Shown here piece by piece: positions 1 through 46,830 of a stretch of 46,830 bases of DNA. The translations under genes and the position numbers were made by a program. The notes beneath the pieces were generated by a model that saw nothing but the letters and a program-made list of their open reading frames with translations, was not told the origin of the DNA and ran no database searches. The stretch lies in contig JADCJC010000075.1 in assembly GCA_020247395.1 (NCBI GenBank), positions 1 through 46,830 on the forward strand, given 5' to 3'. This DNA is from Rhodocyclaceae bacterium (GTDB lineage: Bacteria; Pseudomonadota; Gammaproteobacteria; Burkholderiales; Usitatibacteraceae). How positions within the stretch are numbered: the first letter of the stretch is position 1; every line of letters begins with the position of its first letter.

Positions 1-197
1 CCCGCCTGCGCGGGGACGGGGTTAGATTAACAACCACCAAACCAATACTCCCCTGCTCCCGCGAAGGCGGGAGCCTAATATCGGAATCACCCGCGCTGAA
101 CAAAATTAATGGGTCCCCGTCCGGAGCAACCCTTGTGGTTGTGCGCGGGGACGGGAATGGCTGAAATGGTTTTCCATATTTGCTTGCCGGATCAATA
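1..197. repeat. Partial copy 1 of the TATTGATCCGGCAA inverted-repeat element
   Basis: From about base 54 to 197 this matches the copies at 36843-37023 and 46650-46830: a GCTCCCGC...GCGGGAGC hairpin, the CCTAATATCGGAATC stretch, a second hairpin built on GTCCCCG...CGGGGAC, and the right terminal repeat ending in GCCGGATCAATA at 197. The left terminal repeat is absent. Instead bases 1-50 hold another hairpin arm (CGCGGGGACGGGG), so this copy is either truncated or inserted into another palindromic repeat whose left part lies outside the window. No gene is visible in 1-279. Confidence 0.75.
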
Positions 198-216
198 ACG
201 TCCGCAAGGCTGGCGT

Positions 217-268
217 CCACGAGACGGGGCGGGCATTTCCAAGCAAAAATGCCTGAAAACGCCCGTGG
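217..268. repeat. Imperfect hairpin repeat after phnE stop
   Basis: An imperfect palindrome bounded by CCACG and CGTGG, with GGGC...GCCC arms. It sits 12 nt past the stop codon of the phnE gene (which reads leftward). Relatives occur at 9615-9655, 37043-37094 and 46582-46618. It could act as a transcription terminator or 3'-end stabiliser, but no U-run follows the stem, so this is only a possibility. Confidence 0.6.
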
Positions 269-279
269 TTGCTAGGGTT

Positions 280-1080
280 TCAGATGATGCGTTTGCGGAT
301 CATGCTCACCGCGACCTCGGCGATGATGACGACCACAAAGATGGTTGAGAGCACGACCGCGACTTGATCCCACCGGAACAAATTCATCGCGGTATCCATC
401 GCCATGCCGATGCCACCCGCGCCGACCAACCCCAGCACGGCCGATTCGCGCACGTTGATGTCCCAGCGGAACAGCGCAATTGAAACAAACGACGGCATCA
501 CCTGCGGCCAATAGCCTTTGATGAATACCGACGCTTTGGGTGCGCCGGTGGCGGTGAGCGCATCAATCGGGCTGCGATTCGCCTCTTCCAGCGCCTCGCC
601 CAACAACTTGCCAACAAAGCCGATGGAGCGAAACGCGATCGCCATCGTTCCCGCCATCGCCCCCGGGCCGAAGATAGCGATGAATAGCAGCGCCCACACC
701 AGTGTGTTCACCGAGCGGCTCGATACCAGAATGAGCTGCGCGAGCATGTTGAGTGGTTTGATCCGCACCACATTGCGCGCCGCCATGATGCCGACCGGAA
801 TCGACATCGTGAGGGACAACAGCGTGCCAAGTGTGGCGATGTTGAGCGTTTCAATCAACGCCGCTTGAACGGACTTTTGGTAGTAGGCCGTATCCATCGG
901 CCACATACGCTGGAAGAAGTCAGCAAGCTGTTCCGGCGCGTCGGCTAAGAACTCGGGGATGATCTCGATGTTCTTCAGCGAGAACACAATCGCGGCGACC
1001 GACAAAAAGTAGAACGCGAAACGCAGAAACCGCTGCTCAGGGCTGAACCGCTCCCAGCGCCGATTCATCGTCGCGTTCAT
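280..1080 (-). CDS. phnE: Phosphonate/phosphite-type ABC transporter permease PhnE (second copy)
   Basis: Integral membrane permease (266 aa) of a phosphonate-family ABC importer. Hydrophobic segments occur near residues 20-40, 80-105, 115-150 and 240-262. The cytoplasmic ATPase-coupling loop typical of binding-protein-dependent permeases lies at about residues 160-195 (EALEEANRSP, then ATGAP). The C-terminal GLVGAGGIG motif is characteristic of PhnE. Its ATG overlaps the stop codon of the upstream permease gene (ATGA), so the two are translationally coupled and probably form a heterodimeric pore. It is the last gene of the six-gene minus-strand importer operon; a hairpin repeat follows 12 nt after the stop. 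The substrate could be phosphonate, phosphite or phosphate; nothing in the window (no C-P lyase or phosphite dehydrogenase) settles it. Confidence 0.9.
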   Translation of the reverse strand: MNATMNRRWERFSPEQRFLRFAFYFLSVAAIVFSLKNIEIIPEFLADAPEQLADFFQRMWPMDTAYYQKSVQAALIETLNIATLGTLLSLTMSIPVGIMAARNVVRIKPLNMLAQLILVSSRSVNTLVWALLFIAIFGPGAMAGTMAIAFRSIGFVGKLLGEALEEANRSPIDALTATGAPKASVFIKGYWPQVMPSFVSIALFRWDINVRESAVLGLVGAGGIGMAMDTAMNLFRWDQVAVVLSTIFVVVIIAEVAVSMIRKRII

Positions 1081-1952
1081 GACGCCCCCAACGCGGCGGA
1101 TTTCTCACGCGATAGTTTGGCGACACGTCGGTTGCGCAAGTAATCGAGCAAGGCGAGATTGTCATTGAACAACGCGCGAACGTAGTTCGAGAAAATTTCG
1201 GCGACGATAATGAGCGCGATGATCGATAACAAAATGGCGCAGACAAAATCGTAATCAAAGCGCTGAAAGGCGGAGAACAAGCTGCCACCGATACCGCCCG
1301 CGCCAACGATGCCGATCATCGTTGAATGGCGCAGGTTGGAATCGAATTGATACGACGCGAAGCCTAAGAAGCGCGAGAACACTTGCGGAATCACGCCATA
1401 AATAAGGACGCCAAAAAATCCCGCGCCGGATGCGCGCACCGCTTCGACTTGCTTGGGGGAAATTTCTTCGATCGCCTCGGCAAACAGTTTGGAAATGAAG
1501 CCGATCGATCCGACGACGAGTGCGCCGATACCCGCGATGGCACCAAAGCCGACTGCCTTCACAAAAATGATGGCGATCACCACCTCGTGAAACGAGCGAC
1601 ACACCGCGATGAGTGCACGCGTCGGCCACACGATCCATTGCGGCATTAGATTGCGCGCTGCAAGAAGTCCGATCGGTAGCGACAAAGAGATGCCAATCAC
1701 GGTGGCGATTACGGCAATTTGGATACTTTCGAGCAAGCCTTTGGTGATCATTTCCACTTTTTCCGCGCTGAAGTTTGGCGGAAACATCCGACCCAAAAAC
1801 TTTTGGCCGGCGCTGAGACCATCGACTAAGCGCGTCCAGGTCACATCCAATTGACCGGCGGCCCACACCACATAAATGGCGAGCAATATCCAGCCGATGC
1901 GGGCCGGCCAATTCGGGATGAACGCGGTGCGGGTTGAGTGTTGCGCAGTCAT
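1077..1952 (-). CDS. phnE: Phosphonate/phosphite-type ABC transporter permease PhnE (first copy)
   Basis: Permease subunit of 291 aa with the same architecture as its downstream partner: an N-terminal anchor, several membrane spans, the EAA-type coupling loop (EAIEEISP... then RASGAG) and the GIVGAGGIGG motif near the C-terminus. The open frame extends to 2012, but the extra 20 codons run into the repeat-bearing spacer and look non-coding, so the ATG at 1952 (MTAQHS) is chosen. A 202-bp gap containing a pair of GC-rich hairpins separates it from phnC, which could modulate permease expression relative to the ATPase and binding proteins. The 4-nt ATGA overlap links it to the next phnE. Confidence 0.9.
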   Translation of the reverse strand: MTAQHSTRTAFIPNWPARIGWILLAIYVVWAAGQLDVTWTRLVDGLSAGQKFLGRMFPPNFSAEKVEMITKGLLESIQIAVIATVIGISLSLPIGLLAARNLMPQWIVWPTRALIAVCRSFHEVVIAIIFVKAVGFGAIAGIGALVVGSIGFISKLFAEAIEEISPKQVEAVRASGAGFFGVLIYGVIPQVFSRFLGFASYQFDSNLRHSTMIGIVGAGGIGGSLFSAFQRFDYDFVCAILLSIIALIIVAEIFSNYVRALFNDNLALLDYLRNRRVAKLSREKSAALGAS

Positions 1953-2025
1953 CTTGTTACCTGCACCTGCGGTTCTCCATGTGCTGGCGGAGTATGGAGT
2001 GGGAAACTCCATAAGGTAGGGTGTC

Positions 2026-2113
2026 GCCCCGGCGCAGGCCGGGGCCTAATTGCGCCAAACCGCTTGGAAAACACAACTTGGGTCCCGGCGCAGTGACGTA
2101 ACTTAGCCGGGAC
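2026..2113. repeat. Pair of REP-like hairpins between phnC and phnE
   Basis: Two GC-rich palindromes face each other: GCCCCGGC/GCCGGGGC at 2026-2045 and GTCCCGGC/GCCGGGAC at 2082-2113, joined by a CCTAAT...TTGGG linker. The same two-hairpin plan, with different sequence, forms the core of the TATTGATCC elements, but here the terminal repeats are missing. It resembles REP/BIME-type extragenic palindromes. It lies inside the importer operon. Confidence 0.65.
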
Positions 2114-2154
2114 GACAGATTTAAGGTCATGCCGAGAATACATAGAAAGGCTAC

Positions 2155-2925
2155 TCACTCTAGCCAGTCCTCGCCGCCGTAGATTTCTTTGAGGTGGTCA
2201 TCGGTGAGCGTCGCTGGGGTCCCATTGAATACAACCTTGCCGCCAGTCATGCCGATCATGCGCTGGCAGAAACGTTTGGCTAGTGCGACGTTGTGGATGT
2301 TGACGATCACCGGAATGTTGCGGCGCCCTGCCATGTCAGCCATGATCTCCATGATCTCAACCGACGTTTTAGGGTCGAGCGATGAAGTGGGTTCGTCTGC
2401 CAGCAGAATCTCCGGGCGCTGCATGATGGCGCGCGCGATGCCAACGCGTTGGCGCTGACCGCCGGAGAGGCCGTCCGCCCGCTGGTTCACAAAATTGCCG
2501 AGGCCAACGGCGTCGAGCAGCGCGAATGCCTCGTCGATGTCTTCCTGCGGAAATTTTCTGAGCCATGCTTTGAATGCCGACACATAACCCAAACGACCCG
2601 TGAGCACATTTTCCATCACGGTCAGTCGCTCGACCAAGTTGTATTCTTGAAAGATCATGCCGATGCGGCGTCGCGCTTCACGCAGCGGCACACCGGAGAG
2701 TTGGGCGAGGTCTTGACCTTGGAACAGGATTTGCCCGGAGGTGGGATCAATCAAGCGATTGATGCAACGAATCAAGGTGGATTTGCCGGTGCCCGAGGGG
2801 CCGATGATGGCGGTAATACCGTCGCCGGGAATATCGAGGTCGATGCCCTTGAGCACGGGAACGCCTTTTTTGTATTCCTTGGTGAGTCCGCGAATTTGGA
2901 TGGAGCGATTGTTGGTGGCGGTCAT
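2155..2925 (-). CDS. phnC: Phosphonate/phosphite ABC transporter ATP-binding protein PhnC
   Basis: Cytoplasmic ATPase (256 aa) energising the importer. Visible motifs in order: Walker [10 protein letters not shown] (about residues 39-47), signature LSGGQRQR, Walker [13 protein letters not shown], and the switch histidine in VNIHNVALA. The open frame begins at 3051, but the extra N-terminus overlaps the preceding phnD gene and is basic and low-complexity. The ATG at 2925 (MTATNNRS) places the family start correctly and gives a 16-nt spacer after phnD. One ATPase is predicted to serve both permeases and all three binding proteins encoded upstream. Confidence 0.95.
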
Positions 2926-2941
2926 GACCGATGCTTGGTTG

Positions 2942-3988
2942 TTACTTCTTGGAAGATGGGCTTGTCGCTGGTGCGTTGGTCGATTTCGCCTCGTTCGCCT
3001 TGCGTTTATCGAAAGCCGCGCGAGTGAACGCTTCGCCGCTGATATCCGCAACCTTGCGAACCAGCGCGTAGTCGTTTTTGTAGTTTAGGGGCACAAAGCG
3101 ATCAGTCCCCCGGAACGCGGTTTCGAGTTCCTTGGGAAACTTGAATTGGAAGGTGCAGCTGATAATCTTGTCACGCAGCTCGGGCGCCAAATCATGCACC
3201 ATGGCCAGACTGCCAGCGGGGAAGGGCGCGCTCTTGTAAATGACGCGAAGCTGGCCTTCTTTCACCGCGCCGCGCTGGATCATGCGGGTCAATACATCAT
3301 CTGCAATCGCCGCCGCGTCGTAGTCGCCGTTAATCACGCTCATGATCGAGTTGTCGTGTTTGCCGGAATAGAGCACTTTGTAGTCTTTGTCCGGCACCAG
3401 CCCCTCGTCGGGAAACAACGCACGCGGCGCGAGGTTGCCTGAGTTCGATGACGGAGAGACGTGTGCGACGCGTTTGCCGACGAGATGCCGAAGGTTCTTG
3501 TAGGGGCTGTCGGCGCGCACCACCATCACCAAGTGATAAGCCATCAGCGTGGGCTTGTTGTTGATGAGGTTGCCGTGAATGGCGAATGGCTGCGCACCCG
3601 CCACGTTGACCGCAAACGGCGTATCGCCGGCGGCGAGCAGACTCATTTGAATGCGGCCAGAGCGCATGGCTTCAACGGTGGCCGCACTCGAATGCACTTG
3701 TAAAAAACGCATCGGGCGGCCCAAGCACTGCGACATGAACTGCACATACGGCGACCACATCTTTTCGTAGGTCGCGGTGTCTTCCTGCGGCGAGTAGCTC
3801 AGCAGAATGGTTTTTGGATTCTTGAGCTTCGAGGCGTCTTTGGGCGCATCCGCGATGAGATTTTGGTTTTCATCGCAGTAAATGGTGTCGAGGTCGCCGC
3901 GAAACTTGCACGACTCATCCGCGCGTGCGGCTGTCGATACCAGCAGGGCGGCAGCGCAGGCCACGCCAAATTTGAAGACGGCGATCAC
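2942..3988 (-). CDS. phnD: PhnD-like periplasmic phosphonate/phosphite-binding protein, paralogue 1
   Basis: Periplasmic solute-binding protein (348 aa) with a signal peptide cleaved near TAARA-DE (about residue 23). The mature part starts with a conserved cysteine-containing segment ([16 protein letters not shown]) shared with the two paralogues upstream. The PhnD-type binding fold follows: [10 protein letters not shown], corresponding to the Ser/Thr ligand loop of E. coli PhnD, and SGKHDNSI with an acidic residue at the ligand-contacting position. The start codon overlaps the stop of paralogue 2 by 4 nt. A lysine/proline-rich tail ends the protein. Which oxyanion it binds cannot be read from sequence. 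Confidence 0.88.
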
Positions 3989-5058
3989 TTCTTGCCGCCT
4001 TGCGCGCTTTGCGATTTCGCCGCTTCGGCTTCGCGCGCCATGCGCTTGTCGTAGGCGGCGCGGTTAAAGCTCTCACCGCTGGCCTCGGCCACTTTTCTGA
4101 CCAACTCAAAATCTTTTTGGTAGTTGAGCGGCCAAAAACGATCCGCACCTTGGAATGCCTTGATGAGGTCCGGCGTGAATTTGAAGCTCATGGTGCAATC
4201 GGCGAGCTTCTTTTGCAGCTCCGGCACGAGATCGTGCGCCATCACCATGCTGCCATTCGGAAACGGCTTCGAGCGATAAATGATGCGCAACTCATCCGGC
4301 TTCACGATGCCCCGCTGCACCATCCGGTCGAGCACGTCGTCCGCAATCGCCGCCGCGTCGTAGTCGCCGGATTGCACACCGGCAATCGAGCTATCGTGTT
4401 TACCCGAATAGAGCACCTTGTAGTCTTTGTCCGGCACCAGGCCTTCGGCCGGAAACAGCGCGCGCGGTGCCAAGTTGCCGGAGTTCGACGACGGTGCCGC
4501 ATGTGCGACGCGCTTGCCCGCGAGGTCCTTCAGCGTCTTGTAGGGGCTCGCTTTTTTCACGATGACAACAAGGCGGTAGCCGGTCGGCCCCTTGGCATCC
4601 CCGCGAATCGCGAACGGTTGGGCACCAGCGATGTTGACCGCAAACGGCGTATCGCCGGACGAAAGCGTAGAAAGTGTGATGCGGCCGGAACGAATCGCTT
4701 CAACTGTCGCCGCCGGCGAATGCACTTGGAAGAAACGCGTTTTCTTGCCGGTGCACTGCGACATGTGGTCCACATACGGCTGCCACAGCCGCTCGTAAGC
4801 CTGGGCGTCCTCCTGCGGCGTGTAGCTCATCAGAATGGTCGACGGGTTCTTGCGCTTCGACGGATCGCTTGGCAGATCAGCGAGCAAGTCTTTGTTTTGG
4901 TCGCAGTAGATTTCATCGAGATCGCCGCGATTGGTGCAGGTTTGTGCCGAGGCGATGCCGACGAAAGTTAGCGCCGTTGCCAACACGACAGCGTTCAACG
5001 CGCCGACCGCGCGGCGCGAGCCAACAAACCCTGATGTCAACGATGCGTTCTGCGGCAC
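3985..5058 (-). CDS. phnD: PhnD-like periplasmic phosphonate/phosphite-binding protein, paralogue 2
   Basis: Second of three tandem binding proteins (357 aa). The signal peptide has a basic start (GSRRAVGALN) and a hydrophobic stretch ending at IASAQ-TC. The N-terminal CTNRGDLDEIYCDQNKDLL segment is close to those of paralogues 1 and 3. The binding-site blocks [15 protein letters not shown] and YSGKHDSSIAG are conserved, and the overall resemblance to paralogue 1 is closest. It is coupled to paralogue 1 by ATGA overlap and follows paralogue 3 with a 15-nt spacer. Tandem duplication, with divergence among the paralogues, suggests different ligand ranges feeding one PhnCE transporter; this is inference. 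Confidence 0.88.
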   Translation of the reverse strand: MPQNASLTSGFVGSRRAVGALNAVVLATALTFVGIASAQTCTNRGDLDEIYCDQNKDLLADLPSDPSKRKNPSTILMSYTPQEDAQAYERLWQPYVDHMSQCTGKKTRFFQVHSPAATVEAIRSGRITLSTLSSGDTPFAVNIAGAQPFAIRGDAKGPTGYRLVVIVKKASPYKTLKDLAGKRVAHAAPSSNSGNLAPRALFPAEGLVPDKDYKVLYSGKHDSSIAGVQSGDYDAAAIADDVLDRMVQRGIVKPDELRIIYRSKPFPNGSMVMAHDLVPELQKKLADCTMSFKFTPDLIKAFQGADRFWPLNYQKDFELVRKVAEASGESFNRAAYDKRMAREAEAAKSQSAQGGKK

Positions 5059-5073
5059 AACATTCTCCCGTGA

Positions 5074-6135
5074 TTATTTTTTAGCTTTGGCGGCTTCCGC
5101 TTCTTTCGCGGTTTGCTTCTCATATGCGCTGCGGTTGAACGCCTCGCCCGAGCCCGCCGCGACCTGCCTTACGACCTCCCAATCCTTCTGGAAGTTCGCC
5201 GGAAAGAATCGATCGGCACCGTCGAACGCTTTCACCATCTCCGGTGTGAAGCGGTAGTCATAGAAACACTTGACCAACTTCTTGGCGAAGCTGGGCTCAA
5301 GATCGTGTGCGTAGGCGAAGCTGGAGGTCGGGAACTTGCTCGACTTGTAGATGATGCGGAAATCGTCTTCTTTGATTTGGCCGCGTGACGCCATGCGATG
5401 GTAGACGTCGGAGGCGACGGCGGCGGCATCGTAGTCGCCGGAATTCACGCCCATGATGCTTTGATCGTGTTTGCCCGAAAAGAGAATCTTGTAGTCCTTG
5501 TCCGGCGTGAGTCCTTCCGGCGGGAAGAGCGCCAGTGGTGCCATGTGGCCGGAGTTGGACGACGGCGAGGTGTGAGCGACCTTTTTGCCCTTCAGGTCGG
5601 CGAGCTTCATGTAGGGCGATGATTTCTTGACGATCACCAGCAGGTTGTAACCCTGAAACTCTTTTTCAGTGCCCTTCACGGCAAACGGCACGGCACCGGC
5701 GATGTTGACTGCAAACGCAGTCGGGCCGGTCGAGAATCCGCCCACGTGCAGCCGACCTGAACGCATGGCCTCGATTTCAGCGGCATTGGAATTGACTTGA
5801 TAGAAGATCACTTTCTTGCCGAGGCAACGGGCAAGCTCTTGCGTGAAGGGCTGAAAAATTTTCTCGTACACCGCAGGGTCTTCCACCGGCGTATAGGTGA
5901 ACACCACCGTGTTCGGGGTCTTGAGCTTGCTGGGGTCTTTCGGCGTATCCGCGACGAGGTCTTTGTTTTCGTCGCAATACATCGCATCGAGGTCACCGCG
6001 GTGTTTGCATTCCTGTGCGGATGCGGCCGTCGGGAGCCATGCGAATGCGCTCGCGAGCAACGCCACGGTCAGCGCCGTGGCGGAAACGAACCACTGGCGG
6101 CCTTGTCTGAACGTCGGTGAAAAATCTGATTTCAT
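5074..6135 (-). CDS. phnD: PhnD-like periplasmic phosphonate/phosphite-binding protein, paralogue 3 (first gene of operon)
   Basis: Binding protein of 353 aa opening the importer operon. It has an N-terminal signal peptide (cleavage near AASAQ-EC), the shared CKHRGDLDAMYCDENKDLV segment, and the PhnD ligand blocks PSSNSGHMAPLALFP and FSGKHDQSIMG. It is the most divergent of the three (MASRG, DFRIIYKSSKFPTSSF). A purine-rich ribosome site (GGGGAG) lies about 6 nt before the ATG. The C-terminal tail is rich in Ala/Lys/Glu. The promoter should lie in the 102-bp gap shared with the divergent TraB-family gene; I could not recognise a Pho box there. Confidence 0.88.
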   Translation of the reverse strand: MKSDFSPTFRQGRQWFVSATALTVALLASAFAWLPTAASAQECKHRGDLDAMYCDENKDLVADTPKDPSKLKTPNTVVFTYTPVEDPAVYEKIFQPFTQELARCLGKKVIFYQVNSNAAEIEAMRSGRLHVGGFSTGPTAFAVNIAGAVPFAVKGTEKEFQGYNLLVIVKKSSPYMKLADLKGKKVAHTSPSSNSGHMAPLALFPPEGLTPDKDYKILFSGKHDQSIMGVNSGDYDAAAVASDVYHRMASRGQIKEDDFRIIYKSSKFPTSSFAYAHDLEPSFAKKLVKCFYDYRFTPEMVKAFDGADRFFPANFQKDWEVVRQVAAGSGEAFNRSAYEKQTAKEAEAAKAKK

Positions 6136-6202
6136 CGTTTTCTCCCCTCTCTCCGTTTTGTTGTTTCATCTGAGCGAAAATTCAACCTTGGTAGTTTAAC
6201 AA

Positions 6203-6229
6203 CCCCGCCCCCGAAGATTGGGGGGAGGG
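6203..6229. promoter_or_regulatory. GC-rich hairpin covering the ribosome site of the TraB-family gene
   Basis: CCCCGCCCCC at 6203-6212 can pair with GGGGGGAGGG at 6220-6229 around a 7-nt loop (8 of 10 positions complementary). The right arm contains the GGAGGG Shine-Dalgarno of the rightward gene, so the hairpin could sequester it in mRNA. In the leftward transcript the same palindrome lies in the phnD leader. No U-run follows on either strand, so it is unlikely to be an intrinsic terminator. Confidence 0.4.
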
Positions 6230-6237
6230 CATCATTA

Positions 6238-7272
6238 TTGAGCCGATACATGACAACTCGTCGCACCCCCGCCGGTCGTTTCTTTCTCGCGTCTATGACG
6301 CTGTTCATGGCCGCATTCGCCGTAGGGGCTTTCCCGCCTGCGACTGCGCAGACCAGCGCCCAAGCCAATCCGCCGAGGCCAACCTCCGCGCCGCCCACGC
6401 AAGATTACGACCCGACACAGAGCCGCGCGTCGCGGATTGAGGAGCGCAAGGACGGTCTGCGCGGGCTGATCTGGGAAGTCAAAACCAAGGACGGTGCCAA
6501 CACCGCGTATCTATTCGGCACCATTCACGTCGGCAAACCCAGCTTCTATCCGCTGCCGCGCGCGGTGCAAATGGCGCTGCTCGCTTCAAACAAGATTGTG
6601 GTCGAGGCTGACGTCACCGACCAATCCGAGGGCAGCGAGATCGCCAAGATTGTCGATTACCCAAAGGGCGAGACGATTGAGCGGCATATTTCGCCGCAGC
6701 TCTTCGCACGGCTGAAAGCGCAGCTGGAGAAACGCAAAATCCCGTATGCCAATGTGTCGGCCATGCGCCCGGTCATCCTCGGCGGCATGCTGCCGATTGT
6801 CGAATACGTGCAGTTGGGCTACGACATGAATTCCGGCTTGGATATGGCGCTCATCAAGCGCGCCAAACAAGAGAAGAAGCCACTCCTCCAGTTGGAATCA
6901 TCCCTCGCGCAAATCAAACTGTTGACCAGCATGCCGCCCGCACTTCAAGAGTCCTTCTTGGACAACGCATTGACCACCATCGAGCAGGGGCGCTCGGCGG
7001 ATCAAGTGACGGGCATTGTGAATGCGTGGCAGGCGGGCGATCCGAAGTTGATGCTCGAACTCGCCGATGACGCTTCGCGCGGGCAGAAAGACGCCGAAAA
7101 GCTCAATCAAGTCTTGCTATGGGGGCGGCATCCGGCAATGATGCAAAAGATCGAGTCGTATCTCGCCAGCGGCGAAACGCACTTTATTGCGGTGGGATCA
7201 TTGCACCTTGTTGGGCCAAAAGGGCTGGTGAATTTGTTGGCGCAGAAGGGGTATTTGGTGAGGCAGTTGTAG
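6238..7272 (+). CDS. TraB/GumN-family protein, exported
   Basis: A 344-aa protein of the TraB/PrgY/GumN family, related to metalloprotease-like Tiki domains. An N-terminal signal peptide runs to about residue 37 (ends FPPATAQ) and is followed by a Pro/Ala-rich linker. The domain then shows the family signatures LFGTIHVG near residue 93, VVEADVTD, and the C-terminal GSLHLVGPKGL. Start choice: TTG at 6238 has GGAGGG 8 nt upstream, whereas the in-frame ATG at 6250 has no ribosome site at the right distance; both leave the signal peptide intact. It stands alone, divergent from the importer operon. The cellular role of bacterial GumN-like proteins is not well defined, so none is assigned. Confidence 0.82.
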   Translation: MSRYMTTRRTPAGRFFLASMTLFMAAFAVGAFPPATAQTSAQANPPRPTSAPPTQDYDPTQSRASRIEERKDGLRGLIWEVKTKDGANTAYLFGTIHVGKPSFYPLPRAVQMALLASNKIVVEADVTDQSEGSEIAKIVDYPKGETIERHISPQLFARLKAQLEKRKIPYANVSAMRPVILGGMLPIVEYVQLGYDMNSGLDMALIKRAKQEKKPLLQLESSLAQIKLLTSMPPALQESFLDNALTTIEQGRSADQVTGIVNAWQAGDPKLMLELADDASRGQKDAEKLNQVLLWGRHPAMMQKIESYLASGETHFIAVGSLHLVGPKGLVNLLAQKGYLVRQL

Positions 7273-7334
7273 GCGGAGCGCTGGTCGAGCCGGGGAATGG
7301 TGTCTGAGCCTAATTACTCTATCCGCATAACGCG

Positions 7335-7811
7335 TTACGCGTTAGACGCGACGCACAAGAGGGCAGTGTTGCCGTTTTCGACGCGACGCCAGTTCACAAA
7401 AGCAGCGCAATCTATTGATCCGGCAATTAAATATGGTGAATTCCTGCCCCCGCGAAGGCGGGGGCCCAATTTTCTATATGTGCCGCGCTAACAAAATTGG
7501 GCTCCCGCCTGCGCGGGAGCAGGGGACTTTTTCACCATATTTAATTGCCGGATCAATAAGAAGGCCGCCCACAACTCAGGACATCTGCTTTTGAACGCGT
7601 GCGCACGGTCAATTTGAAGAACCAGAATTTCGCCAGGAGAAACGTCAACTGTCGACAATCCTGCGCTGGGTTCGTCAACATTAGACATACAATCAATCCA
7701 CGCGTCCATGTTGCGTCCATAGAACTCTGGGAAGCCGAGCGCGCGTTGAAACTCGCTATGAAACGACGACGCGTCTGTTATCGCCGCGCCATTGATGATC
7801 ACCGTTTTCAT
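7335..7811 (-). pseudogene. Barstar-family gene interrupted by a 146-bp inverted-repeat element
   Basis: The 5' part (7559-7811) encodes 85 residues typical of barstar-family RNase-inhibitor-like proteins (LGFPEFYGRNMDAWIDCMS and ILVLQIDRAHAF). At codon 85 the frame runs into a TATTGATCC element and picks up 22 element-encoded residues before stopping at 7488. The missing C-terminus lies intact beyond the element at 7335-7412: DCAAFVNWRRVENG..., then a TAA stop. Deleting the element with one TA copy joins TTC TTA GAT TGC in frame and restores a 110-aa family-length product. The present product would be a 107-aa chimera lacking the last helix/strand, so it is probably non-functional. No cognate RNase is nearby. 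Confidence 0.88.
7413..7558. mobile_element. MITE-like element, copy 2 (inside barstar gene)
   Basis: A 146-bp element with perfect 28-bp terminal inverted repeats (7413-7440 and 7531-7558) beginning TATTGATCCGGCAA, flanked by TA on both sides. Inside are two GC-rich hairpins (CCCCCGC/GCGGGGG and GCTCCCGC/GCGGGAGC) and an inner GCCCAATTTT/AAAATTGGGC pair, so most of the element is palindromic. It carries no gene. The TA duplication is supported by the restored barstar reading frame. Small size, long terminal repeats and TA targets recall Correia-type or IS630/Tc1-derived miniature elements; the mobilising transposase is not in the window. Confidence 0.88.
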
Positions 7812-7919
7812 TAAGCAACCGTGCTGGCTGGATTGGACATATAGATTTGAAAAATACTGCCAGATATGGTTCAGGAGCTAAATTAGCGTGCGTTCTCGCG
7901 GGTCGCGATGTACCGCAGT

Positions 7920-9506
7920 CTACCCCGCCTCAAAATCCAGCGATATCTGCGCAGGCACCTTCGATTCAGCCTCACCCTTTCGCCGCTTAGGCATTCCTTC
8001 CCTCGCCGGATTTCGACTCCCGTGTTTCTGATACACCCGCTGCGCTTCGGCGCGAACGCCATCGCCTTTGCGCAGCGCCCATAAGGTCTCGCGGGCAAAC
8101 GCCGCTGCTGCGAGGTGGTCGACAATCGGTGCGGGATAGTCGCGCCCGATCACGACACCGCAGTCATCTTGCACACTCGGCGGCATGGTCCATGGCTCGA
8201 AGATGTATTCATCCGGCACCTTCGCCAGCACCGGCAGCCAGCGCCGCACAAAGACGCCATCGGGGTCTTGGTCCTGCGCCTGCTTGACGGGGTTGTAGAT
8301 ACGAATGGTGTTGATGCCCGTCACGCCGGATTGCATTTGCACCTGCGGGTAGTGAATGCCCGGCTCGTAGTCGAGGAACTGCGTGGCGAGATACACGCTG
8401 GTGTGCCGCCAGTGCAGCCAGAGTTGGTAGCTGGCGAAGCTCACGAGCATGGCGCGCATGCGGAAATTAATCCAGCCGGTGGCGTGCAGCATTTTCATGC
8501 AGGCATCGATCATCGGGTAGCCGGTTTCGCCGCGCGCCCAGGCGCGAAACTTCGCCCGCTCTTCGTCAGTCATCGCGTTTTCGTTGCGTACGCCGTCGAA
8601 TCCCCGGTGCACGTTCCGAAACTCAATCGCCGGCTCGCTTTCGAGTTTTTGCATGAAGTGGCAGTGCCAATGCAATCGCGATTCAAAGGATTTCAACGAC
8701 GCCAGCATCTCCGGCGGACGCTCCTCGGCGGGCATCGCAAGCAGTGCTGAGCGCCGCGCCCACAACGCGTGTGCGGCCTCGCGAATGGACACCGTGCCGT
8801 AGGCAAAGTGCGGCGAGAGTCGAGAGCATTCGTCGGCGGCACTGAGCGGGGAGGACATTGCGCGCCGATAGTGCTGGCCGCGTCCTTCTAAAAATGAAAT
8901 GAGTAAATCGACCCCAGCCGCGCGACCACCACGCTGACGATGAGGTTTGTCCGGTTGCCGAAAGCTGAGTGCGAGCTGATCGAGATCGCTGACTTGTTCA
9001 GTAAGGGTTGCAAACGGTGGCGGTGGCGTGACCGACTCGGGTTCGGGAATGAGTAGCTGCCGCATGTGTTGATCCCAGCGCGAGGCCCATTGGTCGCGAA
9101 TGCGCAAGCCGCGAACGACACCGTGCTGACGATATTCGCGCCAGGTGATGCCTGCATTGGCGCACCAGCGCTTGACGCGCAGGTCGCGCTGAAAGGTGAC
9201 ATCGTTGCCGGTTTCTTCATGGCTCGCGAGCACGAAGGTGCCGAGTGCGGCCTTGAGTTGCGACAGGATGTGCGTGATTTCGCCGTGATAGACCGCGAGC
9301 GGGCTGCCGAGGGTGGCGAGATCGGCCTGCAGTTCGTGCAGCGATTCGCGGATGAAGCCCCAGTGCTGATGCGCGAAGTCCGGCGCTGCAAACACCTCGG
9401 GTTCGATGACGTAGATCGGCAGCACCGGCCCACGCAGTGCGGCCGCGGCGAGCGGTGCATGATCGCTGACGCGTAAATCGCGCTTGAACCAGACGACGGT
9501 CAACAT
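7920..9506 (-). CDS. phr: Cryptochrome/deoxyribodipyrimidine photolyase family protein
   Basis: A 528-aa flavoprotein expected to repair UV-induced pyrimidine dimers using blue light. The N-terminal antenna-binding Rossmann domain opens with VVWFKRDLRVSDHAPL (residues 4-19). The C-terminal FAD domain contains RLHWHCHFMQKLE, the strongly conserved ARGETGYPMIDACMK block with TGWINFRMR, and the HYPQVQMQSG...NTIRIYNPVKQ region near the active site. Length is slightly above that of class I enzymes (about 470) because of an extra polar tail after residue 480 (KRRKGEAESK). A cryptochrome-like signalling role cannot be excluded. It is a single gene, with REP-like repeats upstream. Confidence 0.88.
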   Translation of the reverse strand: MLTVVWFKRDLRVSDHAPLAAAALRGPVLPIYVIEPEVFAAPDFAHQHWGFIRESLHELQADLATLGSPLAVYHGEITHILSQLKAALGTFVLASHEETGNDVTFQRDLRVKRWCANAGITWREYRQHGVVRGLRIRDQWASRWDQHMRQLLIPEPESVTPPPPFATLTEQVSDLDQLALSFRQPDKPHRQRGGRAAGVDLLISFLEGRGQHYRRAMSSPLSAADECSRLSPHFAYGTVSIREAAHALWARRSALLAMPAEERPPEMLASLKSFESRLHWHCHFMQKLESEPAIEFRNVHRGFDGVRNENAMTDEERAKFRAWARGETGYPMIDACMKMLHATGWINFRMRAMLVSFASYQLWLHWRHTSVYLATQFLDYEPGIHYPQVQMQSGVTGINTIRIYNPVKQAQDQDPDGVFVRRWLPVLAKVPDEYIFEPWTMPPSVQDDCGVVIGRDYPAPIVDHLAAAAFARETLWALRKGDGVRAEAQRVYQKHGSRNPAREGMPKRRKGEAESKVPAQISLDFEAG

Positions 9507-9614
9507 GGGGTAATCGAGAGCGGGGCTTGCGTTGCGGGGAAGGTTGGCCCTTAAGACAGTGTGAGGGGTGATCGGTGCCGGGCGGTGTCTGGAAAAAACG
9601 AAACACGCCTATTG

Positions 9615-9655
9615 GCGGGCGGTTTCAGGCAAAAATGCTTGGAAATGCCCGTCGT
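9615..9655. repeat. Imperfect hairpin repeat (relative of 217-268)
   Basis: GGGCGGTTTCAGGC ... GCTTGGAAATGCCC with an AAAAAT centre. It is nearly the reverse complement of the 228-266 palindrome, including the TGCCTGAAA and CTTGGAAATGCCCG arms and the following GTTGCT. Here it does not follow a stop codon: it lies between the divergent photolyase and htpG genes, so a pure terminator role does not explain all copies. Confidence 0.6.
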
Positions 9656-9690
9656 TGCTGAGGTTTCGAATTGTATTTCGCTTCTTTAGA

Positions 9691-9790
9691 TCGTCGTCCT
9701 AGCTTATTTTGGTAACTGAGCTGGGGCCCAGTCCATCCAAAATTTAACGAGTTACGAAGGTCTGGGTCCTAGCCTCCGCTGGGACGACGA
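9691..9790. repeat. REP-like inverted repeat upstream of htpG
   Basis: Outer arms TCGTCGTCCTAGC (9691-9703) and GCTGGGACGACGA (9778-9790) are complementary at 12 of 13 positions. Inside, GGGGCCCAG and CTGGGTCC give a second nested pair. This is the GGGACGACG type of extragenic palindrome; a distant relative lies at 2026-2113. Together with the hairpin at 9615-9655 it fills much of the 439-bp space between the photolyase and htpG; no gene is seen there. Confidence 0.6.
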
Positions 9791-9874
9791 TTTCAGCGTT
9801 GTCTCTCTAGCGCTCCATCTGCAGGCGCACGCCGAATTTTAGCCTGCCGCAAACCCAGACGGCGAAGGGCGGGG

Positions 9875-9900
9875 CTTGAATTCCCCAAACCCGCCCAAAT
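9875..9900 (+). promoter_or_regulatory. Candidate sigma-32 (heat-shock) promoter of htpG
   Basis: CTTGAA (9875-9880) matches the sigma-32 -35 core, and GCCCAAAT (9893-9900) resembles the CCCCAT-type -10, with a 12-nt spacer, slightly shorter than usual. It lies 46 nt upstream of the htpG start, a sensible position for a heat-shock gene. The call rests on motif similarity only. Confidence 0.45.
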
Positions 9901-9945
9901 TTGCTGCGCAAACCTTTGTTTGTGACCAGTTTTGGGAGAAAAAAT

Positions 9946-11868
9946 ATGACCACCGCGACCGATCAGCCGACCGGCGATACCGTAAAAGAAACCCGTGCGT
10001 TCCAGACGGAAGTCAAACAGCTGCTGCAGCTGATGATTCACTCGCTGTACTCGAACCGCGAGATTTTTCTGCGTGAATTGATTTCGAATGCGTCTGATGC
10101 CGCCGACAAGCTGCGCTTCGAGGCTGTGACGTCACCGCAGTTGTTCGAGAACGACGCCGAACTCAAGATTCGTGTGTCCTTCGACAAAGACGCCGGCACG
10201 CTCACGATTGCCGATAACGGCATCGGCATGTCGCGCGATGAAGTCATCGCCAACATCGGCACGATTGCGAAATCCGGCACCAAGGAGTTCTTCGCCAAGC
10301 TGTCGGGCGACCAGCAAAAGGATGCGAACCTCATCGGCCAATTCGGTGTCGGTTTCTATTCAGCGTTTATCGTCGCCGATCGCGTCACGCTCACCACCCG
10401 CCGCGCCGGGCTGGACGCCTCCGCGGGTGTGAAGTGGGAATCCGCCGGTGATGGTGAGTTCACGCTTGAGGCGGTTGAGAAGGCGAGCCGCGGAACCGAG
10501 ATTGTTCTGCATCTGAAAGACGATGCCAAAGAGTTTCTCGATGACTGGCGTATCAAGAGCGTGATCCGCAAATATTCGGATCACATTCAGCTGCCGATCT
10601 TGATGAAGAAAACCGAGTGGGATGCTGAAGCCAAGGCGCAGGTAACCCGCGACGAAGACGAAACCATCAACCAAGCCAACGCGATTTGGACGCGCGCCAA
10701 GGCGGACATCACCGACGAGCAGTATCAGGAGTTCTACAAGCACGTCTCGCACGACTGGCAGCCGCCGCTGGCATGGACGCACGCCAAAGTCGAAGGTCGT
10801 CAGGAATACACTGAGCTTCTCTACATTCCGTCGCAGCCACCGTTTGATATGTTCGACCGTGAGCGTAAACACGGTCTGAAGTTGTATGTGCGCCGCGTGT
10901 TCATCATGGAAGACGCGGAGCAGTTGCTGCCGCGTTATCTGCGGTTTGTGAAGGGCGTGGTCGATTCGAACGATCTGCCGTTGAATGTCTCGCGCGAAAT
11001 TTTGCAGCAGTCAAAAGACGTCGACGCGATTCGCTCCGGTTGCGTGAAGAAGGTGCTGGGCCTGCTGGAAGACTTGGCGGAAAACCAAAAGGACAAGTAC
11101 GCTAAGTTTTGGGATGCGTTTGGCCGGGTCTTCAAAGAAGGCATGGGCGAAGATTTCGCCAACAAGGAACGCGTCTCAAAACTCGCGCGCTTCTATTCGA
11201 CGCATGAATCTGGCACGGCCACGCAATCGGTTTCATTCGCAGACTATGTGTCGCGCATGAAGCACGGCCAGGAGAAGATTTACTACGTGACCGCCGACAG
11301 CCTCACCGCCGCGCAAAACAGCCCGCACTTGGAAGTGTTCAAGAAGAAGGGCATCGAGGTGCTGCTGTTGACCGAATCCGTCGACGAATGGTGGTTGGGT
11401 TCGGTGGATGAATTCGACGGCAAGAAACTGCAGTCAGTCGCCAAGGGTGATCTCGACTTAGGTGCCCTGGCCGACGAAGAAGAGAAGAAGGCCGCGGAAA
11501 AAACCGCAGATGAATTGAAGCCGCTGTTGGAAAAAATCAAAACCTCGCTCGCCGAAAAAGTAAAAGAGGTTCGCGTCACGCATCGCCTTACCGAATCACC
11601 GGCGTGTTTGGTGGTCGACGAACACGAACTCTCCGGCAACCTCGAGCGCATGTTGAAAGCGGCGGGTCAGAAGGTAAATGCGGTGAAGCCGATTCTTGAG
11701 ATCAATCCGACGCACCCGCTGGTGGAAAAACTCAAAGCCGATGTTGAGGCCGAAACGTTCGATAGCCTGAGCCTGATTTTGTTCGAGCAATCGCTATTGG
11801 CCGAGGGTGGTCAGCTCGAAGACCCGGCGGGGTTCGTCAAGCGCGTGAATCAATTCATGCTGCGCTAG
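9946..11868 (+). CDS. htpG: Chaperone HtpG (bacterial Hsp90)
   Basis: ATP-dependent cytoplasmic chaperone, 640 aa, full family length. The N-terminal GHKL ATPase shows [14 protein letters not shown] (about residues 38-51), [11 protein letters not shown] and [15 protein letters not shown]. The middle domain has the conserved [18 protein letters not shown] block, and the C-terminal dimerisation domain follows to ...[11 protein letters not shown]. The open frame starts at 9901, but GGGAG at 9934-9938 with a 7-nt spacer selects the ATG at 9946 (MTTATDQP). The stop overlaps that of the convergent queG gene (shared CTAG). Confidence 0.97.
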
Positions 11869-13001
11869 TTTGTTGATAGCGCCCAGTCGATGTGCTCGGC
11901 GACCAATGCGGTCGCCGATGCACGGGACGCAGTCAGCCGCTGGCGTAGTGCTTGATCCTCGTCCGGGGCAAGTTTTCTGGACCGAAGGGCGTTGCCGATC
12001 GCAACAGCCAGGTTGCGTCGCCAGCGTTCGTAACCGATACGCCGAATCGCGCTGCCCTCCATGCGCTGAAGCCAGGTGGCTTCATCCCAATCCCACAGTT
12101 CAGCGAGGGTGACGTCGTCGAGTTGGTATCTAACCGCGAAATCTTTTTCCGCTGTTGGTGTGGCGTATTTATTCCACGGACAAGTGAGCTGGCAGTCATC
12201 GCAGCCGTAGATTCGATTGCCGATCGCTTCACGAAACTCGACGGGAATTGTGTCTTTGTTTTCGATCGTGAGATACGAGATGCAGCGCCGTGCATCGACC
12301 ACGTACGGCGCCACAATCGCCTGCGTCGGGCAAATGTCGATGCAGCGGGTGCAGGTGCCGCAGTGCTCGGTGGTGGGTGAATCAACCGGCAGCAGCAGGT
12401 TGAGGTAAATCTCCCCAAGAAAAAACAGCGAGCCTGCCGAACGATTCAGTAGCAGCGTGTGCTTGCCGCGCCAGCCGATACCGGATTTTGTCGCTAGGGC
12501 AACTTCCATGACTGGCGCGGAATCGGCAAACACCCGATACGAAAGACCAGGCACTTTTTCCGCAATTTTTTCCGCGAGTAACTGTAGTTTGCTGCGCACC
12601 ACCTTGTGATAATCGCGGCCCAGGGCATATCTTGAGATAAACGCCGCCGAGGGGTCATCCATCACTTCCCAACTGTCTTTCGCCGCGAGTGTGTCGTAGT
12701 TGAGACGGGTTGTGATGATGCGGATGGTACCGGGCACGATCGCCTTTGGGACGCTGCGCTGGGTGGCTGTCTTGTGTTCGCCGTCGGCGTCGCCATCGGC
12801 CTTAATGCGCCGCGCCATATAATCCATGCCTCCATGGAAGCCCGCCGCCAACCATTGCTCGAGCAGGGCCGCCTCGGTCGACAGGTCGGTGTCGGTGATG
12901 CCCACTTCCTGAAAGCCGAGCGCTAGCCCCCAATTCTTTATGTCGGCTGCGAGGGCAGCTGAAAATTCGGCAAAATCGGGCGAATAGTTAATTTCTTGCA
13001 T
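11865..13001 (-). CDS. queG: Epoxyqueuosine reductase QueG
   Basis: Catalyses the last step of queuosine synthesis in tRNA, reducing epoxyqueuosine to queuosine with a cobalamin and two [4Fe-4S] clusters. The 378-aa protein shows the first cluster motif [12 protein letters not shown] (CxxCxxCxxxCP, about residue 210), a second [11 protein letters not shown] motif near 260, the [14 protein letters not shown] region, and GWRGKHTLL. The start is divergent from, and 2 nt overlapping with, the furthest upstream possible tsaE start. Convergent to htpG with a shared CTAG for both stop codons, leaving no room for a terminator. Confidence 0.95.
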
Positions 13002-13017
13002 GACGGCAGTCTATCGG

Positions 13018-13527
13018 ATGAGTGAACTTTCTCAGATGACAATCACCTTACCGGATGAATCCGCGACAATGATGGCGGCCAACCGATTGGCTCACGGCAT
13101 CGCTCTTGCCGGGCAGTTGGCAGAACTGCCGGTCACAATCTACCTGCGCGGCGACCTCGGTGCAGGCAAAACCACCTTGGTGCGTGGCGTGCTGATGGCG
13201 CTCGGCTACGAGGGGAGGGTAAAGAGCCCAACGTACGCCTTGGTTGAAGTTTATAGAGTTTCTAGCTTAAACTTGTATCACTTTGATTTTTATCGTTTAA
13301 GGGATCCGAACGAATGGCACGAAGCAGGCTTTCGAGATTCGTTAACGGCACCGGCAATCTCGCTGATCGAATGGCCGGAGAAGGCGTTCGGCGCGCGGGT
13401 GCCGTTGCCTCCCCCCGATCTGGAAATACAGCTAACGTCTGGTCAATCCAGCGAGACAGCGAGGAGCATGCGTCTTACCGCCCGCAGCACACTCGGGCAG
13501 AAGCTTCTGAAAGCACTACTGTCCTGA
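13018..13527 (+). CDS. tsaE: tRNA threonylcarbamoyladenosine biosynthesis ATPase TsaE
   Basis: ATPase partner of the TsaB-TsaD complex that makes t6A37 in ANN-decoding tRNAs. The P-loop GDLGAGKTT, KSPTYALVEVY, YHFDFYRL and SLIEWPEKA blocks are all present. Three in-frame ATGs (13000, 13018, 13036) are possible and none has a strong ribosome site; the last (MTITLPDE) fits the usual family N-terminus best, so 13018 is a compromise. Length is about 163-175 aa. Its stop codon overlaps the likely CTG start of the amidase gene (CTGA). Confidence 0.92.
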   Translation: MSELSQMTITLPDESATMMAANRLAHGIALAGQLAELPVTIYLRGDLGAGKTTLVRGVLMALGYEGRVKSPTYALVEVYRVSSLNLYHFDFYRLRDPNEWHEAGFRDSLTAPAISLIEWPEKAFGARVPLPPPDLEIQLTSGQSSETARSMRLTARSTLGQKLLKALLS

Positions 13528-14909
13528 CCGGCAGCGCAGTCACAAGACGCATGTTGCTCGGTGGCTTGGCTGCGCTGCCGCTGGTGGGAAGTCAGCTACT
13601 TGCCGCCGCAGCGGTTCCTTCCAAAGTGAGCGCCGCCCGCGTCTGGCCGGCCAACGAGTACACGCGGGTCACTTTCGAGGCACCGTCAGGTTTTAAGTAC
13701 CAGCATTTTGTGGTCAAAGACCCCGAACGGCTGGTGCTCGATATCGAGAACGTCGAACTTGGAGACGCGCTGAAGTTGCTCGCCGCGAAAGTAGGTGCCG
13801 ACGATCCGTACATCAGAGCGGTCCGCGTCGGTATCAATCGCCCCAACGTGGTACGAGTGGTGCTCGACCTGCGAACGGAAGTGTTGCCACAGGTATTCGC
13901 TGTCCCTCCGGTCGGCGAGTTTGGTCACAGGCTGATGCTCGATATCTATCCCGCGAAACCAATCGACCCCATGCTGGCGCTGCTCAACGAAGACACGGCA
14001 ATGTTCGCGGCATCCGATAAAGACGCCAACACACCAATGACACCGCTGCGGCAGGGCGGCAGACTCACCGAAACGGCAAGTGCGCCGTCGGCACCATCCG
14101 CAGACAAACCAGCTTCGGTAGGGCTCGCCAAGGACGCAGGTAAAGATGTCGGTAAAGACTCCACCCGGGCACCGGAAGCACCGACGATTGTTGCGGGCAG
14201 AAAGCCGCCGCGCCCGTTCACCGTTATGGTCGATCCAGGACATGGCGGGGAAGATCCCGGTGCTGTTGGAAGGAAAGGTACGCGCGAAAAAGATATTGTG
14301 TTGATGATTTCCCGCCTGCTGAAAAACAAACTCGACAGTGATGCGCGCTTTCGTATTGCGCTCACCAGAGACGCAGATTATTTTGTGCCCCTGCATCACC
14401 GAGTACAGAGGGCGCGCCGACTGAAGGCCGATCTGTTTATCAGCGTCCATGCCGACGCCTTCATCCATCCGCAGGCAAACGGCTCTTCGGTTTTCGCGCT
14501 GTCTGAGCGCGGTGCCACATCTACCGCCGCGAAGTGGATCGCCAACAAAGAGAATGATGCCGACTTGATCGGCGGTGTTAACTTGAGCACCCGTGACTCG
14601 AATTTGGCGCAGATTCTGTTGGATCTGTCGACGACGGCGCAGATTAACGATTCCCTGAAGTTAGGGCGTTATGTTTTGTCCGAGCTGGTCGAGGTGAATC
14701 GGTTGCACAAACCGCAAGTTGAGCAGGCAGGATTTGCGGTGTTGAAGGCACCGGACATTCCCTCTATCTTGATTGAGACCGCGTTTATTTCCAATCCGGA
14801 TGAAGAGCGCAAATTACGCGACGCGACTTACCAAGACAAGATGGCGGACGCCATCGCGGACGGTGTGCGAACCTACTTCAAGAAAAACCCGGCGCTGGCG
14901 CGGGCCTAG
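13524..14909 (+). CDS. amiC: N-acetylmuramoyl-L-alanine amidase (AmiC type)
   Basis: Periplasmic zinc amidase that cleaves septal peptidoglycan cross-bridges during daughter-cell separation. It has a twin-arginine signal (AVTRRMLLGG then a hydrophobic run to AAAA), an AMIN domain (about 40-140), a low-complexity linker with Asp/Lys/Ala, then the Amidase_3 domain with DPGHGGEDPGA, REKDIVL, FISVHADAF and the catalytic ILIETAFISN. Start problem: the Tat arginines need a start upstream of 13551. In-frame ATGs exist only at 13314 and 13371, deep inside tsaE; a CTG at 13524 overlaps the tsaE stop as CTGA and gives MTGSAVTRRMLL, very like E. coli AmiC. I prefer the CTG; the 13314 ATG has an AAGGGA 9 nt upstream and remains possible. 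Confidence 0.9.
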   Translation: MTGSAVTRRMLLGGLAALPLVGSQLLAAAAVPSKVSAARVWPANEYTRVTFEAPSGFKYQHFVVKDPERLVLDIENVELGDALKLLAAKVGADDPYIRAVRVGINRPNVVRVVLDLRTEVLPQVFAVPPVGEFGHRLMLDIYPAKPIDPMLALLNEDTAMFAASDKDANTPMTPLRQGGRLTETASAPSAPSADKPASVGLAKDAGKDVGKDSTRAPEAPTIVAGRKPPRPFTVMVDPGHGGEDPGAVGRKGTREKDIVLMISRLLKNKLDSDARFRIALTRDADYFVPLHHRVQRARRLKADLFISVHADAFIHPQANGSSVFALSERGATSTAAKWIANKENDADLIGGVNLSTRDSNLAQILLDLSTTAQINDSLKLGRYVLSELVEVNRLHKPQVEQAGFAVLKAPDIPSILIETAFISNPDEERKLRDATYQDKMADAIADGVRTYFKKNPALARA

Positions 14910-14910
14910 C

Positions 14911-15051
14911 CTGAACCGTAAACGGGGGCGCGCTCGAAAGAAGGTGAGCGGGCGACCACGTAAACCCCTCAATTGGAGAACCCCGAACGAGGTATGGAAA
15001 GGCATACTCGCCGGAAAGTCGTTTCAAGAAATTGTTGCACTTGGAACTTGA
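14911..15051 (+). pseudogene. C-terminal remnant of an IS30-type transposase
   Basis: The frame after the amidase stop reads RGRARKKVSGRPRKPLNWRT then PNEVWKG...EIVALGT and ends in TGA at 15051. The RPRK-LNWRTPNEV block is the signature near the C-terminus of IS30-family (DDE, rve-domain) transposases. Everything upstream of this segment is missing and replaced by the amidase gene, so it is a dead fragment. No terminal inverted repeat was recognised. Confidence 0.65.
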
Positions 15052-15061
15052 GAGCGACAGG

Positions 15062-17548
15062 TTAGGCGCTGGTGCGCTGGTTCCTCAACATGTCGGAAAT
15101 GTCACCGACAGTAAGAGGCTTTGCAAACAGGGATCCCTGGAAGGCGTCACAGCCGTTTGCGCGCAGGAACTCAAGCTGTCCGACGTTTTCGACGCCCTCG
15201 GCAATCACCCGTAGCTTGAGACGTTTGCCCATGGCAATGATTGCCTCAGTGATTGAACAGCTGTTGTGGTCTTCCGGGATCCTCGAGATGAAGCTGCGAT
15301 CAATCTTCAGCGCTTGCGTCGGAAGACGCTTAAGTTGGCCAAGGGAAGAGTAACCGACCCCAAAGTCATCGATGGAGATTGTCGCACCAAGCAGACGAAG
15401 TTCCGTGAGGATTTCGATCGACTGATTGAGATTGCGCATGGCAATCGCTTCGGTAATTTCGAGATCAATTTGTGAAGCCGATACTCGGCTTTCGAGAAGC
15501 GCCGATTTCATCGACGGCAGTAAGTTACGTGAGACAAACTGCTGTAATGATAGGTTGACTGATACCTTAACGTCCGAACAACCTTCCAGCTCCCAGAGCT
15601 TGATTTGTTGGCAAGCATTTCGGAACACCCATTCACCTAGCGGGACGATAAGACCAAGCTCCTCCGCGATAGGGATGAAATCTTTCGGCAGGATTTCGCC
15701 TTGCTGTGGATCGTTCCATCTTAGCAGTGCCTCCAAGCCGATGATCTTTCCACTCATGATATCGACCTGCGGCTGGTAGCGCAGGAAAAACTCGTTGCGA
15801 TCAATACCACGGCGCAGACATGATTCCACTTCCAGCCGCTTGGACAAGAGAAAGTTTAGATCCGGAGCGAAAAATCTTGCGGTATTGCGGCCTGCGTCTT
15901 TCGCTTGGTACATCGCCGAGTCGGCATGCTTAAGCAAGTGCTGAATATCAAGCGCGTCATTGGGAAAGTGCGAAATGCCGATAGAGGCAGTGACGGTGAG
16001 TTCGTGCCCAGATACTTCGATGGGGCGCGCCAGCTCGGTCAGGATCTTTTCGGCAACGACTTGTGCGAACTCTGGTTTTTCAAGCTCCGGAAGCAGAACG
16101 ACAAACTCGTCGCCGCCTTCGCGGGAAACGGTATCGCCTTCCCGTATGACTTTCAACAGGCGTTTGGATACATCGCGTAACACATAATCGCCGGTTTCAT
16201 GGCCAAGCGTGTCGTTCACCAGTTTGAAGCGATCAAGATCGATGAACAGCAGGCCCACATGATGCTGCTGGCGGCGGGCGGAGAGGATGGCCTGATTGAG
16301 ACGGTCCTGCATTAAGCGACGGTTTGGCAATCCGGTGAGTGCGTCGTGGTGCGCCATGTAGTGGATGGTGCGCTCGGTGTTCAAGCGTTCGGTAACGTCC
16401 TGAACCAACGAGGCGACGCCGATGACCTTATTGTTTTCATCCACCAGCGGCGTGTTGTACCACTCGGTGCTAATCTCCTCGCCACGCTTTGTCTTGTTGG
16501 TCAGCGAGACACGCGTGGAGCGACGCGTTTGCATCAATTCCATCCACATACTCGCGAATCGCTCGCTCTCCGCACCGCCGTTAACGAGGACGTATCCGGA
16601 CTCGCCAATGACTTGGCTCGCGACATGCCCGAAGATGGTTTCCGCTGCTGGATTCCAACTGGCGACGCGAAATTCCATATCCCATTCAATAAAGGCGACT
16701 GGGGTACGTTCAAGATGTAGCTTCAGTCGCTGCAGCGCAAGTAACTCGGAGCGCTCGGCCTTGCGACGGTCTACCGCTTCTTGCACTAGCGCGCGATTGG
16801 CTTGCTCAACGCGGGTTTTTTCTTCCGCGAGCCGCGTGGCGATCAGAACGTTGTCAAAGCGGGAGGTCAGCGAATCCAACAGTGCTTTATGTAACTTGCT
16901 GTGCACCACGACCAACAAGCCAGCGAGTACGGCAACGGCGGCACCAAACATCGAACTCGCGCGGTCGTCAAAACCGAGTGCGATGATTCCCATCGGCAGC
17001 AGGGATGCGAGCGCCGTGAGTGGAAACAACGATTTATGCGGCGCGAGATAAGCAACCGCGCCCGTTGTCAGCAGCGCGATCAACATCATCACCGGTAGCT
17101 TGTCCTGAGTTGTTGTTGTCGCCAACAACACCGAACCCAATACTCCCCAAAGCACAGCCATGAGCAGGCAACCAATGGCAAAACGGAATTCCCAAACAGA
17201 AAGTTGGGCCGTGCTGGGGTTAGTGCGGATAAACAACTTGTAGAGAGAGTAGCGGCAGAGTATCACTAGACTAGCGGCGGCAAACCAGGCGAACAAGCTA
17301 GGTCGCTTGCCAAGTTCGTTCCACAAAATGGCTCCGAGCAGGAACGTCACCATCAATTCAACAAGGTAGCCGACCAACGAGAACCGATACAGCAACCTGA
17401 CCTGCTCCGCAAATACGTGCTCTGCAACATAGGCACGATCATTTGCCGACTTCGCCGCCGCCAGTGAGAGTCCGTGGGCTGGCAGCTGCGTGGTGGTCGT
17501 TGCCTTGTCGGCTGCCGCAGTCTGGTTATCAGTGGGTTGAACTGCCAA
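15062..17548 (-). CDS. Membrane GGDEF-EAL cyclic-di-GMP signalling protein with PAS domain
   Basis: An 828-aa inner-membrane protein predicted to make and/or break cyclic di-GMP. Order: a membrane sensor region with about six to seven hydrophobic helices (about 50-235), a charged helical linker (240-285), a PAS domain (about 290-400; WNPAAETIFG), GGDEF domain (about 410-565) and EAL domain (about 580-820). The cyclase motif is intact (REGGDEF) with an inhibitory-site RxxD (REGD) five residues before it. The phosphodiesterase motifs EALLRW, LEITEA, DDFGVGYSSL and KIDRSFI are also intact, so both activities are possible. Convergent with the amidase; the nearby IS30 fragment separates them by 10 bp. 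Confidence 0.92.
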   Translation of the reverse strand: MAVQPTDNQTAAADKATTTTQLPAHGLSLAAAKSANDRAYVAEHVFAEQVRLLYRFSLVGYLVELMVTFLLGAILWNELGKRPSLFAWFAAASLVILCRYSLYKLFIRTNPSTAQLSVWEFRFAIGCLLMAVLWGVLGSVLLATTTTQDKLPVMMLIALLTTGAVAYLAPHKSLFPLTALASLLPMGIIALGFDDRASSMFGAAVAVLAGLLVVVHSKLHKALLDSLTSRFDNVLIATRLAEEKTRVEQANRALVQEAVDRRKAERSELLALQRLKLHLERTPVAFIEWDMEFRVASWNPAAETIFGHVASQVIGESGYVLVNGGAESERFASMWMELMQTRRSTRVSLTNKTKRGEEISTEWYNTPLVDENNKVIGVASLVQDVTERLNTERTIHYMAHHDALTGLPNRRLMQDRLNQAILSARRQQHHVGLLFIDLDRFKLVNDTLGHETGDYVLRDVSKRLLKVIREGDTVSREGGDEFVVLLPELEKPEFAQVVAEKILTELARPIEVSGHELTVTASIGISHFPNDALDIQHLLKHADSAMYQAKDAGRNTARFFAPDLNFLLSKRLEVESCLRRGIDRNEFFLRYQPQVDIMSGKIIGLEALLRWNDPQQGEILPKDFIPIAEELGLIVPLGEWVFRNACQQIKLWELEGCSDVKVSVNLSLQQFVSRNLLPSMKSALLESRVSASQIDLEITEAIAMRNLNQSIEILTELRLLGATISIDDFGVGYSSLGQLKRLPTQALKIDRSFISRIPEDHNSCSITEAIIAMGKRLKLRVIAEGVENVGQLEFLRANGCDAFQGSLFAKPLTVGDISDMLRNQRTSA

Positions 17549-18002
17549 GTCTGTACTTTCGCGGTTTGCGCAGGTGTTGCCGCCTCGAGTGGAGGTATGC
17601 GCGAGTCTTTGTTGTACGCAGACGCAAAGTTGGCGATGCGAGAGTCTCTTACAGACCGCACTTCACACATTACTTTGGTAAGTTTATCGTGTGTCTTTGT
17701 TATCAAACCATGGCACGTTATTGTTTTCCCTTAGCGTCGTCAAGCGTTGTGCGACGCAGACGACGATGTTTCGCTGGCAATCACCTAGATAGGGTAGGCG
17801 ACCCCCGTAGTCGGCAATCGCGCTCGGTCGCCAGCTCCTAAGCGCCGTGGCGAAAATTTGCGATGTTGCACAGTCCGGCGGGGCGGCCGTTCGAGCGGGA
17901 GTTAAGCCGGTTTCTACGCCAAGTCCAGCAACCCATAGAATGACGGGTATGGAACGGTAAAGCCACTTTGCCGGCCACATCAACGCGGCCAAACTAATAC
18001 CA
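17549..18002. other. 454-bp intergenic region between GGDEF-EAL gene and mutL, no gene recognised
   Basis: The region separates two divergent genes and should hold both promoters. It contains an interrupted inverted repeat CGTCGTC...GACGACG near 17735-17765, reminiscent of degenerate GACGACG palindromes elsewhere in the window. A leftward open frame with a hydrophobic start (WLYRSIPVILWVAG) runs through it, but it lacks a ribosome site and family resemblance, so I do not call it a gene. Confidence 0.5.
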
Positions 18003-19814
18003 ATGTTCAATCCCATCCAGCAGCTCCCGGAACTTTTGATCAACCAAATCGCTGCGGGCGAGGTGGTCGAACGACCCGCTGCGGCGCTGAAGGAACTGCT
18101 CGAAAACAGTCTGGATGCGGGCGCAACGGAAATTCAAATTGAATTGGTCGCAGGCGGCATTAAGCGAATTCGGGTCGTCGATAATGGCGTCGGCATCGCC
18201 GCGACTGAGCTCAAGCTCGCCGTCGCACGGCACGCGACATCAAAAATTGCCAGCCTTGATGATCTTGAACGGGTCGCGTCGTTGGGTTTCCGCGGGGAGG
18301 CGTTGGCAAGTCTTGCCGCAATTTCGCGCCTTACGTTGACATCTCGTCGCGCCACATCCGCCCACGCATTTCGTTTGCAGGTGTTGGGCGGCGAGACAAG
18401 CAATGTGGAGCCGGCGGCACTCGCCGAAGGTACGGTGGTTGAAGCCGAAGATTTGTTCTTTAACACTCCTGCGAGGCGCAAGTTCCTCAAGACTGAAAGC
18501 ACTGAGTTTGGCCATGCAGATGATGCCGCAACGCGTATTGCCATCGCATATCCAAGCGTCGCCGTTTCGCTCAGTCACAATGGCCGACGTATCTGGGCGC
18601 ACGCAACACAATCGCCAGAGGAACGTGTCATGGCGATTCTGGGTGATGAATTCGCCGGCTCATCAATGACTATTTCCGAACATCAGCCAGCGTTTTCTAT
18701 CTCCGGCCATATCGCGATGTCGCGTTATTCTCGTGCCGGGCGCGACCAGCAATACGTGTTTGTTAACGGCCGATTTGTGCGCGACAAACTCCTACAGCAC
18801 GCAATTCGCGAGGCTTACGCGGACGTTTTGCACCACCAGCGCCAACCTGCGTACGCTTTGTTTCTATCGCTTAGCCCGGATTTAGTGGACGTTAACGTGC
18901 ACCCCACAAAAGTCGAGGTGCGGTTTCGCGACGCACGCGGTGTACACCAGTTCGTTTTTCATGCCCTGCGGAAAGCGCTCTCGCAGTCGAGTGCAGAAGG
19001 AACCCCGCCCCAGGCCGACCCCGGGCGCTACATCACTGCCACAAGTAACTGGTCACCGCAGCAACTTTCAATGCAGATCGCACAACCGATGGCGACACCG
19101 CATCAAGTTGGGCTTGACACAAGTTGGCGACCAGATAGTGCGCGGCGCGCCGCCGAGGCAACCCGCTTTTATGAGGTATTGCGAGGCGCAGAAACCGCCG
19201 CAATGCCGAGTATTAGTTCGGTGTCCGATATGCCACCGCTGGGATTCGCGCTGGCGCAATTGCACGGTATCTACGTGCTTGCACAAAACAGTGCGGGCTT
19301 GGTGTTGGTAGACATGCATGCCGCCCATGAACGCATCCTCTATGAAAAATTCAAGCGCGAGGCTGACCGAGGCGAAGCGTCCGCACAACCCTTGCTCGCA
19401 CCAATTGCCTTTGCCCTTAGTTTGCGAGAACGGACCTTGCTCGATGAGAACCGTGCCCTATTGTCGGCGTTGGGCTTTGAGTTTGGTGATCTGAGTCCCA
19501 ATGAAGTCGCCATCCGTGCAGTGCCAGCCATGTTGGATCGGCGTGAGCCGCACGACCTATTGCGAGAGCTAGTAGCCGATTTTGCCGAGTACGGCGCGTC
19601 ACGGGCAGCCGAAGAGAGGCGCGATGAGATTTTGTCGACCATGGCGTGTCACGCCGCCGTGCGTGCCAACCGACAGCTCACCATCGCGGAGATGAATGCG
19701 TTGCTGCGTGAGATGGAAGACACCGAGCGTAGCGGCCAGTGCAACCATGGCCGACCGACTTGGTATCAATTCGCCATGTCCGATCTCGATCGTCTGTTTA
19801 TGCGCGGGCGATAA
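18003..19814 (+). CDS. mutL: DNA mismatch repair protein MutL (endonuclease-type)
   Basis: Couples mismatch recognition by MutS to strand incision. The N-terminal GHKL ATPase shows NQIAAGEVVERPA, LLENSLDAGA, DNGVGI and GFRGEALASLAAIS; a transducer domain follows to about residue 335, then a variable linker, and the C-terminal dimerisation domain. The metal-dependent nicking motif is present as DMHAAHERILYE (about residue 437; consensus DQHAxxExxxxE), with the accessory ACHAAVRAN and CNHGRP motifs. This is typical of bacteria lacking MutH/Dam. 603 aa. It is followed after 6 nt by miaA, a classical pairing. Confidence 0.96.
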   Translation: MFNPIQQLPELLINQIAAGEVVERPAAALKELLENSLDAGATEIQIELVAGGIKRIRVVDNGVGIAATELKLAVARHATSKIASLDDLERVASLGFRGEALASLAAISRLTLTSRRATSAHAFRLQVLGGETSNVEPAALAEGTVVEAEDLFFNTPARRKFLKTESTEFGHADDAATRIAIAYPSVAVSLSHNGRRIWAHATQSPEERVMAILGDEFAGSSMTISEHQPAFSISGHIAMSRYSRAGRDQQYVFVNGRFVRDKLLQHAIREAYADVLHHQRQPAYALFLSLSPDLVDVNVHPTKVEVRFRDARGVHQFVFHALRKALSQSSAEGTPPQADPGRYITATSNWSPQQLSMQIAQPMATPHQVGLDTSWRPDSARRAAEATRFYEVLRGAETAAMPSISSVSDMPPLGFALAQLHGIYVLAQNSAGLVLVDMHAAHERILYEKFKREADRGEASAQPLLAPIAFALSLRERTLLDENRALLSALGFEFGDLSPNEVAIRAVPAMLDRREPHDLLRELVADFAEYGASRAAEERRDEILSTMACHAAVRANRQLTIAEMNALLREMEDTERSGQCNHGRPTWYQFAMSDLDRLFMRGR

Positions 19815-19820
19815 GCGCGG

Positions 19821-20828
19821 ATGTCAATCGTGACTTCGATGAGCAACGCCCCCGCCATGCCGGTTCTGTTTTTACTGGGGCCAACTGCTTCGGGAAAAAC
19901 GGCGCTGGCAACCCGCCTAGTCGATCGATTTGCGGTTAAGGGCCGAGTCGAAATCGTTAGCGTCGACTCAGCATTGGTGTACCGGGAAATGAATATCGGT
20001 ACGGCAAAGCCAGACACACAGATGCTCGCCGACTATCCCCATCACATGATTGACCTTATCGACCCGGATGAGGTTTATTCGGCTGCCGATTACCGTCGTG
20101 ATACGCTGACGGTGCTTGCGGGGATCGTGTCGCGAGGTGCTATTCCATTGATGGTTGGCGGGACGATGATGTATGTGAAAACGCTGTTGGAAGGAATCTC
20201 CGTTTTGCCAAAGGCCGACGCCGCGATACGTGCCGCGTTAGCCGCTGAAGCGGCCTCGGTTGGCTGGGCGGCGATGCACGCAAAACTTGCTGAAGTTGAC
20301 GAACTGACTGCCGCGCGGCTCGAGGCAAATGACAGCCAGCGAATACAACGCGCCTTGGAGGTGTATTTGATCTCGGGTGTGCCAATGTCGGAACTGCACC
20401 AAAGTGGCATGGGCCAGTCTTCCCAAGCCGCTCATGAGAATTTTCCCTATGAAGCGCACTTGCTTGCGCTGGTGCCATCGGATCGCGCGGTGCTGCACCA
20501 GCGTATCGCCGAGCGCTTTGACGAGATGCTCAGGAGGGGTTTTGTCGACGAAGTACGACGATTGCGGAAGCGCTTCGAGCTAACGCCGGAGCTACCATCA
20601 ATGCGGGCGGTGGGCTACCGGCAGGTATGGCAATTCTTGGAGGGCGAGATTAACGAGGAGCAACTACGTGCTCAGGGGATCGCCGCCACCCGCCAGTTGG
20701 CTAAGCGTCAGCTGACATGGTTGAGGTCGATGCCAAACGCTTCGACGTATGATTGTCTCGATAGGAACTTGTCGAGCAAGATTGAAACACATGTTGAGGC
20801 TATCCTCAACGCGAGCGCGACAAATTAG
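19821..20828 (+). CDS. miaA: tRNA dimethylallyltransferase MiaA
   Basis: Transfers a dimethylallyl group to A37 of UNN-reading tRNAs. The 335-aa sequence has the P-loop LGPTASGKT, the catalytic DSALVYREMNIGTAKP (Asp of the DSxQ/AxxxY motif), HHMIDLIDPDE, GGTMMY, the RIQRALEVYLISG block, and the C-terminal MRAVGYRQVW and TRQLAKRQLTWLR motifs. Only 6 nt separates it from mutL, suggesting co-transcription. Start may be at 19821 or at the second Met (19839); no strong ribosome site distinguishes them. Confidence 0.96.
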   Translation: MSIVTSMSNAPAMPVLFLLGPTASGKTALATRLVDRFAVKGRVEIVSVDSALVYREMNIGTAKPDTQMLADYPHHMIDLIDPDEVYSAADYRRDTLTVLAGIVSRGAIPLMVGGTMMYVKTLLEGISVLPKADAAIRAALAAEAASVGWAAMHAKLAEVDELTAARLEANDSQRIQRALEVYLISGVPMSELHQSGMGQSSQAAHENFPYEAHLLALVPSDRAVLHQRIAERFDEMLRRGFVDEVRRLRKRFELTPELPSMRAVGYRQVWQFLEGEINEEQLRAQGIAATRQLAKRQLTWLRSMPNASTYDCLDRNLSSKIETHVEAILNASATN

Positions 20829-20834
20829 CGGCGG

Positions 20835-22265
20835 CTAATCGACCTTTGCTCCAGTCTCCCCATCGAAGAAGTGCAGCGCAACCCTGTCGCCCGACTCGAG
20901 CGACTGGCGGCTTGTCACAAGTGTGTGTTCGGGATTCTGACGGGTCACCATCGCATAGCCCCGCCGCAGCACTTGCTGGGGATTCAACATGAGCAAGGCT
21001 TGTGCGCGTTGGGCAAGCACTTGCTGCCGCTGAGCCATGTTTAAGGTTGCGACGCGCCGCATTGCTGCACAGAGCGTCTTGGTGAGCACACGGTACGGCG
21101 ATAGGTCGGGCAAGTTTGCCAGCCAGCGTGTCCTTGTTTGCTGTAACTGCTGCCGCCGAAGCGTACTGATGAACATGACGCCGCGCTTCAGGCGCCGGGA
21201 GGCTTGGCCGAGATTTTCACGTTGCCGGGCGATGCGTTGCTCTGGTGAGAGCAATCCGCGAGACGCAAGATCGACACGCTGCTGACGTTGAGCGACGAGT
21301 GCGCGAATCAACTTTTCAAGATGCAGCGCGCGCTGGCGGATCGTCTCGCGCAATTTGGCGCAGTCCGGCGAGAGCATTTCAGCGGCTGCGGTCGGCGTCG
21401 GCGCGCGTGCATCGGCTACGAAGTCACAAATGGTGAAATCAGTTTCATGCCCGACACCTGAAACGACGGGGATGCCGGTGTCTTGTTGAAACCTCGAGAT
21501 CGCCCTCGCCACGGCCTCTTCGTTAAAAGACCACAAATCCTCGGCGCTGCCGCCACCCCGACAAATCAATAGCGCATCCACCTCGTGCCGCGAGCCGGCC
21601 GCATTGATGGCCGCGGCGATTTCATTGGCGGCATCTGCCCCCTGCACCGCAGTGGGGTAGATGATGATGCGAGTCATCGGTGCCCTACGCTTGAATGTCG
21701 TCAACACATCTTGAAGTGCGGCGGCGTTGGGCGATGTGACGATGCCGACGACCTGCGGCATGTGCGGTACTGCCATCTTTCGCTTTTCGTCGAATAATCC
21801 TTCGCTGGCGAGTTTGCGTTTCAGGCGCTCAAAGGCTTCGAAAAGTGCGCCGACACCAGCGCGCCGCATCGCTTCAACGCCCAGTTGGAAGTCGCCGCGG
21901 GCTTCATACAAGGAGGGTAACGCGCGGACATCGACCTCGATGCCATTTTCAGGGGTAAAGGCGATACTCTGTGCGCGGTTGCGGAACATCACACAACGGA
22001 CTTGTGCGCGGTCATCCTTCAAAGTGAAATACCAATGGCCGCTGTTGGCACGCATCACGTTTGATAACTCTCCGCGTACCCAGCGCAGTTCAAAATTGGC
22101 TTCCAGCAAGCCCTTCACCCGCCGGTTTAGTTCTGAAACTGAAATTGGCTCGGATCGGCCGTCGGCACCCGCGTCGAGTGCACTCACCTGTGCGAAATCG
22201 CCGTCTGGCGCAGGATTTCGGCGGCTTGCGGGGCGAGCAAATAAGGGTAGATCGTCTGATTCCAT
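20835..22265 (-). CDS. xseA: Exodeoxyribonuclease VII large subunit XseA
   Basis: Large subunit of the single-strand-specific exonuclease VII. 476 aa: a low-complexity start, an N-terminal OB-fold (VSELNRRVKGLLEANFELRW ... GHWYFTLKDD), the catalytic core with VGHETDFTICDFVADARAPTPTAAAE, a long Gln/Arg-rich coiled-coil region (about 310-420), and a C-terminal RRGYAMVT segment. It converges with miaA with only 6 bp between the stops. The small subunit XseB is not in the window. Confidence 0.95.
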   Translation of the reverse strand: MESDDLPLFARPASRRNPAPDGDFAQVSALDAGADGRSEPISVSELNRRVKGLLEANFELRWVRGELSNVMRANSGHWYFTLKDDRAQVRCVMFRNRAQSIAFTPENGIEVDVRALPSLYEARGDFQLGVEAMRRAGVGALFEAFERLKRKLASEGLFDEKRKMAVPHMPQVVGIVTSPNAAALQDVLTTFKRRAPMTRIIIYPTAVQGADAANEIAAAINAAGSRHEVDALLICRGGGSAEDLWSFNEEAVARAISRFQQDTGIPVVSGVGHETDFTICDFVADARAPTPTAAAEMLSPDCAKLRETIRQRALHLEKLIRALVAQRQQRVDLASRGLLSPEQRIARQRENLGQASRRLKRGVMFISTLRRQQLQQTRTRWLANLPDLSPYRVLTKTLCAAMRRVATLNMAQRQQVLAQRAQALLMLNPQQVLRRGYAMVTRQNPEHTLVTSRQSLESGDRVALHFFDGETGAKVD

Positions 22266-22363
22266 CCACCGAATGCTATCACCACACAGGCTGGGTTAGG
22301 GTTTACGATTGCTGTCCGTCGGTTTAGCAAGGAACTATCGTAAGTGTATGAGAAATAAAACAA

Positions 22364-22399
22364 TTTTTTCCGTTCAAAAAATAAGCGAAGCGGAAAAAA
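22364..22399. repeat. 9-bp inverted repeat in the xseA-exbB spacer
   Basis: TTTTTTCCG (22364-22372) and CGGAAAAAA (22391-22399) are perfectly complementary with an 18-nt spacer. It may form a hairpin in RNA from either strand. The surroundings are AT-rich compared with the rest of the window, as expected for a promoter region of the divergent genes. Confidence 0.45.
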
Positions 22400-22449
22400 C
22401 CGTTACAGTTTCGTGACTTAGCGAACTTCAACAGGCGAAATGCACAGAC

Positions 22450-22472
22450 TTATCCACAGCCACTGTGGATGA
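22450..22472. promoter_or_regulatory. Inverted pair of DnaA-box-like sites
   Basis: TTATCCACA at 22450-22458 is an exact consensus DnaA box. The opposite strand at 22464-22472 reads TCATCCACA. Together they form the 19-bp palindrome ATCCACAGCCACTGTGGAT. The remainder of the 482-bp spacer (22266-22747) shows no gene and no recognised structured RNA. A replication origin is not supported: only two boxes and no dnaA/dnaN neighbours. Confidence 0.45.
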
Positions 22473-22747
22473 AATGCAACCACCTCCTCAAAGTACCCGT
22501 AATACCTGCCTCCCAAGCGATAAATGCCCGGAAGCGACCGTCTTTGTTGGGGCTTCGTCTAAACCCTAGAACTGGCAGCCAATCTGATGGAAACCAATAG
22601 CCCTCCTCCAGGGGAGACAACCCACAAACGGAACATCAGGCAGATACGTTAAACTTCGTCGTTAATCTTACGTGTGTCGGTGAGTATGTGCCCGCAGCCG
22701 TAAAGCGACATGCATCAAATGTTTGACAGGTATTTCTGGAGACTCAA

Positions 22748-23353
22748 TTGCTATCGATCATTCAAGCGGCAGGCTGGACAATTTGGTTCATCATTTTGTG
22801 TTCGGTTATTTGTTTTGCCATCATTGGCGAGCGGTTCTGGACGCTGCGCCGCAAAACGGTACTGCCGCCGAACTTGTTTGTCGACACGGTCGAGGCCTTC
22901 AGGTTACAGGGCGCGACGCCTGAACTGCTTGAAAAACTCCGGGCGAACTCCCTTCTGGGTCGCGTGTTCGCCGCCGGCGTCGCAAACGTAAAGTCGTCGC
23001 GCGAAGTCATGAAGGAGTCGATGGAAGAAGCCGGTCGTGCCGTGATGGTTGACATGGAACGCTTCCTGACGGGCCTTGGCACCATCGCAACCGTGGCACC
23101 GTTGCTCGGACTGTTTGGTACCGTCATCGGTATGATTGATATCTTTGGTGCGAGCGGCCCCCAGGGGCAGAACCCCGCGCAACTTGCGTTGGGGATTTCA
23201 GTTGCCCTCTACAACACGGCTGCCGGTATCGCGGTAGCGGTCCCGGCGTTGATTTTTTATCGGCACTTTCGCGGCAAGGTTGATGTGATGGTCATCGATA
23301 TGGAACAGCAGGGCATTAAGCTCGTAGAGACGCTGCACGGAGAACGCAAGTGA
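22748..23353 (+). CDS. exbB: ExbB/TolQ-family proton-channel protein
   Basis: Inner-membrane component of a proton-driven energiser (ExbBD or TolQR type). 201 aa with three hydrophobic spans: residues 8-28, about 108-135 and about 148-172. The conserved helix contains LGTIATVAPLLGLFGTVIGMI. The start is TTG at 22748, chosen because GGAG lies 6 nt upstream and MLSIIQAAGW is a common betaproteobacterial ExbB N-terminus; no ATG fits. Its stop overlaps exbD (GTGA). No tonB is present nearby, so the partner energised is unknown. It leads an operon through lipid A and CMP-Kdo genes. Confidence 0.92.
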   Translation: MLSIIQAAGWTIWFIILCSVICFAIIGERFWTLRRKTVLPPNLFVDTVEAFRLQGATPELLEKLRANSLLGRVFAAGVANVKSSREVMKESMEEAGRAVMVDMERFLTGLGTIATVAPLLGLFGTVIGMIDIFGASGPQGQNPAQLALGISVALYNTAAGIAVAVPALIFYRHFRGKVDVMVIDMEQQGIKLVETLHGERK

Positions 23354-23778
23354 ACTTTCGCCGCGGGCGAGCCCGCGAAGAGCCGGAAATCAATTTCATC
23401 CCGCTGATTGATTTGCTGCTCGTCATTCTGATCTTTGTGATGGTCACCACCACCTACTCGAAATACGCCGAGTTGCAAATCAATTTGCCCGAGGCGTCGG
23501 CTGAGAAGGCACCGGACCGACCGCAGGTTCTCAACATTGCGGTCGACGCGAACGGCAAATACGCAATAAATAACGTTGCGACCAGCTTCAACGGCATCCC
23601 AGCTTTTGCCAATGCCCTGCGTGAAGCCGCGGCTGCCGGACAGATGAAAGATCCGGTGATCGCGATCGGCGCGGACGCCGGTGCGACTCATCAAGCGGTC
23701 GTGAATGTGATGGAAGCCGCCCGGGTGGTTGGATTCACCAAAATTTCGTTCACCACACAAACAAAGAGCGGCAAGTAA
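23350..23778 (+). CDS. exbD: ExbD/TolR-family biopolymer transport protein
   Basis: Single-span inner-membrane partner of ExbB, 142 aa. The N-terminal cytoplasmic stretch RRGRAREEPEINFIPLIDLL includes the essential membrane aspartate (LID, about residue 21). One hydrophobic helix follows to about residue 37, then a periplasmic domain with NLPEASAEK and a C-terminal swapped-strand region. Starts with GTG inside the exbB stop (GTGA), so translation is coupled. The lpxK start comes 7 nt after its stop. Confidence 0.92.
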   Translation: MNFRRGRAREEPEINFIPLIDLLLVILIFVMVTTTYSKYAELQINLPEASAEKAPDRPQVLNIAVDANGKYAINNVATSFNGIPAFANALREAAAAGQMKDPVIAIGADAGATHQAVVNVMEAARVVGFTKISFTTQTKSGK

Positions 23779-23785
23779 CGTTGCC

Positions 23786-24913
23786 ATGGCACGGCTCGAA
23801 ACATTCTTGTTACGAGAATGGCAGCGTGTGTCTGGCTGGCAGCTTTTTCTACAGCCAGTTTCGTGGGTTTTTCAACTGCTAGTTTGGGTGCGCCGCAAGG
23901 CATTCGCGTTGGGCATCCTGCCTTCCCGTCGGCCAGGCCGTCCGGTCATCGTTATCGGTAACATCAGTGTCGGTGGTACGGGCAAGACGCCTCTAGTGCT
24001 TGCGCTCGTTTCGTTTTTTCAGTCGCAGGCGAAAACGCCGGGCATTCTTACCCGCGGCTATATGCCGAGCTCAAACCTGCGGGTGCCCGCCGCAGGTTCA
24101 GTGATTCATGTGATTCCACAAACCACACCCGCAGAGAACCCAGCCTTCGCCGATGAGGCGGTTTTGCTCAGCGAATGCTCCAGCGCGCCCGTGTTTGCCG
24201 GCGCAAATCGTGTGGCGGTGGCGGCGATGCTGTTGCAACGTTACCCATCAACCGATGTACTGATTTGTGATGACGGACTACAGCACTATGCGTTGCAGCG
24301 CGATATCGAAATTGCCGTGGTTGACGCCAGTCGGGGATTTGGCAATGGCTTCTGTCTACCGGCGGGACCACTGCGTGAACCAATCGCTCGCCTCGCCTGT
24401 GTGGATTGCATTGTGCTGAATGGTGCGAGTAATGACGGCCAGTTCCAAGCAAAAACGCCTGAAGAGGCCGATCGAATGGCGAGTTTGGCTTTACAACTTT
24501 CCGCCATTAATGTGCCGGTTTTCGAGATGACCTACGCCGATGCGCGAATGCGTCAACTCGGTGTTGGTCAAGCCAATGCCCCATACCTGTCACCGACGGC
24601 GTTTTGTGACTTGCACCAGGGTAAACGCATCGTCGCCATTGCCGGCATCGGTAATCCAGCCCGGTTTTTTACCCAACTGGCTTCACTCGGCGTAGTGTTG
24701 GCGGGAAAGTTCGCGTTTCCAGACCACCACCCGTTTGGGATTAGCGATCTACGAAGTATTGATGCCGACATTATCCTGATGACGGAAAAGGACGCAGTAA
24801 AATGTCGACTGTATGCTGCATCGGACAAAAGGTTATGGTCGATGCGGGTTGATGCCAAACTCCCCGAGGCTTTTTTTGAATTTGTGTTGAAGAAACTTCC
24901 CCATGCCACTTGA
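23786..24913 (+). CDS. lpxK: Tetraacyldisaccharide 4'-kinase LpxK
   Basis: Phosphorylates the 4' position of the lipid A disaccharide, a late step of lipid A synthesis at the inner membrane. 375 aa with an N-terminal membrane-associated helix ([19 protein letters not shown]) and the Walker A-like [13 protein letters not shown] (about residues 57-69), [23 protein letters not shown], and the C-terminal FPDHHPF and MTEKDAVKC motifs. The ATG at 23786 (MARLETF) is preferred over an upstream in-frame start lying inside exbD. It overlaps the next gene by 11 bp. Confidence 0.95.
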
Positions 24914-25094
24914 TCCGAAATTGTTAGAAATATTGGTCTGTCCGCTCACAAAAGGGCCGCTGACAGTGTCGGCTGATAGGCAGGAGCTGATTTCCTGGTC
25001 GGCTCGCTTGGCGTACCCCATCCGCGACGGTATCCCCATCATGCTGGTAGATGAGGCGCGTGAACTCGGTATCGACGAAGAGCGAACATCGTAG
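24903..25094 (+). CDS. ycaR: Trm112/YcaR-family small protein lacking metal ligands
   Basis: A 63-aa UPF0434/Trm112-type protein always found between lpxK and kdsB in this lineage. It shows the family plan LLEILVCPL...KGPL, then [17 protein letters not shown] and DEAREL. Family members usually carry a CPxC pair and a further Cys near ELIC; here the second and third are Thr and Ser (CPLT, ELIS), leaving a single Cys. Zinc binding is therefore unlikely. It overlaps lpxK by 11 bp and kdsB by 1 nt (TAGTG). The function in bacteria is not established. Confidence 0.88.
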
Positions 25095-25876
25095 TGCTTG
25101 AGTTCATCTGTGTCATTCCCGCGCGCCTTGGATCGACAAGACTGCCGAATAAGCCACTTGCGGATATTGGCGGCAAGCCAATGGTGGTGCGTGTCGCCGA
25201 GCGTGCGCAAGCCTCGGGAGCGAGTGCGGTTTACGTAGCGACCGACCATCGGGATGTGCAGACGGCGTGTGAGTCACACGGCGTGACGGCATTGATCACG
25301 CGCAGCGATCATGCCTCCGGTACCGATCGGATCGCCGAAGTGGCGACGTGCCTAGGGCTTGGGGCGGATGCCATTGTGGTGAATGTACAAGGTGATGAGC
25401 CCCTGATTGCGCCAAAGTTGATCGCCTCGGTCGCGCGAACGCTAAGTCAGACAGATGGTGCCGCAATCGCAACGGCGGCGCATGCGATCGAGTGGGCGGC
25501 CGATTTCCTTAACCCGAACGTCGTCAAAGTGGTCAGAAACGAAACCGGTATTGCCCAGTATTTTAGCCGCGCGCCAATTCCGTTCCCTCGCGACGAAGCG
25601 GAGGCGGTTGCCACTGCGGCGGCTAATGCGCAGCCGCTGCCGGCGTCGGTAACAGCACTGCGGCACATCGGTGTTTATGCCTATCGCGCCGGATTCCTGA
25701 GTCGATATGCCAGTTTGAGGCCAGTAGACGCCGAGCGGCTCGAGGCGCTGGAGCAGCTTCGCGCGATGTTTCACGGTTACACAATCGCCGTGCTGGATTG
25801 GCAGGGGGAGACTCCGCCCGGCGTTGATACTGCGGCCGACCTCGAACGGGTGCGGGCGCGTTTTGCCGGAGGGTGA
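25094..25876 (+). CDS. kdsB: 3-deoxy-manno-octulosonate cytidylyltransferase KdsB
   Basis: Makes CMP-Kdo for the lipopolysaccharide inner core. 260 aa with the nucleotidyltransferase start [47 protein letters not shown] and [12 protein letters not shown]. The start codon is GTG at 25094, overlapping the last base of the previous stop codon (TAG). It functions with the lpxK product in the same lipopolysaccharide pathway. A 72-nt gap with a good ribosome site (AGGGTGG) precedes adk. Confidence 0.96.
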
Positions 25877-25936
25877 ATGACATCAAAGCCCACCGGCAGG
25901 CAAACACGGTAAAATTTTGTCTTCTCGTAAAACTAA

Positions 25937-26602
<666 letters not shown>

Positions 26603-26619
26603 GCACGGCTGCGCGCACC

Positions 26620-27891
26620 ATGGCTTTAGCGACGCCCAAGAACGCGTTCTACGCCCAGTCTGGCGGTGTGACCTCTGTCATTAATGTTTCTGCGCAAGCC
26701 GTTATCGACACCGCGCGCAAGTACCCAAAAAAAATCGGCAAAGTCTATGCGGGTCGCAACGGCATCATCGGCGCGCTTACCGAAGACTTAATCGATACCT
26801 CCAAAGAGCCGCTGGCGAACATCAAGCGCCTCGGCCACACGCCCGCCGGCGCGTTCGGCTCGTGCCGCTACAAGTTGAAGTCACTTGAACAAAACCGCCG
26901 CGAATATGAGCGCTTGATCGAGGTCTTCAAAGCGCACGATATCGGTTATTTTTTCTATAACGGCGGCGGTGACTCTGCCGATACCTGCTTAAAGATTTCG
27001 CAGCTGTCCGAATCGATGGGGTACCCGCTGGTCGCTGTGCACGTGCCAAAAACGGTTGATAATGATCTGCCGATTACCGATTGCTCGCCTGGCTTCGGCT
27101 CAGTTGCCAAGTACGTCGCGGTAGCGATGCGGGAGGCTGGGTTAGATGTCGCCTCAATGGCAAAGACCTCTACCAAGGTATTTGTGTTCGAGGTGATGGG
27201 TCGTCACGCCGGTTGGATTGCCGCCGCGACGGGGCTGGCCGCCGAACATGCCGGCGAAGCGCCGCATATCATTTTGTTCCCCGAAATCGTTTTCGACCCG
27301 AAAAGATTCATCGCCAAAGTCGACGCGACGGTCAAAAAATATGGCTATTGTGCGGTCGGTGTGTCAGAGGGCATTCGCGGGGCGGATGGAAAATTTGTTG
27401 CAGAGTCGGGTCTAGTCGACGCGTTTGGCCATTCGCAGTTGGGCGGGGTCGCCCCGGCGATTGCCGATTTGGTTAAACGTGAACTCAAACTCAAGCACCA
27501 CTGGGCAGTCGCAGATTACCTACAGCGGGCAGGGCGCCACATCGCATCAAGGACCGATGTGGAACAAACCTACGCGCTGGGTAAGGCCGCCGTCGAATTC
27601 GCGGTCAAAGGTATGAACGGCGTCATGCCCGCCATCAAGCGTATATCTAGCAAACCCTACAAGTGGGAAATCATCGCCGCGCCGCTTGTCAAGGTGGCGA
27701 ACCACGAAAAGAAGATGCCGCGAGACTACATTACTAAGGACGGCTTTCACATCACGCAAAAATGTCGCAACTATCTATCTCCGCTGATTGTCGGCGAAGA
27801 CTATCCTCCCTATCGCAATGGCCTGCCTGCGTACGTGAGGTTGAAGAATCCGGCTGTCAAGAAAAAGCTTTCGCCTTTCTCGCTGGGTTAG
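26620..27891 (+). CDS. pfp: Pyrophosphate-dependent 6-phosphofructokinase
   Basis: Phosphorylates fructose 6-phosphate with pyrophosphate (reversible), replacing ATP-PFK in glycolysis/gluconeogenesis. 423 aa. Recognised by AQSGGVTSVIN near the N-terminus, YNGGGDSADT (the phosphoryl-donor glycine-rich site), the PPi-enzyme signature PKTVDNDLPITDCSPGFGS, and FEVMGRHAGWIA. The Asp in the PKTVDND motif is the catalytic base region. It is directly downstream of adk, so the two phosphoryl-transfer enzymes appear co-transcribed. A short palindrome (ACCCG...CGGGT, about 27915-27930) follows the stop but lacks a U-run. Confidence 0.92.
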   Translation: MALATPKNAFYAQSGGVTSVINVSAQAVIDTARKYPKKIGKVYAGRNGIIGALTEDLIDTSKEPLANIKRLGHTPAGAFGSCRYKLKSLEQNRREYERLIEVFKAHDIGYFFYNGGGDSADTCLKISQLSESMGYPLVAVHVPKTVDNDLPITDCSPGFGSVAKYVAVAMREAGLDVASMAKTSTKVFVFEVMGRHAGWIAAATGLAAEHAGEAPHIILFPEIVFDPKRFIAKVDATVKKYGYCAVGVSEGIRGADGKFVAESGLVDAFGHSQLGGVAPAIADLVKRELKLKHHWAVADYLQRAGRHIASRTDVEQTYALGKAAVEFAVKGMNGVMPAIKRISSKPYKWEIIAAPLVKVANHEKKMPRDYITKDGFHITQKCRNYLSPLIVGEDYPPYRNGLPAYVRLKNPAVKKKLSPFSLG

Positions 27892-27946
27892 CCGTTCTGG
27901 CATACGACACCGCAACCCGACATAGCGGGTGTCCGCCCAAGCTGGA

Positions 27947-28363
27947 TCAGCGCGCTTTGCCTCGGGGCTTGGGTTTTGCCTTAGCTTTCATTTGCCCGGT
28001 GGCGCGCATTTCCTCTTGATGCTTAGTCAAGCGCCTTTCGCGGGGCTTTTGCGGTGATAGCGCAGCCTTTGTCCGGGCATTTACTTTTTCTGGATTTTCA
28101 CGCCAAATGACCAGTATCTTGCCGATCATCTGAACAGGGGAAGCCGCCAAAGCGTCGCACAGCTCCGCCATCCAAGCAACGCGTTGCTCTCGGCCCTCAC
28201 TATTGGCGCGTATTTTGATCAGTTCATGCGCCTTTAGCGTTCGATCAATCTCGCGGATGACGCTGGCAGAAAGGCCGTTGTCGCCGATGATTATCAGCGG
28301 ATCGATGGTGTGAGCACGTGCTTTCAGGGCTTGCCGCGCAGTAGGGGATAATGTGATTTTCAT
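27947..28363 (-). CDS. yhbY: YhbY-family RNA-binding (CRM-domain) protein
   Basis: A 138-aa protein with a CRM/YhbY domain in residues 1-95: LSPTARQALKARAH, IIIGDNGLS, REIDRTLKAHELIKIR, and VQMIGKILVIWRE. YhbY associates with pre-50S ribosomal particles. The C-terminal 40 residues are lysine/arginine-rich and disordered, an extension common in betaproteobacteria. The open frame extends to 28525, but the first 54 codons would overlap the rlmE start, so the ATG at 28363 (MKITLSP) is used. Divergent from rlmE-ftsH, as is usual for this gene. Confidence 0.93.
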   Translation of the reverse strand: MKITLSPTARQALKARAHTIDPLIIIGDNGLSASVIREIDRTLKAHELIKIRANSEGREQRVAWMAELCDALAASPVQMIGKILVIWRENPEKVNARTKAALSPQKPRERRLTKHQEEMRATGQMKAKAKPKPRGKAR

Positions 28364-28414
28364 CGCATAAGTATATCGTTGGCACCAGCCGCTTAGGAGC
28401 TTGGCACCACTCGC

Positions 28415-28436
28415 AATGCTGTTCCAGCATTTTTTT
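28415..28436 (+). terminator. Perfect intrinsic terminator upstream of rlmE-ftsH
   Basis: AATGCTG (28415-28421), a 3-nt loop, then CAGCATT (28425-28431), with seven consecutive T residues at 28430-28436: a textbook rightward intrinsic terminator 41 nt before the rlmE ATG. No rightward gene ends nearby; yhbY points the other way. It therefore either attenuates rlmE-ftsH transcription or ends an unannotated rightward RNA antisense to yhbY. Confidence 0.65.
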
Positions 28437-28477
28437 ATGGCGTTTGCCGCCACGCTAATCCTACGAGATTTGAATAA

Positions 28478-29143
28478 ATGTCCAACGCCCGCCCGAAAAA
28501 CAGCCGAGACTGGATCAAGCGCCACCTGTCCGACCCCTACGTCAAGAAGGCGAAGGATGAGGGATATCGCTCACGGGCGGTGTACAAACTGCAAGAAATC
28601 GACAACGCCGAGAAACTCATCAAGCCAGGAATGGTCATCGTTGACCTTGGCTCCGCGCCGGGTGGCTGGTCGCAGATGGCAATTAAGAAGATTGGCGGCA
28701 ATGGCAAAGTTGTGGCGATCGATATGTTGCCGATGGAGCCGATTGAAGGGGTGCACTTCATCGAAGCGGATTTCTCGCTGGATGCGGGCTTGAGCGCGGT
28801 TGTTGCGGCGATTGAAAACCAGCCGGTAGATCTTGTCATTTCAGATATGGCCCCCAACCTGACAGGAGTGGTGATTTCCGACCAAGCGCGTTTGTACAGC
28901 CTAGGCGAGTTGGCTCTGGAGTTTGCGGTACGATTTTTGAAACCAAACGGTGCTTTCTTGGTCAAGGTATTTCAAGGTGATGGATTCGAACCGTTCGTCA
29001 AGTTGCTCCGGTCGCGATTTGTCAAAGTTGGAGCGAAAAAGCCAGACGCATCACGGGATGAAAGCCGGGAAGTGTATTTGCTCGCAAGAGGAGTTAAGCG
29101 CCCAGCAGCGGCATCTAGCGCGGGTTGGCGCGAAATCGACTAA
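28478..29143 (+). CDS. rlmE: 23S rRNA (uridine-2'-O) methyltransferase RlmE
   Basis: Methylates U2552 in the A-loop of 23S rRNA, a late step of 50S maturation. 221 aa with the SAM-binding DLGSAPGGWSQ at about residues 53-63. The catalytic tetrad is recognisable: K in SRAVYKLQEID, D in ISDMAPN, K in LVKVFQGDG and E in SREVYLLAR. The N-terminal RNSRDWIKRHLSDPYVKKAK-like segment fits the family. It sits 55 nt upstream of ftsH, the conserved rlmE-ftsH pair. A terminator-like hairpin lies in its leader. Confidence 0.95.
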   Translation: MSNARPKNSRDWIKRHLSDPYVKKAKDEGYRSRAVYKLQEIDNAEKLIKPGMVIVDLGSAPGGWSQMAIKKIGGNGKVVAIDMLPMEPIEGVHFIEADFSLDAGLSAVVAAIENQPVDLVISDMAPNLTGVVISDQARLYSLGELALEFAVRFLKPNGAFLVKVFQGDGFEPFVKLLRSRFVKVGAKKPDASRDESREVYLLARGVKRPAAASSAGWREID

Positions 29144-29198
29144 GAGAGTAAGATTGATGCCCCGTGTATAGGCGCGGTGGTCGAAGAGAGGTGGACTA

Positions 29199-31121
29199 GT
29201 GAATAACAATTGGATTAAGGGTATAGGCGTGTGGCTCGTTGTTGGCATTGTGCTGATGATGGTGTTCATGCAGCTTACGGGCAAGAGCGCACCGCGCGAG
29301 CAGATGGACTACTCGGTCATGATGAGTGAAGCCAAGAATGGCAACATTGATCGCGTCCGCGAGGAGGGGCCGCGCACCGTTCGTGTGTTCACGCGTGACA
29401 ACAAACAATTTGTCGCTTATCTTCCCGGCAACCTGTTCACTTGGGACGACCTGCTACGTGCCGGCGTAAAGATCGAGGCCAAGGCACCAGAAGAGCAGTC
29501 TTTCCTGATGCAAATCTTCATTTCCTGGTTCCCGATGCTGCTGCTTATCGGCGTATGGTTGTATTTCATGCGAACCATGCAGGGTGGCGGCAAGGGAGGA
29601 GCCTTCTCCTTCGGTAAGAGTCGGGCACGGATGCTGGACGAAAACACCAATCCAATTACCTTTGCCGATGTTGCCGGTGTTGACGAGGCAAAGGAAGAAG
29701 TTGGTGAGTTGGTTGATTTTCTTCGTGACCCGTCGAAGTTTCAAAAACTCGGCGGTCGCATCCCACGCGGTGTTCTCATGGTGGGCTCCCCTGGAACCGG
29801 TAAAACCCTACTGGCACGGGCGATTGCTGGCGAGGCGAAGGTTCCGTTTTTCTCGATTTCCGGTTCTGACTTTGTCGAAATGTTTGTTGGTGTCGGTGCA
29901 GCGCGTGTACGTGACATGTTTGAGCAGGCCAAGAAGAATGCGCCCTGCATCATTTTTATCGATGAGATTGATGCCGTTGGTCGTCAGCGCGGAGCTGGTC
30001 TGGGTGGCGGCAACGATGAACGCGAGCAAACGCTCAACCAGTTATTGGTGGAAATGGACGGGTTCGAGGGTACTGCGGGCGTGATCGTGATCGCGGCGAC
30101 CAATAGACCAGACGTGCTGGACCCGGCTTTGTTGCGGCCGGGAAGGTTTGACCGCCAGGTGGTTGTCCCCCTTCCTGATATTCGCGGTCGTGAGCAAATT
30201 CTTATCGTGCATATGCGCAAGGTTCCGATTGCGCCGGACGTGGTTGCTGAAGTGATCGCGCGCGGCACGCCTGGAATGTCCGGTGCTGACCTCGCTAATT
30301 TGGTGAACGAAGCCGCGCTGTTTGCTGCGCGTGCGGCAAAGCGTCTGGTTGACATGGAGGATTTCGAGCGGGCGAAAGACAAAATCATGATGGGTGCCGA
30401 GCGTCGTTCCATGGTCATGCCAGAGGAAGAGCGGATGAACACGGCCTACCACGAGTCCGGACATGCGTTACTCGGCTACCTGCTGCCAAAATCAGACCCG
30501 GTGCACAAGGTGACCATCATTCCACGCGGCCGTGCGCTGGGTGTGACCGTACAACTGCCGGAGCAGGACCGGTATGCCTATGATCGCGAATACCTGCTGA
30601 ATCGAATCGCCGTCTTGTTCGGCGGTCGTATCGCCGAAGAAGTCTTCATGAATCAAATGACGACGGGTGCGTCGAACGACTTCGAGCGCGCCACCCAGAT
30701 TGCGCGGGACATGGTGACACGTTACGGGATGTCGGATGCCTTGGGCACGATGGTCTACGCGGAGAACGAAGGTGAAGTATTCCTCGGCCGCTCTGTCACG
30801 CGTCAAACCAGCGTGTCAGAGGAGACGCAGCGCAAGGTTGATGCTGAGATTCGTCGCATCATCGACGAACAGTACGCACTGGCGCGCAAGCTCATTGAGG
30901 AAAATCGCGACAAGATCGAAGCGATGACCAAAGCGCTGCTTGAGTTTGAGACGATCGATGCCGACCAAATCAAGGACATCATGGAAGGGCGCGAAGTCCG
31001 CCCGCCCAAGCCCTCCACCATGCGTTTTCAGTCGAAGCGTGACGGCGACGGTGCCAGCGGTGGATCTGCCGAAGCGGCGAAACCGGCGGTGAAGGAGCCA
31101 CCCGCCGCAGAAGGTGTGTAA
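29199..31121 (+). CDS. ftsH: ATP-dependent zinc metalloprotease FtsH
   Basis: Hexameric membrane-anchored AAA+ protease that degrades short-lived and damaged proteins, including LpxC and sigma-32 in related bacteria. 640 aa: two transmembrane helices (about residues 6-25 and 103-122) flank a periplasmic region; the AAA domain has Walker A GSPGTGKT (about 197), Walker [12 protein letters not shown] and the second region of homology [19 protein letters not shown]; the zinc site HESGH is at about residue 414. The start codon is GTG with GAGAGG just upstream. A clear intrinsic terminator follows the stop. Confidence 0.97.
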
Positions 31122-31131
31122 TAGCGGCTGC

Positions 31132-31137
31132 TATACT
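31132..31137 (+). promoter_or_regulatory. Candidate extended -10 promoter for folP
   Basis: TGCTATACT (TG at 31129-31130, TATACT at 31132-31137) matches an extended -10 element. No good -35 is visible. A transcript from here would begin just before the terminator hairpin at 31149, so folP expression could be attenuated. Motif-only evidence. Confidence 0.3.
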
Positions 31138-31148
31138 CTATAGCGGCA

Positions 31149-31176
31149 ACGGGCGGACTTCCGCCCGTTTCTTTTT
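31149..31176 (+). terminator. Intrinsic terminator after ftsH
   Basis: ACGGGCGG (arm), short ACTT loop region, then CCGCCCGT followed by TTCTTTTT. A strong GC stem with a U-rich tail placed 28 nt after the ftsH stop and only 12 nt before folP. It should largely separate ftsH from folP transcription. Confidence 0.8.
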
Positions 31177-31188
31177 GACGGTGCCTCA

Positions 31189-32028
31189 ATGATAAAGGCT
31201 GGCAGGTTTTCGCTATCGCTCGATACGCCGCTGGTGATGGGTATTGTCAATATCACCCCCGACTCGTTTTTTGATGGCGGTAAGTTCCTCTCGCACGAAG
31301 CCGCAATCTGCCACGGCTTGCGGTTGATTGACGAGGGCGCAGACATTCTTGACATTGGTGGCGAGTCCACGCGTCCCGGCGCTGCCACAACCTCGCTGCA
31401 AGAGGAACTGGATCGCGTGATGCCTGTGATCCAAGCGTTGACATCGGGCGATACCCCGCTTTCAATCGATACGCAAAAACCAGCGGTGATGGCGGAGGCG
31501 ATTCGCGCCGGGGTGTCGATGGTAAATGACGTTAATGCATTGAGGGCTGCGGGTGCGGCTGAAGTGTGTGCCGCCTCCGGGGCGGCCGTTTGCCTCATGC
31601 ATATGCAAGGGGAGCCGGGTACTATGCAAGCTAATCCGTCCTACATGGATGTCGTCGCTGAGGTTCGTACCTTCTTGTTGGCACGGGTTGAAAAATGTAT
31701 TGAGGCGGGGATTACACGTGATCGAATTGTGGTTGATCCAGGTTTCGGTTTCGGCAAGTCGCCTGAGCACAATTTCGCGCTACTCAAGCAACTCGAGCAG
31801 TTCACCAAACTTGGGCTGCCCGTGCTTGCGGGCTTGTCTCGCAAGTCAATGTTCGGGGCGCTGTTGGGGCGTGATACGGCGGACCGGTTGGTTCCGAGCG
31901 TTGTCGCTGCCGTTATCGCCGCGCAGCACGGCGCCTCAATTTTGCGGGTACACGATGTTCGCGAGACGTGCGACGCCTTACGCCTTTGGAACGCCACAAC
32001 TGAGAGGTTTCGGTTTGGTTTGCAGTAA
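31189..32028 (+). CDS. folP: Dihydropteroate synthase FolP
   Basis: Condenses p-aminobenzoate with dihydropterin pyrophosphate in folate synthesis; the target of sulfonamides. 279 aa TIM-barrel with the signatures MGIVNITPDSFFDGG (residues 17-31), DIGGESTRPGA, SIDTQKP, MVNDVNAL, LMHMQG, DPGFGFGKS and GLSRKSMFG. Its ATG lies 12 nt past the ftsH terminator hairpin. The usual downstream partner glmM is not found; a diguanylate cyclase gene follows instead. Confidence 0.96.
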   Translation: MIKAGRFSLSLDTPLVMGIVNITPDSFFDGGKFLSHEAAICHGLRLIDEGADILDIGGESTRPGAATTSLQEELDRVMPVIQALTSGDTPLSIDTQKPAVMAEAIRAGVSMVNDVNALRAAGAAEVCAASGAAVCLMHMQGEPGTMQANPSYMDVVAEVRTFLLARVEKCIEAGITRDRIVVDPGFGFGKSPEHNFALLKQLEQFTKLGLPVLAGLSRKSMFGALLGRDTADRLVPSVVAAVIAAQHGASILRVHDVRETCDALRLWNATTERFRFGLQ

Positions 32029-32163
32029 CTCCCGCCAAGCCGCAGACTTAGACGTACTGGAATATCCCAATCCAGTCTCGGCCCGCTTAATCCGGTTAGG
32101 AGGTGTGCGCGTTGAAGCGGCATTTGTAATCATAGAAGTTTACAATCGCATCATAGGCTGGCC

Positions 32164-33444
32164 ATGTTTGAAGTTAAAACCATTCTTGCGATGAACATCA
32201 CGGCGGGCGTGTTGCTTGCTGTGTCGTTGCGCGCAGCGATCAGCACCCCGCTGCGCGAATCACGCGATGGTTTGTGGTTATGGTTGGCGTCATTAGTTGC
32301 GCAGGCTATCGCCTATAGCCTACTGGCGGTCAGCGAAACCTCAACTTGGGCGCTCTGCTATGTGCTTGCGCATGCGCTGCTAGCCACGTTCATCTCATTG
32401 CAGGCGGCAGCGCTGTTCCAGTTCTTCGGTAAACGCCTGAGCACCTGGTGGCATTTGTTACCGGCGTTATTCATCGGTGTATTGTTCGCGCTTGCTACCG
32501 GCTCGGCGGCGACGTCGTCGATTTTTGCTGGCGTGTTCTTCGGCACCGCCTACGTGGTACTCGCAACCGTCGCGGCGAAACTGGGCAGCGGTATGCAATC
32601 GGCGGGACTGCGACTTCTGGTGTTGGGTTTTTCCTTGGGCGCGGTTGCGTTTCTATTGCGCGCCATACCTGTACTCGTCATGCCCGATCTGCTGGGCGGC
32701 GAGCTTGCTGCGGAAAAGCTCGTCCCGGCGGGCTTGTTCCTATCCTTCATGGTCATCATCTTGACCTCCGTGGGATTCCTCGTTTTGCAGAAGGACCGCG
32801 TTGAAGCGGAGGCAACCAAGCTGGCGGTGACAGACCCCCTGACTGGCACATTCAACCGGCGGACGTTTCTGGAGCTCGCGGAGAAGGAAATCTCTCGTGC
32901 GCGACGATCCAAGGAGCCGCTTTCGTTGGTGTTATTCGATCTGGATCATTTCAAGGCGGTTAACGACAAGTATGGGCATCTGGCTGGGGACCATGTCTTG
33001 AAACGTTTTGTTGAAGTTGCCAAGATGTGCCTCAGGCAAGAAGATCTCCTAGTTCGCTATGGTGGCGAAGAGTTTTGTTTATTGTTGCCACAAACCAATA
33101 CCAATGACGCCGCAACAATGGCGGAACGAATTCGTGGTGCGACTGAGTATTCATCATTCTCAATTGTTGATGGCAAGTCAACGCGTCCTATCAATGTCAC
33201 CGTGAGCGGCGGAGTAGCCCAGCTTGGAGATGATCCGGACGAAGATATCGACGCGCTGATTGCCCGCGCCGATGAAGCCATGTATGCCGCCAAGGAGGCC
33301 GGCCGCAACCAGATCGCCGTTTTTCCCGACGATGCCGACCTTTCTGCACTCACTCGCAGCCAGCGGCTTCGCGCTGTCCGGCCCGTAATCAAGCCCCCTC
33401 TTTCCGCAAGCACCAGGCAATCTGGGGCAGGCAAGCTTGGCTGA
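32164..33444 (+). CDS. Membrane diguanylate cyclase (GGDEF protein)
   Basis: A 426-aa inner-membrane protein predicted to make cyclic di-GMP. The first 215 residues hold six or seven hydrophobic helices (for example LLPALFIGVLFALATGS and LGAVAFLLRAIPVLVM) without a recognised named sensor. The GGDEF domain (about 225-385) begins VTDPLTGTFNRRTF and has the active motif RYGGEEF. The inhibitory RxxD site (RQED) is five residues before it, so product inhibition is likely. A 40-residue basic, disordered tail ends the protein. The gene sits alone between folP and the convergent efflux pump. Confidence 0.9.
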   Translation: MFEVKTILAMNITAGVLLAVSLRAAISTPLRESRDGLWLWLASLVAQAIAYSLLAVSETSTWALCYVLAHALLATFISLQAAALFQFFGKRLSTWWHLLPALFIGVLFALATGSAATSSIFAGVFFGTAYVVLATVAAKLGSGMQSAGLRLLVLGFSLGAVAFLLRAIPVLVMPDLLGGELAAEKLVPAGLFLSFMVIILTSVGFLVLQKDRVEAEATKLAVTDPLTGTFNRRTFLELAEKEISRARRSKEPLSLVLFDLDHFKAVNDKYGHLAGDHVLKRFVEVAKMCLRQEDLLVRYGGEEFCLLLPQTNTNDAATMAERIRGATEYSSFSIVDGKSTRPINVTVSGGVAQLGDDPDEDIDALIARADEAMYAAKEAGRNQIAVFPDDADLSALTRSQRLRAVRPVIKPPLSASTRQSGAGKLG

Positions 33445-33470
33445 CGCTTTGCGTTGTTGGGCATCCGACA

Positions 33471-36400
33471 TTATTGATCGCTATTCCTTTCCTGCAACAC
33501 CGGTTTGATGGAGCCGCCTGCGCCAAGTTGGGGTTTGGCGACCGGATTCGCTTCTGTCGGCACAGCCGTCGTCGGCGGTTTGCGCAAAAGCCACCGACTT
33601 GCACGCTGTCCAAGCGCATCGATGTAGGTAAACAATACCGGCACAACAACAAGCGTCATGATTGTCGAGGTGATGATGCCGCCGATTACGGCATGCGCCA
33701 TGGGTGACTGTTGTTCCGAGCCTGCGCCGAACGCAAGTGCTAGTGGGAGCATGCCGAAGATCATGGCGGTGGTAGTCATGAGGATCGGTCGAAGACGGAC
33801 TTGGCCTGCCGCGAGAATGGCCTCGATGCGTTCCTTGCCTTCGCGAATTCCCTGATTGGTAAAGTCGACCAGCAAAATCGCGTTCTTGGTGACCAGGCCC
33901 ATCAACATGATGAAGCCAATCACAGAAAACAAGTTTAGCGTCGAGCCGAACATAATGAGTGCGAGGAAGACGCCGATCAACGATAGCGGTAGCGACGCCA
34001 TGATGGCAATCGGTTGAAGGAAACTGCCAAACTGGGAGGCAAGAATGAAGTAAATGAAGATCACGCCCAGTGCCAACGCGGCCACGGCGAATCCGAGTGA
34101 TTCCTGCATGTCTTGTGACGAACCGCCGAATTGAAAGCGGTATCCGGGCGGCAGGGCGATGGTGTCGGCGATCTTTTTGACTTCTTGCGCGGCGTCGCCC
34201 ACACTCACGCCGTTTGCGACGCCAGCCATAATGCGAATCTGACGCTGTAAATTGCGGCGATCAATGCGACGCTCTGACACGCTTGGCTGGAAATCCGCAA
34301 CCTGGCGTAGCGGCACCATGCGCGCAGTCCCATCGGCATTTGTGCCGTTTGCGCGGACGAAGATTTTGTCCAAATCGCTGATTCCGGTACGTTCGCTGCG
34401 CGGTAGGCGCACCATGACTTGGTGGTTCTCTCCATCTGGCCCCTCCCATTGCCCAACGGGTTCGCCAGCGATTAGCGCGCGGGTCGTGATACCGATTTCG
34501 TTCATCGATACGCCGAGGTCCGAGGCAAGCTCGCGGTTCACCACGATGTCCAGCGAAGGGTTGGTCGGCTTGAATGATGAGTCAACATCAACGATGCCCT
34601 TTATCGCCTTCATCTTGTTCATCACCTCTTGGGAAACACGATCAAGCTCCTTAATGTCTGGCCCCATGACATACACTTGGATTGGGCGATTAAAACCGAT
34701 GTTGATCTCCAGTCCAGCGATACGGTTGAGGCGCTTGCGAATCATGTCGTCCAGTTGTTTCTGGCTGCGCTTGCGCGCCTCTTTATCGACAAGTTGAAGT
34801 TCAAACCACGCGTTATTCTTGTTGACCGTTTTGGAAATACGTTTGATCTCAGGAAAATCGCGCAATGCGGCCTCCACCTGTTCTGCCTTCGCCGAGGTGT
34901 AGGCGAGCGACGAGCCAATTGGCGTTTGAATCTGAACGCTGGTCCAGTTGTTGTCTTCCTCTGGAACGAACTCCGAACCAATAAAAGGAACAAGGAAGAA
35001 ACTCCCCACGAAGGTTAGTGCGGCAATTCCCAGCGTCGTCTTGCGGTGTTTGAGTGACCAGCGCAGCCAGACGTCGTAGCGCCGGTGCAAGCCATCCATC
35101 AGCGACTCTTGCCGATCCAGCAGCCACTTGATGGGTTGCTTTTCCATCCAGCGCGATTTTGGATCGTGCCAGATTGACGACAGCATCGGGTCGAGCGTAA
35201 AGGAAACGAACAAGGAGACGAGTACGGCAACCACCACAGTGACGCCGAATTGCAAGAAGAACTTGCCGATGATGCCACCCATGAATGCGACCGGCAGAAA
35301 CACGGCGACAATCGTGAAGGTAGTGGCCATTACGGCCAGCCCGATCTCATTGGTTGCTTCTAGGGCGGCCTGCATGTGGGACTTGCCCATCGCAAGATGG
35401 CGCACAATATTCTCGCGGACCACGATTGCATCGTCGATGAGGATGCCGATGGATAGCGACATTGCCATCAGGGTCATGAAGTTGATCGTGAAACCCATCG
35501 CATACAAGACGATGAAGGTCGCAAAAATGGAGATGGGTAATGTGAGACCGGTGATGACAGTCGAACGCCAGGAGTGAAGGAAGAAGAATACGATTAAGAC
35601 TGTCAGGACGGCACCTTCGAGGATGGTGGTCTTTACGTTATCGACGCCGTCTTTGATGAACTTCGAGCGGTCAAAGGTAATGTCCAGTTTGATATCGGCG
35701 GGTAGGGACTTCTTTAGCTCGGTGACCTGTTTCTTCACCCCATCGGCCATATCAATTGTGTTCGCCCCGCGCGTCTTGCGAATCTGAATGGAGATTGCGC
35801 GTTTTCCTGAGTCCGTGGAAAAGGATGTTTCTTCCCGTTGCGAGTCAGAGACATCCGCGACCTGGCCAAGCGTTATTGCAGTCGTTGCGCCGCCCGCGCC
35901 GCCGCGACGGGCAACGATGATGCGCGCAAAGTCTTCCGCCCGGCGGATTTTCCCGCGCACTCGGACCACTCGTTCGGTCACGTCAGAGACGAGAGCGCCG
36001 GCCGAAATGTTTTGGTTCTCCGCGCGGATTGCGGCGATCACTTCATTCACGCCAACGCCGAGAGCAGCCATTTTCTCGGGCCGCAGGTTGACAGCGAGTT
36101 CACGACCGACGTCGCCTGATACTTCTATGTTGCCGACGCCCGGCGCGCCTTGTAGGCGTTTAACGACGAGTTGATCGGCAAGGTCGGAGAGTTCGCGTAG
36201 GCTGCGCGAGTCTGAGCGCATTGAGAGGTAGATGAGTGGTTGGTCGTCATCCATGCTTGCGCGCGAAACCGTCGGCTCCCCCACATCGCGGTTGAACCCC
36301 CGGCGCGCCTCGGCAACCTTATCCCGAACGTCTTGAATTGCCACCCGCGGATCGACATTCAACTCAAACTCGACCACCACCCAGCCAAAGCCAATTTGGG

Positions 36401-36650
36401 ATGACGAGCGAATCGTCTTGACGCCGTTGATCGTGTTGACAGCTTGCTCGATCGGACGCACCACATCCTGTTCAACGGCTTCTGCCGAGGCGCCCGGGTA
36501 GGGGGTGGAAATGACCGCGATCGGCATCGAGACATCCGGCAGTTGATCGACCGCCAGCCGCTTGTAGGAAAACAGGCCCAGCACCATCAGCGCCGCCATC
36601 ACCATCGTGGCAAACACGGGATTGTTAATCGAGACTTTGGTCATCCACAT
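33471..36650 (-). CDS. RND multidrug efflux pump inner-membrane transporter (AcrB/HAE1 type)
   Basis: A 1059-aa proton-driven tripartite efflux transporter. The N-terminal helix is followed by a periplasmic porter half opening LPDVSMPIAVISTPYPGAS; the 12-helix plan with two large periplasmic loops is visible. The proton-relay pair is in TM4 (GILIDDAIVVREN), and later FSVIGFIMLMGLVTKNAILLVDF matches TM10-11 of the HAE1 family. Start: the open frame begins at 36704, but GGAG 7 nt before the ATG at 36650 (MWMTKVSINNP) fits. It should pair with the adaptor encoded upstream; no outer-membrane factor gene is present. The stop lies 26 bp from that of the convergent cyclase. Substrates are not predictable. 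Confidence 0.92.
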   Translation of the reverse strand: MWMTKVSINNPVFATMVMAALMVLGLFSYKRLAVDQLPDVSMPIAVISTPYPGASAEAVEQDVVRPIEQAVNTINGVKTIRSSSQIGFGWVVVEFELNVDPRVAIQDVRDKVAEARRGFNRDVGEPTVSRASMDDDQPLIYLSMRSDSRSLRELSDLADQLVVKRLQGAPGVGNIEVSGDVGRELAVNLRPEKMAALGVGVNEVIAAIRAENQNISAGALVSDVTERVVRVRGKIRRAEDFARIIVARRGGAGGATTAITLGQVADVSDSQREETSFSTDSGKRAISIQIRKTRGANTIDMADGVKKQVTELKKSLPADIKLDITFDRSKFIKDGVDNVKTTILEGAVLTVLIVFFFLHSWRSTVITGLTLPISIFATFIVLYAMGFTINFMTLMAMSLSIGILIDDAIVVRENIVRHLAMGKSHMQAALEATNEIGLAVMATTFTIVAVFLPVAFMGGIIGKFFLQFGVTVVVAVLVSLFVSFTLDPMLSSIWHDPKSRWMEKQPIKWLLDRQESLMDGLHRRYDVWLRWSLKHRKTTLGIAALTFVGSFFLVPFIGSEFVPEEDNNWTSVQIQTPIGSSLAYTSAKAEQVEAALRDFPEIKRISKTVNKNNAWFELQLVDKEARKRSQKQLDDMIRKRLNRIAGLEINIGFNRPIQVYVMGPDIKELDRVSQEVMNKMKAIKGIVDVDSSFKPTNPSLDIVVNRELASDLGVSMNEIGITTRALIAGEPVGQWEGPDGENHQVMVRLPRSERTGISDLDKIFVRANGTNADGTARMVPLRQVADFQPSVSERRIDRRNLQRQIRIMAGVANGVSVGDAAQEVKKIADTIALPPGYRFQFGGSSQDMQESLGFAVAALALGVIFIYFILASQFGSFLQPIAIMASLPLSLIGVFLALIMFGSTLNLFSVIGFIMLMGLVTKNAILLVDFTNQGIREGKERIEAILAAGQVRLRPILMTTTAMIFGMLPLALAFGAGSEQQSPMAHAVIGGIITSTIMTLVVVPVLFTYIDALGQRASRWLLRKPPTTAVPTEANPVAKPQLGAGGSIKPVLQERNSDQ

Positions 36651-36842
36651 GGAATTGCTCCGATTGAATTCTTGCTTTGCGATCCCTTGGTTTTCACCGC
36701 CCAATGTGCGTCAATTGGCATCGTAAGCCGCGGGAACTTCTAAAAACTTACTGCGCGGGCGAATCTGTCAGTTCCGGTGCTCGCCGTACACTGGGTACGT
36801 GTCCGCTCCTCACTGCCAACTGCACCCGCTCGCGACGGTTTT

Positions 36843-37023
36843 TATTGATCCGGCAATAAAATATGAATAATTAAGAAGACCCCGCTCCCGCGAAGGCGGG
36901 AGCCTAATATCGGAATCTGCTGCGTTAGATAAAATTGGGTTCCCGCCCGGCGCAACCCTTGTGGTTGTACGCGGGAACGGGGATGGCCGAAATGGTTTTC
37001 CATATTTAGTTGCCGGATCAATA
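36843..37023. mobile_element. MITE-like element, copy 3 (between efflux adaptor and pump)
   Basis: A 181-bp element with TATTGATCCGGCAA-type terminal inverted repeats of about 23 bp (one mismatch), two GC-rich internal hairpins and no gene. It differs from the copy at 46650-46830 at only 3 positions, so spread is recent. The right flank continues GAAGTTCCCC and the left flank ends CGGTTTT, consistent with insertion at a TA. Confidence 0.88.
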
Positions 37024-37042
37024 GAAGTTCCCCCGCGCGAAA

Positions 37043-37094
37043 CCACGAGAAGGGAAGGGCACTTCGAGACGAAAAGGGTTGGGAAAGCCCGTGG
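37043..37094. repeat. Imperfect hairpin repeat after the efflux adaptor stop
   Basis: A relative of 217-268, with the same boundaries CCACGAGA ... GCCCGTGG and the same position, 12 nt beyond a stop codon (that of the adaptor gene, which reads leftward). The central part is diverged and pairs poorly. Confidence 0.55.
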
Positions 37095-37105
37095 AATAAG
37101 GACTT

Positions 37106-38335
37106 CTACGATTTGTTCATTTTGGCGGCGGGTGTCGAGGATGATGCCCCAACTTCGGTCGCTTCGGTTTTGACAATTGCTTTCGCGCCAGCCTTGAGTC
37201 CTTCCATCTTTACGGCGACGACCTGTGCGCCGACATCCAGACCGTCGCGAATCTCTACCAAACCCAAGTCGACATTGCGGGTCCCGGTAGAAACCGGTTT
37301 GCGTGCAATTGCTGCTTGCTCGATGACAAACACATAACTCTGGCCACCCTCTTCGCGCAGTGCGACGATTGGAATGGAGTTCACTGCGCCGCGCGACTGG
37401 GCGGCTAACTTGCCAGTCGCAAACATGCCACCCTTGAGAGCCAGCTCGGGATTGGCAAGGGATAGGAAAACGGAAATAGAACGTGACCCCGCCTCCGCCG
37501 CTGGATTGATCCGTTCGACCTTGCCCTGAAATTGTCTGGTGGCGAAGCCATCCACCGTAAAGGATAGTTCCTGCCCAACTTTGATTCCAGGAATTTCACT
37601 CACGGGTACGCCAGCTTCCAGTTCCATACGGGACAGATCAACAATCTGGACGACCGACATGTCCGGAGAAACCTTCTCACCAACGTTTACCATACGTTTG
37701 GCGACGATACCATTGAACGGTGCGCGTATCGCCGCATCGTTGAGCGCACGCTGGGAGATGGCGGCTTGCGCTTCCGCGGATTTAAGGTTCGCGCGGGCGA
37801 CTTCAGCGGTGTTGGAAACCGCGTCAAACGCGTTTTGGGAAATAAAATTCTGTTGCAGGAGTTGGCGGTTATTGGCTTCGTTTTTACGGGCCAAGTCGAG
37901 CCTTGCCTTCATTTCGGCCACCGACGCCAGCTGCGCATCGTAGCGGGCGCGTAAATCCGCCGTATCAAGCGAAATCAACACTTGCCCGGCGGCGACGCGT
38001 TCCCCTTCCCGAACGTGCACCTGGGCGACTTCTGCAGCCACCTTCGATTTTACGACGGCTTGGACAACGGGTTTCAACGTGCCGGAGATTGGCACCACAT
38101 GGCCGAGTTCAACCGGCCCCAATACGGCGAGGTCTCGTTTGGCGAATTCGTAGGTCTTTGCCGAATCTTCTTTTGGCTCATCTCGCTTCGCTGAGCTGAC
38201 CCGCCAGGCGATCAACGATCCTCCGACAAGCGCGACCGTGAGCAGGCCAATGCCAGCGCGCATCAATACACGCTTGCGCGGGTGGCTAGACGAGGTTGAG
38301 GGCGTGGCAGGCGTTGAGCCTCTGGGAAAGAACAT
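37106..38335 (-). CDS. RND efflux periplasmic adaptor (membrane fusion protein)
   Basis: A 409-aa periplasmic adaptor linking the RND pump to an outer-membrane channel. An N-terminal membrane anchor (RAGIGLLTVALVGGSLIAW) precedes the lipoyl half-motifs (VAEVHV-like AEVAQVHVREGERVAAGQVL and RAPFNGIVAKRMVNVGEKV), an alpha-helical hairpin between them (about 130-200), a beta-barrel domain and a membrane-proximal tail. The open frame extends to 38410; the ATG at 38335 (MFFPRGST) is preferred because the extra residues are atypical, though neither start has a clear ribosome site. The pump gene lies 455 bp downstream, unusually far. Confidence 0.88.
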   Translation of the reverse strand: MFFPRGSTPATPSTSSSHPRKRVLMRAGIGLLTVALVGGSLIAWRVSSAKRDEPKEDSAKTYEFAKRDLAVLGPVELGHVVPISGTLKPVVQAVVKSKVAAEVAQVHVREGERVAAGQVLISLDTADLRARYDAQLASVAEMKARLDLARKNEANNRQLLQQNFISQNAFDAVSNTAEVARANLKSAEAQAAISQRALNDAAIRAPFNGIVAKRMVNVGEKVSPDMSVVQIVDLSRMELEAGVPVSEIPGIKVGQELSFTVDGFATRQFQGKVERINPAAEAGSRSISVFLSLANPELALKGGMFATGKLAAQSRGAVNSIPIVALREEGGQSYVFVIEQAAIARKPVSTGTRNVDLGLVEIRDGLDVGAQVVAVKMEGLKAGAKAIVKTEATEVGASSSTPAAKMNKS

Positions 38336-38763
38336 GGTGGTTAGCTTTTTGAGTATGGGTTCGTGCCGCCCCGCAGGAGATTCATCGCAGGCGATTGCGG
38401 ATTCGCGCAATCGGTTTGTGCTGTGCTGGCTGCATTTAGTGATGGCCTAAGTTTGCAGGATAGCGCAACAAAGTACTAGTCAGACGCGACGAAGTGCGGA
38501 AATGGATTCATCAGCCGTTGATGAGGGGGGCCACATCCAACAGAGCCCTACTGAGCCAAAGAGGCAATCCCCTCTTTCCCCAGCCCGCTGCAAGCGCCGT
38601 GCTTGCCCCTGAGGCGGCGAGCTTGAACAAGAACTCGAAAACAAAGACCTATATTCAGCTGGCATCTTTAGGCCTTTTGCTGAACGTGCGCGAAAAAAGC
38701 TTTGCTTGCAGCCGTTAAATTTTCGATAGTATGCTGGCGAACATCAATCCGAAATCAAACTAA
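38336..38763. other. 428-bp intergenic region, no gene recognised
   Basis: Divergent promoter space between the efflux adaptor and the broken WYL-type regulator. A short palindrome AAAGAGG...CCTCTTT (38558-38577) is visible, without a U-run. The region just before 38764 is AT-rich (TTAAATTTTCGATAGTATG) and could hold a promoter, but spacing of the hexamers is poor. Confidence 0.4.
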
Positions 38764-39234
38764 ATGGAACGCCTTTACCGCAAATACGCTTTGCACCAAC
38801 TGCTACGATCACGTCGCTATCCGATTTCGCTAGGCGAGATTATGCGCGAGTTAGGCGTTTCTGAAGCCACCGTTAGACGGCTCGTCGGCACCTTGCGGGC
38901 GATTGGCGCGCCCATCGAAAACGACAAAGATGGGCGGGGCTATTACTACGAACAAGGCGGCAACTTCGAATTGCCCGGTGTATGGCTCACCCACAAAGAG
39001 TTGCTGGGGATCATCACCGCGCACGAACTGCTGGGTAATGCTGAACCTTCCCTCATCGGCGATGCACTTTCACCAATTTGGAACAAGATTGAAGCGCTGC
39101 TTGAGCAACAGCAACTGGGGAGCGGCGAGCTGACCAAGAGAGTTCGCATCATTCGCTCGCACGGCCGAGGGCTCGGCAATATCCGCACATTACCCACGAG
39201 GATATCCTTGCCTCGCTCGCTTTCAGCGAAGTAA
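38764..39234 (+). pseudogene. Truncated WYL-type (YafY-like) transcriptional regulator
   Basis: The first 130 codons match the N-terminal half of WYL-domain regulators: HTH_11/DeoR-like segment SLGEIMRELGVSEATVRRLV (residues 22-41), GAPIENDKDGRGYYY, ELPGVWLTHKELL and the KRVRII... approach to the WYL domain. After about residue 135 the match ends, the protein runs out within 20 odd residues, and the WYL effector domain is missing. The following DNA belongs to a different protein family (DUF433). Probably a non-functional remnant of a regulator; a stand-alone DNA-binding fragment is possible. Confidence 0.72.
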
Positions 39235-39281
39235 TGCTGCGTGACGAAGATTATGTCGCCCGCCTGAAAGTTACGCCCTAG
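39180..39281 (+). pseudogene. C-terminal fragment of a DUF433-family (antitoxin-like) protein
   Basis: In a frame different from the WYL remnant, the sequence reads YPHITHEDILASLAF then SEVMLRDEDYVARL and a TAG stop. The PxLTREDILAALAFA-like block is the characteristic C-terminus of DUF433 proteins, commonly antitoxins paired with a DUF5615 PIN-like toxin. Only about 33 codons remain, with no start, and no toxin gene follows. The remnant is fused by deletion to the regulator fragment. Confidence 0.65.
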
Positions 39282-39362
39282 GCAATGTGCTCTGAACGAC
39301 CCAGCGCAAGTGTTTGCCGAAAATAGTCACACTACGCGCGGTCAGGCCGTTCTGGCGCAGCC

Positions 39363-40280
39363 TCAAGTTTTGTCGGGAAACACAAGGCTGCGGCTCCGAG
39401 AAATCGTCTCAGGTTGCCAGTTGGCGACCGCCGCGGCGAGTAGTTGCCGGCAATCTGCCACCCGCTGGATTTCGGGTTGTCGCAGAAAGTGTAGTGCCCC
39501 GCGCAGCACGCCGATGCGGTCACCGGTCGCAACCGGGGCGGCAAGTGTTTGTTTGGAGAGTTTTTCGCCGTCGTTGTTGGAGACGACCGGAAAATGCAGG
39601 TAGCGCGGCGTCGGATAGCCCAATGCGCGTTGTAGGACGATTTGGCGCGCAGTCGAGTCCAGCAGGTCTGCGCCACGGACAATGTCGGTGATCCCGCTAT
39701 CAAAATCGTCGACCACCACTGCGAGTTGATAGGCGGCCAGACCATCACGACGGCGGATCACAAAGTCGCCGACGGCGCGTTCCACGTTCTGTATCTGTTT
39801 GCCTTGCAAGCGGTCTTCAAATTCAACGGCACCGGCCGGCGAAGCAAAACGGATCGCCGCGCCGTGCGCGGGCAGGTTTTTGTGCCGACAAGTGCCGGGG
39901 TAAACCGGGCCATCGATTCCCATCACTGCGGAATCAGCGATTTCCTTGCGCGAACATTCGCAGTGGTAGGTCTGCCCCGCAGCTTCCAGTGTGGCGAGCA
40001 CTTCTTGATAGCGCGCTTTGCGGCGCGACTGCACGATAACCTCACCATCCCAATCTAGGCCAAAGGTGTCAAGCGTCGCCAAAATCGCATCGGCATACGA
40101 GGCGTCACATCGCGTTTCGTCGACATCTTCTATTCTTACCAGCCATTGGCCGTTGTTTGCGCGCGCATCGAGGTAACTCGCCAGCGCCGCGACGAGCGAG
40201 CCGAAATGGAGTGGCCCCGTTGGGGACGGCGCGAACCGACCGACATAATCTTCTCCGGCGGGTTTTGGCGTTGCTGGCAT
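39363..40280 (-). CDS. gluQ: Glutamyl-Q tRNA(Asp) synthetase GluQ
   Basis: Attaches glutamate to the queuosine base of tRNA(Asp), acting downstream of QueG products. 305 aa: an N-terminal class I HIGH-like GRFAPSPTGPLHFGSL, zinc-ligand motif HCECSRKE ... YPGTCR, VRGADLLDST, and the KMSKS-like EKLSKQ. It lacks the tRNA-anticodon-binding domain of full GluRS, as the family does. The open frame extends to 40400, but that would overlap the LysR gene, so the ATG at 40280 (MPATPKPAGED) is chosen. Queuosine-linked to queG at 11865 though 27 kb away. Confidence 0.95.
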   Translation of the reverse strand: MPATPKPAGEDYVGRFAPSPTGPLHFGSLVAALASYLDARANNGQWLVRIEDVDETRCDASYADAILATLDTFGLDWDGEVIVQSRRKARYQEVLATLEAAGQTYHCECSRKEIADSAVMGIDGPVYPGTCRHKNLPAHGAAIRFASPAGAVEFEDRLQGKQIQNVERAVGDFVIRRRDGLAAYQLAVVVDDFDSGITDIVRGADLLDSTARQIVLQRALGYPTPRYLHFPVVSNNDGEKLSKQTLAAPVATGDRIGVLRGALHFLRQPEIQRVADCRQLLAAAVANWQPETISRSRSLVFPDKT

Positions 40281-40299
40281 CGTCCTCGATCCGATTAGG

Positions 40300-41208
40300 C
40301 TATGACGCGTTTGAGATTGCAGCGACGGTTTCTGGCTTCTCAAACTCGTGGATAAACCATCGTAGTGCCTTGCCGGTGCGGTTAGCGCGCCAAGCAACAC
40401 AGCGCCCGGTGTCGGCGCGCGGAAACAATACGCTCAGCGCCACGAGTTTTCCTTCGCCGAGCGCCGCTGCCGCCAAATGCAGCGGCAAGTAGCCGACTCC
40501 CAACCCGGCAATCTGGGCTTCGAGCTTGTCGCTCATGGTGGCGACCGTGAGCACGTCCTGTCCTGAGATCAATCCGACAGTGCGTGGTGGCGTATTGCGC
40601 GATGAGTCGGCGACGCTGATGGCGCGGTAGCGCGTAATGACCGCTTCGGTGAGTGGTTGCTGCTCGCCGACGATGGGATGTGACGGGGCAGCGGCAAACA
40701 CCCATTGCAATGGCATCAATGGTAGAACTGCGTAACCGCCGCCGGATGGAACCTCCGCCGATGCGCCGACGATGAGGTCCGCACGTCCGGCCATTAGTGC
40801 ATCCCAAGTGCCTCCCAACACTTCTGTGGACAGCCGAATACGGGTGCCCGATCGCTGCGACTCAAAACGCTGAATCAGGCCGAAGAGGGAACGCAGCGGG
40901 GTGATGGTATCGAATGCGATGCGCAACTCCGTTTCCCAGCCCTTCGCCACTTGCTGGATGCGACACTCGAGGTCGGCGGCCACTTTCAGCAGAATACGGC
41001 CTTCGTTTAGTAGCTCGTGTCCGGCTGCGGTGAGCACCGCGCGGCGGCCCTCGCGGTCAAACAACGTCAGGCCTAGATCACTTTCTAGCTGTTGAATGGT
41101 GTACGTCAGCGCCGATGGGACGCGGTGCAGCTCGGCGGCGGCGCGGGCGAAGGAGCCATTGCGGGCGATTGCATCCAAGGTCTGCAACGCATCTAGGGAG
41201 AGTGGCAT
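40300..41208 (-). CDS. LysR-family transcriptional regulator, divergent from pirin cluster
   Basis: A 302-aa regulator with a winged HTH in residues 1-60 (LDALQTLDAIARNGSFARAA then TIQQLESDLGLTLFDREGR) and a substrate-binding domain from about 90 to 295 with GGTWDALMAGRADLIVG and MSDKLEAQIAGLGVGYLP. Divergently transcribed from the pirin/YceI cluster, from which it is separated by 157 bp containing two ATTCAA-N5-TTGAA dyads, the arrangement expected for a LysR regulator acting on its own promoter and its neighbour. The effector is unknown. gluQ starts 19 nt after its stop. Confidence 0.93.
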   Translation of the reverse strand: MPLSLDALQTLDAIARNGSFARAAAELHRVPSALTYTIQQLESDLGLTLFDREGRRAVLTAAGHELLNEGRILLKVAADLECRIQQVAKGWETELRIAFDTITPLRSLFGLIQRFESQRSGTRIRLSTEVLGGTWDALMAGRADLIVGASAEVPSGGGYAVLPLMPLQWVFAAAPSHPIVGEQQPLTEAVITRYRAISVADSSRNTPPRTVGLISGQDVLTVATMSDKLEAQIAGLGVGYLPLHLAAAALGEGKLVALSVLFPRADTGRCVAWRANRTGKALRWFIHEFEKPETVAAISNAS

Positions 41209-41236
41209 GTGCAGTTATTTGCGGCGGCAAGGAAAT

Positions 41237-41253
41237 ATTCAAATTTATTGAAT
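41237..41253. promoter_or_regulatory. LysR-box-like dyad 1 (near lysR start)
   Basis: ATTCAAATTTATTGAAT: perfect 6-bp arms ATTCAA/TTGAAT with a 5-nt spacer, containing a T-N11-A core (T41239, A41251). Lies 28 bp before the lysR ATG, so it is placed for autoregulation. A second copy of the motif lies 122 bp further on. Confidence 0.65.
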
Positions 41254-41358
41254 TGATAAGTCGAAATTATCCGCTTGTTGGATGCCAAGATCAAGCCCAT
41301 ATTGCGTGTCTTGGGGAAAAGTACTCTGTGGCTGCGCTTGTTTCTTGGCGGAAAAGGT

Positions 41359-41375
41359 ATTCAAAATGATTGAAA
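41359..41375. promoter_or_regulatory. LysR-box-like dyad 2 (over pirin start)
   Basis: ATTCAA at 41359-41364 and TTGAAA at 41370-41375 with a 5-nt spacer, the same architecture and core as dyad 1 (T41361 to A41373 is T-N11-A). It spans the pirin start codon (41366). Two sites 122 bp apart would allow looping. Chance occurrence in coding sequence is possible. Confidence 0.45.
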
Positions 41376-42076
41376 TTCGGAAATCACAAGAGCGTGGTTA
41401 TGCCGATCACGGGTGGCTAACGAGTTTTCACAGTTTTTCGTTTGCGGACTACTACGACCCGAAGTTCATGAGTTTTGGGCCGCTGCGGGTGATTAATGAG
41501 GATCGTGTCGCCGCCGGCATGGGGTTTGGCACCCACGGCCATCGGGACATGGAAATCGTGAGTTATGTGCTCGACGGCGCGCTAGGACACAAGGACAGCA
41601 TGGGTAATGGCTCATCCATCCGCCGCGGGGATGTACAGCGCATGAGCGCGGGTACTGGTGTGCAGCACTCCGAGTTTAACTATGCGAACGATCAACCCAC
41701 GCACTTTTTGCAAATTTGGATTCAGCCGAACCAATTGGGCATTCAGCCGTCCTATGAGGAGAAGCACTTTGCCGAAACCGAGAAACGGGGTCAATTGCGG
41801 GTCGTGGCGTCGCCAGACTCTCGCGATGGTTCCCTGAAGATTCACGCCGACGCCGTTCTGTACGCAGGGCTGTTCGATGCTGCAGAAGCGGCAACGCTGG
41901 CACTTGCGCCGAATCGCCGCGCCTATGTGCACGTGGCGCGGGGCCGTGTGGTGGTCAATGACCAACAACTGAGTGCCGGCGATGCGTTGAAGTTGCTTGA
42001 TGTGACTGCGGTCAACGTCCAAGACGGCGAGCATGCGGAAGTACTCGTTTTTGATCTTGGGTCGTCCGACCGCTGA
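41366..42076 (+). CDS. Pirin-family cupin protein, first copy
   Basis: A 236-aa bicupin of the pirin (YhaK/quercetinase-like) family. The N-terminal cupin keeps the metal ligands in GTHGHRDME (two His) and GVQHSEFN (His, Glu); HGWLTSFHSFSFADY is the family start. Some pirins oxidise quercetin; the substrate here is unknown. Starts at the ATG 41366 (MIEIRKSQ), with GGAAAAGG upstream; an earlier open frame to 41282 is unsupported. First gene of the LysR-flanked cluster; 19 nt to the next pirin. Confidence 0.92.
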   Translation: MIEIRKSQERGYADHGWLTSFHSFSFADYYDPKFMSFGPLRVINEDRVAAGMGFGTHGHRDMEIVSYVLDGALGHKDSMGNGSSIRRGDVQRMSAGTGVQHSEFNYANDQPTHFLQIWIQPNQLGIQPSYEEKHFAETEKRGQLRVVASPDSRDGSLKIHADAVLYAGLFDAAEAATLALAPNRRAYVHVARGRVVVNDQQLSAGDALKLLDVTAVNVQDGEHAEVLVFDLGSSDR

Positions 42077-42095
42077 ACGGGAGTAAGAGTAAGAA

Positions 42096-42962
42096 ATGGA
42101 AACCACTTCGATCAAAGGTGTTACCCGGGTGATTCAAGCGCACAGCGCGCCGGTGGGTACCTTTACTGTTAAACGTGCGCTGCCTGATCGGGATATTCAG
42201 TCGGTGGGCCCTTGGGTATTTCTTGATCACTTCGGACCGTTTCGTGTGAAGCCGGGCGAGGATGGTGTCGGGCCCCATCCGCATGCCGGAATTGAAACCG
42301 TCACCTATCTGCTTTCGGGGCGTAACGAGCATCTTGATTCCGCCGGCCATCGTGGCATCGTCGGGCCACTTGGCGCGCAGTGGATGACCTCCGGTCGTGG
42401 TTTGGTGCACGCGGAATACCCAAGGCCCGAGACTGAAGCCGAGATGACGCAGCACGGCTTACAACTTTGGACAACACTGCCTCGTGCGATGAAATTGATG
42501 GCACCTCGCTACCAGCGCATTGATGCCGCCGACATTCCGACTGTTGAGCGCGTTGGCTTCAAGGTGCGTGTCATTGCGGGTAGCTTTGAGGGGAATGACG
42601 GCCCTGCAAAGGTGCTGATGCCGGCCCTGTTATGGCACGTAAGCGTCGCGCCTGGCAAAACGTTCTCCGCTGAGATTCCACCCGGCTTTGAAGCGGCGTC
42701 ATATCTTATGGTCGGCGCTGGTGCGTTCTCCGCTGGGCTACAGCGTTTGAGTGTGGGCTCTTTGGTGGTCTATGACAGCCATGAGGGCGCGGTGAGTTTT
42801 ACCAATAGCGGCGCAACGCCGCTCGACGTGATGCTGCTCGGGGGTGCGCCGGCTGAAGGGCCGCTGCTGTTTCATGGCCCGTTTGTGATGAACACCGTCG
42901 AACAACTGAGGGCGGCCGAAGCCGCTTATCGCAACGGCCAGATGGGTCAATTGGCGGGCTAA
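42096..42962 (+). CDS. Pirin-family cupin protein, second copy
   Basis: A 288-aa pirin of the longer type: FLDHFGPF near the N-terminus and the metal ligands in GPHPHAGIETVTYLL (two His) and GLVHAEYP (His, Glu) are intact, and a second cupin half follows with PAEGPLLFHGPFVMNT. It is divergent in sequence from the first pirin, so the pair is not a recent duplication. 1 nt separates it from the next yceI gene, indicating coupling. Confidence 0.93.
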   Translation: METTSIKGVTRVIQAHSAPVGTFTVKRALPDRDIQSVGPWVFLDHFGPFRVKPGEDGVGPHPHAGIETVTYLLSGRNEHLDSAGHRGIVGPLGAQWMTSGRGLVHAEYPRPETEAEMTQHGLQLWTTLPRAMKLMAPRYQRIDAADIPTVERVGFKVRVIAGSFEGNDGPAKVLMPALLWHVSVAPGKTFSAEIPPGFEAASYLMVGAGAFSAGLQRLSVGSLVVYDSHEGAVSFTNSGATPLDVMLLGGAPAEGPLLFHGPFVMNTVEQLRAAEAAYRNGQMGQLAG

Positions 42963-42963
42963 G

Positions 42964-43641
42964 ATGAATGCACTCTCACAAAAAGTGTTGTCTGGCTATT
43001 GCGCATTGATGGCATCGCTCGTCATCGCTATTGGCGTCGCCGCCTTTCCGGCTTCGTTTGCCGTCGGTGCAGAACCCGCACCGGCACCAACGCTAAGCAG
43101 GGAGTTTAGCGCGCAGCCGGCGGGCGAATACATGCTTGATCGTGCGCATGCCTCTGTGGTGTGGCGCGTTGCCCACATGGGTCTGTCGCGCTACACCGCG
43201 CGCTTCGACAAAATGGACGGAAAACTTGATTTTCGTCCCGGCTCGGCCGCCTCATCGAGTGTTGAATTCACTATCGAGGCGTCGTCTGTCAACACCGGAA
43301 TCGCCCCATTCAATCGGCAGTTGATGGATGCCGAATGGTTTGATGGAGCCAAGCAGCCGACGATTCGTTTTCGCTCTACTGCGATGGAGGCTGTTGGCGG
43401 GCATCGGTATCGGCTCTCAGGCGGCCTGACCATGCGCGGTATCACCAGGCCGGTCGTTTGGGATGTCACGTTCAATGGTGGGCTGTACAACACATTCATG
43501 CAGGCGAATGCCATTGGCTTCTCAGCGAAAACGACGCTTAAACGAAGCGACTGGGGCATGACCAAACTGATCCCGCTGGTTGGGGATGAAGTGGAAGTGG
43601 AAGTGGAGGTCGAATTTTTGAATCGGCCGACAGCGGGCTAG
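42964..43641 (+). CDS. YceI-family periplasmic protein, copy 1
   Basis: A 225-aa exported protein with a signal peptide (hydrophobic stretch to about residue 36, FAVGAEPAP). The YceI lipocalin-like domain shows YMLDRAHASVVWRVAHMGLSRYTARF, ASSVNTGIAPFNRQLMDAEWFD and GGLTMRGITRPVVWDVTFNGG. YceI proteins bind polyisoprenoid (ubiquinone-like) lipids. The C-terminus contains a GluVal repeat (EVEVEVEVEF) created by short codon repetition. Belongs to the pirin-YceI-b561 set. Confidence 0.9.
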   Translation: MNALSQKVLSGYCALMASLVIAIGVAAFPASFAVGAEPAPAPTLSREFSAQPAGEYMLDRAHASVVWRVAHMGLSRYTARFDKMDGKLDFRPGSAASSSVEFTIEASSVNTGIAPFNRQLMDAEWFDGAKQPTIRFRSTAMEAVGGHRYRLSGGLTMRGITRPVVWDVTFNGGLYNTFMQANAIGFSAKTTLKRSDWGMTKLIPLVGDEVEVEVEVEFLNRPTAG

Positions 43642-43663
43642 CGCAAACAATACGGAGAACCCA

Positions 43664-44206
43664 ATGTCCCCTCGTTACGACCGCGTTGCCATCGCGTTCC
43701 ATTGGTTAATGGCGGTGATGATCACAGCGTCCTTTGCGGTTGGTCTCTATATGGTGAGTTTGACCATGAGCCCGACGCGCATCAAGCTGTATAACTGGCA
43801 CAAGTGGGCTGGCGTCACCATCCTCACGCTTGCAGCGCTTCGCTTACTGTGGCGGCTCAGGCACGCGCCGCCGCCGTTACCACCGACCATGCCGCAATGG
43901 CAGACGAAGGTGGCGAATGTCGCACACCTGCTGCTCTACGTTTTGTTCTTCGCCGTACCACTCACGGGTTGGGCGTATAGCTCGGCGGCTGGCTTTCCGA
44001 TTGTCTGGTTCGGCTGGATTCCGCTGCCGGATTTTGTACCCAAGGATCGCGAGCTGGCGGAGTTCTTAAAGCCATGGCACTGGATGGCGGCCTATGCGCT
44101 TGCCGCCGTCGTCGCGGTACATATCCTCGCGGTTGTCAAACATTTGCTGATGGACGATGACAATCTGATGAGCCGCATGCTGCCCAATATGACTGGAGAT
44201 AAATAA
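43664..44206 (+). CDS. Cytochrome b561 family protein
   Basis: A 180-aa four-helix membrane cytochrome binding two b hemes, with candidate axial histidines in IAFHWLM, YNWHKWAG, NVAHLLLY and VAVHILAVVKH. Relatives (CybB/YceJ) shuttle electrons from superoxide or quinol to/within the quinone pool. 22 nt after yceI copy 1, and its stop overlaps the ATG of yceI copy 2 (TAATG). Gene pairing with yceI is common in proteobacteria and suggests a shared periplasmic lipid-quinone substrate. Confidence 0.93.
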   Translation: MSPRYDRVAIAFHWLMAVMITASFAVGLYMVSLTMSPTRIKLYNWHKWAGVTILTLAALRLLWRLRHAPPPLPPTMPQWQTKVANVAHLLLYVLFFAVPLTGWAYSSAAGFPIVWFGWIPLPDFVPKDRELAEFLKPWHWMAAYALAAVVAVHILAVVKHLLMDDDNLMSRMLPNMTGDK

Positions 44207-44793
44207 TGGAACTGGTTCAAGCACCGATTCGCAAAATCTTGGCTGCCACAGGTGTTCTGATGCTACTTACCCTGCCGAGCCTCGCAAGTGCACAGCAACG
44301 ACTGGTGCCCGCCCAGAGTGAGATTGCGTTCGTCAGTAAGCAGTTTGGCGTACCAGTCAGCGGGAAGTTTAAGAAGTTTGACGCCGAAGTCACCTTTGAT
44401 CCGAAGAAAGTTGAGGCGGCAAAAGTCAACTTCAACGTGGATCTCTTGAGCGCAGACATCGGCAATAGCGAAACCGAGGCAGAGCTGAAAAAGCCGGGAT
44501 GGTTTAACTCGCTGAAGATGCCGCAAGCAAATTTCACTTCGAATGCCGTGAGGGCGCTAGGCGGTGGCAAGTTTGAGTTTTCGGGCAAGCTTTCCATCAA
44601 AGGAATCACGCAAAACGTGGTGGTTCCCATGACCCTTACGCAATCAGCCGGCGTCACCCGCGCGGTGGGTAGCTTCACTCTCAAGCGTCTTGATTTCAAA
44701 ATTGGTGACGGCGAATGGAATGACGTATCACTCGTTGCCAACGAAGTTGTGGTCAACATCAAGTTAGCACTGACCGGTGTCACCCCTCTTTAG
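44206..44793 (+). CDS. YceI-family periplasmic protein, copy 2
   Basis: A 195-aa exported YceI protein; signal peptide ends near LASAQQ. The domain has LVPAQSEIAFVSKQFGVPVSGKF, LSADIGNSETEAELKKPGWFN (shorter insert than copies 1 and 3) and GKLSIKGITQNVVVPMTL. It starts inside the b561 stop codon, so it is translated with it. It is more distant from copies 1 and 3 than they are from each other. Confidence 0.9.
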   Translation: MELVQAPIRKILAATGVLMLLTLPSLASAQQRLVPAQSEIAFVSKQFGVPVSGKFKKFDAEVTFDPKKVEAAKVNFNVDLLSADIGNSETEAELKKPGWFNSLKMPQANFTSNAVRALGGGKFEFSGKLSIKGITQNVVVPMTLTQSAGVTRAVGSFTLKRLDFKIGDGEWNDVSLVANEVVVNIKLALTGVTPL

Positions 44794-44853
44794 CGCTATT
44801 TTTTGGCAAGACCGATTCCAACCTGTTTTTCAACCACGTAAGGACGAACACCC

Positions 44854-45447
44854 ATGAAACTCTCAGCCATCACCGTTGCCGCAGCGGTCTCGACCGCCCT
44901 CGTTTTTTCAATGGCAAGCCCATCTGCGCAAGCGCAGTCTGCGACCTACATGGTCGAACCGACACATACCTTTGTGACGTGGGAGGCAAAACACTTCGGT
45001 ACATCGACTTCGCGCGGCCGCTTCGACAAGAAGAGCGGCTCCATCACGATTGATCGCCAAGCGAAAACGGGTAAGGCTGAAATTACGATTGACATGAAGT
45101 CTATGAATACGGGCGTCGCTCCATTTGATAAACATCTGACAGGCGACGATTTTTTTGCCGCGGAGAAGTTTCCCGAAGCCAAATTTGTCGGTACGGGCTT
45201 TAAGTTTGACGGCGACAAGGTGGTTGAAGTCGCCGGAACGTTGACGATGCGCGGCAAGACCAACCCAGTGACGCTGAAAGGAACCGCGTTCAACTGCTAT
45301 ATGAGCCCGTTTGTCAAGCGTGAAGTGTGTGGTGGTGACTTCGAAACCACGATCACGCGCAGCCAATACGATATGAGTTATGGTTTGCCGGGCATCCCAG
45401 ATGCCATCCGTTTGCTGATCCAAATTGAAGCGATCAAGACCGAATAG
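44854..45447 (+). CDS. YceI-family periplasmic protein, copy 3
   Basis: A 197-aa exported YceI protein with a clear signal peptide cleaved at SAQAQ-SA. Domain motifs: MVEPTHTFVTWEAKHFGTSTSRG, MKSMNTGVAPFDKHLTGDDFF, AGTLTMRGKTNPVTLK, and a Cys pair (NCYM...REVC) typical of the E. coli YceI-like group, then SYGLPGIPDAIRLLIQIEA. A 60-nt spacer separates it from copy 2, so it may have its own signals. Confidence 0.92.
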   Translation: MKLSAITVAAAVSTALVFSMASPSAQAQSATYMVEPTHTFVTWEAKHFGTSTSRGRFDKKSGSITIDRQAKTGKAEITIDMKSMNTGVAPFDKHLTGDDFFAAEKFPEAKFVGTGFKFDGDKVVEVAGTLTMRGKTNPVTLKGTAFNCYMSPFVKREVCGGDFETTITRSQYDMSYGLPGIPDAIRLLIQIEAIKTE

Positions 45448-45548
45448 TTTTGTTGTTCCCGGCAGCGATGCCGGATCGAAGCGCAGCGGCATGCACAGGA
45501 GTCATGCATGCCGCTGTCGCCTTGGCTCTTAATGAAAATGGAAAAATG

Positions 45549-46133
45549 ATGAGCAAACCAACAATCATTGCGTTCGCGGGGAGCAACCGAAATGGCAGCA
45601 TGAACCGTGCCGCGCTGACGCTTGCGGTCTCCGGTGCCGCCAAGGCCGGGGCCGAGGTGGAGGTCATCGACCTGCGTCAGTATGTGATGCCGCTGTATGA
45701 CGCGGACCAGCATGCGGCCGAGGGCGTGCCGGAGAATGCGCGCCGCTTGCGCGAGGCGTTGCGTCCTGCGCACGGACTGCTGATTGCAAGTCCCGAATAC
45801 AATTCGTCGATCACACCGCTGCTTAAAAATACCATCGACTGGCTGTCGCAATCTGTTGCCGAAGGCGTCGGCGCGGGTGGAGGGCGCATGCCGTTTGAGG
45901 GCAAGGTGGTCGGGCTGCTTGGTGCATCCGCTGGCGCGTTCGGCACGATCAGGGCACTGCCGCATGTGTCGTTTATTTTTTCCAATCTTGGCTCGATTGT
46001 GCTGCCAGTCGTTGCGGTACCGGCTGCCGACAAGCTGTTTCATGCGGATGGATCCATTGCTAATGAGCGTCAGGCGAAGGGGTTGGAGGAACTGGGTGCG
46101 CGCGTGGCAAAATTTGCCGCAGCAACGCGTTAG
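45549..46133 (+). CDS. NADPH-dependent FMN reductase-family (flavodoxin-like) protein
   Basis: A 194-aa flavoprotein of the NADPH:FMN/quinone reductase (ChrR/ArsH-like) family: phosphate-binding loop AFAGSNRNGSMN near the start, and FMN-contacting SPEYNSSITPLLKNTIDW. Open frame extends upstream to 45450, but those residues resemble the spacer; ATG at 45546 or 45549 (MSKPTIIAF) is supported by GGAA upstream. A 101-nt spacer precedes it. May regenerate or detoxify quinones alongside YceI/b561; inference. Confidence 0.9.
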   Translation: MSKPTIIAFAGSNRNGSMNRAALTLAVSGAAKAGAEVEVIDLRQYVMPLYDADQHAAEGVPENARRLREALRPAHGLLIASPEYNSSITPLLKNTIDWLSQSVAEGVGAGGGRMPFEGKVVGLLGASAGAFGTIRALPHVSFIFSNLGSIVLPVVAVPAADKLFHADGSIANERQAKGLEELGARVAKFAAATR

Positions 46134-46185
46134 CCCGTCGCTGGCGCGATCAACCCGCGGCATGCAACTAACTGGGGAATAGTCA

Positions 46186-46569
46186 ATGGCGGTACTGGAG
46201 CTGACAAAAGAAAACTTCAACGCGACCATCGAGGGCGGCAAGACGGTCATCATTGATTTCTGGGCACCTTGGTGTGGCCCCTGCCGTGCATTCGCGCCGA
46301 CATTCGAGGCGGTTTCTGAAGAGTACCCCGAAGTCATCTTCGCGAAGATCAATACCGAAAACGAACAGGAGCTCGGCGCGGCATTTAACATTCGATCGAT
46401 TCCAACGCTGATGGTGTTTCGTGAGCAGGTCGTGTTGTTTTCTCAAGCTGGCATGCTGCCCAAGGCGGCTTTGCAGGAAGTGGTCAAGACCTCGGTTGCG
46501 CTCGACATGGCGAAGGTGCACGCTGAAATTGCCGCGCAGGAACAAGCGGCTGGGAACGCGCCTCAGTAA
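46186..46569 (+). CDS. Thioredoxin-family protein
   Basis: A 127-aa cytoplasmic thioredoxin with the active site WCGPC (about residues 29-33; FWAPWCGPCRAF), the cis-proline loop SIPTLMVF, and the usual fold to residue ~105. A C-terminal Ala/Gln-rich extension of about 20 residues is unusual for TrxA. GGGGAA lies 8 nt before the ATG. Follows the flavin reductase gene by 52 nt, and a hairpin repeat follows it. Confidence 0.93.
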   Translation: MAVLELTKENFNATIEGGKTVIIDFWAPWCGPCRAFAPTFEAVSEEYPEVIFAKINTENEQELGAAFNIRSIPTLMVFREQVVLFSQAGMLPKAALQEVVKTSVALDMAKVHAEIAAQEQAAGNAPQ

Positions 46570-46581
46570 ACACTAGCAAAG

Positions 46582-46618
46582 ACGGGCGTTTTCGGCATAA
46601 AATGGCCGAAAAACCCGT
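46582..46618. repeat. Hairpin repeat after the thioredoxin stop
   Basis: ACGGGCGTTTTCGGC and GCCGAAAAACCCGT pair with one bulge around an AT-rich loop. It begins 13 nt after the stop codon, after CACTAGCAA. The same CTAGCAA...CGGGCGTTTTC stretch follows the phnE stop on the other strand (217-280). No U-run, so terminator function is uncertain; best-paired member of the family. Confidence 0.65.
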
Positions 46619-46649
46619 GGATATTCGAGTTGTTTAACCGGGGAACTTC

Positions 46650-46830
46650 TATTGATCCGGCAATTAAATATGAATAATTAAGAAGACCCCGCTCCCGCGC
46701 AGGCGGGAGCCTAATATCGGAATCTGCTGCGTTAAATAAAATTGGGTTCCCGCCCGGCGCAACCCTTGTGGTTGTACGCGGGAACGGGGATGGCCGAAAT
46801 GGTTTTCCATATTTAGTTGCCGGATCAATA
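46650..46830. mobile_element. MITE-like element, copy 4 (window end)
   Basis: A 181-bp copy with three mismatches to 36843-37023. The left end follows GGGGAACTTC and starts TATTGATCCGGCAA; the right terminal repeat ends on the last base of the window. Contains the same two GC-rich hairpins and no gene. Confidence 0.9.

Follow-up and report, generated by a model that had tools for sequence, protein, structure and literature searches.

A barstar-type gene interrupted by a TA-flanked MITE whose family is concentrated in the terminal repeats of a second element

The window analyzed here, a stretch of 46,830 nucleotides, is the complete contig C107 of a 3.9-Mb draft genome (133 contigs) of a Rhodocyclaceae bacterium. 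A barstar-type gene on its minus strand spans positions 7335 to 7811 and is interrupted by a short repeated element, referred to as element A (Table 1). The genes next to the split gene encode a photolyase and a TraB/PrgY/gumN-type protein, and no RNase gene adjoins it. The best three named-genome matches of the photolyase were 61 to 67% identical and came from Burkholderiales/Betaproteobacteria metagenome bins. An Rfam scan of the window at gathering thresholds gave no matches, nor did an NCBIfam scan of four proteins or a PADLOC run on three proteins. Between positions 7200 and 7950, no promoter-like sites were found compared to 0.5 in shuffled sequences, and four terminator-like sites were found compared to 1.2 (standard deviation, 1.3); two of the four are the main hairpins of element A, one per strand. 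Elsewhere in the window, three diverged copies of a gene, the product of which by eye resembles a phosphonate-type substrate-binding protein, are spaced ~1 kb apart (3237 to 6135).

Table 1. Coordinates of the split gene, element A, and related repeats in the window
Feature	Position	Strand	Basis
Barstar-type gene, codons 1-85 (N-terminal part)	7557..7811	-	PF01337 57.3 bits, profile 1-73 of 96; PDB barstar chains
Element A, 142 bp	7415..7556	.	TA at 7413-7414 and 7557-7558; perfect inverted ends; other copies; RNA fold
Displaced barstar C-terminal part, 25 codons plus stop	7335..7412	-	Profile of eight relatives
Present ORF, 107 aa, final 22 residues element-coded	7488..7811	-	ORF list; PF01337 match
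B copy with 177-bp A (36845-37021) in right terminal repeat	36732..37032	.	
A element, 177 bp, at contig right edge, B end to its left	46652..46828	.	
A element truncated by contig left edge, right end alone seen	1..195	.	

The open reading frame of the split gene starts at the ATG at 7811 on the minus strand. Only residues 1 to 85 of its 107-residue product matched PF01337 (profile positions 1 to 74 of 96), and the family match therefore ends at the edge of the element, as the first-pass annotation had claimed. The N-terminal half belongs to the family by its score (57.3 bits against a cutoff of 23.4), and PDB barstar chains aligned to residues 1 to 44 of the split protein only (E value of 2e-07). 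Codon 85 (TTA) takes in the target TA, after which the host protein acquires the 22-residue tail that had been predicted, read from element A. Beyond the element, the sequence from 7412 down to 7335 encodes DCAAFVNWRRVENGNTALLCVASNA, followed by a stop codon. The boundaries originally assigned to the element hold and its size does not; the element proper is 142 bp (7415 to 7556), and the earlier figure of 146 bp includes both TAs. Upstream of the break, the split protein retains the acidic pair of the barstar motif (YGRNMDAWIDC), two positions that presumably have a functional role. We take the break to fall within the last helix of the barstar fold, with the final strand removed; the PDB match covers residues 1 to 44 only. 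With its fold cut short in this way, the 107-residue product is probably inactive.

Further analysis addressed the proposal that the missing C terminus lies on the far side of the element. Adding the real tail raised the Pfam PF01337 score from 57.3 to 61.1 bits (+3.8), and one of eight shuffled tails reached 62.5 bits; the 25-residue piece by itself had no Pfam match. The Pfam model, which does not separate real from shuffled tails, was dropped as a test of the C-terminal half. Because Pfam alone does not discriminate, a profile was built from eight relatives, six of them plasmid-borne (of nine plasmid records matched) and two chromosomal relatives within the order (the best 2 of the 11 other genomes matched). 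The window protein was left out of this profile, and a Deinococcus deserti sequence that is divergent in its last part was retained. With this profile, the N-terminal half scored 111.8 bits, the actual split product 112.0 bits, and the two halves joined 138.4 bits. None of 1,000 shuffled tails reached 138.4 bits (mean, 114.6; best, 123.9), and the 25-residue piece alone scored 14.6 bits (E value of 0.0017 within that set). An AFVNWRR motif in the C-terminal piece is common to the Granulicella and Paraburkholderia relatives. Homologues of the restored C-terminal half, whose absence would have spoken against the original proposal, are thus present in the relatives of the profile, and the gain from 111.8 to 138.4 bits places the missing C terminus beyond the element. 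Among viral contigs, three pattern matches to barstar relatives were found, none of which was confirmed.

The same result bears on a trivial explanation, an assembly artefact in which a repeat joined two unrelated places in the draft genome. Contig edges fall at or close to many A copies, which means that the A repeat breaks the assembly. However, the flanks of the element at this locus are two in-frame, contiguous pieces of one protein family, with a homology gain that shuffled tails did not match, making such a misjoin very improbable.

Element A has the properties of a MITE: it is short, has inverted ends, carries no transposase gene of its own, occurs in dispersed copies, and is bordered by a TA duplication. 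Its terminal inverted repeats are 28 nt including the TA and 100% complementary (7413 to 7440 and 7531 to 7558), and the element is nearly palindromic from end to end. Its RNA, including both TAs, has a predicted folding energy of -98.8 kcal/mol compared to -43.7 kcal/mol for shuffled sequences (z score of -13.4). The family is multiplied in this genome. The 26-nt end of A, with up to 3 mismatches, was found five times in the window compared to 0.00 expected, and a 23-nt end pattern, also with up to 3 mismatches, gave 50 matches in the whole genome and none for a reversed control. At least 130 bp of A is present at 97 to 100% identity in eight places of the genome, including the barstar site. 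Complete elements from the examined loci of the source genome and two relatives of the same genus, G003 and G009, amounted to 19 when identical sequences were counted once, and 17 of these have TA at both ends. The remaining two have one flank in common and a decayed second end, which argues that they represent one older insertion in two species. Three species in all (L130, position 2570; L219, position 1381; L203, positions 1564 to 1584) carry this flank next to an A end, as expected of an older insertion at one shared site; in one of these species the flank is present at one end. Elements of 142, 157, 174, 177, 178, 306, 503, and 683 bp were found; in the longest forms (503 bp at L143, 1523 to 2025, and 683 bp at L238, 1503 to 2185), an inner hairpin unit is, by eye, repeated many times.

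Matches to the 146-bp A query occurred in 10 of 13 genomes of the genus, in several of them to the inner hairpin part only. With up to 1 mismatch, the A end was found in 4 of 399 genomes of the order, namely, the source genome, two congeners, and one genome of another family (G345); three of the five genus genomes in this order-wide sample, the source genome included, carry it. The A end had no exact match in IMG/VR, and A had no match in plasmids. The genome of the other family has a single perfect A end next to GGAAACTTCTA (L222, 1503 to 1523), with no second A end within 1.5 kb and, by eye, no transposase among the open reading frames beside it. As a separate observation, an MqsR-like toxin gene at the start of contig C31 (L138, 145 to 252, minus strand; PF15723, 48.1 bits, profile positions 55 to 88 of 95) has an A copy at its 3′ end; the upstream part of this gene seems by eye to be in another frame.

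The copy identities also bear on the fate of the protein. Could the element-donated tail work, the 107-residue fusion remaining a functional inhibitor like the palindromic in-frame inserts of other bacteria? The frame stays open for 22 codons into the element, and both acidic positions, to which we ascribed a role above, precede the break. In-frame fusions with repeat elements are known in Rickettsia and Neisseria, according to the part of the source available to us (PMC2229807). However, the tail gains nothing in the family profile (112.0 compared to 111.8 bits), and the high identity among copies points to a recent insertion, which leaves little time to select a new tail. A working fusion is therefore considered very unlikely, and loss of RNase-inhibitor function, as suggested at first pass, is the likely outcome.

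Many A copies have identical outer flanks. These recurrent flanks are not part of A, as ruled out by the barstar copy and by uninterrupted copies of a second repeat, B, whose ends they are. Most B copies measure 122 bp (GGGAACTTCTAAAAACC, inverted at the opposite end), with ends GGGAACTTC, and B was found in 9 of 13 genomes of the genus; its loci include 36732 to 37032 in the window and L182, L183, L185, L187, L188, L192, and L194, among others. Direct repeats of 4 bp flank 7 of the 9 copies with both ends uninterrupted in the source genome and 7 of 11 B-like spans in G003 and G009. The right end of the uninterrupted copies reads TTTTTAGAAG, with a single TA, in 9 of 9, and the left end reads CTTCTAAAAACC in 6 of 9 and is altered in 3 of 9. 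Where A interrupts a B end, the sequence reads TA-A-TA, compared to one TA in the uninterrupted state. Together with the perfect inverted ends and the TA on either side of the element in the barstar gene, this bears out the claim that A inserted there and duplicated a TA. A third repeat is present in the window at 230 to 265, 9616 to 9651, and 46573 to 46640 and in the outer flanks of A copies, frequently just beyond B. It forms hairpins of conserved shape and variable sequence (ACGGGCGTTTTC...GAAAATGCCCGT) that resemble extragenic palindromes.

Some trends were apparent in where A lands. First, of 33 B rows in the source genome, 16 carry A in one end, compared to 9 that are uninterrupted; one is decayed, six run off the edge of a contig, and one is a partial second match. 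Second, both ends of B are used: A is in the left end in 7 of the 16 copies and in the right end in 9, one of these being called from few letters at a contig edge. Third, 28 of 39 A records in the source genome touch a B terminal repeat and 11, including the barstar site, have no B flank, although these records may double-count some insertions because many end at a contig edge. A stricter count by ends found a B flank at 33 of the 48 A ends with a readable flank. Since B contributes roughly 82 of the ~98,000 TA sites in the genome (extrapolated from the TA density of the window), the excess of A in B is very large. Transport of A within a moving B would also raise this count. The presence of A in either end of B, and the several lengths of these A elements, favor repeated insertion. 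At one locus, a 157-bp A stands between two outer B ends, with the B core missing (L153, 1527 to 1683).

The ends of B are shared with a 1,307-bp IS on contig C91 of the source genome (L267, 4 to 1310), one end matching B at 17 of 17 bases and its counterpart having 2 mismatches. This IS encloses a 272-residue frame in which PF01609 and a portion of PF05598 were recognized, a presumably IS5-like combination, and judging from its ends it is the likely driver of B. The IS may be inactive because the N-terminal part of its transposase may be in another frame. G009 has a stretch similar to it with decayed ends. Four other PF01609 loci (L265, L268, L274, and L291) were set aside, having B-type ends on one side only or B copies nearby. 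For A, searches with PF13358 and PF01609 did not find a transposase. PF13358 gave no matches in the source genome, a draft from which multicopy IS elements may be missing, and two matches in 1 of 28 genomes of the family, with no A ends near them. No IS630-type (PF13358) partner of A was thus found in these genomes, and no A ends were present around PF01609 loci either, 30 of which were inspected out of 56 matches in three genomes. Tentatively, A and B may be two-tier parasites: the transposase of A would prefer a site of approximately AACTTC-TA-AAAACC, found in B as its terminal repeat, and B in turn would be driven by the resident PF01609-type IS. A would multiply inside B and break its ends, and landings in genes such as the barstar gene would be rarer and at partly matching TAs.

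Among 12 relatives of the genus, none was seen to have the same split protein, a pattern that would have counted against the original interpretation; their only barstar match is a weak one at a different place in G003 (37% identity over 43 residues). In G003 and G009, htpG directly follows gumN with neither barstar nor photolyase between them. The barstar-photolyase block is therefore accessory, being absent in both relatives with a readable locus, and this absence means that no empty site is readable in a sister genome. In the other nine gumN-carrying genomes of the genus, neither htpG nor a clear barstar or photolyase was seen in the readable gumN flanks, which are thus little informative. 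Barstar matches were present in 12 of 100 genomes searched, the source genome included, the best others being 40 to 42% identical and from another family.

The first-pass annotation also cautioned that losing an antidote would be lethal if its RNase were present in the genome, and the split gene could have been the sole antidote of a resident RNase. A barnase-type RNase is indeed present, the one PF00545 match in the draft genome in a search that used PF00545 only and could miss an RNase of another family (C84:112484-112780). However, it is directly followed by its own intact PF01337 gene (C84:112906-113193), so losing the split barstar need not be lethal, and the split gene has photolyase and TraB/PrgY/gumN-type neighbors. 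A costly loss of a sole antidote is thus highly improbable, and the fear of lethality is not borne out. Orphan immunity genes have been recognized before, and the split gene was probably one of them.

Taken together, the data favor, at roughly 90%, insertion of a nonautonomous MITE (A, 142 bp) into a barstar-type gene that is accessory and an orphan, with duplication of the TA at the insertion point. A DDE-type transposase acting in trans would have moved A to this TA, duplicating it and breaking the frame after codon 85. Expression may be lowered further by the strong mRNA hairpin, which, by analogy with NEMIS as described in the portion of PMC2229807 at hand, could have a role in mRNA decay. 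No lethality would be expected, the single barnase-type RNase found having its intact barstar beside it. What the locus displays directly is an insertion at a TA, the duplicated TA, a multiplied A family, and a broken barstar frame.

Several of these features have precedents. The split gene shares with barstar (the barnase inhibitor, PF01337) an N-terminal half that aligns to the family and to barstar chains of solved structure; it differs in being interrupted after residue 85 and in having no adjoining RNase gene. RUP of Streptococcus pneumoniae, a MITE linked to IS630-Spn1 that favors sites with IS elements, is like A short and noncoding with inverted ends and a TA target, in the text accessible to us (PMC2229807). 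In contrast, no IS found here could be linked to the ends of A, and the favored target of A is a single MITE, in its terminal repeat, although A also lies inside a gene. Correia/NEMIS of Neisseria shares with A its size class, TA ends, a strong RNA hairpin, and some copies in reading frames, as far as the same partial text describes it (PMC2229807); the likeness is by description, and RNase III processing is a feature of NEMIS not shown for A. At the QMITE2/IS1111 hot spots of Coxiella, one mobile element repeatedly enters MITE copies, as reported in the available part of PMC5896051; there an IS enters a MITE, whereas here MITE A enters the TA within the terminal repeat of MITE B. TA-ended MITEs, MITEs in reading frames, an IS-favoring MITE, and a MITE as an IS hot spot were therefore already published in the sections of these sources available to us (PMC2229807, PMC5896051). 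No paper on a MITE and barstar together was found in an open-access library, and among the titles listed there for nested insertion, none resembled the A-in-B arrangement.

We class A as a new family within an established type of element, and breakage of a gene by a MITE is itself ordinary. The locus provides a clean single-genome case of a gene inactivated by a MITE with the insertion point resolved to the base, in which an orphan RNase inhibitor was lost and the paired RNase-inhibitor locus is intact. The broader value lies in the A family, which, with no known transposase, has many copies and a strong bias to the terminal repeat of another element.
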